Assembly: GCA_003138515.1 (NCBI GenBank) | Contig: PLGG01000046.1 | Span: 78,315 to 142,314, forward strand | Reading direction: 5' to 3' | DNA length: 64,000 nt | Source of the DNA: Acidobacteriaceae bacterium | Lineage (GTDB): Bacteria > Acidobacteriota > Terriglobia > Terriglobales > Acidobacteriaceae | Shown: positions 1 to 64,000 of the stretch, piece after piece | Position numbering within the stretch: position 1 is the stretch's first letter | Layout: the number at the start of each line of letters is the position of its first letter | Program-made: the position numbers and the translations under genes | The notes under the pieces: generated by a model | The model's input: only the letters and a program-made list of their open reading frames with translations | Databases searched by the model: none | What the model was told of the DNA's origin: nothing

Positions 1-132
1 CGTCGCCGAAATCACCTGAATGCGATTCTGGCTTGGCTGCGCATAGTATTTTTCGATTTTTTCCGCACGGATGATTGCGTCAGCGGCCGGCGGCGCTTCG
101 AGAGTCGCGTTGGGGGTAGCCGTTTCCTGCAT
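1..132 (-). CDS. ABC transporter ATP-binding protein, N-terminal fragment
   Basis: Only the first 44 codons are inside the window; the gene runs off the left edge. Reading the minus strand from the ATG at 132 gives an acidic, Ala/Pro-rich leader followed by IIRAEKIEKYYAQPSQNRIQ and a beta strand. This is how the first strands of nitrate/sulfonate-type ABC ATPases begin, just before the Walker A motif. The Walker A, signature and Walker B motifs would lie outside the window, so the family call rests on this short stretch alone. A GGAG element lies a few bases upstream of the ATG. Substrate and partner permease cannot be told from here. Confidence 0.5.
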   Translation of the reverse strand, partial: MQETATPNATLEAPPAADAIIRAEKIEKYYAQPSQNRIQVISAT

Positions 133-425
133 TTCCGGTGCTCCGGTAGGGGGGTCAGGCGGAACTCGCGTTCGCTCGCGCCAGCATAAGCGTCAACATT
201 GGATGGCAGATGAATTCGCACCATGCCGAATGAGCCGCGCAATTCGACTCGCATGCCCGGCTTCCCGGCGCAAGCGGCGGGCATGACCAGACAAGGCGCG
301 CCGTGCTTTACACTGGTAAAGCGTAGCATTCCTGAGCTATTGAAAGCGTAAGTCAGACCCGGCGCGGGTCACCGCGACCGATCGAAGCCAACGAAACGTT
401 TCACGGTGTTCACTTCCCTGCCCCG
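133..425. other. Intergenic region between divergent genes
   Basis: This stretch separates the minus-strand ABC ATPase start from the plus-strand receiver gene, so it should hold two divergent promoters. I see no RNA gene, clear operator or repeat. Open frames across it on both strands lack ribosome sites and domain similarity and are treated as chance. Confidence 0.5.
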
Positions 426-803
426 ATGGAGAATATGCCGAACGCAACCAAACCAAAGGTGCTGGTAGCCGACGACGAGCGAGTCATCGCCGACACGTTA
501 ACCATGATTTTGAATCAGAGCGGTTTTGAGGCACGTGCGGTCTACTCCGGAGAAAAGGCTCTCGAGCTAGCCGATACTTTTCGGCCCGACATGCTCATCT
601 CCGACGTGATCATGGCCGACTTGAACGGGATCGACACTGCCATTCGCATGCGCGCCCTTCTGCCGGGAATCAAGATTCTCCTATTTTCCGGCCAGGCAGC
701 GACCGCCGACCTTCTGGAGAAAGCCCGCGCCGAGGGCTACGAGTTCGATATTCTCGCCAAGCCTGTCCATCCGCAGGACCTGCTGGCCAAGCTGCGCGGT
801 TAA
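426..803 (+). CDS. Single-domain response regulator (CheY-like receiver)
   Basis: A 125-residue protein made only of a receiver domain, so it has no DNA-binding or enzymatic output of its own and would act by protein contact after phosphorylation by a histidine kinase. Counting from the ATG at 426, the acidic pair is D16-D17, the phospho-acceptor is D60 in LISDVIM, the switch Ser is S88 in LLFSGQ and the conserved Lys is K112 in LAKPVHP, so all catalytic positions are intact. An in-frame ATG at 435 is an equally possible start. No kinase gene is adjacent. The gene is followed by a 7-bp hairpin. Confidence 0.9.
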   Translation: MENMPNATKPKVLVADDERVIADTLTMILNQSGFEARAVYSGEKALELADTFRPDMLISDVIMADLNGIDTAIRMRALLPGIKILLFSGQAATADLLEKARAEGYEFDILAKPVHPQDLLAKLRG

Positions 804-808
804 CGCCG

Positions 809-830
809 TCTGGCGCGGCGAGACGCCAGA
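809..830 (+). terminator. Possible terminator hairpin after the receiver gene
   Basis: A perfect 7-bp inverted repeat (809-815 with 824-830) begins 6 bases after the receiver stop codon. No T-run follows, so intrinsic termination is uncertain. Confidence 0.35.
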
Positions 831-941
831 AATCCGGCGGCTGGCTTCATTCATCGACGCAAGAGTGAATCAAAGCGTTCAATAGAATCGTCTGCGCGCC
901 CCTTGCCCTTGGCCTCCCCGGGAAGCGAAAGTACATACAAG

Positions 942-2321
942 ATGACAAAGGCGCTTCGTTCCACTCGCGTTCTGACGCCGGCGGGTCTCGCGCCCGCGAT
1001 GGTGCTTGTGGACGAGGAGCGCATTTCCGCATTGCGCGGCTGGGACGAGCTCCCGCCAGGCGCCGATCTGATCGACTTTGGCGACAATGTGATCTTGCCG
1101 GGCCTGGTCGACACTCATGTTCACATCAACGAACCTGGCCGCACGGAGTGGGAGGGCTTTCAGACGGCAACGCAAGCAGCGGCCGCGGGCGGCGTGACCA
1201 CGTTTGTCGACATGCCTTTGAACTGCGTGCCCGAGACGATCGATGTGTCGGCGCTCGAAGCCAAGCGGAATGCAGCGAAAGAAAAAGCATGGGTCGACTG
1301 GGCCACCTGGGGCGGCGTAGTGCGCGGCAACGCTGACTCCATCGAGCCGCTGGCGCGCGCGGGCGTGGCGGGCTTCAAATGCTTCCTCATTCATTCCGGC
1401 ATCGATGGCTTCGCATCAGTTGATGAGGCCGATCTGCGGTTAGGTTTGGCAAAGCTGCGTGGAACCGGCTTGCCGTTACTGGCCCATGCCGAGTTGTCCG
1501 GCCCGGTCGACGCGGCGACGAAAAAGCTGAACGAAGCGGGCGCTGACTGGCGCAAGTATTCCACGTTTCTCGCTTCCCGCCCAGACGCAGCCGAGGTTGA
1601 TGCTATTGATCTGCTCATGCGTCTGGCGCAAGAGTTTCGCACACCAATCCACATTGTGCATTTGTCGAGCGCACGGGCTTTGCCTCTGTTGGCTGCGGCG
1701 CGCGACCGGGGCGTGCCAGTGACGGTAGAAACGTGCGCGCACTATCTTTGGTTCGCCGCGGAAGACATTCCCGATGGCGCGACAGAGCATAAATGCGCGC
1801 CGCCGATCCGCGACGCTGCTAACCGCGAGGCCTTGTGGATCGCGCTCGAGCAGGGACTTATCGAGACGGTGATCACTGACCACTCGCCCTGCCCGCCCGA
1901 GATGAAGCACCTTGAAACCGGCCGCCAAAAAGGCCGTTTCGATCAAGCGTGGGGCGGAATCTCGAGCCTGGGCTTGGCGCTGCCCGTCATGTGGACCGCC
2001 ATGCAGCAGCGCGGCATCAAGGTTGAGCGAATCGGCGAATGGATGTCCGCGGCGCCGGCGCGTCTCGCGGGACTGATCGGACGCAAAGGCGCAATCGCTC
2101 CCGGCGCCCATGCGGATTTCGCAATCTTCGATCCCCAAACCGCATGGACTGTGACGCCGAATGACCTGCACTTCCGCCACAAGCTCTCGCCATATCTTGG
2201 CGCGAAACTTCGCGGGCGCGTCGTCGAAACCTGGCTGCGCGGCGAACCCGTCTATAGCAACGATGGGCGCGCAGGCAAGTTCTCCGATCAGGCGCGCGGA
2301 AAAGAGCAGGTTCGGACATGA
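942..2321 (+). CDS. allB: Allantoinase
   Basis: A cyclic amidohydrolase that would hydrolyse allantoin to allantoate in the cytoplasm. The protein has 459 residues from the ATG at 942, preferred over an upstream in-frame ATG at 903 because family members begin close to the RSTRVL strand. Metal ligands are visible: HVH (H59, H61) in GLVDTHVHINEPG, the carboxylatable Lys K146 in GFKCFLIH, H182 in HAEL, H240 in HLSSA and D313 in TDHSPC. The last is typical of allantoinase and related hydantoinases. The stop overlaps the next start in ATGA. The neighbouring allantoate and urate enzymes make allantoin the likely substrate rather than dihydropyrimidine or hydantoin. Confidence 0.93.
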   Translation: MTKALRSTRVLTPAGLAPAMVLVDEERISALRGWDELPPGADLIDFGDNVILPGLVDTHVHINEPGRTEWEGFQTATQAAAAGGVTTFVDMPLNCVPETIDVSALEAKRNAAKEKAWVDWATWGGVVRGNADSIEPLARAGVAGFKCFLIHSGIDGFASVDEADLRLGLAKLRGTGLPLLAHAELSGPVDAATKKLNEAGADWRKYSTFLASRPDAAEVDAIDLLMRLAQEFRTPIHIVHLSSARALPLLAAARDRGVPVTVETCAHYLWFAAEDIPDGATEHKCAPPIRDAANREALWIALEQGLIETVITDHSPCPPEMKHLETGRQKGRFDQAWGGISSLGLALPVMWTAMQQRGIKVERIGEWMSAAPARLAGLIGRKGAIAPGAHADFAIFDPQTAWTVTPNDLHFRHKLSPYLGAKLRGRVVETWLRGEPVYSNDGRAGKFSDQARGKEQVRT

Positions 2322-3541
2322 AGGAACGTGCGCAACGCGCCATCGCCGCATGCAGGCAGATCGCCCGAATGAGCGAGGAGCCGGGCCGCATCACGCGTCG
2401 CTTTCTCACTCCACCCGTACACGATGTTCACGAGCTTCTGCGCAGCCGCATGGAATCACTCGGCATGACTGTGCGCACGGATTCAGCGGGCAATCTGCGC
2501 GGCTTGTGGCAGCCGGATGGCGCGCGCAGCCAACGATTGGTTCTCGGCTCGCACATTGACACGGTCCCCAATGCAGGTGCATTTGACGGTGTCCTCGGCG
2601 TCGCACTCGCACTCGAATGGGCTCGCCTGGCGCAGGAACTCAAACTTCCGCTGACCATTGAGGTGATCGCATTCTCCGAAGAAGAAGGCGTTCGCTTCGG
2701 CGTGCCATTCATCGGCAGCCGGGCAGTGGCCGGTCGCTTCGACCCGGCGCTGTTGGGACTCAAAGACGCCGACGGCGTCACACTAGCCGACTCGATTCGC
2801 ACCTTCGGCCTGGAACCCCACAAAATCGACGAAGCAGCGCTCGATGCGGATGTGCTCGGTTTCGTCGAAATACACATCGAACAGGGCCCGGTCCTCGAAT
2901 CTGAAGGCCTTTCCGTCGCGGCAGTCACGGCCATAGTTGGCCAAACGCGTCTCACGGCCGAGTTCCGCGGCCAAGCCAACCATTCGGGCACGACTCCCAT
3001 GCGCCTGCGCCGCGATGCTCTCGCGGGTGCCGCAGAATGGATTTCTGCCGTCGAAACATTGGCGCGGCAAACAGAAGGCCTGATCGCCACCGTGGGGAAA
3101 ATCGACGCCGAACCGAACGCGGCCAATGTCATCGCCGGGGTCGCGCGTGTGAGCCTCGACGTGCGCCACGCTGACGACGCGTCACGCAAAGCCGCCGTGG
3201 AATCTCTTCTCGCGTTAGCGTACGTCATCGCCGAAAAACGCGGGCTCACCCTCGAAATCGCGCGCCAGATGGATCAGCCCGCCGTGCCCATGGACGAGCG
3301 CCTGACGGCCCGCCTGGCCGACGCGATCGAAGCGGCGGGCTTGCCGGAAAAACTGATGACCAGCGGCGCAGGCCACGACGCGATGGTGATGGCTGCCCGC
3401 GTGCCCACCACCATGCTCTTCCTGCGCAGCCCCGGCGGCATCAGCCACCATCCCGATGAATCTGTGCTCGAAGAAGACATTGAGGCGGCGCTCAACGTGG
3501 GCCGCAGATTTCTTCAGCGGCTGGCGGCAGAGGTCGGATAG
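2318..3541 (+). CDS. allC: Allantoate amidohydrolase (M20 family)
   Basis: A 407-residue Zn/Mn-dependent M20 peptidase-fold amidohydrolase, expected to convert allantoate to ureidoglycine with release of CO2 and ammonia. Visible metal-site residues are H79 in GSHIDTVPNAG, D90 in AFDGV, the Glu triplet E121-E123 in FSEEEGVRFG, and H186 in EIHIEQGP. The dimerisation/lid domain follows, and GAGHDAMVMA near the end is typical of the family. It is translationally coupled to allantoinase (ATGA). N-carbamoyl-amino-acid hydrolases share this fold, so the name relies on operon context as well as sequence. Confidence 0.88.
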   Translation: MKERAQRAIAACRQIARMSEEPGRITRRFLTPPVHDVHELLRSRMESLGMTVRTDSAGNLRGLWQPDGARSQRLVLGSHIDTVPNAGAFDGVLGVALALEWARLAQELKLPLTIEVIAFSEEEGVRFGVPFIGSRAVAGRFDPALLGLKDADGVTLADSIRTFGLEPHKIDEAALDADVLGFVEIHIEQGPVLESEGLSVAAVTAIVGQTRLTAEFRGQANHSGTTPMRLRRDALAGAAEWISAVETLARQTEGLIATVGKIDAEPNAANVIAGVARVSLDVRHADDASRKAAVESLLALAYVIAEKRGLTLEIARQMDQPAVPMDERLTARLADAIEAAGLPEKLMTSGAGHDAMVMAARVPTTMLFLRSPGGISHHPDESVLEEDIEAALNVGRRFLQRLAAEVG

Positions 3542-3597
3542 AATCGAGCATCGGAATTCTCGGGAACACCAATTCATTTCCCGGATCGAGGTCGCAC

Positions 3598-4341
3598 GTG
3601 CACCAATTTGGATCAACGCGCAGCAGCCGGAAGCCGGATCACTTGCTGCAAACACCAGATACATTTGTCCGCTCACCGCTGCCCGGAGCCGAGGGAGTGG
3701 AGTTTATCATCCACGCCGCGCCGCAACTGGGCGCGCGCTTTACGCAAATGACCGCCGAATTCGTCGCCGGCGGCTCACTTGGCCCCGCACCGGCGCAGCG
3801 ATTCCTTTACGTCCTCGACGGCAAGCTTGAAGTCAAGGCGGGCGACAAGCGACACATCCTCAAGCCGGGCGGCTTCGCCTATCTGCCGCAGGGCGCGGCG
3901 CACACCGTCCGCGCCACGGGAATCGCGCGCGCGGTGGTGATTGAAAAACCTTACGAGCCGCAAGCGGGCGCAGCCGATCCAAAGATCGTCATCGGCGACG
4001 AATCCGCGGTCAAAGCCACGCCGCTCATGGACGACGATGCGCTGCGCGTGCGCGCGCTCATACCCGACGGCCCGCCCTACGACTTCGCGGTGAACACCCT
4101 GACCTACGATCCCGGTGCGTCGCTCCCTATGGTTGAGATTCATGTCATGGAGCACGGCCTTCTGATGCTTGAAGGCGGCGGCGTCTATCGTCTTGGCGAC
4201 TCGTGGTACCCCGTTTATGCCGGCGACTTCATCTGGATGCGCGCCTACTGCCCGCAGTGGTTTGGCGCGCTCGGCAAGCGGCCGGCGAAGTATCTCCTCT
4301 ACAAAGACTGGCGCCGCCATCCGCTCGGAGAAAGCGAATGA
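3598..4341 (+). CDS. allE: (S)-ureidoglycine aminohydrolase (bicupin)
   Basis: A 247-residue double cupin. It matches the ureidoglycine aminohydrolase family, which removes ammonia from ureidoglycine to give ureidoglycolate in a Mn-dependent reaction. The first cupin is seen around QRFLYVLDGKLEVKAGD and LPQGAAHTV. The second, metal-binding cupin is seen around LPMVEIHVMEHGLLMLEGGG and ends with GDFIWMRAYCPQWFGA, a family hallmark. Translation likely starts at GTG 3598, with GAGG a few bases upstream. Its position between two M20 amidohydrolases fits the order of the pathway. The stop codon overlaps the next start (ATGA). Confidence 0.9.
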   Translation: MHQFGSTRSSRKPDHLLQTPDTFVRSPLPGAEGVEFIIHAAPQLGARFTQMTAEFVAGGSLGPAPAQRFLYVLDGKLEVKAGDKRHILKPGGFAYLPQGAAHTVRATGIARAVVIEKPYEPQAGAADPKIVIGDESAVKATPLMDDDALRVRALIPDGPPYDFAVNTLTYDPGASLPMVEIHVMEHGLLMLEGGGVYRLGDSWYPVYAGDFIWMRAYCPQWFGALGKRPAKYLLYKDWRRHPLGESE

Positions 4342-5585
4342 CAACCGCACGCCCGCAACTCACCATCGACGGCCTGACGGCAGAGCTAATGGCGCTCGCG
4401 CAAATTTCGGAAGCCGAACCGCCCATCGTGACGCGAGTTGTTTTCGGCGAGGCCGACCTGCGCGCGCGGACCTACGTGAAGGGGCTCTGTGAAGCTGCCG
4501 GGCTCAAGGTGCGCGAAGACGCAATCGGCAACACCTTTGCGCGCTGGGAAGGCAGCGATCCAACGCTCGCGCCCATCGGAACCGGCTCGCACATCGATGC
4601 CATTCCTAACGCCGGCCTCTACGACGGCTGTGTGGGCGTGCTGGGCGGCCTTGAAGCCATTCGCGTCTTGCAGAAGTTCGGTTTCAAGCCGCGGCGCTCC
4701 ATTGAGCTCGTCATTTTCACAGCCGAGGAACCGACGCGATTCGGCATTGGCTGTCTCGGCAGCCGCATGATGGCCAGCGTGCTTACGCCGCAACAAGCCC
4801 TCGCGCTGCGCGACAAGGATGGGCGTGGACTGGAGGAGTGGCGCGCGCAAGCCGGATTTATCGGGCCGCTTGAGTCCGTTGCCGTGCCTCGCGGCCGCTT
4901 TCATCAATTTGTCGAGCTGCACATTGAGCAGGGACCGTATCTTGAGCTGGAAGGAATCGACGTCGGCCTGGTGACGCACATCGCCGCGCCCGCGAGTCAA
5001 CGCATCGCGATTGAAGGCGAGGGCGGCCACGCCGGCGGCAAGCTGATGCCGGGCCGCAAAGATGCGTTGGCTGCAGCCGCCGAGCTCATTCTCGCGCTTG
5101 AATCGGCGGCCAAATCAACAGGCGCAATCGACACCGTCGGTACTGTGGGCATTTGCGATGTCTTTCCCGGCGCGGTCAATAGCGTTCCTTCTCGCGTGCT
5201 CATAACGACCGACGTGCGCGATATTAACCGGGCGCGACGCGATGGCGTTTTAGCGGCGCTCGCCTCCGCCGTGGAAGAGGTGAGAACTCGCCGCGGAGTC
5301 ACGATCACCACTGATTTGATCAATGCCGATCCGCCGACGACCTGCGACCCCGAAATCCTCGCCGCACTCGAACGCTCGGCCATCGCAGCCGGCAAGATAT
5401 ACAAGCGAATGGTTGCGCGCGCCTATCACGACTCATCATTTGTGTCGTGCATCGCACCCGTGGCCATGCTGTTCATTCCCTGTCGCGGCGGCGTTAGCCA
5501 CAGGCCCGACGAGTACGCTTCGCCCGAGTGGATCGGCAGTGGTGTACACGTGCTGTCCCGCACGCTGGCGGAGCTCGCGTCCTAA
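4338..5585 (+). CDS. M20 amidohydrolase, probable ureidoglycolate amidohydrolase
   Basis: A second M20 enzyme of 415 residues, clearly paralogous to the allantoate enzyme two genes upstream: GSHIDAIPNAGLYDG, FTAEEPTRFG (EE instead of EEE) and ELHIEQGP. It is coupled to the cupin gene by ATGA. Since the cupin makes ureidoglycolate and this is the only amidohydrolase left in the operon, the simplest role is hydrolysis of ureidoglycolate to glyoxylate, CO2 and ammonia. An N-carbamoyl-L-amino-acid hydrolase activity cannot be excluded from sequence. The longer open frame upstream of ATG 4338 overlaps the cupin gene and is not used. Confidence 0.78.
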   Translation: MTTARPQLTIDGLTAELMALAQISEAEPPIVTRVVFGEADLRARTYVKGLCEAAGLKVREDAIGNTFARWEGSDPTLAPIGTGSHIDAIPNAGLYDGCVGVLGGLEAIRVLQKFGFKPRRSIELVIFTAEEPTRFGIGCLGSRMMASVLTPQQALALRDKDGRGLEEWRAQAGFIGPLESVAVPRGRFHQFVELHIEQGPYLELEGIDVGLVTHIAAPASQRIAIEGEGGHAGGKLMPGRKDALAAAAELILALESAAKSTGAIDTVGTVGICDVFPGAVNSVPSRVLITTDVRDINRARRDGVLAALASAVEEVRTRRGVTITTDLINADPPTTCDPEILAALERSAIAAGKIYKRMVARAYHDSSFVSCIAPVAMLFIPCRGGVSHRPDEYASPEWIGSGVHVLSRTLAELAS

Positions 5586-5661
5586 CGCCTGCGCTTTCAA
5601 ATGACCGCGCGCCATTGTATGCTATCCGTCAATCCGTTCGGTGAAATCGGCTTCGGAAACC

Positions 5662-7923
5662 ATGAGCACGCCTTCGACAACCCGCATCGTTGGCGCCAAC
5701 GTTCCCCGCAAGGAAGGCGTGGACAAGTTGCTGGGCCGCGCGTGTTATGTGGACGATATCGACCGCGACGGCATGTGGCACGGAGCCACAGTGCGCAGCT
5801 CGATTCCGCGCGGGCTGATTCGCTCCATCGCATTTGACCGCCGCATCGACTGGAGCGAATTCGCAATCGTCACCGCCGCCGACATCCCAGGCGAGAATTG
5901 CATCCAGCTCATCGTCGCCGATCAGCCGTGCCTCGCTGATGGCAAGGTGAATCATTGCGAAGAGGCGATCCTGCTCCTCGCGCATCCTGACAAGCACAAG
6001 CTACGAGAAGCCGTAGGCGCGGTCCAGATCGAATATGAGCCGCTGCAGCCCATCTTCACCATTGAAGAAAGCGAACGCCAGGACGTGGCCGTCTGGGGCG
6101 CGGACAACCTGCTCAAGAGCTTTCTTCTCGAAAAGGGTGACGTGGACTCCGCATGGGCTCACGCGGCCCGCATCATCGAAGGCGAGTACCGCACCGGCGC
6201 GCAGGAACATCTCTACATCGAGAATCAGGGCGTCATCGCGGAATACAGCGCGGAAAGCGGCGTCACGGTTTGGGGCTCGCTGCAGTGTCCCTACTACGTC
6301 TTCAAGGCTCTGCGTGCGGTCTTCGATTTGCCCGAAGACAAAGTCCGAGTGATCCAAACTGAGACCGGCGGCGCATTCGGCGGCAAAGAAGATTATCCCT
6401 CCACGCTCGCCTGCCACGCGGCGCTGCTGGCCATGAAGAGCGGCCATCCCGTGAAGATGGTCTACGACCGCATGGAAGATCTGGCCGCGACCACCAAGCG
6501 CCACCCGTCGTGCGTACGCCACCGTACAGCGGTCGACCGCAATGGCAAATTGCTGGCCATGGAGATCGACCTCGCAGCCGACGGCGGCGCTTACGCCACG
6601 CTTTCATCCACGGTGCTTTCGCGCGCCACGCTGCACTCTACGGGTCCATACGTTTGCCCCAACATCCGCCTGCATGCACGCTCGTGGGCAACCAATTACG
6701 TTCCGTACGGCGCATTCCGCGGTTTCGGCGCGCCGCAAGCGATTTTTGCCATGGAGCGCCACATGGACGAGATCGCTGCCGCCATCGGGATCGACCCCAT
6801 CGAGCTTCGGCGCCGAAACTTTCTGCACGTCGGCGACACCAACGCGACCGAACAATTGATGCGCGAGCCTGTGATTCTCGATCAACTGCTCGATCGCGCG
6901 CTCAAAGAGAGCGACTACCACGCCAGGCGGGCACAGTTTGCCCGCGAGAATCCGGCGAGCCCAGTCAAGCGCGGCATGGGAATCGCCGCCTTCTATCACG
7001 GCTCGGGGTTCACCGGCTCCGGCGAGGTCTACCTCAACTCGCTAGGCGGAATCGACGTCATGCCCGATGGCAAAGTGCGCGTACTCGTCTCCAACACGGA
7101 ATTCGGCCAGGGCACGAACACCATCCTCACCCAAATTGCCGCGGAAGCGCTGGGAATCGATTACGCTGATGTCACGATGGCTGCGCCCGACACCGGCGTG
7201 GTGCCGAACAGCGGTCCCACGGTCGCCTCGCGCACATCGATGGTGATCGGACGCATTATTGAGCGCGCCTGCTCGCAGCTCCTCGAGCTGCTTCGCGAAC
7301 ATGCCGGTCTTGGCGCGACGTACACTCCCGCCGAGTTCTTCGCCGCCTGCGAGCGCTATCGCGCCCTGCATGGAGAGGTTGTATCTTTGTGCCGCTATGA
7401 AGCGCCGCCGGGAATTGTCTGGGACGACCAGCGGTACCACGGCGAAGCGTATGGCGCGTATGCGTGGGCCGTTTATGTAGCGCAAGTCGCGGTCGACACC
7501 GTCACCTACTCCGCCGAGGTGGAAGACTTCTGGGCCGTCCAGGAGGTGGGCCGCGTGCTTCACCCGGTGCTGGCCGCCGGGCAGATCGAGGGTGGCATCG
7601 CACAGGGCATCGGCTACGCGCTCTACGAAAAAGTTGTTTGGCAGGACGGCCGCATGGCCAACAATCAGATGACCAACTACATCATGCCCACAGCGGAGGA
7701 CGTTCCGCCGATTCATGTGTCTTTCGAGGAGATTCCATTTCAATTCGGAGGATTTGGCGCCAAGGGCCTTGGCGAGTTGCCGCACGACGGTCCCGCGCCG
7801 GCGATTCTGAACGCCATTCGCGACGCGACGGGGGTTGCATTCAACTCCATTCCATTGCTGCCCGAGGATCTCTACCTCGGTCTCGCCGCGGCTCAACCGG
7901 CGGAGGAGACGGCTGCGCGATGA
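5662..7923 (+). CDS. Xanthine dehydrogenase, molybdopterin-binding subunit
   Basis: A 753-residue molybdenum hydroxylase large subunit, about the size of stand-alone bacterial XDH molybdenum subunits. It starts with the small hammerhead domain (RKEGVDKLLGRACYVDD). Cofactor-contact motifs follow: GGAFGGKED near residue 235, GAFRGFGAPQ near 350 and GQGTNTILTQIA near 480. The catalytic Glu is E705 in GAKGLGELPHDG. It would hydroxylate hypoxanthine or xanthine to urate together with the Fe-S and FAD subunits encoded next. It overlaps the Fe-S gene by ATGA. Order Mo, Fe-S, FAD is one of the known arrangements. No XdhC-type maturation factor is present in the window. Confidence 0.92.
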   Translation: MSTPSTTRIVGANVPRKEGVDKLLGRACYVDDIDRDGMWHGATVRSSIPRGLIRSIAFDRRIDWSEFAIVTAADIPGENCIQLIVADQPCLADGKVNHCEEAILLLAHPDKHKLREAVGAVQIEYEPLQPIFTIEESERQDVAVWGADNLLKSFLLEKGDVDSAWAHAARIIEGEYRTGAQEHLYIENQGVIAEYSAESGVTVWGSLQCPYYVFKALRAVFDLPEDKVRVIQTETGGAFGGKEDYPSTLACHAALLAMKSGHPVKMVYDRMEDLAATTKRHPSCVRHRTAVDRNGKLLAMEIDLAADGGAYATLSSTVLSRATLHSTGPYVCPNIRLHARSWATNYVPYGAFRGFGAPQAIFAMERHMDEIAAAIGIDPIELRRRNFLHVGDTNATEQLMREPVILDQLLDRALKESDYHARRAQFARENPASPVKRGMGIAAFYHGSGFTGSGEVYLNSLGGIDVMPDGKVRVLVSNTEFGQGTNTILTQIAAEALGIDYADVTMAAPDTGVVPNSGPTVASRTSMVIGRIIERACSQLLELLREHAGLGATYTPAEFFAACERYRALHGEVVSLCRYEAPPGIVWDDQRYHGEAYGAYAWAVYVAQVAVDTVTYSAEVEDFWAVQEVGRVLHPVLAAGQIEGGIAQGIGYALYEKVVWQDGRMANNQMTNYIMPTAEDVPPIHVSFEEIPFQFGGFGAKGLGELPHDGPAPAILNAIRDATGVAFNSIPLLPEDLYLGLAAAQPAEETAAR

Positions 7924-8468
7924 GTACGAACGAAAGCGCAACGTCTAGCAAACGCTGGCCCGCGATTCGCTTCAACGTGAACAGTGAGGCACGAATCGTA
8001 AAGGTTCCTCCGATGAAGCGCCTCCTCGACGTCCTACGCGAAGATCTCCATCTGACCGGAACCAAGGAAGGCTGTGGCGAAGGCGAGTGCGGCTCGTGTT
8101 CCATTCGCATGAACGGCGAGCTTGTGAACAGTTGCCTGGTTCCGGTGTTGCAAGTTGAAGGCGCCGACATCCAGACCGTCGAAGGCCTGGCTCTTGATGG
8201 CGCGCTGCATCCTCTGCAGGAAGCGTTCCTTTGTCACGGCGGCGCTCAGTGCGGAATTTGCACGCCCGGAATGTTGATGGCTGCTGCACAGCTCCTGGAG
8301 CGTAGTCCAAATCCCGATATGCCCCAGATTCGCGAAGCTCTTGCCGGGAATCTCTGCCGCTGCACGGGATTCATACGCATTTTTGAATCGGTTGCCGCAG
8401 CCGTTGACGCGCAAAGCGCGAGCCCTGCAACCAAGCTAACCACGGAGCAGATGCACCATGCGCGGTAA
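7920..8468 (+). CDS. Xanthine dehydrogenase, [2Fe-2S] subunit
   Basis: A 182-residue two-cluster ferredoxin-like subunit that carries electrons from the Mo site to FAD. The plant-type cluster is bound by C52, C57, C60 (GCGEGECGSC) and C72. The second cluster, in the helical domain, is bound by C111 and C114 (QCGICTPG) and the later CRCTG pair. C105 sits in FLCHGG. Extra N-terminal residues (about 15, Ser/Thr-rich) precede the usual start. It is coupled to the Mo subunit by ATGA and overlaps the FAD subunit start by 11 bases. Confidence 0.94.
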   Translation: MSTNESATSSKRWPAIRFNVNSEARIVKVPPMKRLLDVLREDLHLTGTKEGCGEGECGSCSIRMNGELVNSCLVPVLQVEGADIQTVEGLALDGALHPLQEAFLCHGGAQCGICTPGMLMAAAQLLERSPNPDMPQIREALAGNLCRCTGFIRIFESVAAAVDAQSASPATKLTTEQMHHAR

Positions 8469-9333
8469 TGCAGCAATGCACGATCTGGTTGCGCCCGGCA
8501 CTCTAGCCGGCGTCCTCGAGCTGCTTGCCGCGGAACCTGGCGCGTGGACGCCTATTGCGGGCGGCACGGAGTTGATGGTTGCATTTTCCGCGGGCCGGCT
8601 CGCCGCGCCCAAGCTCGTAAGCCTATGGGGCATTCCCGACCTGCGCGCGATCGACGTTTTGCCGCAGAGCGTCGTTGTCGGCGCCGCTGCCACCTTTCTC
8701 GATCTGCGCAGACACGCCGTCATCGCCGCTGAATTGCCCCTGCTCGCCAAAGCTGCAAGCTGGATCGGCTCCATCGCCAACCAGAGCCGCGCAACTCTCG
8801 GAGGCAATTTGGTCAACGGCTCGCCTGCCGCGGATTCTTCGCCCGCGCTGCTGGCCTACGACGCGGAGATCGAACTCATCTCCGCGCGAGGACGCCGCCG
8901 CGTTCCTTACTCTGAGTTCCATGCGGGCTACAAGCGCAACGTCCTCGCCGCGGATGAACTTCTCTATGCGATTCACTTGCCGCGTCGATTCGCAAGCCAC
9001 AAGCAGTACCTGCGTAAAGTGGGGACGCGCCGCGCAATGGCCATCGCCAAAGTTGCGCTGGGCGCAACGGCGCTGCTCGAGAATGGCGCGATCCGCGAAA
9101 TTCGCCTCGGTGCGGCGAGTCTTGCGCCCTTCCCCACGCGCCTCCTGCAAGCTGAATCGGCGCTCCTCGGCCAGACGATCACGCGCGACACGATTCAATC
9201 CGCGCACCACGCCTTGCTCGCCGAAGTGAAACCGATCGACGACATTCGTTCCACTGCCGATTATCGGAGCCGAGTGGCCGTCAATCTGCTTGACGAGTTT
9301 CTGCTTCAACTTCGCCGGGAGGAATCGCATTGA
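8458..9333 (+). CDS. Xanthine dehydrogenase, FAD-binding subunit
   Basis: A 291-residue FAD_binding_5 / CO-dehydrogenase-flavoprotein C-terminal protein. The pyrophosphate-binding motif AGGTELM lies near residue 35 and the second FAD motif SRATLGGNLVNGSPAADS near 110, both well conserved. The C-terminal half (RKVGTRRAMAIAKVALGATA) matches the usual domain. It accepts electrons from the Fe-S subunit and passes them to NAD+ or another acceptor. Its stop overlaps the TTG start of the OHCU decarboxylase (TTGA), so the whole block is translationally coupled. Confidence 0.92.
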   Translation: MRGNAAMHDLVAPGTLAGVLELLAAEPGAWTPIAGGTELMVAFSAGRLAAPKLVSLWGIPDLRAIDVLPQSVVVGAAATFLDLRRHAVIAAELPLLAKAASWIGSIANQSRATLGGNLVNGSPAADSSPALLAYDAEIELISARGRRRVPYSEFHAGYKRNVLAADELLYAIHLPRRFASHKQYLRKVGTRRAMAIAKVALGATALLENGAIREIRLGAASLAPFPTRLLQAESALLGQTITRDTIQSAHHALLAEVKPIDDIRSTADYRSRVAVNLLDEFLLQLRREESH

Positions 9334-9854
9334 CGAATGCCACCCTTGCCGCCTGGAATGGGGCTGACGCATCCTCGGCCCTGGAGGCGATGCTCGCGTG
9401 CTGCGGATCGAAGCGATGGGCTGCGGCCATGGTAGCGCTGCGTCCAATCGGCAGCGTTGAAGCACTGAGCCAAGCCGCCGATCGCGTGTGGAGCGCGATG
9501 CAGGAACCGGATTGGCTGGAGGCCTTCGCCTGTCATCCGCGCGTTGGAGAGCGCAAGCCCGCTCACGCCGCTGCACACGCGTCGGAACAATCAGCGGCAT
9601 GGTCGCGCCAGGAACAATCTTCGGCCAGCGCCGCAAATGAACTGGTGCTGACCGAACTCGCAGAAGACAATCAACTGTACGAGCAGCGCTTCGGCTTCAC
9701 ATATATTGTTTGCGCGACCGGCAAAAGCGCCGCCGAAATGCTTACCATTCTCAAGCGCCGCCTGGCACGCGATCGCGAGGCCGAGTTGCGCGAGGCAGCC
9801 GAGCAACAGTGGCAAATCATGCAAATCCGTTTAGGAAAGTGGTTAGTAGAATGA
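9330..9854 (+). CDS. OHCU decarboxylase
   Basis: 2-oxo-4-hydroxy-4-carboxy-5-ureidoimidazoline decarboxylase, the last enzyme of the three-step conversion of urate to S-allantoin. It has 174 residues. The catalytic His is H69 in ACHPRVGERK, the signature of the family, and LAEDNQLYEQRFGFTYIVCA later in the chain is also typical. Translation begins at TTG 9330, with GGGAGG seven bases upstream and overlapping the preceding stop; no better start exists. The stop overlaps the HIU hydrolase start (ATGA). Confidence 0.92.
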   Translation: MTNATLAAWNGADASSALEAMLACCGSKRWAAAMVALRPIGSVEALSQAADRVWSAMQEPDWLEAFACHPRVGERKPAHAAAHASEQSAAWSRQEQSSASAANELVLTELAEDNQLYEQRFGFTYIVCATGKSAAEMLTILKRRLARDREAELREAAEQQWQIMQIRLGKWLVE

Positions 9855-10240
9855 GCGTCATTTCAACTCACGTATTGGATACCGCGCTCGGTAAGCCGGC
9901 AGCTGGCATCTCTGTCCGGCTCGAGCGGTTTGAAGGCGGCGGATGGATCGAAGTTCCCGCGAACGGCGGCGCCGCAGAGAGCGCGCGCGAAGCGCCCGGC
10001 GATTGGATTGAGGTCGCTGCCGGCGTGACCGATGCCGACGGCCGTTGTCGCGATCTCGCCCGCGATGCTGCATCGGGCGCTTATCGGCTTACCTTCGACA
10101 ACGGTGCTTATTTTGCGCGCCTCGGCCGGGCCAGCATCTACCCTGAGATTGCAATTCACTTCAATTGCGATGGCAGCGCGCACTACCATCTGCCGGTGCT
10201 TTTGAGCGACAACGGCTATACAACTTACAGAGGAAGCTAA
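9851..10240 (+). CDS. 5-hydroxyisourate hydrolase (transthyretin-like)
   Basis: A 129-residue member of the transthyretin-related HIU hydrolase family, which opens 5-hydroxyisourate to OHCU. The N-terminal ISTHVLDTALGKPA and the C-terminal tetrapeptide YRGS are the family signatures and contribute the active-site His, Arg and Tyr. The protein is about 15-20 residues longer than usual because of a segment after RFEGGGWIEV that ends in DWIEV, so it looks like a local duplication. It is coupled upstream to OHCU decarboxylase (ATGA) and followed 3 bases later by uricase, matching pathway order in reverse. Confidence 0.92.
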   Translation: MSVISTHVLDTALGKPAAGISVRLERFEGGGWIEVPANGGAAESAREAPGDWIEVAAGVTDADGRCRDLARDAASGAYRLTFDNGAYFARLGRASIYPEIAIHFNCDGSAHYHLPVLLSDNGYTTYRGS

Positions 10241-10243
10241 CGC

Positions 10244-11101
10244 ATGGCCAAACTGGGTGAAAACCGCTACGGGAAATCGCGCGTGCGTCTCTCGCGCATC
10301 ACGCGCGTCAAGGATCCGATCCATGGGGACCGGCACTTGTTCGACGAGTGGACCGTCCACGTCATGCTGCAAGGTGACTTCGAGGCCAGCTTCACCAAGG
10401 CTGATAACAGCAAAGTCCTGCCCACCGACACGATGAAGAACACCGTGTATTTCGTGGCGCGTAACTCAAAAGCAGCAATGATCGAGGAGTTCGCTTGCGA
10501 GTACGGCGATTATCTGCTTGAGAACCACCCGCAAATCGCCAAGGTGAGCGTTGAAGTCGAGGCCAAAGGGTGGGAGCGCATGATCGTCGACGGAGCGCCC
10601 GAGGCAACAACCTTCAAAATGGGAGGGCCCGAGCTTCAGACCGCACATGCAACGCGCGAACGCGGCAGCCCATGGGCGGTGACCTCTGGCGTCGAGGGGT
10701 TAACGATCCTCAAAACCACAAAATCAGCCTTCACCGGCTACGTCGTCGACAAGCTGACTACGCTCAAGCCGGCCACCGACCGAATCCTTGGCACACGCGC
10801 CACCATCACCTGGGATTACGCTGCCGCCGCGCCGGACTACGCAAAGGCTCGCGCGCGTATCGTGGCTGCGCTGCTTAAAGAGTTTGCCGCGCACAACAGC
10901 ATGAGCGTGCAGCACACGCTCTTCGACATGGGCAAGGCCGCACTCGACGCCGCGCCGGAGATCGCGCGCATTCATCTCTCGATGCCCAACCTGCATCATC
11001 TGCTCGCCGATCTTAGGCCGTTCGGCCAAGACAATCCTAACCACATCTTTGTGCCCATTGACGAGCCGAATGGTACGATCGAGGCCACCGTCGAGCGCTA
11101 A
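10244..11101 (+). CDS. Urate oxidase (uricase)
   Basis: A 285-residue cofactor-free urate oxidase, which oxidises urate to 5-hydroxyisourate. Signature elements are NRYGKSRVRL (active-site Lys K11), VLPTDTMKNTVY (catalytic Thr), FALTG-like TTKSAFTGYV, SVQHTLFDMG, LSMPNLHHL and QDNPNHIFVP (His). Both tunnel-fold repeats are present at full length. Bacterial uricases of this type are cytoplasmic tetramers. The gene starts 3 bases after the HIU hydrolase stop. Confidence 0.95.
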   Translation: MAKLGENRYGKSRVRLSRITRVKDPIHGDRHLFDEWTVHVMLQGDFEASFTKADNSKVLPTDTMKNTVYFVARNSKAAMIEEFACEYGDYLLENHPQIAKVSVEVEAKGWERMIVDGAPEATTFKMGGPELQTAHATRERGSPWAVTSGVEGLTILKTTKSAFTGYVVDKLTTLKPATDRILGTRATITWDYAAAAPDYAKARARIVAALLKEFAAHNSMSVQHTLFDMGKAALDAAPEIARIHLSMPNLHHLLADLRPFGQDNPNHIFVPIDEPNGTIEATVER

Positions 11102-11131
11102 GTAACTACTTCAACAGCAAAAGGCAGAGCC

Positions 11132-12532
11132 GTGACCAGTAGCACGACCACACAGAGCAACGTGTCTGCGAAGGACATCGGGACGGAAAGTTACGGCCTG
11201 CGCAAGGGTGTCCTCGGCCCCATCGAGACGCTAGCTCAGTCTGTTTCCGCCATGGCGCCCAGCACGTCTGCATCGCTCACGATTCCACTGGTCTTCGCAT
11301 ACGCAGGCAACGCCACATGGTTCGTCTATCTTCTCGCCACAGTTTCCATGCTGTTAGTCGGTTTCTGCATCAGCCGATTCGCTCGCCTCAGCGCGTCGCC
11401 AGGTTCGCTCTACACCTACACCGCAAACACGCTTCCTCCGGCCTTCGGAGTCGCCGCCGCCTGGGGATTGCTGCTCGCCTACCTCGCCACGGGCGCATCG
11501 GTAGCAGGCGGAGCGCTCTATTACGCTACCGTTCTCTCCGAGCAGTTCTTCCACTGGGCGCCGCCGGCCATTCCCACTCTCGCGGTGGTCTGCGCCGTCG
11601 CCGGGCTGATCGCGTACCGCGACGTGAAGCTCTCCGCTGAAGTCATGCTGTGGATTGAAGCCGTCTCAGTCGGCCTGATCGTGATCGTGCTCATCCTGCT
11701 GCCAGTGCACATTGGCCTTCAACTCGATAGGAGTCAATTTCAGCTCAAGGGGATTTCGTTCAACTCGCTCGGGCCCGCTTTGGTCCTCTCCATCTTCAGT
11801 TTTGTCGGCTTCGAGGGCGCAACAACGCTGGGCGGTGAAGTACGCGATCCCTTGCGCACGATTCCCCGCGCTGTTCTGCAGTGCGCGCTGCTCGCCGGCG
11901 GCTTCTTCATGCTCTGCGCGTACTCTGAGGTGCTCGGTTTCCGCGGCCAGTCCGCGGCGCTCTCGAGCTCTACCAGCCCGCTGCACATGCTCGCCGCCAA
12001 GGCTCATGTCTCGCCCCTCGGCGTGGCCATCGACTGCGGCGCATTCGTCAGCATGTTCGCCTGCGTGCTGGCATGCGCCACAGCCGCAGCGCGTGTATTG
12101 CTTCGCATGGCCCACGATGGGCTCCTTCCCGCAGCGCTCGGGCGTACCAACGCGCGCCATGGCACTCCGGGAGCAGCCGTGGCGCTTTCCATCGCGCTCA
12201 TGTTCGCCGCTACTGTCGCCATGGCGCTCCGTGGCGAAACCGGATCCACGATGTACGACCTTCTGGGCTCGCTCTCCGTCTTCGGCTTTCTCACCGCGTA
12301 TGCGCTGGTCGCGCTCGCGCTTCCCTTCGCGCGCCGCGCACTGGGCAAGCATTCTCATGTTCTCGCCGCGGTCAGTGCCCTCACAGTCGCCGTCATCCTC
12401 ATCATCGCGATCTTCGACCTCAACTCCGCCGAGGACATTGTCCACGCACGAATTCCTTATCTTTATCTCGGCTACATCGTTGCAGGGCTGGCCTGGTACG
12501 CAGTACGGCGAAGAAAAGCCCAAGCTGTGTGA
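11132..12532 (+). CDS. APC-superfamily permease
   Basis: A 466-residue integral membrane protein with about twelve hydrophobic segments, of the amino acid-polyamine-organocation family. The N-terminal half has GPIETLAQSVSAMAPS and SRFARLSASPGSLYTY, and the middle has SFVGFEGATTLGGEVRDP, all typical of this group. It starts at GTG 11132, with AAGGCAGAG just upstream, 30 bases after uricase, so it is probably the last gene of the purine operon. A role in uptake of a purine, allantoin or a nitrogenous product is suggested only by position; an amino acid remains possible. Confidence 0.85.
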   Translation: MTSSTTTQSNVSAKDIGTESYGLRKGVLGPIETLAQSVSAMAPSTSASLTIPLVFAYAGNATWFVYLLATVSMLLVGFCISRFARLSASPGSLYTYTANTLPPAFGVAAAWGLLLAYLATGASVAGGALYYATVLSEQFFHWAPPAIPTLAVVCAVAGLIAYRDVKLSAEVMLWIEAVSVGLIVIVLILLPVHIGLQLDRSQFQLKGISFNSLGPALVLSIFSFVGFEGATTLGGEVRDPLRTIPRAVLQCALLAGGFFMLCAYSEVLGFRGQSAALSSSTSPLHMLAAKAHVSPLGVAIDCGAFVSMFACVLACATAAARVLLRMAHDGLLPAALGRTNARHGTPGAAVALSIALMFAATVAMALRGETGSTMYDLLGSLSVFGFLTAYALVALALPFARRALGKHSHVLAAVSALTVAVILIIAIFDLNSAEDIVHARIPYLYLGYIVAGLAWYAVRRRKAQAV

Positions 12533-12792
12533 TTTGTTGTGGAAAACGCATCCCTTATGCGGCTGGCGCGCCCCAAATTCCTTAGATGAAATTTATGCCG
12601 CGGCAATTAATATGGCCTTAACCTGCAGCGCGAGCAGGAAGAATCCATTCAAGAATCGCAGGTCGCGTGAGCAACTTCATTCCTGCGTGACAGTTCAACG
12701 CTCAAAAAACTTCGAGATTTCAAAATCAATCAAGCGTTCATTTGAATCCCCCAGGTTTCAGGGGGAAATTCCTATTTCGAGGTCAGTCCTCT

Positions 12793-15700
12793 ATGCGTTT
12801 CATGCCCTTGATGCGTGTCGTGCGTGTGTTTCCGTCTTTCATTCCTTGGCTGCTGGCAATTGTGGCGGCCGCTGCGCTGTGTACCAGCTCTCTTCAAGCC
12901 CAGCAAACCCTCGGCGGCATCACCGGCGAAGTCACTGACGCCTCGGGCGGCGTGATTCCCAATGCGACGGTCTCGCTTACTCACGAAGAAACTTCAGTCA
13001 CTCGCACAACCAAGACCAACGACCAAGGCGCCTACACATTCGTGAACCTGCCCATCGGAACCTATACGCTCACCTACACGGCAGATGGTTACGAGGCCCA
13101 GAAGACCCCGCACATCACGGTCCAGGCCGACCGTACGGCAACATTGAATGTCTCGCTCAAAGTGGGCCAGACCAGCACAACTGTCGAGGTTGAAGCCGCG
13201 CCTCTGATGAACGCCGTCGACACCACCAACGGCTATGTAATGGAAACCCAGCAGATCGACAACGTGCCCTTGCCCACCGGCAGCTTCACCGGGCTGGCCA
13301 TACTTTCGCCCGGCGTCGACGCTGAATTGCCCGGCGGCACAGGCGCGAACTCCGGCCTCGGCAACGCTCCCATCTGGGCCAACGGCCAGCGCGATACATC
13401 CAATGCTTTCCTTCTGAATGGCGTCGATGCCAGCAATCTCTTCAACGGCAAGAGCACCAGCCAAGTGGACTCTTTCCGGATTGTGAACAATACCGGCCAG
13501 GCCAACAACGCTGCTGGAGGCGTGATTCCCAGCGCCTCGTCTGTTTATTTGGCCATCGGCAACGCCATCCCGACGCCAGCGCCTGAATCCATCGCGGAGG
13601 TTCGCGTGAACGCCTCGATGTACGACGCGCAGCAAGGATCCGACAGCGGCGCGCACATCGACATGAGTACCAAGTCGGGAACCAACCAGATCCACGGATC
13701 GCTCTACGGGCGCCGCGGCACAAACTTTCTCAACGCCGCGCCTTTCTTCTTCAAAAAGGACGACAACATACCCTCCGCCTACAAGAACCCCCAGTTGCAC
13801 CGCTACACTGCGGGCGGCACCTTTGGCGGACCGATCATCAAGGACAAACTCTTCGGATTCGCTAGCTACCAGCACCTGCATATTTCAGACCAGGAAACCG
13901 GCGATGAGCTGCTTGTCGTCCCACCCGGATTGAGCGACTCCAATCGCACTCCTAACGGACTCACCGACATTGCGAACAGCAACTGGACCACAAACGAAGG
14001 CACAACCGGCGTCACGGTCAGTTCTGCCAACTGGAGCTCAAACCCGATCGGCCTCGCGCTTTTTAATCTGCCCTCGGTGCCTGGCGAGCCGGGAAAATGG
14101 CTGGTCCCGAACCAGAATGCTCCCGGGACTCCCAACGTCTTTTCTCCATACAATGCATTTCTGCCCGGCACGGCGCGCTTCACATCCGATCAGGCGATCG
14201 CCGATCTGGACTGGAACTTCAACGCCAAAGACGTCCTCGCCGCCAAATACTACTATCAGCACGACCCCAACTCCTCGCCCTACGCCTACTCGAACGTCCC
14301 CGGCTTTACCGCGAGGATGGACACTGGCTCCCAGGTTGGTTCCATCAACAATGTGCAGACGATCGGAACCAATCTGAGCATTTCTGAGACTGTTGGGATT
14401 CTGCGCGAGAAAGCGTATGCCGCGAACGATCAGCTTTTTTCCCCTTCGCAAATCGGGATGAGCACGGCGTTCGGCAACTATTTTCCCGGCGTCACCATTA
14501 ACGATGCCCTCGGCGACGCATTTGACCAAGCTTCGGGGTACCAGGGTTCGCCGGGGCCGGGCCCGCTCTATGGCCTGCTGTTTCCGTCGCTGGCCATTGG
14601 TCCGGATTCCGAGTATCAGGGAGCAAACACAGGCATGTTCCAGAACCGGATCATGCCCTCCGGTACGGCGATCTGGGCCAAGGGTCGCCACTCCGTCAGC
14701 TTCGGAGGCAGTTGGTCTTATACGCAGCTGAACACCATCGATCATCGCACTGGCACGGGCAACCTGGACACACCCGACTTTGTCACGTTCGCCAATAACT
14801 GGGTCACGCCCTACACTACGCAACTCTTTACAGCCACCTCATTTCTCCAGGGCAACGCCAATCGGTACTATCGCGCCAACGAGACCGGGCTCTATGTGCA
14901 GGACAAGTTCCAGGCGACGCCCACCCTCAGCATCACCCTCGGCGTCCGCTACGACTGGGATGGCGGGCTGACGGAGAAATACGGCAACATCTTTAACTTC
15001 GATCCCAAGCAATACAGTTACGACGCCGCCAATGACACCATCACGGGCTCCGGCTTTATCATTGCCGGCAACAACGCCAATGGAACCACAGGCGTTAGCA
15101 AGACCACACTCACTGGCCGCCAGTGGGGCATCGCGCCACGTCTCGGCATTGCCTGGCAGCCGGCTATCTTCCACTCAAAACTCGTGGTTCGCACTGGCGG
15201 CGGTTTTTACTACGATCGCGGCGAGCTCTTCACTTATTTCTCGCCCGGCTTTGCCGCCGGCGAAATCGATGGCGGTCCCTTCGGTTCCTCGCAAACTGAA
15301 CCTTTTGTTTCGCAGCAGCACTGCCCTTACAGCTCTTCCTACAATGCCGCCAATCCGACTTATCTCTACCTGTTTTACGTTCCGATCTGCGGCGGGAATG
15401 GAATCACAGGCACTGTAGATAATTCGGCCTACAACCTGGCCACCCCCTGGGGACCCGTGCGATCCACGCCGCCGTCGAATCCCAAGGCCTCCGACATCGC
15501 AAACTATCTCCCCAACGCAGCGGCCATCATCGACGGCACCGTCGGTGCCAACAACAGCGGCCAGCCTTATACACTCGGCGTTTACAACCGCGCCAACAAG
15601 CTGCCTTACAGCATGAACTTTACGCTCAACCTCCAGTATCAACCGCGCAACGATCTGATGGTCGAGATCGGCTACGTGGGCAATCTTGGACGCCACCAGA

Positions 15701-16833
15701 TCATCCCTATTCCTTTTAACCAGGCTCAAATTGCCACACCAGGCAGCCCCACCCACCCTGGCGGAAAAGTGTTCCCTGACGGTACATCGGTCTCGCAGTC
15801 TTACAGCTACGGCTATACCGTGCTTGACCCGAACACCTTTTTCCCTGAATGCGTAAACGATCCCACGGAAACCAATTGCAGCCAGGGCACCATGCTCAAC
15901 AACTATGAGGGCGGCAATGTGGATCTTCGCGTGCCCTACATCGGTTACTCGTCGGAGTCCGAGGCCTACACCGCGGCCGGCATTGCAATGTACAACGCGC
16001 TGGAGTCGCACCTTGAACAACGGTTAAGCCACGGCATCACGGCAGGTGTTTCTTATACCTATTCGCACGCCACCGACGAGCAAAGCGGGATGGGGCTGTT
16101 CTACAACGGCAATAATCCTGCCAATCTGCGCAGCGGATACGGATCATCCGATTTCGACCGTACCCACGTTCTGAATTTCACCTACGGTTACACATTCCCC
16201 AAATTCATGAGCGAGGATACGCTGGCGGGCAAAGTGGTGGATGGCTGGGCCATCCACGGCGTCGCCATCATCCAGAGCGGCCAGCCGTACAGCATGATCG
16301 ATTATTCGGGAGCTGTGGGCAGCATTTACTACAGTACGTTCAATGGAATTACCAACCCGATTGTTCCTCTGGCTCCCGGATGCAATCGCAAAAACGCGCT
16401 GACGGGCCAGAATGGCGCGTTCTACAACATCAATACAGGCCAAGGCGCGGCGCTCAAAGCCAGTTGCTTTACGCTTCCACTCATCGCGCCAGGCACGATG
16501 GGCGTTCCGAATGGCGACACGTATGAGACGAACTTCATCACCGGCGAACGCAACATCTTCCGCCAGTCCTGGCAGCGGCGAGCTGACGCCTCTCTGGTGA
16601 AGGACTTAATGATTCACGAGCCCTACAGCCTGCACTTCACATTCGATGTGTACAACCTGACCAACACATCCAGCTTCGACATTCCCCAGAACAACGTGAA
16701 TCAGAATGCGGGTTTCAACAATGTGCCCGTGGGAGGAGATGCGCTCTACAATCCTCCATCCGGCCTCGGCATCACCAAGCATGCCATCGGCAGTCCCCGC
16801 CAGATTCAGATGTCTCTGCACCTGAACTTCTGA
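12793..16833 (+). CDS. Oar-like TonB-dependent receptor
   Basis: A 1,346-residue outer-membrane protein typical of Acidobacteria. It has a signal peptide (hydrophobic core FIPWLLAIVAAAALC, cleavage near LQAQQ). A carboxypeptidase-regulatory-like beta-sandwich follows at about residues 30-115 (GGITGEVTDASGGVIPNATV, GTYTLTYTADGYE). Next come a plug domain and a long beta barrel, ending in an aromatic C-terminal strand (QIQMSLHLNF). The in-frame ATG at 12793 is used because it places the signal peptide at the N-terminus; an upstream frame from 12742 adds 17 residues. Position after the purine operon suggests import of a larger substrate, but the ligand is unknown. A strong terminator follows. 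Confidence 0.88.
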   Translation: MRFMPLMRVVRVFPSFIPWLLAIVAAAALCTSSLQAQQTLGGITGEVTDASGGVIPNATVSLTHEETSVTRTTKTNDQGAYTFVNLPIGTYTLTYTADGYEAQKTPHITVQADRTATLNVSLKVGQTSTTVEVEAAPLMNAVDTTNGYVMETQQIDNVPLPTGSFTGLAILSPGVDAELPGGTGANSGLGNAPIWANGQRDTSNAFLLNGVDASNLFNGKSTSQVDSFRIVNNTGQANNAAGGVIPSASSVYLAIGNAIPTPAPESIAEVRVNASMYDAQQGSDSGAHIDMSTKSGTNQIHGSLYGRRGTNFLNAAPFFFKKDDNIPSAYKNPQLHRYTAGGTFGGPIIKDKLFGFASYQHLHISDQETGDELLVVPPGLSDSNRTPNGLTDIANSNWTTNEGTTGVTVSSANWSSNPIGLALFNLPSVPGEPGKWLVPNQNAPGTPNVFSPYNAFLPGTARFTSDQAIADLDWNFNAKDVLAAKYYYQHDPNSSPYAYSNVPGFTARMDTGSQVGSINNVQTIGTNLSISETVGILREKAYAANDQLFSPSQIGMSTAFGNYFPGVTINDALGDAFDQASGYQGSPGPGPLYGLLFPSLAIGPDSEYQGANTGMFQNRIMPSGTAIWAKGRHSVSFGGSWSYTQLNTIDHRTGTGNLDTPDFVTFANNWVTPYTTQLFTATSFLQGNANRYYRANETGLYVQDKFQATPTLSITLGVRYDWDGGLTEKYGNIFNFDPKQYSYDAANDTITGSGFIIAGNNANGTTGVSKTTLTGRQWGIAPRLGIAWQPAIFHSKLVVRTGGGFYYDRGELFTYFSPGFAAGEIDGGPFGSSQTEPFVSQQHCPYSSSYNAANPTYLYLFYVPICGGNGITGTVDNSAYNLATPWGPVRSTPPSNPKASDIANYLPNAAAIIDGTVGANNSGQPYTLGVYNRANKLPYSMNFTLNLQYQPRNDLMVEIGYVGNLGRHQIIPIPFNQAQIATPGSPTHPGGKVFPDGTSVSQSYSYGYTVLDPNTFFPECVNDPTETNCSQGTMLNNYEGGNVDLRVPYIGYSSESEAYTAAGIAMYNALESHLEQRLSHGITAGVSYTYSHATDEQSGMGLFYNGNNPANLRSGYGSSDFDRTHVLNFTYGYTFPKFMSEDTLAGKVVDGWAIHGVAIIQSGQPYSMIDYSGAVGSIYYSTFNGITNPIVPLAPGCNRKNALTGQNGAFYNINTGQGAALKASCFTLPLIAPGTMGVPNGDTYETNFITGERNIFRQSWQRRADASLVKDLMIHEPYSLHFTFDVYNLTNTSSFDIPQNNVNQNAGFNNVPVGGDALYNPPSGLGITKHAIGSPRQIQMSLHLNF

Positions 16834-16855
16834 TCTGCGTTTGTTTCAACCCCGG

Positions 16856-16890
16856 AGGGCGGCCCGCAAGGAGCCGCCCTTCTGCTTTTC
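16856..16890 (+). terminator. Rho-independent terminator after the TonB receptor
   Basis: An 8-bp GC-rich stem, 16856-16863 pairing with 16873-16880, is followed by a T-rich tract (TCTGCTTTT). It lies 20 bases after the receptor stop codon. Confidence 0.75.
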
Positions 16891-16952
16891 ATCGCACAAC
16901 CAATGGCACGACCAGCGCGACGCCAATGCGGGTCAACCTCTAGAATCTTCAC

Positions 16953-18290
16953 GTGACAGTCGTCCCGTGGACCCTTCGTGCTCTCGGCGCTGCGCTCGCC
17001 GCCGGAACCACAACTCCTTCCCAACTCGCCGAATCCGCGCTCGCGAGCTCCAACATGAATGCCAGCCGCAACACCTACATCTGGCAGGACCCGGCCTGGA
17101 CACTTGCTGAAGCAACCCGCGCTGAATCCATGACGCCGGCAATGCCCCATAGCGGCAGCGGTCCCTTCAATGACGGCCACCCCACATTGTGGGGTCTTCC
17201 AATTTCGGTTAAAGACTGCTTCGATCTCGCCGGATCTCCAACCTCTTGCGGCGTCCATTTCTACAGCGATCGCGACGGCAAAGTCGCGCGCGACTCCTGG
17301 CTCGTGGAGCAACTGCGCGCAGCCGGAGCCGTTATCGTCGGCAAAACTCACCTCCATCCGCTGGCATACGGGATCACCGGCGAGAATGCCGAGTTCGGAG
17401 ACTGCCTCCAACCTCGCGATTCCGGCGCGCTCACCGGCGGCTCATCGAGCGGCGCAGCGGCGAGCGTGCAGGAGGGCTCAGCCGTCGCCGCCATCGGCAC
17501 CGACACTGGCGGCTCCATCCGTGCTCCCGCCGCGCTTTGCGGGCTTGCCGGTTACCGCGCCTCTCTCGGCCGCGGCGATTGGCGCGGCGGCGCTCATCTG
17601 GCCCAATCCTTCGACACCATGGGCTGGCTCTTCCGCGATCTCCAGGACGCTCCGTATCTCGCCGCGTCGTTCGGTGCTGCGCCTTTCGCGCCAGCCGAAA
17701 CCTCAACGGCTCGCCGCTTCACGCGCTTCGCATTCGTCGACGACAGCTTTCTTCACGATTGTGAGCCTGAAGTCGTCACCAGCTTCCGCGGCGTCATTCG
17801 CGAACTGGAGAATCTTGGACTGGAAGCTCGACGCATCGAGACCGGCTGGTGGGCCGACGCCGTGGATATTTATGCGCCCCTGCAGGCCTTCGAAGCGGCG
17901 CAAATCCACGCCGGTAACTTCGATCAATTCGCGCCCGCCATTCGCGATCGCCTCAAGTGGGGCGCCGGCCTCACTCCCAGCGAAGTCTCCGCCTTGCGCC
18001 AGCGCCTCGAAGCCTTTCGCGCGCGTATCGACGAGATCCTTGCCGCGCATGAACTCGTGCTACTGCCCTCGATCCCCGTCGCGCGCCTCGCCGCCGGCGC
18101 CGATCACAGCCAGACCCGCATGCGCCTGCTCCGCTACACCGCGCCTTTCAGCCTCGCAGGCACTCCCACTGTCGCCATTCCATGCGCACACGGAGGCATG
18201 CAACTGGCCGCGGCCCGCGGCAACGACGAGCCACTCCTCGCACTCGCCGCGCAGATCGGCGCGCACCGCAGGGCATCGCTAGCTGTCTGA
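16953..18290 (+). CDS. Amidase (amidase-signature family)
   Basis: A 445-residue amidase-signature hydrolase. The Ser-cisSer-Lys triad can be read off: K87 in SVKDCFD, Ser in GGSSSGAAA (164-166) and nucleophile S188 in GTDTGGSIRAPA. It starts at GTG 16953. Overall it resembles the amidase domain of AtzF/allophanate hydrolase-like and plant-type indoleacetamide hydrolase-like proteins, but without the C-terminal allophanate domain. It follows the purine cluster beyond a terminator, so an additional ammonia-releasing step is possible but not shown. The exact substrate is unknown. Confidence 0.85.
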   Translation: MTVVPWTLRALGAALAAGTTTPSQLAESALASSNMNASRNTYIWQDPAWTLAEATRAESMTPAMPHSGSGPFNDGHPTLWGLPISVKDCFDLAGSPTSCGVHFYSDRDGKVARDSWLVEQLRAAGAVIVGKTHLHPLAYGITGENAEFGDCLQPRDSGALTGGSSSGAAASVQEGSAVAAIGTDTGGSIRAPAALCGLAGYRASLGRGDWRGGAHLAQSFDTMGWLFRDLQDAPYLAASFGAAPFAPAETSTARRFTRFAFVDDSFLHDCEPEVVTSFRGVIRELENLGLEARRIETGWWADAVDIYAPLQAFEAAQIHAGNFDQFAPAIRDRLKWGAGLTPSEVSALRQRLEAFRARIDEILAAHELVLLPSIPVARLAAGADHSQTRMRLLRYTAPFSLAGTPTVAIPCAHGGMQLAAARGNDEPLLALAAQIGAHRRASLAV

Positions 18291-18349
18291 ATGTTGACTT
18301 GAATAAGAGATTTGCGCCGACACTTCAGTGGCGCGAACAGGCCCTGGAA

Positions 18350-18571
18350 CTACTTGCCCGTCAGGAACGGCTCAGCCTTAACGGTTCCATCTCGCTGCTT
18401 CACCAGCATCTGCACTTTACCTTCGGCGGCGTCCAGCTCCTTCTTGCAGGCGGTCGACAGCTCCACGCCCTCTTCGAAGAGTTTCAGTGAGTCTTCGAGC
18501 GCCAGATCGCCTTTTTCTAATTGCTCGACGATCGTTTCCAGCTTCTTAAGCGATTCTTCAAACGACGGCAT
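18350..18571 (-). CDS. xseB: Exodeoxyribonuclease VII small subunit
   Basis: A 73-residue protein with the standard XseB helical hairpin: [36 protein letters not shown] spans most of the chain. It binds the large subunit XseA to form the nuclease that degrades single-stranded DNA into oligonucleotides. The gene for XseA is not in the window. It sits 5 bases downstream of the methionine-pathway fusion gene on the same strand, so the two are probably co-transcribed. Confidence 0.95.
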
Positions 18572-18576
18572 TGCTT

Positions 18577-20451
18577 TTATCCCTTCCCGCTCTTCCCCGC
18601 CGGCAGCGCGCTGGCGATCACCTCGGCTGCGGTCTCGTAATCTCCGAACGGCGCGCTCACCTGCACGCCCTGCACCAACGGCCTCACCGCTGCGAGCATC
18701 TCCTGGGCTATCTTGATTCCCTCGGCCCGCGCGGCTTCGGGTGTTTCAGCTTGCGCCATGCGCAGCATGATCTCCTCGGGCATCGCGACCCTCAGGTCGT
18801 TCTTCATATACTCCGCGTTGCGCAGGCTGGTCAGCGGCCAGATGCCCGCGATCGCCGGAATGCGGTGGTCCTTAATCCGCTCCAGAAACTCCTCCAGCAG
18901 GCGCAGGTCGAAGACCGCTTGCGTGATCACGTACTCGGCGCCCGCCTCCACTTTGTAGGCGAACCGGCGCAATTCATTTTCAAGATCCGGCACGCCCGGG
19001 TTTGCCGCCACGCCGATAGTAAAGTTGGTGCTCGCGCCGATGGAGTTCGATCCGATGTCGAGACCATGATTCAGCCGCCGCGCGATGTTTACCAATCCGA
19101 TGGAATCCACGTCAAAGACAGCAGACGCATCAGGATAATTTCCCTGCCTGGGCGGATCGCCGGTTACACAAAGAATATTGCGCAACCCGATCGACGAAGA
19201 GCCCAGCAAGTCCGACTGGATCGACAGCAGGTTGCGATCGCGGCAGGTGTAATGCAGAATCGTCTCCATCCCCGTGTGCTGCTGAATCTGGATGCAGAGA
19301 CTCTGCCCGCTCATCCGCGCCGATGCCTGCGCCGCATCGTAGACGTCGATGGCGTCCACGCCCAGCCGCGCCATCAGCGCGGCGCCCTCGATCTCCTTCG
19401 CGCAATCGATGCCTCGCGGCGGCACAAACTCCACCATGGTGATGAACTTGCCTTCGGCAATCATCGCGCCAAGGCGCGAACGTTGCGCCAGCGGCGCAGG
19501 CGGCGTCTCCTTGCTCACTTCCGGCGTTGCGTCTTTCCCCGCAACGTGCGCCTGTTCGTCGATCGCCCTTATGGCCTGCCTCATCGCCCGAATATGATTC
19601 GGCGTGGTGCCGCAGCAGCCGCCTACGATCTGCACTCCCGCCGCGATCGCTTTGCGCGCGAAGCTGGCCATGTATTCCGGCGAGCACAGGTAGATGTTCC
19701 GTCCATCCACCGCCCGTGGCATGCCGGCGTTGGGCATGGCGGCCAGCGGCAGCGCCGTTGCCGCGCGCATCTGTTCAATCGCAGTCAACACCGTGGCAGG
19801 TCCCGTCGAGCAGTTCACTCCCACGGCCCCCGCGCCCCACTCGGTCAGCAATGCTGCCGCCTGCGCTGCCGAGGAGCCATCCAGGCACTCGCTCTCGTCG
19901 TCTACCGTCACCATCACCAGCACTGGAAGTTCCGGGGCCACCGCCTTCGCCGCTTCCAGAGCCTCGCGCGCCTCATTCAAGGCCGGCATCGTCTCAACAA
20001 TCAGCAGGTCGACGCCGCTTTTCTTGAGGATGCCAATCTGCTCCGCGAAAGCCGCGCGCGCTTCATCCAGACCGGTCTTGCCCAACGGCTCCAGTCGCAC
20101 GCCCAATGGTCCCACCGCACCAGCCACCCAGGCCTCGCCGCCTTGCCGTTCCTTCAGACGTTCTACAGCCTGCCGCGCCAGCCGCACGCCCGCCGCGTTG
20201 ATCTCCTCCACCTTTGCGCCCAACCCGTGACGAGTCAAGCGAAAGCGGTTCGCGCCGAATGTATTGGTTTCAAGAATCTCCGCTCCCGCCTGCAGATATT
20301 CCTCGTGTATTCCAAGGATCAGGTTGGGGTCCGAGAGGTTCAACTCGTCGTAGCTTCGATTCGTAAACACGCCTCGCGCATTCAGCAACGTGCCCATAGC
20401 TCCGTCGGCGAGCACCGGGCGGTCAGCGAAAATCTCGGCAAACCGGCTCAT
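18577..20451 (-). CDS. Bifunctional homocysteine S-methyltransferase / methylenetetrahydrofolate reductase
   Basis: A 624-residue two-domain protein of the YitJ type. Residues about 1-290 form the homocysteine methyltransferase barrel: [13 protein letters not shown] at the start, zinc Cys in VGVNCSTGP near 205 and the Cys pair in [12 protein letters not shown] near 275. Residues about 320-620 form the FAD-dependent MTHFR barrel ([44 protein letters not shown]). It could regenerate methyl-folate and transfer the methyl group to homocysteine, using S-methylmethionine or methyl-THF as donor. It lacks the cobalamin domain of full MetH. Confidence 0.93.
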
Positions 20452-20741
20452 TCTGTTGTCATGCTATCGCATCGCCAGCGTGGTTGTATCCACCGGTTGC
20501 GCCGTCCGAAAGGCAATCGCGCGTCCGCCCTGCGCCACCACCGGGCGTTTCTCGCAAGTGCCTTCGTGTCCTCAGACTATGCCCGCCAAAGGTCCGGGCC
20601 GCTTTGTTATACTTCGGGAGTCATCGCCTGCGTGGAAACCGGTTCGGGCCAACGAGTTTTTAAGCCTCTCCGTGTGCCAATAACGCCATTCATTCGTCGA
20701 CGTTGCGGATTGTTGCGCGCGATCAACCGAGGGTTGGAAAT

Positions 20742-22277
20742 TTGAAGAGCAGAAGTCTTATCCTGAGCGTCGGCGTAGCCTTGGCGGCAGCCGCCGTGTT
20801 GGCCGGTTGCGGCAAAACCTACTACTTTGACGGCCGCGTTCTGCCGCCCAGCAAGCTCGTCAACCGCGTCATGATCGCCATCCAGAACCCCGGCGCCACG
20901 AACAAGGGCCTTCTCCAAATCGTCGACGCTTTTTACGACACGCGAGGCGGCTTTAACGGCACGCCAACCTCCTTCTCAATCGCTGGTTATAGCGGCGCAT
21001 TGCCCATCACCATCCAGAACATGCCCGAGGAACAGCTCGGCGCCGTGTACGGAGCCGGCGACGGAACATACAACTTGATCGACTACGCGGCCGAAAAGGC
21101 TGCCGGAGGCGTCGGCGGACTGAACGGTAGTTCGTCCAGCGTCTTCATTACCCGCAACAAGTTCTATGCCTTTGCCGCCAGCCAGGCCTCGAACGTCCTC
21201 ACCGTTGTAAACCAGAGCCTCGGCTCGTCGACACCCCTGAGTCTCCCCGGTGTTTACCGAGTCAGCGTGAACCTCGGAGGATCCGCCGCGCTTGCCTTTG
21301 TCCAGAACTCCAACTATGCATACTACCCACGGCTACTTTCGACCGCGCAGACGATTTCTTTCTCCGGAGGGCCCTCAACCTGGCCCAAAGCCGCCGTCGA
21401 CTGCCAGCCGCTGAATGCGCCTACGTGGTGCCTCTTCCAGATGCAAAGCCCAGACCACACCGACGCGACCGGCAACTACTATGGCGCTCCCCTCACCTTT
21501 GATCACCCCATCAAGGCTGTCTTTTCCTCCGATGGAAGCACCGCATATATTTTGAGCTGCGGGCCCGAGTGCGGAGGCTCCAAGGCGTCCATCTCTCTTG
21601 TGCCGGTTGCGCCGCTGATCTTTCTTCAGGGTCAGCAGTCTGGCTTTCTGCCATGTAACCTTGCTCCTGCTCCATGCAACCCCAGCGACCTCAATATCCA
21701 CGTTTCTGCAATGATCAATATCCCAGTCCCCGGTGGCGCAAGCAACGCATTGGTCGATCAGTCGACGATGTACGTCGTCGGCCAGTGCCCGGAGTCGACG
21801 AGCGCCTTTGGCCAGTGCCAGAGTGCGCCCTCCAGCCAAACCTACTGGGGCGGCAACCTGACGGTGGTCAACCTGGCCAATAACACCGCTGGCAGCCCGG
21901 TTGCCATCAGTGATGGCCAGCCCGGCGCAACCAGCCGGATGATCGAGGCCGACGACAATACCCTGTGGATCGCAATGACCGGGTGCACCGCCGGCGTTCG
22001 CTACGCCACGAACCCCACCAGCGGTTATGGCTGCCTGACGATGTACAACACTTCTACACAAAAGGTTGTGCTTCTCGAGCCATACATTGGCAACGCGACC
22101 GGCATCGCTGCCGTCACCGGCTTGCACAAGCTTTATGCGGCTGAGGGCGGTCAGGTCTACATCTACTCCACTACCGACGGTTCGTCGATCGACAACCAAT
22201 ACGTGACAGTGACCGGCACGGCCTACGACGTCGCGTACATGGACGCAATCACAGATACCGACAATACCGTCTACTAG
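20742..22277 (+). CDS. Exported lipoprotein of unknown function
   Basis: A protein of about 511 residues with a lipoprotein signal: KSRSLILSVGVALAAAAVLAGCGK, where the Cys after LAG would be lipidated. The best start is TTG 20742, which puts the basic residues directly before the hydrophobic core; the upstream frame from 20703 lacks a signal at its N-terminus. The mature part is rich in Ser, Thr, Asn and Gly with repeated beta-strand patterns (SSVFITRNKFYAFAAS, TMYVVGQCPES, LWIAMTGC), suggesting a beta-propeller of the YncE-like kind often found on acidobacterial surfaces. No catalytic motif is seen and its role is unknown. Confidence 0.75.
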   Translation: MKSRSLILSVGVALAAAAVLAGCGKTYYFDGRVLPPSKLVNRVMIAIQNPGATNKGLLQIVDAFYDTRGGFNGTPTSFSIAGYSGALPITIQNMPEEQLGAVYGAGDGTYNLIDYAAEKAAGGVGGLNGSSSSVFITRNKFYAFAASQASNVLTVVNQSLGSSTPLSLPGVYRVSVNLGGSAALAFVQNSNYAYYPRLLSTAQTISFSGGPSTWPKAAVDCQPLNAPTWCLFQMQSPDHTDATGNYYGAPLTFDHPIKAVFSSDGSTAYILSCGPECGGSKASISLVPVAPLIFLQGQQSGFLPCNLAPAPCNPSDLNIHVSAMINIPVPGGASNALVDQSTMYVVGQCPESTSAFGQCQSAPSSQTYWGGNLTVVNLANNTAGSPVAISDGQPGATSRMIEADDNTLWIAMTGCTAGVRYATNPTSGYGCLTMYNTSTQKVVLLEPYIGNATGIAAVTGLHKLYAAEGGQVYIYSTTDGSSIDNQYVTVTGTAYDVAYMDAITDTDNTVY

Positions 22278-22311
22278 GGTCTGTTTACACGATGAGCATA
22301 CCCTGACTCCG

Positions 22312-23043
22312 ATGCACGCTGAGGCAATCGAATTCCGAGCTGACATCCTTGCGATCGCCGCCCACCGCGACGATGTGGAACAGACTTGCGGAGGAACCCT
22401 GCTCCGAATGGCTGCGCGCGGACTGCGCACGGCAATCCTCGATTTGACCCAGGGTGAAGCCGGCACGCGCGGCACCGCCGCCGATCGCGCCCGCGAGGCC
22501 GAGGAAGCCGCCCGCATCCTCGGAGTCGGCTTGCGTCAGGCGCTCGACTTCCCCGACGGCGCACTCGCCAACACCCTTGAGAATCGCATCGCCATCGCGC
22601 GCATTCTCCGGCAGCTCCGTCCCCGCGTCGTCATTCTTCCTTACTGGCAGGCGCGCCACCCTGACCACGCCATTACTGCCACCCTCGGCTATGAAGCTTG
22701 CTTCCTCTCCGGCCTGAAGAAAATCGAAACAGACTCAGATCCGCACCGCCCGTTCAAGATCGTCTACGCCAGCCTGTACGCCGACGTGCGCCCCAGTTTC
22801 ATCGTCGACATCACACCTTTCGTCGAGCAGCGCCATCAGGCCCTCATGGCCTACCGCTCGCAATACGCGAATCAATCCGCGGGCACAGGCCTCTTCGTTC
22901 CCGAAGAGGAGATTCGCGAGCGCACTTTTGCCGAGGCGCGCCATTACGGCCTCCTCGCCGGCGTGCGCTACGGCGAGCCCTTCGTGCAAAAAGAAGTCGG
23001 CCTCGTCGACGACCTGACCCTCTTGCCCGTGCAAACGCTCTAA
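22312..23043 (+). CDS. bshB1: Bacillithiol biosynthesis deacetylase BshB1
   Basis: A 243-residue PIG-L/LmbE-family zinc deacetylase. It would remove acetyl from GlcNAc-malate in bacillithiol synthesis. The zinc motif is AHRDD (H18, D20, D21), a variant of the usual AHPDD with Arg in place of Pro. The second zinc His is in RHPDHAIT near residue 120. LTQGEAGTRGTAADRAREAEEAARILG and AYRSQYAN are hallmarks of BshB1. It is followed by a convergent small gene and, beyond that, by a stray second copy of its last 25 codons. Confidence 0.93.
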   Translation: MHAEAIEFRADILAIAAHRDDVEQTCGGTLLRMAARGLRTAILDLTQGEAGTRGTAADRAREAEEAARILGVGLRQALDFPDGALANTLENRIAIARILRQLRPRVVILPYWQARHPDHAITATLGYEACFLSGLKKIETDSDPHRPFKIVYASLYADVRPSFIVDITPFVEQRHQALMAYRSQYANQSAGTGLFVPEEEIRERTFAEARHYGLLAGVRYGEPFVQKEVGLVDDLTLLPVQTL

Positions 23044-23070
23044 ACCGGCCGCCCCCCCTCGCGTTCAGTT

Positions 23071-23706
23071 CTAGGCACCACGATAAGTGAATTCGCTGAG
23101 TCTCCCCTGGAAATCGAAGACCAGCAGAAACTCGTCGCTATCCCAGGAAAAAGTACTCTTCTCCTGCGATCCGCCCTGGACCATGCTCATGTTATCAGCT
23201 ACTTGACTTCCGCGAATGAGCACTGTGTCATGAACTTCGCCCGGTAATTGCATTGAGCTCACGAAGCTGGAAAAGTGAATCGCCCCGAAGCTCGTGGCAG
23301 CGTCAAGCGGACCGAGAATCGCTTCGACCTCAGCGACAGTCATGCCCTGCTTAAGACGGACGAAGTTTGCCCGCCTCTGTTCACGCAGGGCTCGCTGCTG
23401 CGCCTCGGCGGCCTCTCGATCTGCGAGCCGCTTCTGCAGCAAAGCTCTGGCAGAGGCAGCGATTGAGGACTCGGTCTTGGGATCCTCTGACACGGAGCTT
23501 AGTGTGGAATCCGGCAGAAACGGTAGCACAGCAACACATTCCGAATTGTCTTTGCAATGCTGGATCTCCTTCAGCAGCTTCTCGCACGCTTTTTCGTCAT
23601 GACCGCTGCATCTCTGAGCGAGCGGGTCGAGACTGTTCGATCCGGCGCTCGCCAGTGCAGGAAAGGCAACCAAGGCGACAGCGACTATGAAATGGCAAAT
23701 GCGCAT
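23071..23706 (-). CDS. Exported protein with SmpA/OmlA-like C-terminal motif
   Basis: A 211-residue secreted or periplasmic protein. Its signal peptide is MRICHFIVAVALVAFPALASAG, starting at ATG 23706; a longer frame upstream has no signal. A central helical, charged stretch (LLQKRLADREAAEAQQRAL) leads into LKQGMTVAEVEAILGP near residue 125, the pattern of SmpA/OmlA/BamE-like modules that begin with a turn and helix, followed by beta strands. Four Cys residues lie between the signal and the helix. It interrupts a region where bshB1 and a remnant of bshB1 flank it, so it may have arrived with a duplication. Function unknown. Confidence 0.7.
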   Translation of the reverse strand: MRICHFIVAVALVAFPALASAGSNSLDPLAQRCSGHDEKACEKLLKEIQHCKDNSECVAVLPFLPDSTLSSVSEDPKTESSIAASARALLQKRLADREAAEAQQRALREQRRANFVRLKQGMTVAEVEAILGPLDAATSFGAIHFSSFVSSMQLPGEVHDTVLIRGSQVADNMSMVQGGSQEKSTFSWDSDEFLLVFDFQGRLSEFTYRGA

Positions 23707-23928
23707 CGACTCTCCTTCAGTGCCGGTTCTTCCACCTGATCTCAAAGAGAACTCGATTCTGCCGAGAATCTCCCAAAGCAGTCGCCCCGCACGAAGTGTA
23801 TCTTCTTTGCGGCAAACCAAAGGCCACAAGAGGTAAGTTTCTGTGGAAATGCAAGTGCAAGAGGCCGGATACGCTGTTCCCTGAATCACGAACCGCAATC
23901 CTTCCAATTCAATTTCGCGTATGCCGGT

Positions 23929-24003
23929 TACGGCGAGCCATTTGTTAAGAAAGAAGTCGGCCTCGTCGACGACCTGACACTCGTGCCCGTCCAATCGGTC
24001 TAA
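23929..24003 (+). pseudogene. Remnant copy of the bshB1 3' end
   Basis: Twenty-four sense codons plus TAA encode YGEPFVKKEVGLVDDLTL and VPVQSV, matching the C-terminus of the intact BshB1 (YGEPFVQKEVGLVDDLTL, LPVQTL) with four substitutions. Upstream of 23929 the similarity stops, so no deacetylase domain remains. Most differences are synonymous or conservative, so the fragment probably descends from a formerly intact second copy or from a duplicated segment. Confidence 0.75.
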
Positions 24004-24039
24004 AATGGATGGCGGCATTGTCTCAGAAGGGTTGTATTC

Positions 24040-25578
24040 ATGATTCCGATCAGCCGCCGCCAATTTCTAGCCACTTCCGCACTGACCTTCGCCGCTACGC
24101 GCCTTCGCGCGCAGGATCGAAAACAGATCCAGGTCAATCTCGTCATTCCAGCCGAGGCCGCGGGCGCGCACATGCCCACTGACTTCGTCGGCCTCTCCTA
24201 CGAGGTCGAACAGCTTGCAGATCCGGCTTTCTTCTCTCCGAAAAACGCCGTGTTGATTCGCGCATTCAAGGCTCTTTCTCCGCGCGGTGTCTTGCGCTTG
24301 GGCGGTAACACCGGCGAATTCGGCTGGTGGAAAGCCACGCCCGACTCTCCTGAGCCCGCGCATCCGAAGACTCGCGAAGTGGTTGGCGAGCCCAGGGCCA
24401 ACTACTATGCGGTGACTCCTGAAGCGATCCGCAACCTCGCCGCTTTCCTCGAAGCAACCGGCTGGACCTGCCTCTACGGCATCAATATGGGAACCAACAC
24501 TCCCGCCCGCGCCGCCGAGGAAACCGAATTCGCCGCCAAGACTCTCGGCTCGCGCCTGCAATACTTCCAGATCGGGAATGAAGCTGACCTGTTTAGCCGC
24601 CACCTGCGCGATCCCCAAACCTGGTCCGCCAAAACCTACCTGACCGAGTGGCTCACTCTCGCGCGCGCCGTCGCCGCTCGCGTGCCTCAGGCCAGCTTCG
24701 GGATGCCCGACATTGCATCCAACATGTCCTGGCTGACCGAGATCGCCGATGCTTGGGGTTCAGTCGAAAACCCTCCGCACGTGACGACTCTTACGCACCA
24801 CTATTACTTCGGCGGCCCGGCCACCAATCCCGACGTCAACATCCCCAACTTGCTTAAGCCCGCAACCATTGCTAAGGTCCAGGGCATGGCGGATACAGCT
24901 CGATCATCCGCCGCGAAAATGGGCATCCGCGTTCGCATGACCGAAGGCAACACCTGCTATCGCGGCGGCAAGCAGGGAGTCTCTGATGTCTTTGCGGCTG
25001 CTCTCTGGTCGGCCGATTACTCGCTCTTCCTCGCCGCCAACAACTATTCCGGCATCAATTTGCATGGCGGCAGCGGTATGTCCGTGGCAAATGGTCTTGG
25101 CGGGCTCCTGCCCGGCGACGTGATGCTCAAGGATCAGGGAGCTACCCCGGAGCAAATCGCGACACACCCGCACCCGTTCTACACGCCCATCGCATCCTTT
25201 GGCTCGGACTACGTTCTGGAACCGGTTGCCTACGGCCTCAAGTTCGCTGGTTCGTTCAGTGGAGGCTCATTCATCCAGGCCGATCTCTCCTCCGAGCTTC
25301 AGGCCGCCGGCATCAATGCCACTGCCTACGCGGCAAAGATTGCGCGCGGACAATTATCTGTTATTGTGTTGAATAAAGACATGGAAAATGATCTCGTTCT
25401 TCGCCTGGATTTTGCCGCTGCCAAATCAGCAGCGGTGGAGATCGAGACGTTGCACGCGCCGTCGGTCGAGAGCCGTGAAGCTCACATCACGCGAGCGGTG
25501 AATCCCGGCCAGCTCAGGAACGGAAAGTTCACTGTCGTCGTTCCTCATGCCTCCGCTCTTCGAATCACCGTAATTTGA
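24040..25578 (+). CDS. Tat-exported glycoside hydrolase, GH79-like
   Basis: A 512-residue exported protein. The N-terminus has a twin-arginine signal (SRRQFLATSALTFAATRLRAQ). The fold matches the GH-A clan barrel of the GH79 beta-glucuronidase group: GLSYEVEQLADPAFF, RGVLRLGGNTGEFGWW, the acid/base pair region YFQIGNEADLF near residue 178 (NE), and RMTEGNTCYRGG near 305 with the candidate nucleophile Glu. It ends with a beta-sandwich domain. A role in removing uronic or related sugars from plant or extracellular polysaccharide is likely. Substrate specificity is inferred only. Confidence 0.75.
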   Translation: MIPISRRQFLATSALTFAATRLRAQDRKQIQVNLVIPAEAAGAHMPTDFVGLSYEVEQLADPAFFSPKNAVLIRAFKALSPRGVLRLGGNTGEFGWWKATPDSPEPAHPKTREVVGEPRANYYAVTPEAIRNLAAFLEATGWTCLYGINMGTNTPARAAEETEFAAKTLGSRLQYFQIGNEADLFSRHLRDPQTWSAKTYLTEWLTLARAVAARVPQASFGMPDIASNMSWLTEIADAWGSVENPPHVTTLTHHYYFGGPATNPDVNIPNLLKPATIAKVQGMADTARSSAAKMGIRVRMTEGNTCYRGGKQGVSDVFAAALWSADYSLFLAANNYSGINLHGGSGMSVANGLGGLLPGDVMLKDQGATPEQIATHPHPFYTPIASFGSDYVLEPVAYGLKFAGSFSGGSFIQADLSSELQAAGINATAYAAKIARGQLSVIVLNKDMENDLVLRLDFAAAKSAAVEIETLHAPSVESREAHITRAVNPGQLRNGKFTVVVPHASALRITVI

Positions 25579-25749
25579 TCGATTCAAAGATCAGCACCGG
25601 CCGCCTTGAGTAACTTGAAGTTTCGTCCACACTTGCCATTGCTTTCCCTGCAGTATTCCCCATCAAGCGTTGTTGCCGTTCATCGCATTGCATTCTGTAC
25701 GTGCGCCAGGTTTGGACGGCAGAAGATGCCGCTGATTGGGAGAAAGCCG

Positions 25750-26499
25750 ATGCCGCAGACCTGGAATCCTGAATCCTACGGCCGCGATGGTGCATTCGTT
25801 CACGAATTGGCTGGGGGCGTGCTCGAGTGGCTCGCCGCCGAACCTGGCGAGCGCATCCTCGACCTTGGCTGCGGCGACGGACAACTGACGAAACGGATTG
25901 CCGATACCGGCGCCAGCGTCGTCGGCGTCGACGCTTCTCGTCAGATGGTAGCTGCGGCGCGCGCTCGGGGAATAAAGGCCGACAATGGACCCGCCGAGAA
26001 GCTGCCCTACCCCGACCACATCTTCGAAGCTGTCTTTTCCAATGCTGCATTGCACTGGATCCGCGGCCAGGACGAGATGCTCACTCAGGTGCGACGCGTG
26101 CTGCGCCCCGGCGGCCGTTTTGTTGCGGAGATGGGCGGGCACGGAAACATCGCTGCCATACGTGTCGCTTTCTCGGCCGTCGTCGCGCGCCATGGATTTG
26201 CCTCGCTCGGCGATCGAGGCAACTACTATCCCACTGCGGAAACCTACAAACGCCGGCTGGAGCGCCACGGCTTTGCGATTCAAAAACTCATTCTCTTCCC
26301 TCGCCCCACTTTGCTGAATAATGGTGGCATGACCGGGTGGCTGAACACCTTCTACCGCGGCGCCCTCGACTCTCTGCCAGAGCAACTGCGCGAAACTGTC
26401 CTCAAAGAAACCGTGGCCCTGCTCGCTCCGGCCCTGCACGATCACGATGGCCGCTGGACCGCGGATTACGTGCGGCTGCGCTTCATCGCAACCGTTTGA
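25750..26499 (+). CDS. SAM-dependent methyltransferase (class I)
   Basis: A 249-residue class I methyltransferase. Motif I is RILDLGCGDGQLTKRIA near residue 35, the acidic end of strand 2 is VVGVDASRQM, and motif post-I/II is seen in FEAVFSNAALHWI, followed by LRPGGRFVAEMGG. The arrangement resembles trans-aconitate methyltransferases and other small-molecule enzymes. ATG 25750 is chosen because GGGAGA lies 8 bases upstream; the open frame continues to 25606 without a convincing site. The substrate is unknown. Confidence 0.85.
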   Translation: MPQTWNPESYGRDGAFVHELAGGVLEWLAAEPGERILDLGCGDGQLTKRIADTGASVVGVDASRQMVAAARARGIKADNGPAEKLPYPDHIFEAVFSNAALHWIRGQDEMLTQVRRVLRPGGRFVAEMGGHGNIAAIRVAFSAVVARHGFASLGDRGNYYPTAETYKRRLERHGFAIQKLILFPRPTLLNNGGMTGWLNTFYRGALDSLPEQLRETVLKETVALLAPALHDHDGRWTADYVRLRFIATV

Positions 26500-26643
26500 A
26501 ACTCATCCATCCAGCGCGAGCCGGCAACTGTTCGAGTAAGTCACCGTATAAGTTAAAAGTTATTCGCCAATAAATATTTCTTGAAACCCCTTGCATTTCT
26601 TCGGAACTTATGGCACAGTAATCACTGCGTAGGAGAACGCCCG

Positions 26644-26736
26644 ATGATCGTCAAAACGCAAAACTCGATGCGTAGGCTGGGATGGCTCGAACTGAGCTCA
26701 ACCGGCCGCCGGGCGCGGTTTTTCTATCTGCCGTAG
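26644..26736 (+). CDS. Possible 30-residue leader peptide upstream of the Y RNA array
   Basis: ATG 26644 is preceded by AGGAGA with good spacing and opens a 30-codon frame (begins MIVKTQNSMRRLGWLEL, ends ARFFYLP). It is strongly basic and resembles no family I know. It lies 48 bases before the first RNA unit, so it could be a small protein, a leader peptide or chance. A 6-bp inverted repeat (26704-26709 with 26743-26748) spans its 3' end. Confidence 0.3.
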   Translation: MIVKTQNSMRRLGWLELSSTGRRARFFYLP

Positions 26737-26783
26737 TCCCTTGCGGCCAACCTCCTGCGTATCCCGCATAACCGTTGATTCAT

Positions 26784-26851
26784 CCCGAGTGGCGTAGAAG
26801 CCAGCTTCATCGCCTTGACAACGCTACGCTGTCTTCGTCTGTTCCCTCGGG
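26784..26851 (+). ncRNA. Y RNA-like unit 1, minimal hairpin without tRNA-like domain
   Basis: The outer stem is CCCGAG (26784-26789) with CTCGGG (26846-26851). It keeps the array motifs TGGCGTAG after the 5' strand and TGTTCCC before the 3' strand. An inner 9-position stem (26797-26805 with 26828-26836) has one C-T mismatch at the same place as in the next unit. The loop is 22 bases and holds no T-arm or D-arm. At 68 bases it is half the length of the others. It could be a stand-alone Ro ligand or a decayed unit. Confidence 0.5.
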
Positions 26852-26883
26852 GAATGTCGCGCTGAGTTAGTCTCTTCCTTTTC

Positions 26884-26911
26884 TTGTTTTGGCGCCGCGA
26901 TAAGTTATACG
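26884..26911 (+). promoter_or_regulatory. Possible sigma-70-type promoter before the array
   Basis: TTGTTT at 26884-26889 and TATACG at 26906-26911 are separated by 16 bases, about 50 bases before unit 2. This is a weak match and nothing else supports it. Confidence 0.25.
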
Positions 26912-26960
26912 GCGTCATGAGAGGACTTATGTCTCTAAGTACTACTTTGTAAGTCAATTC

Positions 26961-27089
26961 CACCGGTGGTGATGAAACGAGTTACTTCCTGCCACGAAAA
27001 GCAGGGTGAAGGAAACCCTGCAGGAGCGGGCCGTTCCTGGTTCACGCCAGAGGCGGAGCTTCTCAACTCTTTTCGCTTGTTCCCCGGTG
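26961..27089 (+). ncRNA. Y RNA-like unit 2, diverged tRNA-like domain
   Basis: The outer stem is CACCGG (26961-26966) with CCGGTG (27084-27089). The inner stem is GAAACGAGTT (26974-26983) with AACTCTTTTC (27065-27074), ten positions with a single C-T mismatch. The distal part differs from later units: a 7-bp hairpin (27001-27007 with 27015-27021) sits where a variable arm would be, and the T-arm is degenerate (CTGG, loop TTCACG, CCAG at 27037-27050). No clear D-arm is present. The 3' motif GCTTGTTCCCCGG is intact. Confidence 0.68.
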
Positions 27090-27101
27090 ACAACCTCAAC
27101 T

Positions 27102-27116
27102 GACGATCAATTCGTC
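27102..27116 (+). other. Linker mini-hairpin after unit 2
   Basis: A 5-bp stem GACGA/TCGTC with a 5-base loop is followed by an A-rich spacer. The same element recurs after units 3 and 4. Confidence 0.55.
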
Positions 27117-27130
27117 TAAAACCAAAAAAA

Positions 27131-27257
27131 GACCGGTGGCGTAGGGCGCGGTTACTTCGCCTGTTAAGCGGGATACGCGGGTTCGATTCCCGCCCGGAGC
27201 GCGAGTTCCGGTAGTTCAGTGGCAGAACGCCGTTACCGTCCCGCTTGTTCCCCGGTC
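27131..27257 (+). ncRNA. YrlA-type Y RNA, unit 3
   Basis: The outer stem is GACCGG (27131-27136) with CCGGTC (27252-27257). The 5' motif is GGTGGCGTAGG and the inner stem is CGGTTAC/GTTACCG with a U-U mismatch. The tRNA-like domain is complete and circularly permuted: T-arm GCGGG, loop TTCGATT, CCCGC (27177-27193); acceptor-like stem CCGGA/TCCGG (27194-27198 with 27207-27211) closed by an 8-base loop; TA at 27212-27213, matching U8-A9 of tRNA; and D-arm GTTC AGTGGCA GAAC (27214-27228), with the GG needed for elbow contacts. Confidence 0.88.
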
Positions 27258-27269
27258 GCAACTTCAATT

Positions 27270-27284
27270 GGCGATCGACTCGTC
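27270..27284 (+). other. Linker mini-hairpin after unit 3
   Basis: GGCGA/TCGTC, five pairs including one G-U, with a 5-base loop. It differs in sequence from its counterparts but keeps pairing. Confidence 0.55.
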
Positions 27285-27301
27285 CAAAACCAAAAGAAAC
27301 C

Positions 27302-27433
27302 GGCCGGTGGTGTAGGCAACGGATACTTCGAGAGCGGAGAATGCGGGTTCGAATCCCGCCGCGATTGGCGCAACCAGTCGCGTGGTCTAACGGCAGGACA
27401 TCCGATAATTCTGCTGCCGCTTGTTCCCCGGTC
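27302..27433 (+). ncRNA. YrlA-type Y RNA, unit 4
   Basis: The outer stem is GGCCGG (27302-27307) with CCGGTC (27428-27433), including one G-U pair. The 5' motif is GGTGGTGTAGG and the inner pairing is CGGAT/ATCCG. The T-arm is at 27343-27359 (GCGGG, TTCGAAT, CCCGC). The acceptor-like hairpin is unusually long, nine pairs with a CGCA loop (CGCGATTGG with CCAGTCGCG). The bases TG then precede a D-arm GTCT AACGGCA GGAC (27385-27399), again with GG. About 12 extra bases lie on the 3' side between the inner stem and the CCGCTTGTTCCCC motif. Confidence 0.87.
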
Positions 27434-27445
27434 ACAACGTCAACT

Positions 27446-27460
27446 GACGAGGCACTCGTC
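27446..27460 (+). other. Linker mini-hairpin after unit 4
   Basis: GACGA/TCGTC with a 5-base GC-richer loop, at the same distance after the unit as its counterparts. Confidence 0.55.
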
Positions 27461-27477
27461 CAAAACCAGGAAAGAAC

Positions 27478-27615
27478 GGCCGGTGGTGGTCGCAACGGAT
27501 ACTTCGACGCTTCCCCAAGGGGAGGCAGCGGGTTCGAATCCCGCCCGGAGCCGAAAGGCTTCAGAGCTCAAACGGTGAGCACCGAGAGCAACACCGTTGC
27601 ATTTGTTCCCCGGCC
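27478..27615 (+). ncRNA. YrlA-type Y RNA, unit 5
   Basis: The outer stem is GGCCGG (27478-27483) with CCGGCC (27610-27615). The inner stem is GCAACGG/CCGTTGC, fully paired. A small hairpin (TTCCCC/GGGGA) stands where a tRNA variable arm would be. The T-arm is at 27528-27544 (GCGGG, TTCGAAT, CCCGC). The acceptor-like part folds as GAGCC, loop GAAA, GGCTT. The D-arm is GCTC AAACGGT GAGC. The GTAG part of the 5' motif is replaced by GTGGTC. Confidence 0.85.
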
Positions 27616-27627
27616 AGAGTTTTTTGC

Positions 27628-27644
27628 GGACAATATTCTCGTCC
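27628..27644 (+). other. Linker mini-hairpin after unit 5
   Basis: GGAC/GTCC, four pairs with a 9-base loop, followed by the same CAAAAC spacer. This is a weaker version of the linker element. Confidence 0.4.
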
Positions 27645-27659
27645 AAAACAAGGAAAAAC

Positions 27660-27794
27660 GGCCGGTGGCGTAGGTTGCGGTTACTTCGCCTGATACGTCG
27701 GAGGCGCGGGTTCGATTCTCGCGGCGAGCTGCGAGGCTCGAAAGCTCTGTGGTCAGAGCGCCGCAAAAAGTCCGCCATCGCTTGTTCCCCGGCC
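27660..27794 (+). ncRNA. YrlA-type Y RNA, unit 6
   Basis: The outer stem is GGCCGG (27660-27665) with CCGGCC (27789-27794). The 5' motif is GGTGGCGTAGG and the inner stem is TTGCGG/CCGCAA. The T-arm is at 27706-27722, with one G-U pair in the stem (GCGGG, TTCGATT, CTCGC). The acceptor-like hairpin is CGAGC/GCTCG. The D-arm is GCTC TGTGGTCA GAGC. About 15 extra bases separate the inner stem from the 3' motif CGCTTGTTCCCC. Confidence 0.86.
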
Positions 27795-27809
27795 AGTAAG
27801 TTTGCACTG

Positions 27810-27827
27810 CGCGCATTTTGAAGCGCG
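27810..27827 (+). other. Linker hairpin after unit 6, unrelated sequence
   Basis: CGCGC (27810-27814) pairs with GCGCG (27823-27827) across an 8-base loop. It occupies the linker position of the GACGA-type mini-hairpins but has a different sequence. Confidence 0.45.
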
Positions 27828-27845
27828 TGACTCAAAAACCACTTT

Positions 27846-27959
27846 GACCGGTGGTGTTGGCAACGGTTCCATCAATGGGTTGCGGGTTCGAGTCCCGCCG
27901 TTGGCGCATGCCGCGTAGCTCAATGGCAGAGCAATACCGTCGCCGCTTGTTCCCCGGTC
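27846..27959 (+). ncRNA. YrlA-type Y RNA, unit 7
   Basis: The outer stem is GACCGG (27846-27851) with CCGGTC (27954-27959). The inner stem is GGCAACGGT/ACCGTCGCC with one A-C mismatch. UACUUC is replaced by UUCCAUC. The T-arm is at 27882-27898 (GCGGG, TTCGAGT, CCCGC). A short acceptor-like stem is closed by a GCAT loop, then TA, then D-arm GCTC AATGGCA GAGC (27918-27932). At 114 bases it is the shortest unit with a full tRNA-like domain. Confidence 0.86.
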
Positions 27960-27998
27960 ATCAACTTCCGGATTACCCGGATTAGAAACGAATGTGTC

Positions 27999-28343
27999 AT
28001 GAGCAAAGTAAACGTCAAGAACGGCTCGCAGTTCAGCAACCGACATCTCTGCCGAAGCTGCAGAAATGGCCAGGTTACGACCGGCTATCGCGAATCCGAT
28101 GTCTGGGTCATCTGCACCAACTCAAGTCCGGCAAGAATGGTTCCGTTTCCGGTCGAAGAATGCACCGATTTCTGGGACCGCAACCGGCCGAACTGGGATC
28201 AGATGGAAGATCTGGCGATCAGTTTCAGCGAAACCCGCACGAGGCCGATCCGCGGCTTCGCCGGGACCGGTTTCTCACAGTTCCCCGCAGCCGCCGATGG
28301 CGACGACGAGGACAAACAAGACGAGGCAGCGATCACTCGCTGA
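27999..28343 (+). CDS. Small Cys-rich protein encoded inside the Y RNA array
   Basis: A 114-residue protein lying between units 7 and 8. Four Cys residues are arranged as a CRSC knuckle near residue 18-21 (RHLCRSCRNGQV), one in VWVICTNSSP and one in PVEECTDFWD, a pattern that could bind one metal ion as a zinc-ribbon-like module. The middle carries FSETRTRPIRGFAGTGFS and the C-terminus is acidic (DGDDEDKQDEAA). No strong ribosome site precedes ATG 27999. I do not recognise the family. Its place between RNA units, on the same strand and before rsr, suggests it belongs to the same transcript and might act on these RNAs or on Ro; that is inference. Confidence 0.68.
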   Translation: MSKVNVKNGSQFSNRHLCRSCRNGQVTTGYRESDVWVICTNSSPARMVPFPVEECTDFWDRNRPNWDQMEDLAISFSETRTRPIRGFAGTGFSQFPAAADGDDEDKQDEAAITR

Positions 28344-28368
28344 CCTCAAACCAAAACCAGAATGAACC

Positions 28369-28504
28369 CGCCGGTGGCGCAGGGCACGGATACTTCGGGT
28401 AGAGCACCGCGAAAGCGAAGGTCACAAGTTCGAATCTTGTCGCCATCCAACAATGGCTGGCGTAGCTCAGAGCAACACCTTCCGCGCACGAATATTCCCC
28501 GGCG
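28369..28504 (+). ncRNA. YrlA-like Y RNA, unit 8, in the rsr leader
   Basis: The outer stem is CGCCGG (28369-28374) with CCGGCG (28499-28504); both outer pairs are changed relative to other units and remain complementary. The inner stem is GCACGGA/TCCGCGC with one A-C mismatch. A variable-arm-like hairpin ACCGC/GCGAAGGT precedes a T-arm whose five stem pairs are all replaced (ACAAG, TTCGAAT, CTTGT, 28424-28440). The acceptor-like stem is CGCCA/TGGCG, then TA. The D-arm is truncated to GCTCAGAGC and lacks GG. The unit ends 36 bases before the rsr ATG. Confidence 0.78.
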
Positions 28505-28539
28505 AGTTATTCTTGGTTCACTTAGAAAGGAGGCGCACG

Positions 28540-29907
28540 ATGCGCCTGAACATCTTCAAGCCCAAGCCGCGTCCGCGCACTCACGAGGGAGCTCGGGCCA
28601 GCGTCATCACTGCCGAGCAGGCCCTGCGCCGCTCTGTCCTCTCCTGCATGTTGTGGGAGGGCGAGTTTTACGAGGACGGCGTGCAGATCGCCGGCCGCAT
28701 TCATGAGCTGATCCCGCAGGTCGACGGCGAAAAGGTGGCCGCGCTGGCCGTCGAAGCTCGCGAACGTATGAAGCTGCGTCACGCCCCGCTTCTGCTCGTT
28801 CGCGAGATGGCGCGTCATGCTACGCATCGCGGCCTGGTGGCCGACACGCTCGCGCGCGTCATTCAGCGCGCCGACGAGCTCAGCGAATTCGTCGCCATCT
28901 ACTGGGCCGGCGGGCGTCAGCCGCTCTCCGCGCAGGTCAAGAAGGGCCTGGCCACCGCGTTCGGCAAGTTCGACGAGTACGCGCTGGCCAAGTACGACCG
29001 CGCCGGCGCTGTTCGCCTTCGCGACGTGCTCTTCCTCTGCCATGCGCGCCCCGCCGATGAGGCGCAGGCCGCATTGTGGAAGCGCCTGGTCGATAACCAG
29101 CTTGCCACGCCCGACACCTGGGAGGTTGCGCTTTCTGCAACCGGTCGCGGTGAGGATGCCGAAGGAAAGCGGGAAGTCGCCAAGCGCGAAGTGTGGGAGC
29201 GCCTGCTCGCCGATCGCAAGCTCGGCGCGTTGGCTCTCTTGCGCAACTTGCGCAACCTGCATCAGGCCGGCGTGACCGAAGAGCTGGTGCTGGCCGCGCT
29301 CGCTGAAATGAGGACGGACCGGGTTCTTCCCTTCCGTTTTCTAGCCGCCGCGCGTTCGGCTCCGCAGTGGGAGCAGCCTCTCGAGTTTGCCATGTTCCGT
29401 TCGCTCGAAGGCCGCGCATCCACTCTGCGCGGTCACACCGTGCTGCTGGTCGACGTCTCCGGCTCCATGGAGGCGCCGCTGTCGCGCCGTTCCGAGATGC
29501 GCCGGACTGACGCTGCTTACGGCCTGGCGATCCTGCTGCGCGAAATCGCCGAGAAGGTCACCATCTACACGTTCTCCGATGAAGCAAAGCTGGTGCCGTC
29601 GCGCCGTGGCATGGCGCTACGCGACGCGCTCGACGCGAGCCAGCCGCACTCGGGAACGTACCTCGGCAAGGCGCTGAGCCATGTCGAGGCCGAAAACCGG
29701 GCCGGCTGCGACCGCCTCATCGTCATCACCGATGAGCAGTCGCACGACAGCGTCCCCGCGCCGCGCGGCAAGGGCTACGTGATCAACGTGGCTTCCAACC
29801 GCAACGGCGTCGGCTACGGCCCGTGGACTCACGTCGACGGCTGGAGCGAAGCGGTGGTCGACTACATCGCCGAGCTCGAAGCCAGCGTCGGCACGCCGGG
29901 CGTGTAA
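28540..29907 (+). CDS. rsr: Ro60 ortholog Rsr (TROVE and vWA domains)
   Basis: A 455-residue bacterial Ro protein. Residues about 20-290 are the helical-repeat TROVE ring that binds single-stranded 3' ends and Y RNA (EFVAIYWAGGRQPLSAQVKKG, YALAKYDR, RDVLFLCHARP, LLRNLRN). Residues about 298-450 are a vWA domain with an intact MIDAS: D305, S307, S309 in DVSGSM, T373 in GTYLGKA and D398 in ITDEQSHD. The start is ATG 28540, with AAAGGAGG six bases upstream; a longer frame from 28453 would run through RNA unit 8. In Deinococcus and Salmonella, Rsr with Y RNA works with RNases or RNA repair. No rtcB, rtcA or pnp gene lies nearby. Confidence 0.95.
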   Translation: MRLNIFKPKPRPRTHEGARASVITAEQALRRSVLSCMLWEGEFYEDGVQIAGRIHELIPQVDGEKVAALAVEARERMKLRHAPLLLVREMARHATHRGLVADTLARVIQRADELSEFVAIYWAGGRQPLSAQVKKGLATAFGKFDEYALAKYDRAGAVRLRDVLFLCHARPADEAQAALWKRLVDNQLATPDTWEVALSATGRGEDAEGKREVAKREVWERLLADRKLGALALLRNLRNLHQAGVTEELVLAALAEMRTDRVLPFRFLAAARSAPQWEQPLEFAMFRSLEGRASTLRGHTVLLVDVSGSMEAPLSRRSEMRRTDAAYGLAILLREIAEKVTIYTFSDEAKLVPSRRGMALRDALDASQPHSGTYLGKALSHVEAENRAGCDRLIVITDEQSHDSVPAPRGKGYVINVASNRNGVGYGPWTHVDGWSEAVVDYIAELEASVGTPGV

Positions 29908-29938
29908 AAACGTGCATCCGACAATCAACGCAAAACAT

Positions 29939-29973
29939 TTCGGGGAGCAGTCGCAACAAGGCCGCTCCCCGAA
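29939..29973 (+). terminator. Rho-independent terminator after rsr
   Basis: A 10-bp stem (29939-29948 with 29964-29973) is followed by TTCTTTCT. It lies 31 bases after the rsr stop and just before the convergent aquaporin gene. Confidence 0.75.
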
Positions 29974-29992
29974 TTCTTTCTGTAGCCGCGCC

Positions 29993-30682
29993 TCAGTCCG
30001 CCGCCAGCAATTTCGTCCGGAAGAATAATCCGGCAGCAATTCCGCCCAGGCTGGGAAACACCAGGAACAGCCACAACTGTTTCATTGCCTGACCGCCCAC
30101 AAAAATCGCCGGCCCAAGGCTCCGCGCCGGATTCACGCTCACGCCCGTAATGTGGATGCCGAAGATGTGAATCGCCACCAGCGTAATGCCGATCGCCAGT
30201 CCGGCGAATCCCGCCGGCGCGCTCTTCTGCGTCGACCCCAGAATCACAATCACGAAGATCATGGTTGCAAAGAACTCAAACAGGATTGCAGAAGGCTCGT
30301 TGTATCCGCCCTGATAGCCCGGTCCCCAGCCATCCTGGCCAAGCCCATTCACCGCAAGGCTGTATCCGGTTGAGCCGACCGCAATCATCAGCAGCAGCCC
30401 TGCCGCGAGAATCGCTCCTACAAACTGCCCTACCCAGTAGCCGATCATCTCGCCGAAGCTCATCCGCCCGGCAACCCAGACGCCCAGGCTCACCGCTGGG
30501 TTGATGTGACAACCCGAAATTGGGCCGATTGCATATGCCGCTGCGATCAGACCCAGCCCGAAGGCGAGGGCGATGCCGACAATGCCAACCAATCCTGGCA
30601 CGCCACCGGTAATCACCGCTGTTCCACAGCCAAACAACACCAAAATGAATGTGCCCACCAGTTCCGCAAAGTACTTCTTCAC
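29993..30682 (-). CDS. Aquaporin (MIP family)
   Basis: A 229-residue channel with six membrane segments and two NPA half-helices: HINPAVSLG (N61) and VNPARSLGPA in the second half. The Arg following the second NPA is the selectivity-filter residue, and the preceding residues (HITGVSVNPAR) fit the water-selective AqpZ group better than glycerol facilitators. Translation should start at GTG 30682, where AAGGAGG lies four bases upstream; the longer frame to 30814 is an artefact. It faces rsr tail-to-tail across a terminator. A functional link with Ro is not indicated. Confidence 0.9.
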   Translation of the reverse strand: MKKYFAELVGTFILVLFGCGTAVITGGVPGLVGIVGIALAFGLGLIAAAYAIGPISGCHINPAVSLGVWVAGRMSFGEMIGYWVGQFVGAILAAGLLLMIAVGSTGYSLAVNGLGQDGWGPGYQGGYNEPSAILFEFFATMIFVIVILGSTQKSAPAGFAGLAIGITLVAIHIFGIHITGVSVNPARSLGPAIFVGGQAMKQLWLFLVFPSLGGIAAGLFFRTKLLAAD

Positions 30683-30994
30683 GTTTCCTCCTTGTTCGTG
30701 TCGAGAGAGTTTTTCGCAGGTGCTGCCGTGCATGGCAATCCACGCCAGCCGCGGGCCTGCGCCGAGGGGAATCGAGAACGCGCCCCAATCCATCGCGACA
30801 TTCCATGATGGCAAAATGCGCGTACGCAGTTTTGCAGACGCGCGACGGCTCAGTCAAGAAAAAATCCGCTTACAAAAAAGAGTACTTACTGGGGAAAAAC
30901 AGCGGCCCCTGAGACGGACAATCCGCCAGATCCCTCACCTCGTTCATGTGCAATTCATCGTGTGCCGCGCCGCTCGCCGTGCTAACGTTCAAGC
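30683..30994. other. Intergenic region between divergent genes
   Basis: About 310 bases separate the aquaporin start (minus) from the methyltransferase start (plus). It should hold both promoters. I see no gene, RNA or repeat in it that I can support; an A-rich patch lies near 30850-30900. Confidence 0.5.
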
Positions 30995-31795
30995 GTGAGC
31001 GTTGGCACGCCAGGCAAGTTGGAAGCGAAGAAGGCCGCCTCCGGCAGACGCCGCTTGCCAGGGCTGGCCGAGAAAGATGGCCTGATCCGCCACCCCTTCG
31101 ATCTTGAATTTGGCGTCCGCACCAGCGGCCTGGTTGCGGGCCGGCATCTCGGCTCAGGCCACCGTCACGATCGCCATGTAACGGCCTACTACGCAGTCAC
31201 ACCATCCGTCTTTCAAGGAATCATCGTGCGCTGGCGCCAATGCCGCCCGCTCGCGCCTATCGACGCGTGCACGTTTGTCGATCTCGGCGCCGGCATGGGC
31301 AGAGCCATGCTGCTGGCCGCCGCTTATCCGTTTCGCAAGGTAGTTGGCGTCGAATTGCATCCGGCGCTGACCCGCATCGCCCGCAGGAATCTCGCGCTCT
31401 GGCGTGCCGCAAAGCGCACCCGCGTGCCCATGTGTATGCATTGCCGCGATGCCGCGGATTTCCCGCTTCCCGCCGGACCATGTATCGCATTTCTCTTCAA
31501 TCCCTTCGGCGCACCCGTGCTGCGCCGCATCTTGCGCTCCTGGACCCGTACCCTCGTCGAACGCGCGAGCCAGCTCGACATTCTCTACGTGAACAACGAG
31601 CAGGAGAACGTACTCAGGCGCGAGCCCGGATTCGAGCGGCTCTTTCACGGCCAGATCCGCCGCTCGCACGCCGACGCTGTCGCGGATCGCACGATTCTCA
31701 AGCGCCAGCCAGGCGCGGAATACGCCGCACCCGGATGGGAGGACTGCTCAATTTATCGCTGGGTCGGGAGGGAACCGTCGACCAAACGGCCGTGA
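30995..31795 (+). CDS. SAM-dependent methyltransferase-like protein
   Basis: A 266-residue protein with a class I methyltransferase core: motif I is TFVDLGAGMGRAMLLAAAYP near residue 90, the strand-2 acidic residue is in VVGVELHPALTRIARRN, and IAFLFNPFGAPVLRRIL stands at the motif IV position. N-terminal basic residues and DLEFGVRTSGLVAG precede the core, a pattern seen in several uncharacterised bacterial proteins. It begins at GTG 30995 without a strong ribosome site. The substrate is unknown; NPFG rather than NPPY argues against a DNA adenine enzyme. Confidence 0.75.
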   Translation: MSVGTPGKLEAKKAASGRRRLPGLAEKDGLIRHPFDLEFGVRTSGLVAGRHLGSGHRHDRHVTAYYAVTPSVFQGIIVRWRQCRPLAPIDACTFVDLGAGMGRAMLLAAAYPFRKVVGVELHPALTRIARRNLALWRAAKRTRVPMCMHCRDAADFPLPAGPCIAFLFNPFGAPVLRRILRSWTRTLVERASQLDILYVNNEQENVLRREPGFERLFHGQIRRSHADAVADRTILKRQPGAEYAAPGWEDCSIYRWVGREPSTKRP

Positions 31796-31863
31796 TTCCA
31801 GTTCCTCCGGTAAGCGTTTTCAAGATTGTCAAGCCAAGTGAGCTACTGTAAGATTGCGGGGTC

Positions 31864-33777
31864 ATGAACAAGTCAATCGCAGTCGCCGCTTTCCTTACTT
31901 CCGCACTTCTTCCTTTCAGCCTGCTCACGCAGTCGCCTTCGCTTACCATTCAGCCCTCGCTCACAATTGAAGTCGATCATCCCACCTCCAAGGTCAGCCC
32001 CACGCTCTACGGCCTTATGACCGAGGAGATCAATTACTCCTACGACGGCGGCATTTACGGTGAGTTGGTGCGCGACCGCACCCTTGGCCATGAGTGGGAC
32101 GCAATCAGACTGTGGCCGACGGTGGCTCGCGGCGACTCCATCGTGAACGTCTCCGCTGATGACTCCAGTGGGCCAAGCCCCGCGCTCACGCGCAGCCTCA
32201 GGGTCACTGTTTCCAAGGCCAGTGAATCCTCGCCTGCTGGAGTTGAAAACGCCGGCTATTGGGGCATCCCCGTGCGCCCGCACATCGCGTATAGCGGATC
32301 TTTTTACGCAATGACGGACAGCCCGGGCATTCCCGTCACCGTCACGCTGCAGAACGATCAAACTGGCGTCGTTGCCGCCTCGGCCGCCGTCACCGGGCTA
32401 ACCGGCGAGTGGAAGCGCTTCACTTACACTCTCAAGACCGGCGATGTTCCCGTCTCGTCGAACAACCATCTCATCCTGACCATCGCAAAGCCGGCGACAG
32501 TCTGGCTCAATCTGGTCTCGCTCTTTCCGCCCACCTATCACGACCGCCCCGGTGGCAATCGCGCCGACATCATGAACCTGCTTGCCGGAATGCAGCCGAA
32601 ATTCCTGCGCCTGCCCGGCGGCAATTATCTTGAGGGCGAACATATCGCCGAGCGCTTTGACTGGAAAAAGACCATCGGTCCGTGGGTCGACCGCCCCACC
32701 CACATGAGCCCCTGGCACTATCGCTCGTCCGACGGCATGGGCTTGCTCGAGTTCCTCGAGTGGTGCGAAGACCTGAAGATGCAGCCAGTCCTCGCCGTTT
32801 ATGCCGGATACTCGCTTGCACAGGAGCACGTCGATCCCGGCCCAGCGCTGGAACCCTACGTGCAGGACGCGCTTGACGAAATCGAGTACGTCACCGGCAG
32901 CGCCGACACCAAATGGGGAGCCGAGCGCGCCAAAGACGGCCATCCCGCGCCCTTCCCGCTCCGCTACATCGAAGTCGGCAACGAAGATCAATTCGACCAC
33001 TCCCACTCGTACGACGGTCGATTTGCGCAGTTCTATCGCGCCATCAAGCAGCGCCATCCCGATCTCCAGATCATTGCCACCGCTCCTGTGAAGAGCGTAG
33101 CGCCCGACGTTCTCGACGAGCACTTCTACATGTCCGCTGCGCAATCTTTTTCTGAAGCGCATCACTACGACGCCGCCGATCGCAACGGCCCGAAGATCTT
33201 CGTCGGCGAGTGGGCCACGCGCGAGGGCGACCCCACGCCGAACCTTGAAGCCGCTCTGGCCGATGCCGCCTGGCTCACGGGACTCGAGCGCAACAGCGAT
33301 CTGGTCATCATGTCCAGCTACGCACCGCTCTTCGTCGAAGTCAATCCCGGCGGCATGCAATGGGCGCCGGACCTCATCGGCTACGACGCGCTCTCAAGTT
33401 ACGGCTCGCCCAGCTACTGGACGCAGGTCATGTTCTCCACTCACCTGGGAACCGAGGTTGTACCCGCAGCGCTGGCCGACGCGCCGCCACGTGTTTTCAC
33501 ATCCGTGACGCGCGACGATACAACGCACAAACTCTTCGTCAAAGTGGTGAACGCAACCTCGACCTCGCAATCGGTCGCCATCTCGCTCACTGGAGTCAAA
33601 AAGCTCGCGCCGCAGGCCAAGCTCACCACGATGAGCGGCAAAACCCCGAATGCGACCAACAGCATCACGCATCCTGACGCGGTCGTCCCGATCACGCACA
33701 CGGTCTCAATAGCGGGTCCAAAATTCACCCGGACCTTCGCGCCGTACTCGGTGAATGTGCTGGAGTTGAGCTACTAA
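31864..33777 (+). CDS. Alpha-L-arabinofuranosidase, GH51, exported
   Basis: A 637-residue exported glycoside hydrolase. A signal peptide (IAVAAFLTSALLPFSLLTQS) is followed by the start typical of GH51 (VSPTLYGLMTEEINYSYDGGIYGELVRDR). A carbohydrate-binding-like beta domain occupies about 90-215. The catalytic barrel carries the acid/base E374 in EVGNEDQF and the nucleophile E449 in FVGEWATREG. A C-terminal beta-sandwich closes the protein. It would release arabinose from arabinan or arabinoxylan. It fits the plant-polymer degrading lifestyle suggested by the GH79-like and sugar-acid genes nearby. Confidence 0.9.
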   Translation: MNKSIAVAAFLTSALLPFSLLTQSPSLTIQPSLTIEVDHPTSKVSPTLYGLMTEEINYSYDGGIYGELVRDRTLGHEWDAIRLWPTVARGDSIVNVSADDSSGPSPALTRSLRVTVSKASESSPAGVENAGYWGIPVRPHIAYSGSFYAMTDSPGIPVTVTLQNDQTGVVAASAAVTGLTGEWKRFTYTLKTGDVPVSSNNHLILTIAKPATVWLNLVSLFPPTYHDRPGGNRADIMNLLAGMQPKFLRLPGGNYLEGEHIAERFDWKKTIGPWVDRPTHMSPWHYRSSDGMGLLEFLEWCEDLKMQPVLAVYAGYSLAQEHVDPGPALEPYVQDALDEIEYVTGSADTKWGAERAKDGHPAPFPLRYIEVGNEDQFDHSHSYDGRFAQFYRAIKQRHPDLQIIATAPVKSVAPDVLDEHFYMSAAQSFSEAHHYDAADRNGPKIFVGEWATREGDPTPNLEAALADAAWLTGLERNSDLVIMSSYAPLFVEVNPGGMQWAPDLIGYDALSSYGSPSYWTQVMFSTHLGTEVVPAALADAPPRVFTSVTRDDTTHKLFVKVVNATSTSQSVAISLTGVKKLAPQAKLTTMSGKTPNATNSITHPDAVVPITHTVSIAGPKFTRTFAPYSVNVLELSY

Positions 33778-33898
33778 CTCCCGCTTCCGCGAGAGAGTGC
33801 GTGGCTCAAAGTCGCTTCCAGTCCTCGCGCAAGTCGGGTAAAGTAAATTCATTGTGATTATCGATTTCGCCAGGCGCGCACACGACCATAACTGGGAG

Positions 33899-35239
33899 AT
33901 GGATCCTATCACGCGCTCCCTGCTCGACACAGATTTCTACAAGCTCCTCATGCTCCAGTTCATCTGGAAGAACTTCCCGCGCACCCGCGCCAACTTCACT
34001 CTCATCAACCGAACCAACTCGGTGCGCCTGGGCAATATGGTCAACGTGGCGCAGTTGCAGGAGCAACTCGAAGCCACGCGACGCCTCCGCTTCCGCAAAT
34101 CGGAGCTCGTCTGGCTTGCCGGCAACACGTTTTACGGCCGCCGCGGAATCTTCGAGCCCGCATTTCTCGATTGGCTCGAGCACGATTTCCAACTCTCCGA
34201 ATTCGACCTCTCCGTCCGCGACGGTCAACTCCAGCTTCAGTTTGAAGGCCTCTGGTCCGGGACTTCGATGTGGGAGATTTACGCCCTGTCGGAAATCGGC
34301 GAACTGAAGACGCGCGCCGCGCTCAAGCCTCTGAGCGAGCTGGAGCTCGACATTCTTTACGCCCGCGCCAAGACCCGCCTTTGGGAAAAAATGGAGCGCT
34401 TGCGCGGCGTCCCCTGCCTCAACATTACCGACTTTGGCACGCGCCGCAGGCACAGCTTTCTCTGGCACGAGTACGTCGTCAACTCCATGCGCGACACAAT
34501 CGGCGACTGCTTCTCAGGCACATCGAACGCATATCTCGCCTACAAGCACGATCTTGAAGCCATCGGCACCAACGGACATGAGCTGCCCATGGCCATGGCG
34601 GCACTCGCGCGCGACGACGAGGAGCTGCGCGGCTCCCAGTACGCGCTGCTTGAATTGTGGCAACAAAGCTATCAGGGTGAGCTGCTCATTCTGCTCCCTG
34701 ACACCTTCGGCACCACGCAGTTTCTGCGCGGCGCTCCCGACTGGGTCGCCAACTGGACAGGTCAGCGCATCGACAGCAAAGACACCTACGTCGCCGGTGA
34801 CGAATACATCGCATGGCTTGAGCGCCACGGCTGCGATCCGCGCCAGAAGCGGCTCATTGCGAGCGACGCCCTTGACGTCGAGCAGATTCTCGGCCTGCAC
34901 GCTTACTTTGCCGGAACCCTGCTCAACGGCGCCTCGCCCGACGACTTCCGCTCCGCCGGCGACTTCCACGATCCGCGCCGCTGGATTCCGGAGCGCCGTA
35001 TCCGTTTCAGCGCCGGCTGGGGCACGCTGCTCACCAACGACTTCCGCGGCTGCAATCCTCAGGGCAACGACGGTTTTAACCCCGTCGGCCTCGTGTGCAA
35101 GCTCAGTGAGGTCGACGGCAGGCCCGCTGTCAAGCTCTCCGATAATTACTCGAAGGCCTTAGGCGATGCGAAAGAAGCCGAGCGCTACCGGCGCGTCTTC
35201 GGCGTGGCCGGCGTCGCTGACGTTCCTGTACTGACGTGA
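33899..35239 (+). CDS. pncB: Nicotinate phosphoribosyltransferase
   Basis: A 446-residue enzyme of NAD salvage that joins nicotinate to PRPP. The start LLDTDFYKLLMLQFIW, the central DFGTRRRHSFLWHEYVV, the SGTSNAYLAYK segment and the catalytic His in GTNGHELPMAMAAL all match the PncB family. The C-terminal FSAGWGTLLTNDF and KLSDNYSKALGD are also conserved. ATG 33899 is preferred because family members begin about ten residues before LLDTD; GTG 33854 in frame is possible. The stop overlaps the start of the next gene (GTGA). Confidence 0.9.
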   Translation: MDPITRSLLDTDFYKLLMLQFIWKNFPRTRANFTLINRTNSVRLGNMVNVAQLQEQLEATRRLRFRKSELVWLAGNTFYGRRGIFEPAFLDWLEHDFQLSEFDLSVRDGQLQLQFEGLWSGTSMWEIYALSEIGELKTRAALKPLSELELDILYARAKTRLWEKMERLRGVPCLNITDFGTRRRHSFLWHEYVVNSMRDTIGDCFSGTSNAYLAYKHDLEAIGTNGHELPMAMAALARDDEELRGSQYALLELWQQSYQGELLILLPDTFGTTQFLRGAPDWVANWTGQRIDSKDTYVAGDEYIAWLERHGCDPRQKRLIASDALDVEQILGLHAYFAGTLLNGASPDDFRSAGDFHDPRRWIPERRIRFSAGWGTLLTNDFRGCNPQGNDGFNPVGLVCKLSEVDGRPAVKLSDNYSKALGDAKEAERYRRVFGVAGVADVPVLT

Positions 35240-36240
35240 TTCCTCCAGGCTCGTATGCAGCACAAATTCGGCAGGAGCTCACCCTGCGCAACCGCAGCTA
35301 CGCTCGCGGGCGCGAGCATGTTGAAAGCTATGGAAGTGCGCCGGTGCTTGTCTACGAGCCGGAAAACGGCCTCCACGGAAACTTCTTCGACACTGCCTAC
35401 GCGGCCATCGCCGCAAACCCTGACTGGATGCGCCGCTTTGACAAAGTCCACGCCCAGGCCGCGCGGTCGCTGCCCAAGCCGCAAGTCGACCCAGCCCGGC
35501 GCTGGCGCGAGCTCGACTCTTCCATGAGCTCCGACGCACTGCTCATGAACATTTTCTGCACACCCGGCGTCGCCGAATCCCCGACCGTGCGCGATGCGCT
35601 GGGCGTCGACGTCCAGGCTGTCCCCGTCTTTGGCTGGAAGGCGCGTGTGCCGCTCACGAACGGCCGCTTCGATCGCACCGAGGTCGATATGCGCTTCGGC
35701 GATCTCCTGGTGGAGGCGAAGCTCACCGAGGTCGGCTTCCAAACGCGCGCCGCCGACATCGTCGAAGCTTACCGCGACTTCGACGCTGCCTTCGACCGCG
35801 ATCGCCTCCCGCGCGTCGAAATCGCCACATCGCGTTGGATGCGCGCCAGCGAATTTCCTGAGAACAATTCGCAGGAATTCGAAAGCATCGTTGACGATCC
35901 CGCCCTCGTCTCTCGCGTCGACACAATCTTTCGTCCGCCCGGCGAGCCAGGCTACGCTGGCTATCAACTCATCCGCAGTGTATTAGCCGCATTCGCCACA
36001 GAGTGCAGCTTCTGTGTCATCCATGACGACCGCCGCCCCGATCTCCGCGAGCAATGGTTTCAAGTCATGGCCGCGGTCAAAGGCGCCGCGTTGCGCGTGC
36101 GCCTGAAGGTTCTTACCTGGCAGGAACTCGCCGCCCTGCTTCCAGCGCCACTCCAGGAATTCCTCGACCTGAAGTACGGGATCGTCGCGCCGGGCAAAAC
36201 GCCTTCGCCCATTGGCGAGCCGGCGGAGATTGCCGACTGA
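35236..36240 (+). CDS. PD-(D/E)XK-like nuclease-fold protein of unknown role
   Basis: A 334-residue protein translationally coupled to pncB through GTGA. Near residues 137-160 it has FDRTEVDMRFGDLLVEAKLTEVGF. An acidic residue followed by a strand ending in E-A-K is the pattern of PD-(D/E)XK nucleases, and the second half has FCVIHDDRRPDLREQW, seen in uncharacterised restriction-endonuclease-like families. No DNA-binding domain is evident. I cannot assign a substrate. Linkage with an NAD-salvage enzyme may be accidental or may reflect nucleic-acid or nucleotide processing. Confidence 0.6.
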   Translation: MIPPGSYAAQIRQELTLRNRSYARGREHVESYGSAPVLVYEPENGLHGNFFDTAYAAIAANPDWMRRFDKVHAQAARSLPKPQVDPARRWRELDSSMSSDALLMNIFCTPGVAESPTVRDALGVDVQAVPVFGWKARVPLTNGRFDRTEVDMRFGDLLVEAKLTEVGFQTRAADIVEAYRDFDAAFDRDRLPRVEIATSRWMRASEFPENNSQEFESIVDDPALVSRVDTIFRPPGEPGYAGYQLIRSVLAAFATECSFCVIHDDRRPDLREQWFQVMAAVKGAALRVRLKVLTWQELAALLPAPLQEFLDLKYGIVAPGKTPSPIGEPAEIAD

Positions 36241-36255
36241 TCCGCTTCACTGCTC

Positions 36256-37308
36256 TCACAGCCCCAGAATCTTTCGGTTGCTCTCCGCATCAGTCTCACC
36301 GCCCGCAAAATCATCGAACGCCCGATCCGTCACGCGAATGATCTGCTCTCGCACAAACTTCGCGCCTTCCGCAGCGCCTTGCTCTGGATGCTTGATGCAG
36401 CACTCCCACTCCACCACGGCCCAACCCGCAAAGTCGTATTGAGCCATCTTGCTGAAGATCTGCCGGAAATCGATCTGCCCATCTCCCAATGAGCGGAACC
36501 GCCCCGGCCTGTCGATCCAGTCCTGATAGCCGCCGTAAACACCCGACCGTCCACTGTGGCGGAACTCCGCGTCCTTCACGTGAAATGCCCGAACGCGATC
36601 GTGATAAAGATCAAGGAAAGCCAGATAATCCAACTGCTGCAGCACCATGTGGCTCGGGTCGTACAAAATGTTCGCGCGCGGGTGGTCACCCACTACTCCG
36701 AGGAAGCGCTCGAAGGTCGTGCCGTCGTGCAAATCCTCGCCGGGATGCAGCTCAAAGCACACATCCACTCCCGCATCGTCGAACGCATTCAGAATCGGCA
36801 GCCAGCGCCTCCCCAATTCCTTGAACGCCTCGTCGATCAGCCCTGCAGGCCGCTGCGGCCACGGATAGAAAAACGGCCACGCCAGCGCACCGGAAAACGT
36901 AGCGTGCGCCTTCAGTCCCAATTTCTTGCTTGCCTTCGCCGCCCACCACAACTGTTCCACGCCCCACGCGGCCCACGCTTTTGAATTCCCTGCCAGCTCC
37001 GGCGGCGCAAAGCCGTCGAGCAACGTGTCGAACGCCGGATGGCTCGCCACCAGTTGTCCTTGCAAGTGCGTCGAAAGCTCCGTGACCGCGAGGCCCGCAC
37101 CCGAGGCAACGCCGTTCACCTCGTCGCAATAAGTCTGGCTCTCGGCGGCGCGCTCCAGGTCGAAGAGCCTCAGGTCCCAGCTTGGGATCTGGATCCCCAC
37201 GTAGCCATGACCCGCAGCCCACTTCGCCATGCCCTCAAGCGTATTGTAGGGCGCCTCATCCCCGGCAAACTGCGCCAGAAAAATTCCCGGCCCCTTGATC
37301 GTCTTCAT
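36256..37308 (-). CDS. Sugar phosphate isomerase/epimerase family protein
   Basis: A 350-residue TIM-barrel of the xylose-isomerase-like group (AP_endonuc_2). Metal-binding positions are suggested by CFELHPGEDLHD, ILYDPSHMVLQQ, RAFHVKDAEFR and AVVEWECCIKHPEQGA. ATG 37308 is used, with GGAAGAG just upstream; the frame is open to 37383. It heads a minus-strand group with an oxidoreductase and an SDR enzyme, facing KDG kinase and KDPG aldolase, so it probably interconverts a sugar or cyclitol in the same catabolic route. Substrate not known. Confidence 0.85.
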   Translation of the reverse strand: MKTIKGPGIFLAQFAGDEAPYNTLEGMAKWAAGHGYVGIQIPSWDLRLFDLERAAESQTYCDEVNGVASGAGLAVTELSTHLQGQLVASHPAFDTLLDGFAPPELAGNSKAWAAWGVEQLWWAAKASKKLGLKAHATFSGALAWPFFYPWPQRPAGLIDEAFKELGRRWLPILNAFDDAGVDVCFELHPGEDLHDGTTFERFLGVVGDHPRANILYDPSHMVLQQLDYLAFLDLYHDRVRAFHVKDAEFRHSGRSGVYGGYQDWIDRPGRFRSLGDGQIDFRQIFSKMAQYDFAGWAVVEWECCIKHPEQGAAEGAKFVREQIIRVTDRAFDDFAGGETDAESNRKILGL

Positions 37309-37387
37309 CTCTTCCACCTCAACCCATGCGCTCTTGGCGTCTGGTCCGCATTTCCTGTCTGTCGATGCGCTTTGCCCTGGCACGGCG

Positions 37388-37418
37388 AAGCTAACGGCTA
37401 AAGGCTAAGAGCTAATGG
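37388..37418. repeat. Degenerate GCTAA(N)G tandem repeat
   Basis: Four imperfect copies of a 7-8 base unit GCTAA-N-G follow one another between two genes. Similar GCTA-rich runs occur at about 49607-49636 and 52272-52290. Confidence 0.5.
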
Positions 37419-37424
37419 CTGTTT

Positions 37425-38576
37425 TTAGAACTCCACCCAACCTTCTCTGCGGTTGCTCTCAATCACGCGCTCCATGAACCGCATTCCCCTCACGCCCGCA
37501 CGAATGCCGGGCAGTGTGGCCGGCAAACTGCCGCGGCGGTCCTTGCCTTCCTTCCACCCGATCAGCGCATCGGCAAACTCGCGATAGAGAACGGCGAAAG
37601 CCTCCAAATAACCCTCGGGATGGCCCGCCGGAGTGCGCGCCGCAGCCTTCGCATCGCTGCCCAAATAACTGGTCGCCGCGTGGTGAATCTCCTCCGGCCT
37701 GTCGAGCCACTTAACAAACAGCCGGTTCGGATCCTGTTGCCGCCACTCGACCGACCCCTCCTCGCCGTAGATTCGCAGGGTCAGCTCGTTCATCTCCCCG
37801 GCAGCCACCTGCGAGCAGGCCAGCGTACCGGCCGCGCCGTTGTTCATCCTCACAAACGCATTGCAATCGTCGTCCAGCTTGCGCCCCGGCACAACGGAGC
37901 GCAGCGTCGCGTTGATCGCCGTCACCTCCAGGCCGCTCACATATTCGAGCAAATGAAAAGCATGCGTGCCGATGTCGCCGATCGCGCCGCCAGGTCCGTT
38001 GCGCGCGGGATCGGTCCGCCACTCCGCCTGTTTCTGGCCACTCGCCTCAATCGGCCGGCTCAGCCATCCCTGAAAATACTCCACGGCCACTTTACGAATC
38101 TTCCCCACCTTGCCTGCCGCGCACATCGCCCGCGCCTCGCGCACCATCTGGTACCCAGCATAGGTGTGCGTCAAGCCGTAGGGCAATCTTGCCTTTGCCA
38201 CAGCGGCCTGCAGCTCCAGCGCCTCTTCATACGTCGCGGTCGTAGGCTTGTCGCTCATTACCGGAATCCCCGCCTCAATCGCCGCCAGCGCAATCGGCAA
38301 GTGCAGATAATTCGGCGTTACGATCGCCACAAAATCGATCCCGTCCGCCCGCTTGCGTTCGGCCTCGATCATCTGCCTGTAGTTCGCGTAGGCTCGCGCC
38401 GGATCGATGTGAAACTTAACTCCCGCCTCGCGCGAGCGCTCCGCTGACTGCGAGAAGGCTCCTGCCACCAGCTCGATCTTTCCGTCCATTTCCGCCGCGA
38501 TGCGGTGTACAGGGCCAATGAACGCGCCCCGTCCCCCGCCCACCATCCCCATCCGCAGCTTGCGTCCTTCCGCCAT
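37425..38576 (-). CDS. Gfo/Idh/MocA family oxidoreductase
   Basis: A 383-residue NAD(P)-dependent dehydrogenase. The Rossmann motif is [18 protein letters not shown] near residue 6, and the substrate/cofactor loop has [15 protein letters not shown] (DKP in place of EKP) near 105. The catalytic His is likely in [14 protein letters not shown] near 200. The family acts on sugars, cyclitols and sugar acids. It lies between the isomerase and SDR genes and is probably co-transcribed with the isomerase. Confidence 0.9.
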
Positions 38577-38683
38577 CGCTCCTGCTTCTCTCCGGCCCGT
38601 CGGCGATTGATTTTCGTCGCTGGAATCGCTTGGGCCCTTGCTTTCTCGGTCCCTTGTTCCCTTGGTCCCTCTTTGTCTGTTTC

Positions 38684-39535
38684 TTAGCTGTTCACGCCGC
38701 TCGCCAGGTAGCCGCCGTCCACGGCAATCACTTCGCCGGTCACAAATCCCGCGGCCTCGGACGCTAGAAAAATCGCCGGTCCCACTACCTCGCGCAGCTT
38801 CCCAAAGCGGTGCATCGGCGTGCGCATCAGTTGCTCTTCGCCGCGCGCCGTTCCCTTCACGAGTGCCGAACTCATATCGGTAGTGAACACGCCTGGTGCA
38901 ATTGCGTTCACATTCACGCCCGACTCCGCCAGCTCAATCGCCAGGGTCTTGGTCAGCGAGGCCACCGCGCTCTTGCTCGCCGCATAAGCTGCCAAATGAT
39001 ACGACCCGCGAAACGCAGTCAACGACGCAACATTAATGATTCGCCCATAGTGTGCGTCTGCCATAGTGCGTCCGAAGATCTGGCAGGCGCGCATGGTTCC
39101 GGTCAGGTTGGTCTCGATAATCTTCGACCACTCTGCTTCGTCCTCGTCGAGCGTTGCCGCCATCTTAGCCGTGCCCGCCGCGTTCACCAGGATGTCCACC
39201 TTGCCGAACGCCGCGATCACCGCGTCGTGCAATCGCTGGATCGATTCCCGGTCGAGGACATCGCACACCACGCGCAGCGTGCGTCGGCCAAGGGCCTCAA
39301 TCTCTCTGGCAGCCGCTTCCACATGCTCCCTCGTGCGCGAACTCACCACAACATCCGCGCCGGCGTCGGCGAATCCCAGCGCAATCTCGCGCCCCAGGCC
39401 AGTCGTCCCGCCCGTGATCACCGCAACCCGCCCAGTTAAATCGAAAAGCTCCTGCCCCTTCAATTCTTCCTCCGCCAGCCGCGCCTGCTTGGCCTTCCTC
39501 GCCGCGCAACCCTCGGCATCAGTTCGCAATTTCAA
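38684..39535 (-). CDS. Short-chain dehydrogenase/reductase
   Basis: A 283-residue SDR enzyme with an extended basic N-terminus of about 30 residues before the core. The cofactor motif TGGTTGLGREIALG, the NAAG motif (ILVNAAGTAK), the catalytic Ser in INVASLTA and YxxxK in YAASKSAVA are present, and the C-terminus GEVIAVDGGYLASG is typical. Among SDRs it resembles gluconate 5-dehydrogenase and 2-deoxy-gluconate dehydrogenases, which fits the adjacent KDG kinase and aldolase. Specific substrate is inferred. Confidence 0.88.
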   Translation of the reverse strand: MKLRTDAEGCAARKAKQARLAEEELKGQELFDLTGRVAVITGGTTGLGREIALGFADAGADVVVSSRTREHVEAAAREIEALGRRTLRVVCDVLDRESIQRLHDAVIAAFGKVDILVNAAGTAKMAATLDEDEAEWSKIIETNLTGTMRACQIFGRTMADAHYGRIINVASLTAFRGSYHLAAYAASKSAVASLTKTLAIELAESGVNVNAIAPGVFTTDMSSALVKGTARGEEQLMRTPMHRFGKLREVVGPAIFLASEAAGFVTGEVIAVDGGYLASGVNS

Positions 39536-39629
39536 ACACCCCTAGGCTAAATGATGCCTCCCGCCGCGGTCTTGAGCGCCGCTCCCCACTCACCGTTCCC
39601 GCCACAGTGAGCTACAGTATTCATTGACC

Positions 39630-40727
39630 ATGAACCCGCTCTCGATTCCCGATTCCACGCGCCGCTGGGACTGCCTCAGCCTCGGCGAAGTCATGCTTCG
39701 CCTCGATCCCGGCGAGGGCCGCATCCACACCGCGCGCCAATTTCAACTGTGGGAGGGCGGCGGCGAGTACAACGTCCCCCGCGGCCTGCGACGCTGCTTC
39801 GGCATGCGCGCCGCCATCGCAACCGCGCTCGCTGACAACCCCGTCGGCCGCCTCGTCGAAGACTTCATCCTTCAGGGCGGCATCGACACTTCCCTCATCC
39901 GCTGGGTTCCTTACGACGGTGTCGGCCGCACCGTGCGCAACGGCCTCAACTTTACTGAGCGCGGCTTCGGCGTGCGCGCTGCCGCCGGTTGCTCCGACCG
40001 CGGCCACACCGCCATCAGCCAGGTCAAGCCCGGCGACTTCGATTGGGAGTCGATCTTCGGCTCGACAAACGGCTCACGCTGGTTTCACACCGGTGGTATC
40101 TTTGCCGCGCTTTCCGCGTCCACCGCCGAAGTTGCTGTCGAAGCCATGGACGCCGCCCGCAAATACGCGACGCCGATCTCCTACGACCTCAACTTCCGCG
40201 ACTCGCTCTGGAAATCGATCGGCGGCAAAGCCAAAGCGCAGGAAGTCAACCGCGACCTCGTCCGCAAAGTTGACGTCCTGCTCGGCAACGAAGAAGATTT
40301 CTCCGTCATGCTCGGCATCGCCATCAAAGGCGTCAGCGAGGATTTCGCCGAACTCCCCATCGCTGGCTACGAAGAAATGCTCCGCGAAGTCGCGGCCGCC
40401 TTTCCTAATCTCAAACTCGTCGCCAGCACGCTGCGCACCGTGCAAACCGCCAGCCGCAACGGATGGGGTGCAATCGCACTCTATGAGGACAAAATCGTCC
40501 ACGTTCCACAGCGCGAAATCGACATTCTCGATCGCGTGGGCGGCGGCGACAGCTTCGCCTCCGGCCTCATCTTCGGCTTGCTCGCCAACAAGGGAATCGA
40601 CTGGGCGGTCAAGTGCGGCGTTGCTCACGGCGCGCTAGCCATGACCACCCCCGGCGACACCAGCATGGCCACGCTCTCCGAAGTCGAACGCATCATCAAA
40701 GGAGGCTCGGCGAGCATCGCACGGTAG
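39630..40727 (+). CDS. PfkB-family sugar kinase, probable 2-keto-3-deoxygluconate kinase
   Basis: A 365-residue ribokinase/PfkB-fold kinase. The N-terminal strand SLGEVMLRLDPGEGR and the Gly-rich GGGEYNVPRGLRR region bind the sugar; the C-terminal signature DRVGGGDSFASGLIFGLL holds the catalytic Asp and anion hole. The next gene is KDPG aldolase, so phosphorylation of 2-keto-3-deoxygluconate to KDPG is the natural role. ATG 39630 is used; a TTG at 39624 is in frame. Confidence 0.82.
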   Translation: MNPLSIPDSTRRWDCLSLGEVMLRLDPGEGRIHTARQFQLWEGGGEYNVPRGLRRCFGMRAAIATALADNPVGRLVEDFILQGGIDTSLIRWVPYDGVGRTVRNGLNFTERGFGVRAAAGCSDRGHTAISQVKPGDFDWESIFGSTNGSRWFHTGGIFAALSASTAEVAVEAMDAARKYATPISYDLNFRDSLWKSIGGKAKAQEVNRDLVRKVDVLLGNEEDFSVMLGIAIKGVSEDFAELPIAGYEEMLREVAAAFPNLKLVASTLRTVQTASRNGWGAIALYEDKIVHVPQREIDILDRVGGGDSFASGLIFGLLANKGIDWAVKCGVAHGALAMTTPGDTSMATLSEVERIIKGGSASIAR

Positions 40728-40761
40728 AAAGGTGGCTTCGTTCACCTAGCGATCATGAGTG

Positions 40762-40857
40762 CGGTGGCGAGCGACGCTCGCACCTGGCGGTTTTGAAAGG
40801 GCACGGCTTCAGCCGTGCCGCGGGCGCCACCGTTAAGATGAGGGGCTTTAGCCCCTG
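40762..40857. repeat. Cluster of three intergenic hairpins (REP-like)
   Basis: Three perfect or near-perfect hairpins lie side by side: 40763-40784 (CGAGC/GCTCG extended by GGTG/CACC), 40800-40819 (GGCACGGC/GCCGTGCC, loop TTCA) and 40841-40856 (AGGGGC/GCCCCT, loop TTTA). The wording of the last two is common between genes in acidobacterial genomes. They end 13 bases before the KDPG aldolase start, so they may also act on its mRNA. Confidence 0.65.
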
Positions 40858-40869
40858 AGGAATCTTGGA

Positions 40870-41517
40870 ATGACGGAAACAACAGCAGAAATCATCGAGC
40901 GCGTCGGCCTCATTCCCGTTCTGCGAGCCAAAAGTGTCGCCCAGGGCCGCGCCGTCGTCGATGCAATGATAGCCGGCGGCGTCACCATCGTCGAAGTCAC
41001 CATGACCGTTCCCGGAGCCATCAATCTGCTCAATGAACTCCGAAACCAGTACAGTCCGAAGGACCTTCTGCTCGGCTCCGGCACTGTCACTACCGCCGAT
41101 CAGGCACAGGCCACCATCGACGCAGGCGCGGAGTTTGTCGTCAGCCCGAGCCTCCACCTCGACGTCGTCCGCGTAACCAAAGCCAATAGAAAGATCTCAT
41201 GCCCCGGCGCGCTCACGCCTACTGAAGTCATCACCGCCTGGAACGCAGGCGCAGATTACGTCAAAATCTTTCCCTGCTCCGCCGTCGGCGGCGCCAGCTA
41301 TTTGAAGTCGCTGCTCGCGCCCTTTCCGCACCTCAAGCTCATTCCCACCGGCGGCGTCACGCTCCAAACCGCTGAGAGCTTCATCAAGGCCGGAGCGCGC
41401 GCACTCGGTGTAGGCAGCGATCTGGTCAACCTCGCCGCCGTCGACGCCGGCCACGCCGAGACCATCACCGAAACTGCCCGCGCCTATTTGAAACTGATTG
41501 CGGACGCGCGGAATTAG
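40870..41517 (+). CDS. eda: 2-dehydro-3-deoxyphosphogluconate (KDPG) aldolase
   Basis: A 215-residue class I aldolase. RVGLIPVLRAKS, the Glu in TIVEVTMTVPGA, GSGTVTTADQA, SPSLHLDVV and the Schiff-base Lys in ADYVKIFPCSAVGG near residue 136 are all in place, followed by IPTGGVTLQTAESFIKAGA. It splits KDPG into pyruvate and glyceraldehyde-3-phosphate, completing the sugar-acid route begun by the kinase upstream. Confidence 0.93.
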   Translation: MTETTAEIIERVGLIPVLRAKSVAQGRAVVDAMIAGGVTIVEVTMTVPGAINLLNELRNQYSPKDLLLGSGTVTTADQAQATIDAGAEFVVSPSLHLDVVRVTKANRKISCPGALTPTEVITAWNAGADYVKIFPCSAVGGASYLKSLLAPFPHLKLIPTGGVTLQTAESFIKAGARALGVGSDLVNLAAVDAGHAETITETARAYLKLIADARN

Positions 41518-41689
41518 TTTCCGAAACAGAGCCGGAAGCCCTCCAATGGTGGCACCAAGCCTGGCCTCCAATCACGCCGCTGGCCCCGCTAACAGAAGAG
41601 GCCCTGCTAAGTGCGTCCCGCGCCTATAATTCCAGCGTAAGGCGGCGCCATCCCTCTTCAGCTTCGTAGCGGCGCCGCAGCCCAACGCA

Positions 41690-42556
41690 ATGCAGCCTTC
41701 AACGGCCGATCCGATCGAATCCGCACGGCGTCTCTATGCCGCGGAACTGTGCCGCGTCAATCACATCTCCTCGCCCGCCATTCTCCGCGCCTTCTCCACC
41801 GTGCCCCGCGAGCGTTTCGTTGGCCCCGGTCCGTGGATGATTCAGACCAGTGGCACCGAGTGGTTCACTGAGAGCGCCGATCCTCAAAACGTCTATCGCG
41901 ATGCCCTCATCGTCCTCGATGCGGCCAAACGCCTGAACAACGGTCAGCCCAGCCTCTGGGCATTTCATCTCATCCTGCTCAACGTCCGCCCCGGCGATCG
42001 CATCCTTCATCTTGGTTGCGGCACGGGCTATTACTCCGCCATCCTCGCCGAGCTCACCGGCCCGCACGGAAAAGTCGTCGCCGTCGAAATCGACGAAGGC
42101 CTCGCCGCCCGTGCCCGCATTGCGCTCGAGCCCTGGCCTCAAGTCACAGTGGCCCACGCCGACGGCGCGCAAGGCCCATTCGATTCCGCGGACGTCATCG
42201 TCGTCAGCGCAGGAGCAACGCATCCCGTCGCCGCATGGCTCTCCGCCCTCAAGCCCGAAGGCAAGCTCCTCTTCCCGCTCACATCCACGCGCGGCCCGGG
42301 AACCATGGCCTACCTCACCCGCAAGAGCGCCGACCTCTTCGCGGCCATGCTCTGCGGCTCCGTCTTCTTCGTTGATTTTGAAGGCGCGCGCGACTCCGCC
42401 GTCAGCGATGAACTCGCCCGCGCTCTCAAGCGCGATCACGGCGCCGGCGTTCGCTCACTTCGCTGCGACGCTCACGAAAAAGACGAATCCTGCTGGCTGC
42501 ACGGCAGCGGCTGGTGCTTCTCGCGCCGCACGGCCGTCCCCGCACAACTTGCGTGA
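41690..42556 (+). CDS. Protein-L-isoaspartate O-methyltransferase-like protein
   Basis: A 288-residue PCMT-family methyltransferase. The start (ILRAFSTVPRERFVGPGPW) matches the PCMT N-terminal helix, motif I is ILHLGCGTGYYSAILAEL near residue 105, and VVAVEIDEGLAARARIAL and DVIVVSAGATHPVAAWLSAL follow. The stretch between residues 55 and 90 differs from true Pcm, where the substrate loop lies, and the C-terminus is extended by about 60 residues. It may therefore modify a different substrate. It ends 4 bases before the convergent uvrA gene. Confidence 0.78.
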   Translation: MQPSTADPIESARRLYAAELCRVNHISSPAILRAFSTVPRERFVGPGPWMIQTSGTEWFTESADPQNVYRDALIVLDAAKRLNNGQPSLWAFHLILLNVRPGDRILHLGCGTGYYSAILAELTGPHGKVVAVEIDEGLAARARIALEPWPQVTVAHADGAQGPFDSADVIVVSAGATHPVAAWLSALKPEGKLLFPLTSTRGPGTMAYLTRKSADLFAAMLCGSVFFVDFEGARDSAVSDELARALKRDHGAGVRSLRCDAHEKDESCWLHGSGWCFSRRTAVPAQLA

Positions 42557-42559
42557 TCC

Positions 42560-45535
42560 TCACAGCACCCGCGCCAGCCACTTCCCTGTGTGCGACAGCA
42601 GATTCGCCGCAATCTTCTCCGGCGGTCCCTCCGCCACAATGCGCCCGCCGCCTTCTCCGCCCTCCGGTCCCAGATCGATCACCCAATCCGCGCTCTTGAT
42701 CACGTCCAGGTTGTGTTCGATCACGATCAGCGACCCTCCGCCGTCGATCAGTTTGCGAAACGCCGTCAGCAGCTTTGACACATCGTCAAAGTGCAGCCCG
42801 GTCGTCGGCTCATCCAGAATGTACAGCACGCGGCTGGCCTGCGAGGGCTTCGCCGTCGCATTCACCGCGCGCACCGCGGACAGATGCGCCGCCAGCTTCA
42901 CGCGTTGCGCCTCGCCGCCTGAGAGCGTTGTCGCCGACTGCCCCAACCGCAAATAACCCAGCCCAATCTCATCCAGCACCGCCAGCTTTTCCAGTAGCCT
43001 AGTCTGCCCGGCGAAGAAGCGCAGCGCCTCCTTCACCGTCATCTGCAGCACGTCGTGAATATTTTTGCCCTTGTAGTGCACGCCGAGAATCTTCGCCTGG
43101 TAGCGAGTAGCGTTGCAGTCCTCGCAGGGCAGCTCCACGTCGGCCAGAAACTGCATCTCCACCGTCACCGTGCCGTCGCCTTCGCAGGTGTTGCAGCGCC
43201 CGCCCGGCACGTTGAACGAAAAATGTCCCGGTGTGAGCGAAAGCCGCTTGGCCTCCGGTTGCGCGGCAAACAGCTCGCGCACCAGGTCGAATCCCTTGAT
43301 GTACGTAATTGGATTCGATCGAGGAGTTCGCCCGATCGGCGTTTGGTCCACCAGCACCACGTCGTTCAATCGCTCCACGCCGCTCAACGAACTGAACACT
43401 CCCGAAGGATCGCTGCCATCGCTCTGTCCCAGCGCGCGCGCGACCGCGCGATACAACACCTGGTGCACCAGCGTCGATTTGCCCGAGCCGGAAACCCCCG
43501 TCACCGCGACCAGCATTCCCAGCGGAATCTCCACATCCAGCCCATGCAGATTGTTTGCACGCGCCCCGCGCAACACCAGCTTCTCGCGTCCCGGCGCGCG
43601 CCTCCGCGTAGGCACGGGAATCGAAATCTTCCCGCTCAAATAGCGCCCCGTCAGCGACGCCGGATTCGCCTCGATCTCCGCCAACACGCCTTCCGCCAGC
43701 AATCTACCGCCGAACTCGCCCGCGCCCGGCCCCAGGTCGAGCAGATGATCCGCCGCGCGCAGAATGTCGGCGTCATGCTCCACCACCAAAATCGTGTTTC
43801 CCAGGTCGCGCAGCTCTTCGAGAATATGAATCAATCGCGCCGTGTCGCGCGTATGCAGCCCGATCGACGGCTCGTCCAGCACATACAACGCTCCCACCAG
43901 CCGCGATCCCAGCGAAGTCGCCAGCTGAATCCGCTGCGCCTCGCCGCCGCTCAAAGTCGACGCCAACCGGTCGAGCGTCAGATATTCGAGTCCCACGGCA
44001 ACCAGAAAGCTCAGCCGCTGCCGCACCTCGATCAGAATCGGCCCCGCAATCTCCTCTTGCATCGGCGAGAGCTTCAGCTCGTCGAAGAACTCCTGCGCCT
44101 GCGCGATCGTCAACGCCGTCGCCTGGCAAATGTTCTTCCCCGCAATCCGTACCGCCCGCGCTTCCGCCCTCAACCTCTGCCCACGGCAATCCGGGCACTC
44201 TGCATACCCGCGATACTTGCTCAGCATCACCCGCACGTGCAGCTTGTACTTTTTGCGCTCAAGTTGCGCAAAGAACCCCATCACGCCCGCGAACCCGTCC
44301 TTGTCCGCCGCTGCGGGCTTGCCACGCAGCACGGTATCGCGCGCCGCTTCGGTCATTTCGCGCCAAGGCACATCCAGCGGCACACCCAACTCCGCCGCTC
44401 GCTTGCGCAGCTCGCCAAACCACGGCCGGTACTTTGGCCGGTTCCACGGATCGATTGCGCCGCCCGCAAGCGTCAGCCCCTGGTCGGGAATCACCAGGCC
44501 CAGATCGTAATCCACGGTGTTGCCGAATCCCTGGCACCGCGGGCACGCCCCAAACGGATTGTTGAAACTGAAAAGCCGCGGCTCCGGCTCGCGTCCCGGC
44601 CGATGGCAGTTCGTGCATTCGTACGCCCCGGAAAACCGCAGCTGTCTGCGCTCCGCCTTCTCATCATGTGGATTCGGAGTCCCCACGGACAGGCCTTCGT
44701 CCGTGGTGCGACGCGGTGCCTCCTCGAAGATCACCTCGCCCGCTTCGCGATACGCTGTCTCCACGGCGTCCACAATCCGCGGACGATTCTCAGCACTGAC
44801 GACAATTCTGTCCAAAAGCACGAACACCGGAGCTGAAAGGTCCAGATCGATCAGCGACTCCGGTGTCGAGAACTCGAAAAGCCTTCCCTGCTGCCACAGG
44901 CGGTTGAACCCGCTTGCGCGCAGCTCCGCCAACCGCGCCTTCACCGTCTCCGCATGAAGTGCCTCGCCCGCCTTTGCTGCTCCTTTCGATTTCGCCGCAC
45001 TTTTCGGCGCATGTCCTGCAGCTTTCCCTGCCTTCGCTTCCGTCAACGTCTCCGCCCCCGCCGCGCTCATCGCGGGGAACAGCACATTCAGCCGCGTTCC
45101 CTCGCCCAGCGCCAGTACAGCCTCGGCCGCCTCATCCACCGAGTTGCGCTTCACCAGCCCGTCGCAATAAATGCAGTGCACCTCCCCGCACCGCGCATAC
45201 AGCAGCCGCAGGTAGTCGTAGATCTCCGTAGCTGTCGCTACCGTCGACCGCGGATTCCGCGTCGTGTTTTTCTGCTTGATGGCGATGGCCGGCGCCATTC
45301 CGTCGATCTCGTCCGCGTCCGGCTTCTCAATCCGCTCCAGAAACTGCCGCGCGTACGCCGAAAGCGACTCCACATACCGCCGCTGCCCCTCGGCATAGAT
45401 GGTGTCGAAGGCCAGCGAGCTCTTGCCCGAGCCCGACACGCCGCTGATCACCGTCAGCTTCCCGTGGGGTATCTCGCAAGAGAGATTTTTCAGGTTGTGT
45501 GTCCGCGCGCCGCGGATAATGATGGCATCGTTCAA
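42560..45535 (-). CDS. uvrA: Excinuclease ABC subunit A
   Basis: A 991-residue nucleotide-excision-repair ATPase that finds bulky DNA damage and loads UvrB. Both ABC modules are complete: Walker A GVSGSGKSSL near residue 30 and GVSGSGKSTL in the second half, and signatures LSGGEAQRIQLATSL and LSGGEAQRVKLAAHL. Zinc-binding pairs are seen in ECTNCHRPG with ACPRCQGFG, in CPDCRGQRL and in CNTCEGDG with PCEDCNATR. It is about 40-50 residues longer than common UvrA because of an Ala/Lys-rich insert (KAAGHAPKSAAKSKGAAKAG) near residue 185, in the UvrB-binding region. Confidence 0.96.
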   Translation of the reverse strand: MNDAIIIRGARTHNLKNLSCEIPHGKLTVISGVSGSGKSSLAFDTIYAEGQRRYVESLSAYARQFLERIEKPDADEIDGMAPAIAIKQKNTTRNPRSTVATATEIYDYLRLLYARCGEVHCIYCDGLVKRNSVDEAAEAVLALGEGTRLNVLFPAMSAAGAETLTEAKAGKAAGHAPKSAAKSKGAAKAGEALHAETVKARLAELRASGFNRLWQQGRLFEFSTPESLIDLDLSAPVFVLLDRIVVSAENRPRIVDAVETAYREAGEVIFEEAPRRTTDEGLSVGTPNPHDEKAERRQLRFSGAYECTNCHRPGREPEPRLFSFNNPFGACPRCQGFGNTVDYDLGLVIPDQGLTLAGGAIDPWNRPKYRPWFGELRKRAAELGVPLDVPWREMTEAARDTVLRGKPAAADKDGFAGVMGFFAQLERKKYKLHVRVMLSKYRGYAECPDCRGQRLRAEARAVRIAGKNICQATALTIAQAQEFFDELKLSPMQEEIAGPILIEVRQRLSFLVAVGLEYLTLDRLASTLSGGEAQRIQLATSLGSRLVGALYVLDEPSIGLHTRDTARLIHILEELRDLGNTILVVEHDADILRAADHLLDLGPGAGEFGGRLLAEGVLAEIEANPASLTGRYLSGKISIPVPTRRRAPGREKLVLRGARANNLHGLDVEIPLGMLVAVTGVSGSGKSTLVHQVLYRAVARALGQSDGSDPSGVFSSLSGVERLNDVVLVDQTPIGRTPRSNPITYIKGFDLVRELFAAQPEAKRLSLTPGHFSFNVPGGRCNTCEGDGTVTVEMQFLADVELPCEDCNATRYQAKILGVHYKGKNIHDVLQMTVKEALRFFAGQTRLLEKLAVLDEIGLGYLRLGQSATTLSGGEAQRVKLAAHLSAVRAVNATAKPSQASRVLYILDEPTTGLHFDDVSKLLTAFRKLIDGGGSLIVIEHNLDVIKSADWVIDLGPEGGEGGGRIVAEGPPEKIAANLLSHTGKWLARVL

Positions 45536-45717
45536 AGGGAAGGCACCGCAAACTATCTTCCGGCCGCGCCACAGTGCTCTCTGCGAGCCTTGGGACGCAA
45601 CCGTGCATTTTTATTATAAATTGCGCGGCAACTTTCCCTGGGAATGAAGATGGGCCGATAGCCGAACGCCTGCAACTGCAAATAAGTGCAGCGCCCGATC
45701 GGTCCGTTGCAAATAAT

Positions 45718-45912
45718 TTACGCCGCCAGGGCGGGTCTTCCTGCGTATTCCATCGATTCGTCCTCTACCTCGCGGTCAAGAACATTGGCGAGTGCCAGCA
45801 GGATCGGCGATGCGCACACTGGGCAATGCTCCGCGCAGTTGCCAATGCAGTTGCAGTCAGGACACAGGTAAGCAGACGACAAGGGGATATGCTGCATGGC
45901 GATGAATTTCAT
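45718..45912 (-). CDS. Cys-rich mini-protein (paralog 1)
   Basis: A 64-residue protein from ATG 45912, which has GAGGTG a few bases upstream. It contains AYLCPDCNCIGNCAEHCPVC, two CxxC knuckles that would bind one metal ion, then a helix LLALANVLDREVEDES. It is clearly paralogous to the next gene (HIPLSSAYLC versus HIPLNSAYLC; CASPILLALANVLDR versus CASGALMGLACVFDR). The family is unknown to me; a role as a small zinc protein or adaptor is a guess. Confidence 0.7.
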   Translation of the reverse strand: MKFIAMQHIPLSSAYLCPDCNCIGNCAEHCPVCASPILLALANVLDREVEDESMEYAGRPALAA

Positions 45913-46173
45913 AGGTTCACCTCGAGCAGATTGATCGTCGGCAAGGGCGCGCACAATCGAAACGTCATATTCCTCCGCACACCCCTGCATTTCAAATAGA
46001 TGCTGGGCAATAGCTCTAAGTTGCATTCACAACGAATCGCGGATATGAGTCCCTGGTTGATCTCCGCCGCTATCCGCTGCTCTTGCATGGTTATGCAAGC
46101 AGGATCAAGCGTCCCAGCGCCGCCCGCGCCCATACAGTTGCCCGAATCCCCTTACGATCCGGCTCTCATCGTC

Positions 46174-46389
46174 TCAGTCCATCATCCATAGCTGTCGAGT
46201 AGCCAGTGCTGGAATCATCGCGAGAATCGACTCCCTGTTCCATTCCTTGCGGTCAAACACACACGCCAGTCCCATCAGAGCTCCCGACGCGCACGCCGGG
46301 CATCGCATCGCGCTGTTGCCGACTGCGTCGCAGTCCTGGCAAAGATAAGCCGAGTTGAGCGGGATATGGTTCATCACTTCGATAGTCAT
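46174..46389 (-). CDS. Cys-rich mini-protein (paralog 2)
   Basis: A 71-residue paralog of the protein encoded about 260 bases downstream on the same strand. Shared elements are NHIPLNSAYLCQDCDAVGN, RCPACAS and the helix LMGLACVFDRKEW. The four Cys of the two CxxC pairs are kept, while the extra Cys of paralog 1 are replaced. No good ribosome site is visible before ATG 46389. About 260 bases between the pair hold no recognised feature. Confidence 0.65.
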   Translation of the reverse strand: MTIEVMNHIPLNSAYLCQDCDAVGNSAMRCPACASGALMGLACVFDRKEWNRESILAMIPALATRQLWMMD

Positions 46390-46467
46390 AGAATTGGCCC
46401 GATCTTTCTGGCATGTGCTGGTTCCTTCCTGCCCCTGGTTCCGGACCGAAAAGTCCCGCGATGCCGG

Positions 46468-46632
46468 TTAATTTGTAAATATCGTGTGTTCCTCGTCGTA
46501 CTTTTGTTCCGTCGTTGTGCTTTTCCTCGCGGCTTTCTCGGCCACGCGCTCTATCTTCTTGTCCGCCGATTCCTCCGCAACTGTCTCGTCTTCCAACTTC
46601 GCGGCATCCGGGTTTTCAAATTGCTTGGGCAT
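46468..46632 (-). CDS. Small charged protein of unknown function
   Basis: A 54-residue hydrophilic protein starting at ATG 46632, with AAGGAGA upstream at good distance. It is rich in Glu, Lys, Ala and Thr (KLEDETVAEESADKKIERVA, AEKAARKSTTTEQK) with no Cys and no membrane segment, so it is probably largely helical or disordered. The strong ribosome site is the main support. Function unknown. Confidence 0.6.
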   Translation of the reverse strand: MPKQFENPDAAKLEDETVAEESADKKIERVAEKAARKSTTTEQKYDEEHTIFTN

Positions 46633-46795
46633 GGTACATCTCCTTGCCTGACTTTGAACCTTCTTGCGCGTGCTGGTCTGTTCACTTTTGCTCGCTCGCA
46701 CGATTCGTGGCCGATTCCCCCCTCCCACCCCGTGCGTCGGTCACTCAGCCGTTTTGGTCAGGCTTCGCCCGCTAAACTGGTCTTTGAGGGATTTC

Positions 46796-48142
46796 GTGTT
46801 CCGTTTCGCTCTTTTCGCCCTGCTCGCGGCTCTTGTTCTCCGCTCAACGCCAGCCCCCGCCCAGAGCCCTTCGTCTTCCACCGGCTCCACGCCTCCGCCA
46901 GCGAGCTCAACCCCTGCGTCCGCCGATGGAGCCTCAGCCCCGACTCCGCAGCCCATCCCTGCCGAATTAACCGCCGCTGAGGCAGCAATCGCCGCATCCG
47001 ACTGGAAGACCGCCGAAGCCAAACTCGACCCCTGGCTCGCCGTCCACCCTACCGACGCGCGCTCTCTCTTCGACGCCGGCTACGTTGCCGACGCGCAGAA
47101 TCGTTTCGACGAAGCTGCAGCACTCTACCGCCGCGCCATCTCCGCCAACCCCAATTCGTTCGAGGCTCACATCTCTCTCGGCCTGCTCCTCGCCCGCCAG
47201 AACAAGCTCTCCGATGCCCGTCCTGAACTCGTCATTGCCACCACTCTCGATCCCGGCGTGGCCGATCCTGTGCTCAAGGCTCGCGCCTGGCGCGCACTGG
47301 CGCGCATCGATCGCGACTCCGATCCCGCCGCGGCCTCCAACGACCTGCTCGAAGCTCTCAAGCTCACGCCGGAAACGCCCTCTGACACGCTCCTCGCTGC
47401 AGAGCTCGCCGAAAGAACCGGTCGGCTCGACGCCGCCGCAGCCGCCTATCGCCGCGTCCTCGATCAAGAGCCCGATTCCGCTCCTGCCAGCGCCGGCCTG
47501 GCCCATCTGCTCATCCTGCGCAAGGACTATCCCGGGGCCGAGACCCTCCTCCGCGCCGCCCTCGCCAAAGATCCCGACAACCCGACACTCACCGCGCAGC
47601 TCGCCACCGTGCTTGCCGATCAGGACAAGGCCGAGGCTCTTCCGCTTCTCCAAAAACTCCACGCCTCCCACCCCGATGACCCCGCCATCACGCAGATGTT
47701 AGCCGCGATCCTCGCCGATGCGGCCGACTACGCAGGCTCCGACCAGCTCTTCCTCCATCTCCTCGCCGCTGCCCCCAACGATCCATATCTGCTCGTCGCC
47801 CACGCCCAGAACCTCGTCCACGAGGCCCAACTCGATCAAGCCTACGCAGTCTTCAGCAAGGCCACTCAACTCGACTCCGCCAACGTCGACGGCTGGACCG
47901 GCCTGGCTTTTACCGCCTCCAAAACCGGCCATCCCGACGTCACCCTCCACGCGCTGGCCATGCGCTCCCGCTACCTGCCGGAGAACGCCTCAACCCTCTT
48001 TCTTTGGGCTACCGCCTACGACTCTCTCCACCAGAAGACCCAGGCCGTCGCATACTATCACCGCTTCCTGGATGCCTCCGCGGGCAAGTATCCCAACCAG
48101 GAGTGGCAGGCCCGCCAGCGGCTTCAAATCCTCGAAAAATAG
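46796..48142 (+). CDS. Exported TPR-repeat protein
   Basis: A 448-residue protein with a signal sequence (FRFALFALLAALVLRSTPAPAQ) and a Pro/Ser/Ala-rich linker. At least eight tetratricopeptide-like repeats follow from about residue 75 (LFDAGYVADAQNRFDEAAALYRRAI is interrupted here as LFDAGYVADAQNRF then DEAAALYRRAI; later LAHLLILRKDYPGAETLL and AQNLVHEAQLDQAYAVF). GTG 46796 is used because GAGGG lies five bases upstream and it places the signal peptide first. It is probably a periplasmic scaffold or outer-membrane-assembly adaptor. No partner is indicated. Confidence 0.82.
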   Translation: MFRFALFALLAALVLRSTPAPAQSPSSSTGSTPPPASSTPASADGASAPTPQPIPAELTAAEAAIAASDWKTAEAKLDPWLAVHPTDARSLFDAGYVADAQNRFDEAAALYRRAISANPNSFEAHISLGLLLARQNKLSDARPELVIATTLDPGVADPVLKARAWRALARIDRDSDPAAASNDLLEALKLTPETPSDTLLAAELAERTGRLDAAAAAYRRVLDQEPDSAPASAGLAHLLILRKDYPGAETLLRAALAKDPDNPTLTAQLATVLADQDKAEALPLLQKLHASHPDDPAITQMLAAILADAADYAGSDQLFLHLLAAAPNDPYLLVAHAQNLVHEAQLDQAYAVFSKATQLDSANVDGWTGLAFTASKTGHPDVTLHALAMRSRYLPENASTLFLWATAYDSLHQKTQAVAYYHRFLDASAGKYPNQEWQARQRLQILEK

Positions 48143-48320
48143 CCCTCATCCCCTTCCCGACCCCTCCCTGGACGCACCCTCGTTTCCCGGAATTCGTTCT
48201 TTCTTGGTGCCTGCGTTATTCGCCACATCAAAATCTCGCATCTTATTCCTTGCGGTTCGCTGCAAAATGCGGCTACTATAGTCACAATTCGGGGCAGAAC
48301 CGCGTCAGAGGTGTTCCCCT

Positions 48321-48782
48321 ATGCGGACTGTGGTTCCCATCGCCGTGTTCCTCACCCTCAGCTTGAACGTTGGCTTTATTCACGCTGCCGCCTCTGACAG
48401 CTCCCTTCCCGATCAGCAGATACTTGATGCGCTCGAGGTCCGGGCCAACCAGGCCCAGCCGCGCGAACAATGCTTCCTCTATGCCCAGCTCGTGCAACAG
48501 ATGACAGAGATGAGCATCCGCCAGTACCAGGCCGGCAACGTGTCCAGGGCCTCCGGCTTGCTCCAGCAGATTCAGCGGATCGCGAAGAAGATCCACCTCA
48601 ACGTTTCCGATAACGACAAGCGCCTCAAGCACGCTGAGCTCATGCTCAGCCAGACCGCCTTCCGCCTGAGTGAAATGCTTCAAGCCAGCAGCGTCGACGA
48701 TCGCCCTCTGGTCGAGCAAACTCTCGCCCAGGTCACCGACGCAAAGAACGCAGCTTTATTAGAGGTCTTCCGCGGTAAATAG
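48321..48782 (+). CDS. Exported helical protein of unknown function
   Basis: A 153-residue protein with a signal peptide (MRTVVPIAVFLTLSLNVGF, cleavage near IHAAA). The mature part is almost entirely helical (LDALEVRANQAQPREQCFLY, SGLLQQIQRIAKKIHLNVSD, RLKHAELMLSQTAFRLSEML) and has one Cys. It lies downstream of the TPR gene on the same strand. I do not recognise the family. Confidence 0.7.
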   Translation: MRTVVPIAVFLTLSLNVGFIHAAASDSSLPDQQILDALEVRANQAQPREQCFLYAQLVQQMTEMSIRQYQAGNVSRASGLLQQIQRIAKKIHLNVSDNDKRLKHAELMLSQTAFRLSEMLQASSVDDRPLVEQTLAQVTDAKNAALLEVFRGK

Positions 48783-48889
48783 TTCGCCTGTCCTGTCGCG
48801 CATCGGCTCATCCCTCTAACCTGGCCTTCCCCTGCGCGTCTCATGCAAATGAGCCATGGCAGCAGCTCCGCGTCTAGATGCCCTAAACC

Positions 48890-49035
48890 ACTGTTCACGA
48901 TCCACAATTCACGACCCACGGCCCGCCGCTCCCTGCTCACTTCTTCACTTCTTCACCTTTTCACTCCTTCGGTTCTTCACTTTTCACTTCCTCAACTTTT
49001 CACATGTTCACAGTTCACGACTCCCGATCCACGCC
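48890..49035. repeat. Low-complexity TTCAC-rich repeat region
   Basis: Many imperfect copies of TTCAC(T/G)(T/A) occur in 145 bases (TTCACGATCCACAATTCACG, then ACTTCTTCACTTCTTCACC and similar). It lies between two exported-protein genes and does not code for anything I can support. Confidence 0.6.
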
Positions 49036-49078
49036 CCATGGTCCTATGCTTGAATAATCTCATCGGAGTCCTTCCGCC

Positions 49079-49606
49079 ATGCGCACCTTCGCCGCCATCT
49101 TTTTCTCGTTGCTTATCGCCGCGCCGCTCGCCGCACAAAAGGATAAGCGCGAGCCGCTGACTGAGGCCCAGCAGGATCAGATCGCCGAACTCGGCGACAC
49201 TCCCATCGCCCGCGTCGGCCTTTACGTCAAATTCCTCGACGACCACTCCGACACCATCAAGGGACTCACAACCCGCGCGCGTACTATCGCGCGCATCCAG
49301 CGCCTCAATGGCGAGCTGAAAGACTTCGCCGCCCTCATCGACGAGCTCGACGACAACCTCGACGTGTACTCCGAGCGCAAGGCCGACATCCGCAAGTCGC
49401 TCAAGGAGCTCAACGAAGGAATTGCGCGATGGCAATCGGTCCTGCACGGCCTGCCCAGCGAGCCCGGCTTCGAGCTTTCGCTCAAAGAGGCGTTCGACAG
49501 CATCCGCGATCTCTCCGACTCTGCAAAGCAAATCACCGCCGACCAGGAGGCCTACTTCAAAGCCCACCCCGACGAGAAGAATCAGGACCGCTACGAACCG
49601 AAATAA
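49079..49606 (+). CDS. Exported protein of unknown function
   Basis: A 175-residue protein with a signal peptide (MRTFAAIFFSLLIAAPLAAQ). The mature part is charged and helical, with heptad-like spacing in ARIQRLNGELKDFAALIDEL and KADIRKSLKELNEGIARWQ, and ends in a Lys/Glu-rich tail. No Cys. It is probably a periplasmic helical protein. Family not recognised. Confidence 0.7.
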   Translation: MRTFAAIFFSLLIAAPLAAQKDKREPLTEAQQDQIAELGDTPIARVGLYVKFLDDHSDTIKGLTTRARTIARIQRLNGELKDFAALIDELDDNLDVYSERKADIRKSLKELNEGIARWQSVLHGLPSEPGFELSLKEAFDSIRDLSDSAKQITADQEAYFKAHPDEKNQDRYEPK

Positions 49607-49660
49607 TGCATGAGCTAGGAGCTAGAAGCTAGGAGATGCTTTCTGCTACCCTCCGATTTG

Positions 49661-50359
49661 GTGGCCCTCGACCCTATCTCAGACCCTATCTCCATTTTCG
49701 AACTCGAGTACCGCGCCCTCCGTCCGCGCGCGCCCATGCCGCCCATTCACGTGCGCTTCCGGCGCTTCACTTCGCTCAACACCACCATTCGCCTTCGCCA
49801 GGGCCAAATCCACGCCAGCCTCTCCGATCTTCTCGAAGGCGCGCCTGAATCCGTCCTCCACGCCATCGCCCACATTCTCCTGGCCAAACTCTACCGCAGG
49901 CCCATCGACCGGGCGCACAATCTGCGCTACAAGCGTTTCGCATCTTCAGCCGCCGTCACGCGCCAAACCGAGCTCGTCCGCACGGCTCGCGGCAGCAAGC
50001 GCTACTTTGGCCCCGAGGGCCGCTACTTCAATCTTGAAGAGGTTTTTGACTCGCTGAACACACGCTTCTTCGGCGGGCTGCTCGGCCGCCCCGACCTCAC
50101 CTGGAGCGAGCATCACGCCAAGCGTTCTCTCGGCCACTACGACGCCGCCCACAACACCATCGTGGTCAGCCGCGTCTTCGACCGCCCCTCCAGCCCTCGC
50201 TACGCCATCGAGTACCTGCTCTACCACGAGATGCTCCACCTCAAGCACCCCGTCAGGACCCGTGGCCTGCGCCGCTGCGTTCACCCTCCTGAATTCAAAG
50301 CCGACGAATCCCGCTTCCCCCAACTCGCCGAGGCCCTCGCCTTCATTAAGCGCCTCTAG
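49661..50359 (+). CDS. SprT-like zinc metalloprotease
   Basis: A protein of about 232 residues. The catalytic motif is YHEMLHLKHP (HExxH) near residue 190, preceded by TWSEHHAKRSLGHYDAAHNT and IVVSRVFD, the order found in SprT-like and related YgjP-type metallopeptidases. The third ligand may be H in CVHPPEFKADESRFP. The N-terminal half contains RRFTSLNTTIRLRQGQIHA, typical of acidobacterial members. The start is GTG 49661 or TTG 49658. A role in protein quality control or DNA-protein crosslink repair is possible but unproven. Confidence 0.78.
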   Translation: MALDPISDPISIFELEYRALRPRAPMPPIHVRFRRFTSLNTTIRLRQGQIHASLSDLLEGAPESVLHAIAHILLAKLYRRPIDRAHNLRYKRFASSAAVTRQTELVRTARGSKRYFGPEGRYFNLEEVFDSLNTRFFGGLLGRPDLTWSEHHAKRSLGHYDAAHNTIVVSRVFDRPSSPRYAIEYLLYHEMLHLKHPVRTRGLRRCVHPPEFKADESRFPQLAEALAFIKRL

Positions 50360-50482
50360 CAAAGAACGGCAAGCAGCCAGTCAATGACTCGCGCTCTGCT
50401 TCCTTCTCCAAGGACGACATACTCCCTAGCCTCGGGGCCGCTTGGCCGCCCTGGAGCAGCCGTGCTATGCTGACGCTTTCCC

Positions 50483-51073
50483 GTGCAAATCTCAGTCATT
50501 CTTGCGCATCCTGACCGGCGCAGTTTCAACCATGCAATCGCCCATGCTGCTTGCCGCAGACTTGAGCGCAGCGGGCATGGCGTTTGGTTCCACGACCTTT
50601 ACCGGGAGGGATTCGACCCGCTGCTGCCTGCCTCCGAGTTGGACACGAACGCGGCCCCGGGCGTTGATTTGGCTCCTTTCTGTGAGGAATTGCAACGCTC
50701 GGATGGATTGGTCATTGTTCATCCCAACTGGTGGGGCCAGCCGCCAGCAGCGATGAAGGGATGGATCGATCGGGTCTTCCGTCCCGGCGTGGCCTACCGA
50801 TTCCTGGAAGGCGACAGCGGCGAAGGAGTGCCGGTCGGCCTGTTGAGGGCAGAAACGGCAATTGTATTTAATACGTCCAATACTCCGCCGGAGCGCGAGA
50901 TGCAACTGTTCGGGAACCCGCTCGAAAGACTCTGGAAGAAATGCATTCTGGAGTTCTGCGGCGTGAAGAATGTGGTTCGGGAGACCTTTAGCGTTATCGT
51001 CACAAGCTCGCCAGAGCAGCGCGTTGCGTGGTTGAGGCGGGTGGAAGAGATCGTTGAAGCGAACTTCCGGTGA
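50483..51073 (+). CDS. Flavodoxin-fold NAD(P)H oxidoreductase
   Basis: A 196-residue quinone reductase-like flavoprotein of the KefF/MdaB group. ISVILAHPDRRSFNHAIAHA is the flavin phosphate-binding start, HPNWWGQPPAAMKGWIDRVF lies near residue 85-100, and a C-terminal helix follows FCGVKNV. It starts at GTG 50483. It would transfer two electrons from NAD(P)H to quinones or similar acceptors in the cytoplasm. Confidence 0.85.
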   Translation: MQISVILAHPDRRSFNHAIAHAACRRLERSGHGVWFHDLYREGFDPLLPASELDTNAAPGVDLAPFCEELQRSDGLVIVHPNWWGQPPAAMKGWIDRVFRPGVAYRFLEGDSGEGVPVGLLRAETAIVFNTSNTPPEREMQLFGNPLERLWKKCILEFCGVKNVVRETFSVIVTSSPEQRVAWLRRVEEIVEANFR

Positions 51074-51096
51074 GAAAAGACGCTCAGTGAACGGCC

Positions 51097-52023
51097 TCAC
51101 CTGCGTGGCAATTCCATCGCCCCCGTCAAACTCGCCACCTTCTCCACATCGTGGCTCTTGCACCACGATTCCAGCCCCTTCGCCAGCCGCTCCGTCGCGC
51201 GCGGATCGGCGTAACTCGCCGTTCCCACCTGCACCGCCGTCGCCCCGGCCAGCATGAACTCCACCGCGTCTTCCGCCGTGACGATCCCGCCGATCCCCAG
51301 AATTGGAATGTTCACCGCCCGCGCCACGCCGTACACCATGCGCAACGCAATCGGCTTGATCGCCGGCCCCGACAGTCCTCCCGACACATTGCTGAGCCGC
51401 GGCCGCCGCGTCTCCGCATCGATGGACATTGCCAGAAACGTATTCACCAGGCTCACTGCGTCCGCGCCCGCTTCCGCCGCCACTCGCGCCATGTGTCCGA
51501 TGGATGTCACATTCGGCGAGAGCTTCACAATGAGCGGATGAATGGCCACTCTCTTCGTCCGCTCCACCAGCTCTTCCAGCGAATACGGATCGGTCCCGAA
51601 TGCCATTCCGCCCGCTTGCACGTTCGGGCACGATGCGTTCAATTCGTATGCCGAAATCCCCTCCGCGTCGTTTAGCCGGTCGATCACCCCGACGTACTCG
51701 TTCGTCGTGTGCCCGAACACGTTCACGATCACCTTGCACTTCGGGTGACGGCTCATCGGCGGCAGCTTCCGCTCGAGGAAATCTTCCACGCCCAAATTCT
51801 GCAGGCCAATCGCATTCAGCATCCCCGCCGCCGTTTGCACAATGCGTGGCGGCGCGTGGCCCGCCATCGGCTCCAGCGAGATCCCCTTGGTCACGATCGC
51901 GCCCAGCTTCTCCAGCGAGACAATCTCTTCAAACTCAATCCCATATCCAAAGGTCCCGCTGGCGGCGATGACCGGGTTCGTCAGCTCCAGTCCGGCAAAC
52001 GAGACTTTCATGTCGGGCTTCAC
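51097..52023 (-). CDS. pyrD: Dihydroorotate dehydrogenase, class 1B-like
   Basis: A 308-residue FMN enzyme of pyrimidine synthesis. NPVIAASGTFGYGIEF, the Lys in VTKGISLEPM, the catalytic Cys in ELNASCPNVQ, VKLSPNVT, LVNTFLAM and GGLSGPAIKPIALR identify class 1B. Class 1B enzymes normally work with an Fe-S/FAD subunit (PyrK), which is not present next to it. It is convergent with the flavodoxin-fold gene. Confidence 0.93.
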   Translation of the reverse strand: MKPDMKVSFAGLELTNPVIAASGTFGYGIEFEEIVSLEKLGAIVTKGISLEPMAGHAPPRIVQTAAGMLNAIGLQNLGVEDFLERKLPPMSRHPKCKVIVNVFGHTTNEYVGVIDRLNDAEGISAYELNASCPNVQAGGMAFGTDPYSLEELVERTKRVAIHPLIVKLSPNVTSIGHMARVAAEAGADAVSLVNTFLAMSIDAETRRPRLSNVSGGLSGPAIKPIALRMVYGVARAVNIPILGIGGIVTAEDAVEFMLAGATAVQVGTASYADPRATERLAKGLESWCKSHDVEKVASLTGAMELPRR

Positions 52024-52228
52024 GGCTCTGTCCTCTTCCCTTCCCGCGGCAATGCGACGCTCCGCTGCTCACGCGGCCCGAGTGCGGCTCCAATGTGGCC
52101 CCAACGCTGGCTCTGAACAGCTCTCCGATTCATCATAATTGCCGGGCGCTGCCCGGCCACGCACGGGGTCTGAGATGCGCACGTTCCGCCGCACACCTCC
52201 GCCCAACGCAGTCGCGTCTCAAATAAGC

Positions 52229-52262
52229 AAAAAGCCCCTCGGCGAACGCCGAAGGGCTTTTC
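52229..52262. terminator. Bidirectional rho-independent terminator
   Basis: A GC stem with A-run on the left and T-run on the right (AAAAGCCC...TCGGCG, loop, CGCCGA...GGGCTTTT) lies between ilvE and pyrD. Its symmetry lets it work on either strand; on the minus strand it would end the ilvE transcript. Confidence 0.8.
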
Positions 52263-52296
52263 GTCTTCGCTTCTAGCTAACAGCCAATGGCTGCTT

Positions 52297-53238
52297 CTAC
52301 GCCGTCACCTCTTCGCTCGCGTCCACCTTCACCGGTGTCAGCCAGCCAAACTTGTCCGGCTTCAGCCCGTTGGCGATCCCGTAAAACTCGTCCGCGATCT
52401 TCTTCGTAATCTCGCCTGGCTTCCCGTCGCCGATCACGATGCGGTCGATCGACCGGATCCCCTGCACTTCCGCGGCCGTTCCTGTAAAGAACACCTCGTC
52501 CGCGATGTACAAGAGCTCCCGCGGAATCGCCTGCTCGGTCACCGTGAAGCCCAGGTGCCGCGCGATCGTCAGCACGCTGTCGCGCGTAATCCCCGACAGC
52601 GCCGAATTCCCCAGCGGCGGCGTAAACAGCACGCCGTTGCGCACCACAAAAACATTCTCGCCCGATCCTTCGCTCACCAGGCCATTCACGTCCAGCGCGA
52701 TCCCTTCCTGGTAGCCGTTAGCATCTGCCTCCATCTTGATGAGCTGCGAGTTCATGTAATTCGCGCCCGCTTTGGCCAGTGCCGGCATCGTGTTAGGCGC
52801 CAGCCGGTTCCAGCTTGAAATGCACACATCCGCGCCGCCGTGCCCCGCGAGATATTTGCCCCACGGAAAATTCGCAATGTACACGTCGATTGGCGACCCC
52901 TTCGGGTTCACGCCGATCTCTCCGTACCCGCGCAGCGCGATCGGCCGGATGTAGCACGGCGCCACTCCGTTCGCCTCAATCGTATCCACCACTCCAGCGC
53001 ACAGCTCCTCCAGCGTGAACGGAATCTCCATCCGGTAGATCTTGGCCGAATCCAGCAGTCGCTGCATGTGCTCCGGCAGCCGGAAAACCGCCGACCCCTG
53101 CGGCTGCCCGTAGCAGCGCACTCCCTCGAACACGCTCGAACCGTAGTGAATCACGTGGCTCATCACGTGAATCTTGGCTTGATCCCAGTCAATCAGGTTC
53201 CCGTTGCGCCAGATCTTCTCAGTCGTTTGTATTGGCAT
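52297..53238 (-). CDS. ilvE: Branched-chain amino acid aminotransferase
   Basis: A 313-residue class IV PLP aminotransferase. HYGSSVFEGVRCYG, the Arg in IRPIALRGYGEIG, the PLP Lys in MNSQLIKMEADANGY near residue 165, EGIALDVNGLVSEGSGENVF and the C-terminal DEVFFTGTAAEVQGI all match IlvE. It interconverts Leu, Ile and Val with their keto acids. ATG 53238 is a standard start with downstream sequence starting MPIQTTEKIW. Confidence 0.95.
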   Translation of the reverse strand: MPIQTTEKIWRNGNLIDWDQAKIHVMSHVIHYGSSVFEGVRCYGQPQGSAVFRLPEHMQRLLDSAKIYRMEIPFTLEELCAGVVDTIEANGVAPCYIRPIALRGYGEIGVNPKGSPIDVYIANFPWGKYLAGHGGADVCISSWNRLAPNTMPALAKAGANYMNSQLIKMEADANGYQEGIALDVNGLVSEGSGENVFVVRNGVLFTPPLGNSALSGITRDSVLTIARHLGFTVTEQAIPRELLYIADEVFFTGTAAEVQGIRSIDRIVIGDGKPGEITKKIADEFYGIANGLKPDKFGWLTPVKVDASEEVTA

Positions 53239-53489
53239 GGGGATTTAGGTGCTCCTCCGTTTCAAGAACTCGCGCACTTCTTACAAGGTTGTCATGATTT
53301 GCCCTTTGAAAGCAAGCACCCGCCAGATAATTTCTGACTCTGGTTAATTCCTAACAACCCCCAACTCTATTCCCCGGGCGCGGTCCCCATTGGACGGACT
53401 TTACCTGCAAATGTCGGTTTCCTGTGTCGCAACCCGTCTCATGAACGATACAATCCAGTGACTCGGTACCGAGAAGGAGATTCCCGTAT

Positions 53490-54740
53490 ATGAGCAAGTT
53501 GGGGCGGAGTATTGTCGTGTTCTGCGCAATGACAGTTTTGCTGGCGGGCTGCAAGCCGTCTCAAAGTGCGACGGCCCCTGTGGCCGAGGGTGGTAGCTCT
53601 GGCGCGCAAACCGGCGGCAAGCCCGGCACTCCGACTTACGTCTCCGCCTCGCCGCTGCCCAATCAATTCACGACGGCCACCATCACTGATCCATCCTTGA
53701 ACAACATGCCCTCGGCAACCCTGACCATCCCCGCCGGGTGGAAGCTGCAAGGCATCACCATGATCAGCGCTTGCACGTTTTCGCCGTGGCCCGTCTTCCG
53801 AGCCTACTCGCCCGATGCATTAATGCAGATGCGCATCGAGCCGGTGATCGGCTGGCAGTGGCACCCCAACGTGAGAGCCACCTTTAACGCCGGCTGTGCC
53901 AATCTCTCCGGTGCGGTTTCGGCGGCCGCCCTCCTGCAGTATTACCTCGGATCCATCCAGGGCGGTGTGCACGTCGTGGGGCCGATGACAGTGCCGTCGG
54001 CGTATTCGCAGTGGGCGCAGGCGCAGGCCGCGCAGAAGAATCAGCTTTACAGCAATGCGCCACCGGCCATGCGGAACAACAATACGGCCGACACGGCGGC
54101 GCTGCGGATTGAAGTGGTGAATGGGTCGTTCGTGGTGGAGGAGCGGCTGCGAACCGTTGTGGAGTGCTCGGTGAGTACCAATGCGAGCAGCCCCGGGGGA
54201 ACATGCTGGGCCAGGGTCGATGTTCTCTCAGCGCCCCAGGGCCGGCTCGACGCGTTGGTGCAGTTGGTAGACACGAACAACCTGCCCCACGGCGTGAACT
54301 CACCGCAGTGGACGCAGGCAGCCCTGCAACGCCAACAGCAGCAGGCCCGGCAGGCGGAGATTAATTTGACAGCTCAGGAACAACGGGAGAGCCAGATGAT
54401 CTATCAGCAGTTCCAACAGATCATACAGCGCTCGGCGGCCGAGCACCAGGCCTTCATGCAGCAGCAGGAGTCGCAGTTCGAAAGCGCGATGAACAACGCT
54501 AACGCGTCGATGAATGCGCAAAGCACGGCTGCCTCCGACTGGGTGGACTACTCGCTGGACCAGGAAACCGTGATGAACCCCGACGGAAGCACCACCAAGG
54601 TTTCCGCCGGCTTTTCGCAGACCTGGACCAACGGGACTCAGTGGTACCAGACCGACGTTCCGAACTCCAATCCGAACGGCGTCCTCGGCGGAAACTGGTC
54701 GCCAACCACGCAGGTCCACGGCAACGGGACGCCGGAATGA
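53490..54740 (+). CDS. Exported lipoprotein of unknown function
   Basis: A 416-residue lipoprotein: the signal IVVFCAMTVLLAGCKPSQ places the lipidated Cys at about residue 21. A beta-rich domain with LTIPAGWKLQGITMISACTF is followed by a Gln-rich helical segment (RQQQQARQAEINLTAQEQRE, YQQFQQIIQRSAAEHQAF) and a short C-terminal domain. AGAAGGAG lies upstream of ATG 53490. Similar lipoproteins occur in acidobacteria but the role is unknown. Confidence 0.75.
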   Translation: MSKLGRSIVVFCAMTVLLAGCKPSQSATAPVAEGGSSGAQTGGKPGTPTYVSASPLPNQFTTATITDPSLNNMPSATLTIPAGWKLQGITMISACTFSPWPVFRAYSPDALMQMRIEPVIGWQWHPNVRATFNAGCANLSGAVSAAALLQYYLGSIQGGVHVVGPMTVPSAYSQWAQAQAAQKNQLYSNAPPAMRNNNTADTAALRIEVVNGSFVVEERLRTVVECSVSTNASSPGGTCWARVDVLSAPQGRLDALVQLVDTNNLPHGVNSPQWTQAALQRQQQQARQAEINLTAQEQRESQMIYQQFQQIIQRSAAEHQAFMQQQESQFESAMNNANASMNAQSTAASDWVDYSLDQETVMNPDGSTTKVSAGFSQTWTNGTQWYQTDVPNSNPNGVLGGNWSPTTQVHGNGTPE

Positions 54741-54890
54741 GTTTCTGGCGAAGGATCGAGTCTTTCGCCGGGCGCGCCAATCCTTCGGCTTTCTTGATGG
54801 CCTCCAATCATGCGGTCGCCTTCTACTCGTTCGCCGCGCCAGGGCAACTCCGGGCCTTTTGACCAATCTTCAAATCGGGAGATCAATCGG

Positions 54891-55211
54891 ATGTTCGAGA
54901 TCTTCAAAGTTTGCTGGGACGTTGTCGTCCTGCGTCATTACTCACGCCAGGGAATGAAACTGTCCGCCGGCGACTATATTGTCGCTATAGGATTCGTGGT
55001 TTTCCTCTACGGCACTGCGGTGGCCGCCGCCGTTCTTTACCAAAATCATCCGCAGTACAAATGGGTGCTCATTGCGACCGTTGCGATCGACGGAATTGTC
55101 GCCATCGCGATGTTCGTGTGGGAAATCAAATGGTGGATGAAGCATCGTGCTGCCGCACTGGCCGCCCGTTCCGCGCAACCATCCGCGCAAAGTAATCAGC
55201 CCGGACAGTAA
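54891..55211 (+). CDS. Small membrane protein, two predicted helices
   Basis: A 106-residue protein from ATG 54891. Two hydrophobic segments are clear (YIVAIGFVVFLYGTAVAAAVLY and WVLIATVAIDGIVAIAMFVW), with a basic cytoplasmic-type loop and a Ser/Gln/Ala-rich tail. No motif for function is seen. It is followed within 25 bases by another small membrane protein, so the two probably form an operon. Confidence 0.65.
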   Translation: MFEIFKVCWDVVVLRHYSRQGMKLSAGDYIVAIGFVVFLYGTAVAAAVLYQNHPQYKWVLIATVAIDGIVAIAMFVWEIKWWMKHRAAALAARSAQPSAQSNQPGQ

Positions 55212-55235
55212 TCGTCACCAGAAAGCGTATTGAAT

Positions 55236-55550
55236 ATGTATTGGCTCGGATTCGTCGTGCTAATCGTCTGCATGGCTGTCGCCGGTATCCGCAAAGCGCA
55301 GCAGGCCGACACGTGGAGCTGGTCGAAATTCGCCTTGACGCTCGGCTTCCTGGCGCTCTTGGGCGCCATCGTTACGGCGCCCGTCCTGCTGATGAACCCG
55401 AACGGCCCTCATTTCTTGTCCGTCTACATCGCGGCCTGGATCGTCGGTCTGGGCCTACTTGCCGGTTTCATCATCCAGGCGCGCCGCTGGAAACTTCCCG
55501 ACAGCCGAACCTCACTCGAAGCCAACCGTAATCAACCGCCGCCACGCTAG
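55236..55550 (+). CDS. Small membrane protein, three predicted helices
   Basis: A 104-residue protein with three hydrophobic segments (YWLGFVVLIVCMAVAGI, ALTLGFLALLGAIVTAPVLL and FLSVYIAAWIVGLGLLAGFI) and a basic tail. ATG 55236 is preferred to TTG 55230. The neighbouring two-helix protein is probably its partner. Function unknown. Confidence 0.65.
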   Translation: MYWLGFVVLIVCMAVAGIRKAQQADTWSWSKFALTLGFLALLGAIVTAPVLLMNPNGPHFLSVYIAAWIVGLGLLAGFIIQARRWKLPDSRTSLEANRNQPPPR

Positions 55551-55757
55551 TATTTCTGGGCGCCGTGGCAGACGCTCACTCTGGGATGGGTCGCAGCGTG
55601 GGCCACGCACTTCGCCTAGCCGGCCTCTGACGCTGCCGAACCTGCGTGCCAGGAATCGCGTTCCATAAGCCGAATTGAACTTCGTCTTGCCGGCGTCGCA
55701 ACCCAACACCCTCCGTACACCACAAGTCGTCAGACCACCCGCGATAACAACCGCAGG

Positions 55758-56321
55758 CTACTTTGAAATCGCGCCAACAAGATTGAGGTCGATCGCGACA
55801 TCGTTATCCGCTTTCCAAACCATAAAGCTTGGATTCTTGAGTCCCCATTGGACGTAAGGCACCACAAAATGGGCCTTTGCAGTTGCGCTGGCGCCATCGA
55901 GATGTACCAGCATGGGGACGGTGATTTCATGAGGTGCGCCCAGCAGGGTAAAGATTCCGGTTACCTGGATGGTCGAGTCGCCTGAAGGGGCGATGGCGCC
56001 GGTATAGGTCTTCGGCTCAAACGAAACTGTTGTGTGCTGTTCGACCTCAAGGATGTCCCTGTACATCTTCTTGTCACGACTGTCATTGCCGGTCTTGCCG
56101 CTGCCGGCGAGGACAACGACCGAGCCAGACATCCTGGGAGCGCTGCGGTCAAACTCAATCGATCCGGATTGGACGTGAAAAGTGCCGTTAACGAGCTCGT
56201 GGGTTGTATTCAGCGTCATGTTCACCCCGCTGGCGTCGGGATTTACGACGAAGGTCTGATGCTGGGCGAGCGCGGCTGGAGCGAGTAGGCCAGCGAGGGC
56301 GAAGGCTGCGAAGAATTTCAT
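55758..56321 (-). CDS. YceI-family periplasmic protein
   Basis: A 187-residue protein with a signal peptide (FFAAFALAGLLAPAALA, cleavage after AQH). The rest is the YceI lipocalin-like beta barrel (LVNGTFHVQSGSIEFDRSAP, DILEVEQHTTVSFEPKTYTG, VTGIFTLLGAPHEITVPMLV), which binds polyisoprenoid or other amphiphilic molecules. It contains ALAQHQTFVVNPDAS at the mature N-terminus. Transcription may begin in the 70-base gap to the FAD oxidoreductase gene. Confidence 0.9.
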   Translation of the reverse strand: MKFFAAFALAGLLAPAALAQHQTFVVNPDASGVNMTLNTTHELVNGTFHVQSGSIEFDRSAPRMSGSVVVLAGSGKTGNDSRDKKMYRDILEVEQHTTVSFEPKTYTGAIAPSGDSTIQVTGIFTLLGAPHEITVPMLVHLDGASATAKAHFVVPYVQWGLKNPSFMVWKADNDVAIDLNLVGAISK

Positions 56322-56392
56322 TGCATCTCTCCTGGGGGATGACTACACAGAGTTACCGGGGCGTAGAGTTGTGGCATTTCGCATGTTCGGAT

Positions 56393-57580
56393 TTAGCTGG
56401 CGACTGCAGCCTGAGCGACAGAGGCGTGCTGGGCCACGCGTGTCAGTCTCGCCGTCACGCGCATCACACCGGGCCAGACCCTGAGGCAAAACGGTAATGC
56501 AACGCGTGCGAGTGCGTTGTTCAAGCCATCGGCGGCAAACTCGGCAAGGCGCATTTGGGCCAGCAGTGCGGACCGCAGTTTAGCCTGGAAGACCGGTGCC
56601 GGCTCCGCTGCAAGATAGGCGGCGACGGCACAACGGGCGGTATGCAGCGCGATGGATATGCCATCTCCGGTGAACGAGGGGATCACAGCTGCCTGATCCC
56701 CGATGCAGTAGAGCCCATTCTCCGTTGTGCGGCGGATGTAACCGTAAGGGATATGAGTGATGGCGATCGGCTTGGCCAGCAACGGCTCCGCACCGGCAAG
56801 CCTCATAGCGAGGTGTGGACAGTCCTGCTGCATCTTCGCCAGGAAATTCTCCCAGCGATTGCCCACACGTGCCAGATGCCGCTGTTGCACCACCCAGCAG
56901 AGGTTTGCAATTCCGCCTTCAACCGGCTGGATTCCACCATAGCCTCCGGGGAAGAGCATTAGCTCAGACGCGCGCGCCAACTCGGCGGCCTGCGCGCGCG
57001 CCAGGCGAAAATACATCTTAAACGCGACCCATCGCTCCGGATCCTCGGGACGCTTGTAACCGCGGAGATCGTGCTTTCCTGTCGCGAGAAAAACCGTTGG
57101 CGCTTCATACGTGGTGCCGTCGTCGAGCGTAGCTTGCCACGCGTTGCTTGCCGTGCGACCCAGCGCCTGCACACTACGGCCGCGCTCCACACTTACTCCC
57201 GCGGCGATAGCCTCGGCGATGAGCGCTGTATCCAGCGCCTTGCGCGTGAGCGATGCCGCGGGAAATGGCAACGGAGCCTCCGCTGCGCGCCTGGCTGCGG
57301 CCAGGCGAACATAGTCGATCGGCACCGCGCCAAGCGATGCCACGTCAATCCCAAGCGCGTGCAGGTCCTCAAGGGCCTCACCGCTTAGGAACTCTCCGCA
57401 GACCTTGTGGCGCGGTGTGGGCTCGCGTTCGATCAGCGTAACGCCTCGTCCCTTGCGGGCGAGCGCGATCGAAGCGGCACAGCCTGCCACACCACCACCG
57501 ATGATGAGAACTTCGTCGTGCAACGGAATCCGATTCAGATTGGACGTTCTAACTGGAATCTCCTTTTTCGGATCCGGCAC
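56393..57580 (-). CDS. FAD-dependent oxidoreductase, geranylgeranyl-reductase-like
   Basis: A 395-residue group A flavoprotein. The FAD motif is VLIIGGGVAGCAASIALA near residue 25, followed by the second contact VTLIEREPTPRHKVCGEFLSG. The third contact is in GLYCIGDQAAVIPSFTGDGI near 290. This subgroup often sits beside type III polyketide synthases. Here the divergent neighbour is a decayed start of such a synthase (57940 onward). GTG 57580 is the only in-frame start before the Rossmann strand. Substrate unknown. Confidence 0.85.
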   Translation of the reverse strand: MPDPKKEIPVRTSNLNRIPLHDEVLIIGGGVAGCAASIALARKGRGVTLIEREPTPRHKVCGEFLSGEALEDLHALGIDVASLGAVPIDYVRLAAARRAAEAPLPFPAASLTRKALDTALIAEAIAAGVSVERGRSVQALGRTASNAWQATLDDGTTYEAPTVFLATGKHDLRGYKRPEDPERWVAFKMYFRLARAQAAELARASELMLFPGGYGGIQPVEGGIANLCWVVQQRHLARVGNRWENFLAKMQQDCPHLAMRLAGAEPLLAKPIAITHIPYGYIRRTTENGLYCIGDQAAVIPSFTGDGISIALHTARCAVAAYLAAEPAPVFQAKLRSALLAQMRLAEFAADGLNNALARVALPFCLRVWPGVMRVTARLTRVAQHASVAQAAVAS

Positions 57581-57939
57581 GCTGAATTGTACCGCTCCTG
57601 ATCGCTGCTACATGCCGAATGCTTCATCATGACGAATGCTTCATTTGGATAGCGGTGCAATTCAAAATCCAAACCACGGGCGCATGTGTTTGACGGGGCG
57701 TAGGAGTGAATTGTGAGCCATAGCCTGCTCTGCCCGATCTTTGTGTCAGCGAGATTGTTCGTGGTGCGCTGGTAACTGCGCCAAAATTGCCAATCGGATC
57801 ATTGATTGGCCTGAAACATCTCCGCCAATGGGAAAGTCGACTGTCGCCGGATCGTCGCCTCTTCGTGGTCCAGCTTCCCCAGGACACACACGCGACGTCT
57901 AACCCTATGATACGAGCTGAGGACCTATCGCGCGTGACT
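57581..57939. other. Intergenic region without a supported gene
   Basis: This holds the divergent promoters of the FAD oxidoreductase and the decayed polyketide synthase. An inverted pair of TGCTTCAT-like bases near 57620-57645 is visible. No RNA or gene can be supported. Confidence 0.4.
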
Positions 57940-58050
57940 ATGGCTTACCTGAACCGCATCGCCACTGCCGTACCCGAGTGCGATGTGCATGACGCATTCA
58001 TCGTCTTCGTCGGGCAGATGCTCCCAGACCCGCGACAGCAGGCGCGGCCG
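57940..58050 (+). pseudogene. Decayed N-terminus of a type III polyketide synthase
   Basis: From ATG 57940 the frame reads MAYLNRIATAVPECDVHDAF, then IVFVGQMLPDPRQQ. This is how bacterial type III polyketide synthases (chalcone-synthase family) begin. After that the sequence loses similarity, and the frame closes at 58080. The catalytic Cys, His and Asn regions are absent. The FAD oxidoreductase next to it belongs to a family usually found with such synthases. I infer deletion of most of the gene; the match is from memory of the family, not an alignment. Confidence 0.45.
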
Positions 58051-58156
58051 GGACGTTTGTGTTTGGGGCGCTGGATGTGAGACGCACATTCTTGTTGTCG
58101 GCCATTTGCCGCACAATTACCATTTCATACGGCTGATCGTTAGAACGAGGCATTGG

Positions 58157-58936
58157 ATGGAGCCAAGCAAATTCATTTTGGCCGCGTTTTTCACAATAAC
58201 GTTGGCCACAGCAGCGCCGGCAGAACCAATTCCAGTGACACATATCCAACTCCCCCGGCGCGCGTCTATGGTGGCGCGCTCCGAGGCCGGAAAGATCATC
58301 GCCCGGGCTGAGTTTACTGAGACCGTGCAAGGCGATGAAGTGACGATGCGCCTGACCTATCGCTTTGTGGACGGGTCGATTGATGATGAGACCACGACGT
58401 ACACGCAGCAGGGCACGTTTCGGCTCGTGCGCAACCATCACATACAGAACGGGCCATTCTTTGCGATGCCCGTCGACCTTACGGTGGAAGCCGCTACCGG
58501 CATGGCGACCAGCCGCACAACGGACAAGGATGGCAAGATACACGTCGAGAGCGCGCACATCGACCTGCCGGATGACCTGGCGAATGGGATCGTTGGAACG
58601 TTGCTTGTGAATGTGCCGCCCAATACGGCGCCGTTTCGGATGGGTATACTCGCGCCAGTCTTCGGGGGGCGATTGATTCGGATCGTGATCTCGCCGGAGG
58701 GCGAGCAGCCGTTTCACAAGTCAGGACAGACCCTTAAAGCGACGGTGTTTCGCATCCATCCGGAGTTGGGTGGCATCCTGGGCATGCTTGCGACGCTGTT
58801 CGGCGTTCAGCCGAAAGATGTGATGGTGTGGGTCCTCGAGGGCGACAAGCCCGCAGTGATGAGGGTAGTTGGACAGATGAGTGGCTTCGGTCCTGTGGTC
58901 AGCTCGGAGCTGGAGGGGACCAGTTTCGGGAAATAG
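58157..58936 (+). CDS. Exported protein of unknown function
   Basis: A 259-residue protein with a signal peptide (FILAAFFTITLATAAPAEP), starting at ATG 58157. The mature part looks beta-rich (GDEVTMRLTYRFVDGSIDDE, TYTQQGTFRLVRNHHIQNGP) and has no Cys or catalytic motif. Several residues around VMVWVLEGDKPAVMRVVGQM suggest a final beta sheet, as in outer-membrane or periplasmic lipid-binding proteins. Family not recognised. Confidence 0.7.
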   Translation: MEPSKFILAAFFTITLATAAPAEPIPVTHIQLPRRASMVARSEAGKIIARAEFTETVQGDEVTMRLTYRFVDGSIDDETTTYTQQGTFRLVRNHHIQNGPFFAMPVDLTVEAATGMATSRTTDKDGKIHVESAHIDLPDDLANGIVGTLLVNVPPNTAPFRMGILAPVFGGRLIRIVISPEGEQPFHKSGQTLKATVFRIHPELGGILGMLATLFGVQPKDVMVWVLEGDKPAVMRVVGQMSGFGPVVSSELEGTSFGK

Positions 58937-59030
58937 GACATTTTTTTTGAAGCCACATCTCAAAAGCGAGAGGTGTATCGCTCGCGTTGATGACGATCCC
59001 CTGAAAATCTCATGGCCTGCTGGCCGAACC

Positions 59031-59666
59031 TCACGCACGACGCGTGGTGAGCTCGCGCCAGTTGAGCCCGAGGTCGACGAGAAGCAGCGAAGCCAGCGTA
59101 AAGGCGATTACGCCGACGGCGGCAAAGGTGTCGCCAAGATGGCTCCAGTAGCGCGGCCACAGATTGAGCACGCGGCTGGAAACGAAGGTAAACGTCACCG
59201 CGTAGGAACGGGCCATCCACTGGCGATGCACGACGATCTGGCGGTTGCGCGCGGTCATAAAGGCTGCGGTAGTGCAGACGATCCAGGCGCCAGCCTGCAT
59301 TGCAGTTCCGGGCAAGCCGGGCCGGCCGTTGGCGAGAGCGATCCCGGTAAACGCGCCGATAAACACGCAGCCAACATAGACGCGGCCGAGGACGCGATGC
59401 AGTTTCAAGTGGCGCTCGCGAAAGCGCGTCCAGAACTGTATCGGGCCAGCCACGAGAGCGATCACTCCGGCCAGCACATGCGGGATCAGGAGTTGGCGGT
59501 CCGCGATGACCTGCAGACGGTACGCGTGGTACATGGGATAGTCGGCGACGAGAAGTACTTCTGAAGTGATAAAGACAAAGAACGCCGTGAGACCCAGCGA
59601 AATCCAGAGAACGGTTTTGAATCGGGAACGGGTGGAACTGGGCGCGAGCTGCGTGGTTGTTGCCAT
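59031..59666 (-). CDS. Multi-spanning membrane protein (DUF2306-like)
   Basis: A 211-residue membrane protein with about six hydrophobic segments. LLIPHVLAGVIALVAGPIQF followed by RFRERHLKLHRVLGRVYVG and RNRQIVVHRQWMARSYAVTF is the pattern of DUF2306 proteins, whose paired His residues may bind haem or metal. ATG 59666 is preceded by AAGGAGAG; a longer frame to 59762 is not needed. Function unknown. Confidence 0.85.
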   Translation of the reverse strand: MATTTQLAPSSTRSRFKTVLWISLGLTAFFVFITSEVLLVADYPMYHAYRLQVIADRQLLIPHVLAGVIALVAGPIQFWTRFRERHLKLHRVLGRVYVGCVFIGAFTGIALANGRPGLPGTAMQAGAWIVCTTAAFMTARNRQIVVHRQWMARSYAVTFTFVSSRVLNLWPRYWSHLGDTFAAVGVIAFTLASLLLVDLGLNWRELTTRRA

Positions 59667-59931
59667 TACTCTCCTTCGGGAGGGATGAAGGGCTTGAGGT
59701 GTGCCGCTAGTGTAAGAGACGCGAAGAACCCCATTCTGATAGCGTCTCACAGCCAGCGCCAAGTGGGCTGGTAGCCGTTAGCGGCGTCTCTGTTCCCTGT
59801 TCCCCGTTGTCCCTTTGCCCCGGTCTGGTCCGAAGACCCCGCGCCCTCAGCGAATCAAGTAGGCTCGCAAGTTGAGTGGCGCTTCGGCGGTACAATCTGA
59901 CAAGCTGGCAGCGATAGGAGTCGTAGGTGAG

Positions 59932-60342
59932 ATGTCAAAGAAGATCCGAGAGACGCGTAGCAATCCCGGGGAAATTTGGGAGGATTTGATCGTTTCGATC
60001 TTAGCGGTTAATCAGTATTCTCTAGAGAAAACCTACGCACTTCTTCCACTTCTCCGCAGAGCTGAAGTTCTTGATCCGGAGATGCTGTGCAACTTGCAGC
60101 CTGAAGAGGTCGTGGAGAGGCTCAAAACGAACGGTGTCGACCGGGGATCTTTCATGACCCTGCTCTTCGCTATGCGGCTGGTCTCCCTAGGTGTAGCCTT
60201 GCACTCAAAAGGAATTGCGTCGTGCGTAGAAGTAATCTTGAGTAATGATCCTGAAGAAATTCGCAATTTGCTCTTGCCGGTGAACGGGATCGGGCCAAAG
60301 GTCATAGGTAATTTCCTCCTGCTTCGAGGCATCAAAGACTAA
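59932..60342 (+). CDS. Helix-hairpin-helix DNA-binding protein
   Basis: A protein of 136 residues from ATG 59932 (an in-frame start at 59872 would add 20). The C-terminus LLPVNGIGPKVIGNFLLLRG is a helix-hairpin-helix with the GIGPK turn, as in HhH-GPD glycosylases. The preceding helical region resembles a shortened endonuclease III fold, but no catalytic Asp is evident after the hairpin and the protein ends there. It lies before the PLD nuclease gene on the same strand and may belong to the restriction-modification locus, for example as a repair factor. That link is inference. Confidence 0.65.
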   Translation: MSKKIRETRSNPGEIWEDLIVSILAVNQYSLEKTYALLPLLRRAEVLDPEMLCNLQPEEVVERLKTNGVDRGSFMTLLFAMRLVSLGVALHSKGIASCVEVILSNDPEEIRNLLLPVNGIGPKVIGNFLLLRGIKD

Positions 60343-60552
60343 GGCCGGGATGCCCGACCCAGTCGGCTCTTAAGGGAACTCATTCAATTAAATCCGCGTT
60401 CCACTGAAACCTGGGAACTTCCGGAAAGAGGCCGCAGCCGACCGACTCAAGACTCGCGTGGAATCAACGAAGCCAACCCCAAAGCCCAAATTGAGCTGGT
60501 AATCTGCCATCGTAGAAGGGTGGATCAGGACTAACTTCACCCGCGCCCTATA

Positions 60553-61736
60553 ATGGCTGAACTCGATTTCATCCTCCAAGCCGTCACGACCGCGAACCAC
60601 GCCAAGGCCCTCAAGGCGCGTTGCTGGCCCTGCCCAACCCAACAGAAGTCCTCGTAAGCGTTGCATTCGTTCGCGAGCCCGGCCTTAATGCGGTGGAAGC
60701 CGCGATCAAACCACTCGCCCCAATGGCCCGCTTCTTCGTCGGCATCCGAAACGACATTACTTCAATTCAGGCCGTGAAGCGTCTCTTGGCGATGAAAGTG
60801 AAGCTATATGCCGTTGACACTGGCTCCCGCAATATTCTCTTTCACCCCAAGCTTTACTTGGCCGCCAGCGCGAGCAAGGCAGCGGTCATTGTTGGCAGCG
60901 CGAACCTTACCTTCGGCGGCCTACACAATAACATTGAAGTAAGTACCCGCGTGAACCTCGACCTCACCAACGCGGCGGACAAGAAATTCCGCGATGAAGT
61001 GATGGATGCTTTCGCGGAGATGCTCAAAATCCACCCGAAGCACGTCTTTTTGATCAAAGACAACACTCATGCAGACGAGCTTTTTGAATCAGGCCGTCTC
61101 GCCGATGAGACACTGATTCCCGCTCCGTCTGCTACGAGCAGTGTAAAGAAGGGCGAGCGCGACGATCTCCGGCGCATGAAGTTGAACTTCTCCGCGCCCC
61201 CGGTCAAGGTTCGAGTTGTTAAGGGCGCCCCTGCCACAAAGCCCACGAAGCCGGCGAAGGCCGTCCCTGCTGTTCCCTTGCCCCCGGTGTCGGCTGTCAG
61301 ATATTTGGTTTGGCAGAGTAAGGCGCTTAGTGAACGTGACCTCAACATCCCGACTGGCCCAAACACGGCTGCGACTGGCTCAATGGGCCTGAAGAAAGGC
61401 GCACTCGACGACGACAAGATCGACCACCGGCACTACTTCCGAGACGAAGTTTTTGCCCATTTGACCTGGACGCCGGACCCGCCGCCGAAGAAATGGGAAC
61501 GGGCGCATGCAAACTTTGAATTGGTGGTCAAGAACCTTAATTATGGCGTGTTCAACTTGAAGCTATCCCACCTCACCGATAAAAACTCCACGAGCTACAA
61601 GCAGAAAAACTTCATGACCCAACTGCATTGGGGCGATGCCAAGCAATACGTAGCCAAGCGCGATTTGCTGGGCCGTATCCTTTACCTCTATCGCAAGGAT
61701 ACGATCCCGCCAGAATTTACGATTGAAATCGACTAG
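60553..61736 (+). CDS. PLD-family restriction endonuclease-like protein, frameshifted N-terminus
   Basis: From TTG 60621 a 371-residue protein contains ILFHPKLYLAASASKAAVIV followed by GSANLTFGGLHNNIEVS, a phospholipase-D-type HxK...N nuclease motif as in BfiI/NgoFVII-like restriction enzymes. A Pro/Lys linker near 200-215 precedes a C-terminal domain. In another frame, ATG 60553 gives MAELDFILQAVTTANHAKAL-KA, which would join smoothly to LLALPNPTEVL if two bases (CG, 60619-60620) were removed. So the N-terminus is probably frameshifted, or TTG 60621 is the true start. It overlaps the methyltransferase gene tail-to-tail by 4 bases. Confidence 0.72.
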
Positions 61737-63382
61737 TCTCCTTCGGCATCCTCTTCCGTGAGACGCTGTCGGCGATTTTTCAAGCGGAGCCACGCAGCCA
61801 GAAGCGAATCTTGATTTGATCTAGCTATGCCCATCGCGCCCAGGATTTTCCTATTCTGATCCTCAAGAACTGTTGCCACATTCGATTGGCGCACTAGCGT
61901 ATCCAGCTTCCTGATTTCAGGGCGAACAGATAGGGGTATTGGCACAAGCAGTTTCTCTATTTCTGTTGGTACTAGCTCTAGGACACCTCCTCCGTAATGC
62001 CTCCCTTCAAGCTCGGCACTCAAAGCCGTCAGTGCATTCAGAAAACAATAGACCAGCTTCTCCGGCTGGGAAACGGTCGTTTTGATTCGATAGGCCGTAT
62101 CCGTGGTGAAGGCTCCGAGCCGGTTATAGATTAAGCGCGGCGTATCATGTGAACGCTTGAGCATTCCAATTTTTGTTGTATAGACAGACGGCACGGCATA
62201 CCACGGAGTTCTAATCCGGCACTTGTACCGCGTCTGAAGGCTTTGAGATTCGCCAAGCTGGATATATTCGAGCACGGGCTTACTTAACCTCACAGCCTCC
62301 TTCTGAAACCAAATGAAATTTGTCGGATTGCCAACGCGGGCGTTTTCTCGATGCTGTTGCTCGTCATAAATCACGCCCGGACAATGCTCGCTCCGCCCAA
62401 ACATAGGGTGCGCGAACGCTTGCAATTTGAATTGCTGGACGGTTTCGTCCGGCACGAGAAAGAACTTGTTTGCCCCGGTTACGATCCCAACATCAACTTC
62501 AGCAATTTGATCAAAGCGATGAACATCGGGCCGTTCGCAAAGCTCATCCAACAAGGCCCGTTCGCTTGTCGTGAGCAGCGCACGGGTCCACTTCCCTTCT
62601 ACGGTTTTCCCGTTCATTCTTCCGGTGACGTTGAACAGATTGCCAGGGTCATCATTCAGAAACTCACGACCGCTAACTCTTATAATTCCCAGGCCGTCGC
62701 TGTGATCTGTCGGAGTTTTCTTTTTTTCTGCAAACAAAATCACAGCGCCCTGCAATGTTCCATCGGACCATATTTCTTCCGGGTCGATAATCATCAGCCG
62801 ACTGCACGATGTTCCAAGGAACGTCCTAAGCGACTGAGCATGAGCAACGTGAATGATCTCGGATGGAACAATCATGCCCAGCCTTCCACCAGGCTTTAGA
62901 AGGGCCATGGACGCTAGGACAAACGGCACCCAGGCATTCGTATGCTTAGTGAAAGGCAAGCCAAGTATTTTGAAAATTGCCTCAGCCTTCCCCTGCGCCT
63001 CCTGCGCCAAATACTGGTAGCGAATAAAGGGCGGATTCCCGATAGCGGCGTCAAAGTTTGCCCGTCTTCCTAACATTTCGCCAATCGCCCAGCCAAGAAA
63101 ATCTTCTCCTTGAATAGACCAATTGAGTAGACGTTGATTCCGGCAACGATCACGTGCCTTAGACGCCTCCGCCTCCAAAATCTCAAATCCAGTGAATGAT
63201 AGCGATTTAGAGAAGCCAACTTCGCTGAGAGCCTGGACAAAAATGCCGTCGCCGCAGCTAGGCTCAAGTAGCGTCTTCGGGGTGCCTCCTAGCGCCCAAC
63301 GAGTGATGTAAGTGGCAAGGTCTAGCGGTGTATAGTAGCCGCCCCGAAGCTTCTGCGCGCTCTCGTTTACGATGAAGTTCAT
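61733..63382 (-). CDS. N6-adenine DNA methyltransferase (Eco57I/TaqI-like)
   Basis: A protein of 549 residues from ATG 63382. GGYYTPLDLATYI is motif X, TLLEPSCGDGIFVQAL is motif I with the SAM-binding loop, and AAIGNPPFIRYQYL is motif IV (NPPF), the signature of gamma-class adenine methyltransferases. The C-terminal half (about 330-549) would be the target-recognition domain. It overlaps the stop of a small RHH-like gene by ATGA and the nuclease gene by 4 bases. Together they look like a type II restriction-modification system in convergent arrangement. Confidence 0.9.
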   Translation of the reverse strand: MNFIVNESAQKLRGGYYTPLDLATYITRWALGGTPKTLLEPSCGDGIFVQALSEVGFSKSLSFTGFEILEAEASKARDRCRNQRLLNWSIQGEDFLGWAIGEMLGRRANFDAAIGNPPFIRYQYLAQEAQGKAEAIFKILGLPFTKHTNAWVPFVLASMALLKPGGRLGMIVPSEIIHVAHAQSLRTFLGTSCSRLMIIDPEEIWSDGTLQGAVILFAEKKKTPTDHSDGLGIIRVSGREFLNDDPGNLFNVTGRMNGKTVEGKWTRALLTTSERALLDELCERPDVHRFDQIAEVDVGIVTGANKFFLVPDETVQQFKLQAFAHPMFGRSEHCPGVIYDEQQHRENARVGNPTNFIWFQKEAVRLSKPVLEYIQLGESQSLQTRYKCRIRTPWYAVPSVYTTKIGMLKRSHDTPRLIYNRLGAFTTDTAYRIKTTVSQPEKLVYCFLNALTALSAELEGRHYGGGVLELVPTEIEKLLVPIPLSVRPEIRKLDTLVRQSNVATVLEDQNRKILGAMGIARSNQDSLLAAWLRLKNRRQRLTEEDAEGD

Positions 63383-63567
63383 TGCTGAGGCCCTCGCTTC
63401 AAAGGCTCGAAAATGCTTGGCTGTTGATGCGAACGAATGTGATCGTTGGCTGTTAGTATGAACCACTCCTTGAGCGTTTTGTTCTCAAGAGCAAGCGTCG
63501 AATAGAGCCGCTTTTTCAATTCTGGCTCGACTTCCAAAACGATTCTGCCGGATTTTCCCACAGACAT
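63379..63567 (-). CDS. Small RHH-like protein preceding the methyltransferase
   Basis: A 62-residue protein from ATG 63567. KSGRIVLEVEPELKKRLYST is a strand followed by a helix, and NKTLKEWFILTANDHIRSH a second helix: the arrangement of a ribbon-helix-helix repressor of the Arc/CopG or antitoxin type. Its stop overlaps the methyltransferase start (ATGA), so it is the first gene of that transcript and may control it. AGGCGG lies upstream of the start. Confidence 0.7.
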   Translation of the reverse strand: MSVGKSGRIVLEVEPELKKRLYSTLALENKTLKEWFILTANDHIRSHQQPSIFEPLKRGPQQ

Positions 63568-64000
63568 GGGCCACCGCCTGTATAACATTACATAACGCAC
63601 ATAACATACCTAAGGAATCTGCGGTCGTCAAGCAAAACGCTTGAATTGGCGGGCACCAACGGCCCAAAGCGCTCACTGAGAGCGCCAAAGGGACGATTGT
63701 GACGTTCGGTCCCCGGGAGCGTCCTGAGCCAGTTCGAAGGACGCCCGCTTTTCTGACCGCTGAGCACCGAGCATTGTCTTCGCGTGTCAAGCCCTCCGCC
63801 GCCCAAACAACCCCGCCATCTCCGCCTTAAGTCCTTCCTTTTCTGATCTCTGACCCCTAATCCATGATCTCTGTCAAGTTCGCCGATAATTAGCCCCACT
63901 TGGCGCACAATTAGACCAGTATGGCGAACTCCTCTCTCCAACTCGCGCGCATCCCTCACCCGCCGGACAGTCGTGCGGGAGCCTGCCCTGAGCGGAGTCG
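63568..64000. other. Right-edge region without a supported gene
   Basis: No gene could be supported in these 433 bases. The segment 63876-63933 has an 8-bp inverted repeat (63877-63884 with 63923-63930), and the hexamer AATTAG occurs twice, followed each time by a similar TGGCG block. It might be the end of a mobile element or an operator, but the transposase genes that would prove it are not in the window. Confidence 0.4.

Follow-up and report, generated by a model that had tools for sequence, protein, structure and literature searches.

Organization of the rsr locus

The window (the whole 64-kb stretch of DNA analysed) carries eight Y RNA-like units, U1 to U8, within positions 26784–28504. 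All of them lie on the plus strand, as does the downstream gene rsr (28540–29907), which encodes a Ro60-like TROVE and vWA protein of 455 aa. An initial annotation of this DNA had proposed the number of units, the outer limits of the row, and its placement on the rsr coding strand, and our mapping of the units agrees with it in all three respects. U1 (26784–26851) is a short unit, while U2 (26961–27089) consists of stacked hairpins; the tRNA module is absent from both. U3 (27131–27257), U4 (27302–27433), U5 (27478–27615), U6 (27660–27794), and U7 (27846–27959) contain a permuted tRNA module, and U8 (28369–28504), whose 3' end is 35 nt upstream of rsr, has the T arm and the acceptor stem with a collapsed D loop. 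The common 5' motif recurs at steps of 170, 171, 176, 182, and 186 bases, so the initially described period of 170–186 bases holds for these steps, but not for the one from U7 to U8 (523), as a 114-codon ORF (27999–28343, plus strand) sits between these units.

The region ahead of U1 contains, all on the plus strand, a conserved promoter-like element TTATGGCACAGTA (26608–26620) common to relatives ahead of the first unit, a predicted Shine-Dalgarno (SD) strand CGTAGGAG (26628–26635), a predicted leader ORF of 30 codons (26644–26736), and a candidate anti-SD strand that can pair with the leader SD (26752–26759). The leader ORF, the gene between U7 and U8, and the status of U1 as a conserved short first member had been overlooked in the initial annotation.

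The adjoining gene encodes a Ro60 relative

The rsr product matches PF05731 (E 3.5e-14; 53.3 bits, cut-off 23) and VWA_2 (31.4 bits, cut-off 27), and scores slightly below the cut-off with vWA_Ro60 (26.5 bits against 27.7). Its profile spans the solved structures 9l5y, 9kop, and 2nvo almost end to end, with E 3.1e-8 for 2nvo. Judged by these homology searches, the gene is a true Ro60/Rsr relative along almost its full length, as had been proposed. Histidine 168 is invariant among 11 aligned relatives and occupies the position of Ro60 H187 in the alignments with 1yvp and 9nen (residues were counted by hand). The H187S substitution in Ro60 is reported to abolish Y RNA binding (PMC11277228). A PNPase gene is present in the same genome. 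No match to RtcB (PF01139) was found in this genome, which is 97% complete, while nine of the 14 control genomes have one.

A four-cysteine protein gene within the array

The ORF between U7 and U8 encodes a 114-aa protein with four cysteines (C18, C21, C39, and C55). It matched nothing in the Pfam and NCBIfam searches or among solved structures (best E 0.17), and its predicted fold is unusable (mean pLDDT 47.8). Relatives of this gene are found close to rsr in 32 of the 37 family loci, two of them partial. By our own tally of 200 family genomes, rsr is present in 47, the four-cysteine gene in 40, and both in 32. The eight family genomes with the four-cysteine gene and without rsr include three weak matches, and the gene also occurs in seven genomes of other families. 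In the rsr-free genomes carrying it, tblastn finds no rsr, all nearby matches to the Y models are at or below 15.9 bits, and ORF positions around six such genes have no evident shared pattern. We considered the protein as a fixed subunit of the Ro RNP and rejected this, as the gene is also found without rsr or Y RNAs; for the same reason, it need not be a member of the complex.

A common stem maintained by covariation

Each unit, folded singly, closes its outer stem, and a basal stem with a bulge, of the pattern N6-U-GG / CC-N6, is present in all eight. The compensatory base-pair changes noted initially already show within U3–U8, where 12 of 28 predicted pairs have a double change, and are borne out across relatives: in 129 matches drawn from the window plus 40 loci of relatives, double changes are observed in 27 of the 28 pairs, and in seven of the eight pairs of the closing stem. 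In this alignment, which was fitted to a covariance model and is biased towards structure, 96.6% of 2,777 cells pair, compared to 73.9% after shuffling and 36.6–57.7% with slid partners, and none of 500 shuffles equals the covariation. Twenty-one short units aligned with MAFFT, and scored on the structure taken from that same alignment, have 13 of 16 pairs double-changed, with 92.6% of cells pairing (45.3–55.7% with slid partners). Covariance support in relatives, whose absence would have counted against the initial annotation, is strong.

A new covariance model built from U3–U8 recovers seven array units in a search of the same genome (E 2e-23 to 3e-6); its two weak extra matches (E 0.24 and 0.82) fall on ordinary tRNA genes. 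Model R1, whose training units did not include U2, scores it at 46.1 bits (E 3.4e-7). Detection of U1 requires the short-form model R2, with which it scores 66.4 bits; U1 was itself included in building R2.

The tRNA-like module and its relation to YrlA

A T arm together with a permuted acceptor stem occurs in six units (U3–U8), five of which (U3–U7) also retain the D arm; the D arm of U8 has a one-base loop. The five units initially credited with a T arm, an acceptor stem, and a D arm are thus U3–U7; the YrlA-type permuted module is complete in them and partial in U8. Searched by pattern, the T arm is found in six of the eight window units versus 0.66% of shuffled ones. The Rfam YrlA model (RF02553), which the initial annotation had recommended for checking, gives 39.4 bits for U7 (E 1.3e-6), 36.6 for U3, 24.1 for U4, 23.1 for U8, and 22.9 for U5, with none listed for U6. 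No window unit passes the gathering cut-off of 69 bits, and therefore we call the units YrlA-like rather than members of RF02553. Still, U7 and U3 align to the model across all 114 positions, and the cut-off is passed by units at three loci from other acidobacterial families (L120, L123, and L124).

ARAGORN calls units as tRNAs at seven places in six of 42 family loci, as would be expected if the units are tRNA mimics. In the 64-kb window, it predicts no tRNAs, and the Rfam tRNA model yields 20.1 bits at U8, below its cut-off of 29. We looked for the source of the module in two ways. A single host tRNA was rejected, as the T halves and the D halves of U3–U8 differ in their best tRNA type; the comparison set was the tRNAs called by ARAGORN in 30 loci, which include the top 30 among the 46 tRNA matches of this genome. 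Out-of-register reading of adjacent tRNA genes was rejected as well. Among neighbours at most 20 nt apart, 4 of 55 have acceptor pairing (at least six of seven positions), versus 5.5% of 1,891 other pairs, meaning no enrichment; these figures come from part of the tRNAs at seven tRNA-array loci, with L126 and L127 left out.

These results bear on the origin of the row. The units could be pseudogenes of a decayed tRNA gene array, given that rsr is located beside tRNA arrays in seven of 16 loci of other acidobacterial families, and that one locus of this family (L114) has seven opposite-strand tRNA genes immediately before its units. On the other hand, the modules are permuted and sit inside a stem that tRNAs lack, ARAGORN finds no tRNAs in the window, and acceptor pairing between neighbours is not enriched. 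As the closing stem covaries, we regard this explanation as extremely improbable.

The tRNA likeness could also mean that the units are decoys that draw modification enzymes, nucleases, or other tRNA binders away from tRNAs, with Rsr mainly stabilising them. A T arm in six of the eight units fits this, and so do the report that tRNA enzymes modify YrlA (PMC8394870) and the proposal by the authors of PMC7790460 that an anticodon nuclease is competitively inhibited. However, the tRNA module is absent from U1 and U2, 33 of the family's 37 first units lack the T arm, and the feature common to the units is the Ro-type stem, which makes the decoy role unlikely.

Arrays are old and widespread in the family

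The initial annotation had suggested that this genome expanded the set, and had proposed searching other acidobacterial rsr loci. We surveyed 37 rsr loci of the family and found at least two units in 34 of them (median four, range one to eight). All units share the strand of rsr in all 37 loci, with none on the opposite strand. The count of eight is indeed unusually high, being the top value seen, tied with L052. As some loci have one to three units, eight are not obligatory. The family includes the cultured Terracidiphilus gabretensis (L098) and Occallatibacter savannae (L095), both of which carry rsr and more than one unit.

A recent expansion in this genome can be rejected: the nearest relative seen (L094, with rsr 91% identical) already has six units, and of 82 units compared, only one has its closest relative inside its own array, with 4.2 expected by chance. 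Instead, first units match first units in 17 of 17 cases, and last units match last ones in 14 of 17; U1 is the local form of the short first member conserved in family arrays. This pattern of sequence similarity indicates that array members are old and individually maintained, and their age and kept positions argue for distinct jobs. If, by contrast, the units were redundant copies raising the dose of Y RNA, with differences due to drift, the variation from one to eight units between loci would be easily understood. The position-matched relatives in other arrays and the double changes preserving 27 of 28 pairs do not fit drift, and redundancy seems quite unlikely to us.

Leader and expression of the array

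Of 47 distinct genomes tested, 37 have an SD-led ORF of 24–38 codons ahead of their first unit, and in 28 of these 37 the best complement to the SD is found 93–118 nt past the ATG. The leader ORF, whose SD can pair with a strand just past its stop codon, likely tunes expression. This regulatory role is weakened by the consensus fold of 29 leaders pre-selected for SD pairing, which is weak (−0.71 kcal/mol), and by the unselected test of 37 genomes, where single-locus shuffling gives p <0.05 in only four. A scan with the sigma-70 consensus found no promoters (0.5 in shuffles), and a terminator scan found six (4.2 in shuffles).

Inter-unit gaps shrink to 5–9 nt at places in L038, L043, and L054, leaving no space there for separate promoters. 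The units, the four-cysteine gene, and rsr are likely transcribed together, and the precursor is likely cut into individual RNAs. Alternatively, the units could act only in cis, stabilising or regulating the mRNA of the four-cysteine gene and rsr without ever being released; their location upstream of rsr on the same strand, probably in one transcript, and the leader ORF with its possible SD pairing ahead of them would suit such a role. Yet at L092, which shares its genome with L047, one unit adjoins rsr, and the other four are located several kb away together with the four-cysteine gene. Moreover, neither tRNA mimicry nor a closed basal stem has an evident use in cis, and known Y RNAs are separate RNAs. 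We thus find a purely cis-acting role highly unlikely.

Proposed function

We consider it probable, at roughly 75%, that the Y RNA-like array, likely in one operon with the four-cysteine gene and rsr, provides Rsr with varied RNA adaptors. Rsr is predicted to grip the basal stem present in every unit, while the far ends vary from a short hairpin (U1) through stacked hairpins (U2) to the circularly permuted tRNA module (U3–U8). The tRNA-like ends would dock Rsr onto proteins gripping tRNA-shaped RNA, of which PNPase is the most plausible, as in the Deinococcus machine RYPER; ends of the other kinds would either gate Rsr or contact different partners. This reading is supported by the covariation, the homology of Rsr and its H168, the same-strand units with their tight gaps, the leader, the ARAGORN calls on units, the PNPase gene, and the YrlA precedent. 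It is weakened by the scores below the Rfam YrlA cut-off and by the module halves pointing to no single host tRNA type.

Position-wise conservation of the sequences suggests that each Y RNA likely has its own partner. Bacterial Y RNAs have been studied so far in settings where few exist, and a natural set of eight would allow one to test whether they are interchangeable adaptors of Ro60 or have one partner each. More speculatively, acidobacterial Ro60 may be multi-headed, one precursor yielding as many as eight ordered Y RNAs, every one of them long preserved in its position to serve a separate partner. Together with the rsr loci beside near-complete tRNA arrays elsewhere in the phylum, this would tentatively make Ro and its Y RNAs a device for tRNA surveillance and processing, whose tRNA-shaped heads were born in that company.

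Comparison with known systems

RYPER is a machine of Deinococcus composed of Rsr, a Y RNA, and PNPase. Similarly, the genome studied here encodes an Rsr homologous to 2nvo, as well as PNPase; unlike RYPER with its one tether, it has a set of differing Y RNAs.

In YrlA, the basal stem is reported to hold Rsr, and the tRNA-like domain to bind PNPase (PMC8394870). Our units share with RF02553 the stem formed by the 5' and 3' ends, the order of T arm, loop-closed acceptor stem, and D arm, and the location beside rsr; they differ in their scores below the cut-off and in forming one array of six T-arm units and two without. In Salmonella, Y RNAs and rsr are described in one RNA repair operon, rsr-yrlBA-rtcBA (PMC7790460, PMC8394870). 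Here, too, Y RNA genes are found beside rsr and are likely co-transcribed with it. In contrast to Salmonella, there is no RtcB match, the units number eight rather than two and precede rsr, and the locus additionally has the four-cysteine gene and the leader ORF.

Among publications listed for acidobacterial or multiple bacterial Y RNAs and for tRNA arrays with TROVE or Ro60, we recognised no such bacterial array, only the archaeal report PMC6333295. According to it, 20 of the 29 archaeal tRNA clusters contain a TROVE gene, which resembles the situation at the seven of 16 acidobacterial rsr loci outside this family that have tRNA arrays. Within the family, genuine-looking tRNAs are seen at three of 47 scanned locus entries (one each at L033 and L096, and the seven opposite-strand ones at L114), with L033 and L098 representing one genome. 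Unlike the archaeal clusters, the row in this family is made of Y RNA-like units. That rsr adjoins tRNA arrays in acidobacteria of other families suggests tRNA metabolism as a common theme.

Organization of the Y RNA-like array

Between a methyltransferase gene (ending at 26499) and an opposite-strand aquaporin-type gene (29993–30814), eight RNA-like units (U1–U8, 26784–28504, + strand) stand in a row, followed by rsr (28540–29907, +), which encodes the Ro60-like protein Rsr. All units share the 5′ end N6-U-GG, the motif GUGGYG, a 3′-proximal UUCCC, and the 3′ end CC-N6, which is complementary to the 5′ end, so that the unit termini can pair; this outer stem was closed in all eight units, each folded alone. 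The period of 170–186 bases proposed in the initial annotation holds for the steps between the 5′ motifs with the single exception of U7–U8, where the step is 523 bases and is occupied by a 114-codon ORF. The spacers at 27093–27129, 27259–27299, and 27435–27475 have in common a small hairpin of the GACGA...TCGTC type and a YCAAAACC-like stretch, possibly a cutting signal. Similar elements precede units 4 and 5 of Terracidiphilus sp. MAG_BA147 (L094), and they are not general among the 11 arrays compared.

Covariation

Searching the window and the rsr loci of 40 relatives (431,603 bases) with a covariance model built from U3–U8 (R1) gave 129 matches with E ≤ 1. Two-sided changes occurred at 27 of 28 pairs, 96.6% of 2,777 cells were pairing versus the shuffled mean of 73.9%, and the covariation score was 0.405 versus 0.124, equalled in none of 500 shuffles; as the alignment was fitted to R1, these values are biased towards the structure. 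With slid partners, only 36.6–57.7% of the cells pair. A short form of ∼70 nt, which includes U1 and is described by a separate model (R2), had double changes at 13 of 16 pairs in a MAFFT alignment of 21 sequences. For U3–U8 alone, RNAalifold gave a small covariation term of −1.41 kcal/mol, with double changes at 12 of 28 pairs, and hence most of the proof comes from the relatives. Taken with them, the array of eight Y RNA-like units is real.

Distribution and age of the set

Matches to rsr were found in 47 of 200 Acidobacteriaceae genomes, some of them being fragments. L066 (genome G040) and L067–L070 contain rsr as fragments only, and G040 retains an intact 4-Cys gene. The window and 36 relatives yielded 37 loci with one (3 loci), two (2), three (8), four (16), five (4), six (2), or eight (2) units, about one false unit being expected at the E cutoff of 1. 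The numbers are curtailed by contig ends in L051, L065, L035, L052, and L064, and the single unit of L047 became at least five when more of its genome was read (L092). Every counted unit lies on the rsr strand; L094 has six units and Occallatibacter savannae (L095) has five.

In 17 arrays with 82 units, only one unit had its nearest relative within its own array, while 4.2 were expected by chance. The nearest neighbors of first units were first units (17/17), those of middle units were middle units (47/48), and those of last units were last units (14/17). In particular, U1, U3, U5, and U8 are closest to units 1, 4, 5, and 6 of L094, respectively, whereas U2, U4, U6, and U7 are closest to units in L096, L035, L107, and L096, the similarity of U2 being low. 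The row is thus made up of distinct RNAs of old age, of which some have been gained or lost. The initial annotation was right about eight Y RNA-like units next to rsr, but their expansion in this genome, as it proposed, is not supported. With good support from covariation, the array is best described as a probable operon of several Y RNAs, old and arranged in a set order, with a putative function.

Leader and the 4-Cys gene

Upstream of U1 lies a conserved leader with a promoter-like element, together spanning 26608–26759 and comprising a TGGCA-type element, the Shine-Dalgarno (SD) sequence GTAGGAG, ATG, an ORF of ∼30 codons, and an SD-complementary strand just past the stop codon. Of 49 entries, representing 47 distinct genomes, 39 (37 genomes) had an SD-led ORF of 24–38 codons; the best SD complement was 93–118 nt past the ATG in 28 of the 37 genomes. 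Taken singly, only four of the 37 loci showed SD pairing better than in shuffles at p < 0.05, and the leader had a weak consensus fold. In L059–L063, in rows chosen for pairing, SD and its complement both deviate with a matching change, e.g., CAGAGGAA with TTCCTCTG. An SD/anti-SD pair in the leader is possible.

The ORF between U7 and U8 (27999–28343) encodes a 114-aa four-cysteine protein. Of the 37 loci, 32 have this conserved 4-Cys gene close to rsr, two of them only in part and three at a distance of more than 2 kb. Together with Y RNA units, it lies at least 2 kb away from rsr in L092 (G056), L042 (G028), and L049 (G127). The family is uncharacterized and has 507 database members, and none of the 120 listed had a Pfam domain. 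The gene also occurs without rsr and Y RNAs, as in three genomes of one genus (G098, G150, and G168), two of which have the leader pattern (L086 and L087).

Likeness to tRNA

The proposed order of T arm, loop-closed acceptor stem, and D arm was found in five units, U3–U7; in U8, the D loop is a single base. A T arm, defined as a seven-base TTCRANN loop on a stem of five positions, four or more of them paired, was present in 71 of 143 family units (0.66% in shuffled sequences) and in six of eight window units; among the 37 first units, only 4 had one. The Rfam YrlA model (RF02553) matched U7, U3, U4, U8, and U5 with 39.4 to 22.9 bits, so no window unit reached the cutoff of 69; it was passed by units of other acidobacterial families, one each in L120 and L124 and two in L123.

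ARAGORN called family units tRNAs at seven places in 6 of 42 loci. Units miscalled as tRNAs of various types were seen in L040, L042, L043, L045, L056, L102, L106, L109, L123, and L124. As ARAGORN takes such units for tRNAs, Y RNAs may be concealed under tRNA labels in public genomes.

Rsr and the proposed mechanism

Rsr has TROVE and vWA domain matches. A profile of 11 relatives matched TROVE proteins of solved structure, 9l5y and 9kop (E 3.7e-50), as well as Ro60 from Xenopus (E 6.3e-13) and human (E 1.3e-12) and Deinococcus Rsr (E 3.1e-8). By hand counting, H168 of Rsr aligns with H187 of Ro60, whose change to serine is reported to abolish Y RNA binding (PMC11277228).

YrlA reportedly attaches to Rsr through its basal stem and to polynucleotide phosphorylase (PNPase) through its tRNA-like domain, forming a machine that degrades structured RNA (PMC8394870, PMC7790460). 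PNPase is encoded in the genome of the window; RtcB had no match there. The gaps between units are 5–9 nt in some relatives, too short for promoters; therefore, a single precursor would be cut into eight RNAs, whose differing far ends might direct or gate Rsr differently. The main rival explanation is that the units are decoys acting on tRNA enzymes.

Link of rsr to tRNA genes

Outside the family, 396 acidobacterial genomes were searched and 16 gave a TROVE match with E ≤ 0.001, four of these matches being under the Pfam cutoff. Scanning all 16 loci over 6–10 kb with ARAGORN, we found at least eight tRNAs on the strand of the match in seven (G222, G268, G304, G364, G475, G482, and G565), supported by Rfam tRNA matches, and fewer than eight in the other nine. 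Two Bryobacterales MAGs, L109 and L110, also have tRNA arrays, with 30 calls (one on a Y unit) and 10 calls, respectively; the L109 rsr frame as taken from the match contains stop codons. The large arrays beside rsr and on its strand are those of L109 (252–4569), L110 (573–1535), L116, L120, L121, L122, L124, L126, and L127. Y RNA hits are also present at most tRNA-array rsr loci of other families. In the family of the window, L114 has seven opposite-strand tRNA genes (2645–3688) just ahead of the Y units and rsr; no other scanned entry has more than one tRNA, miscalled units aside. A parallel is reported for archaea, where 20 of 29 tRNA clusters contain a TROVE gene (PMC6333295).
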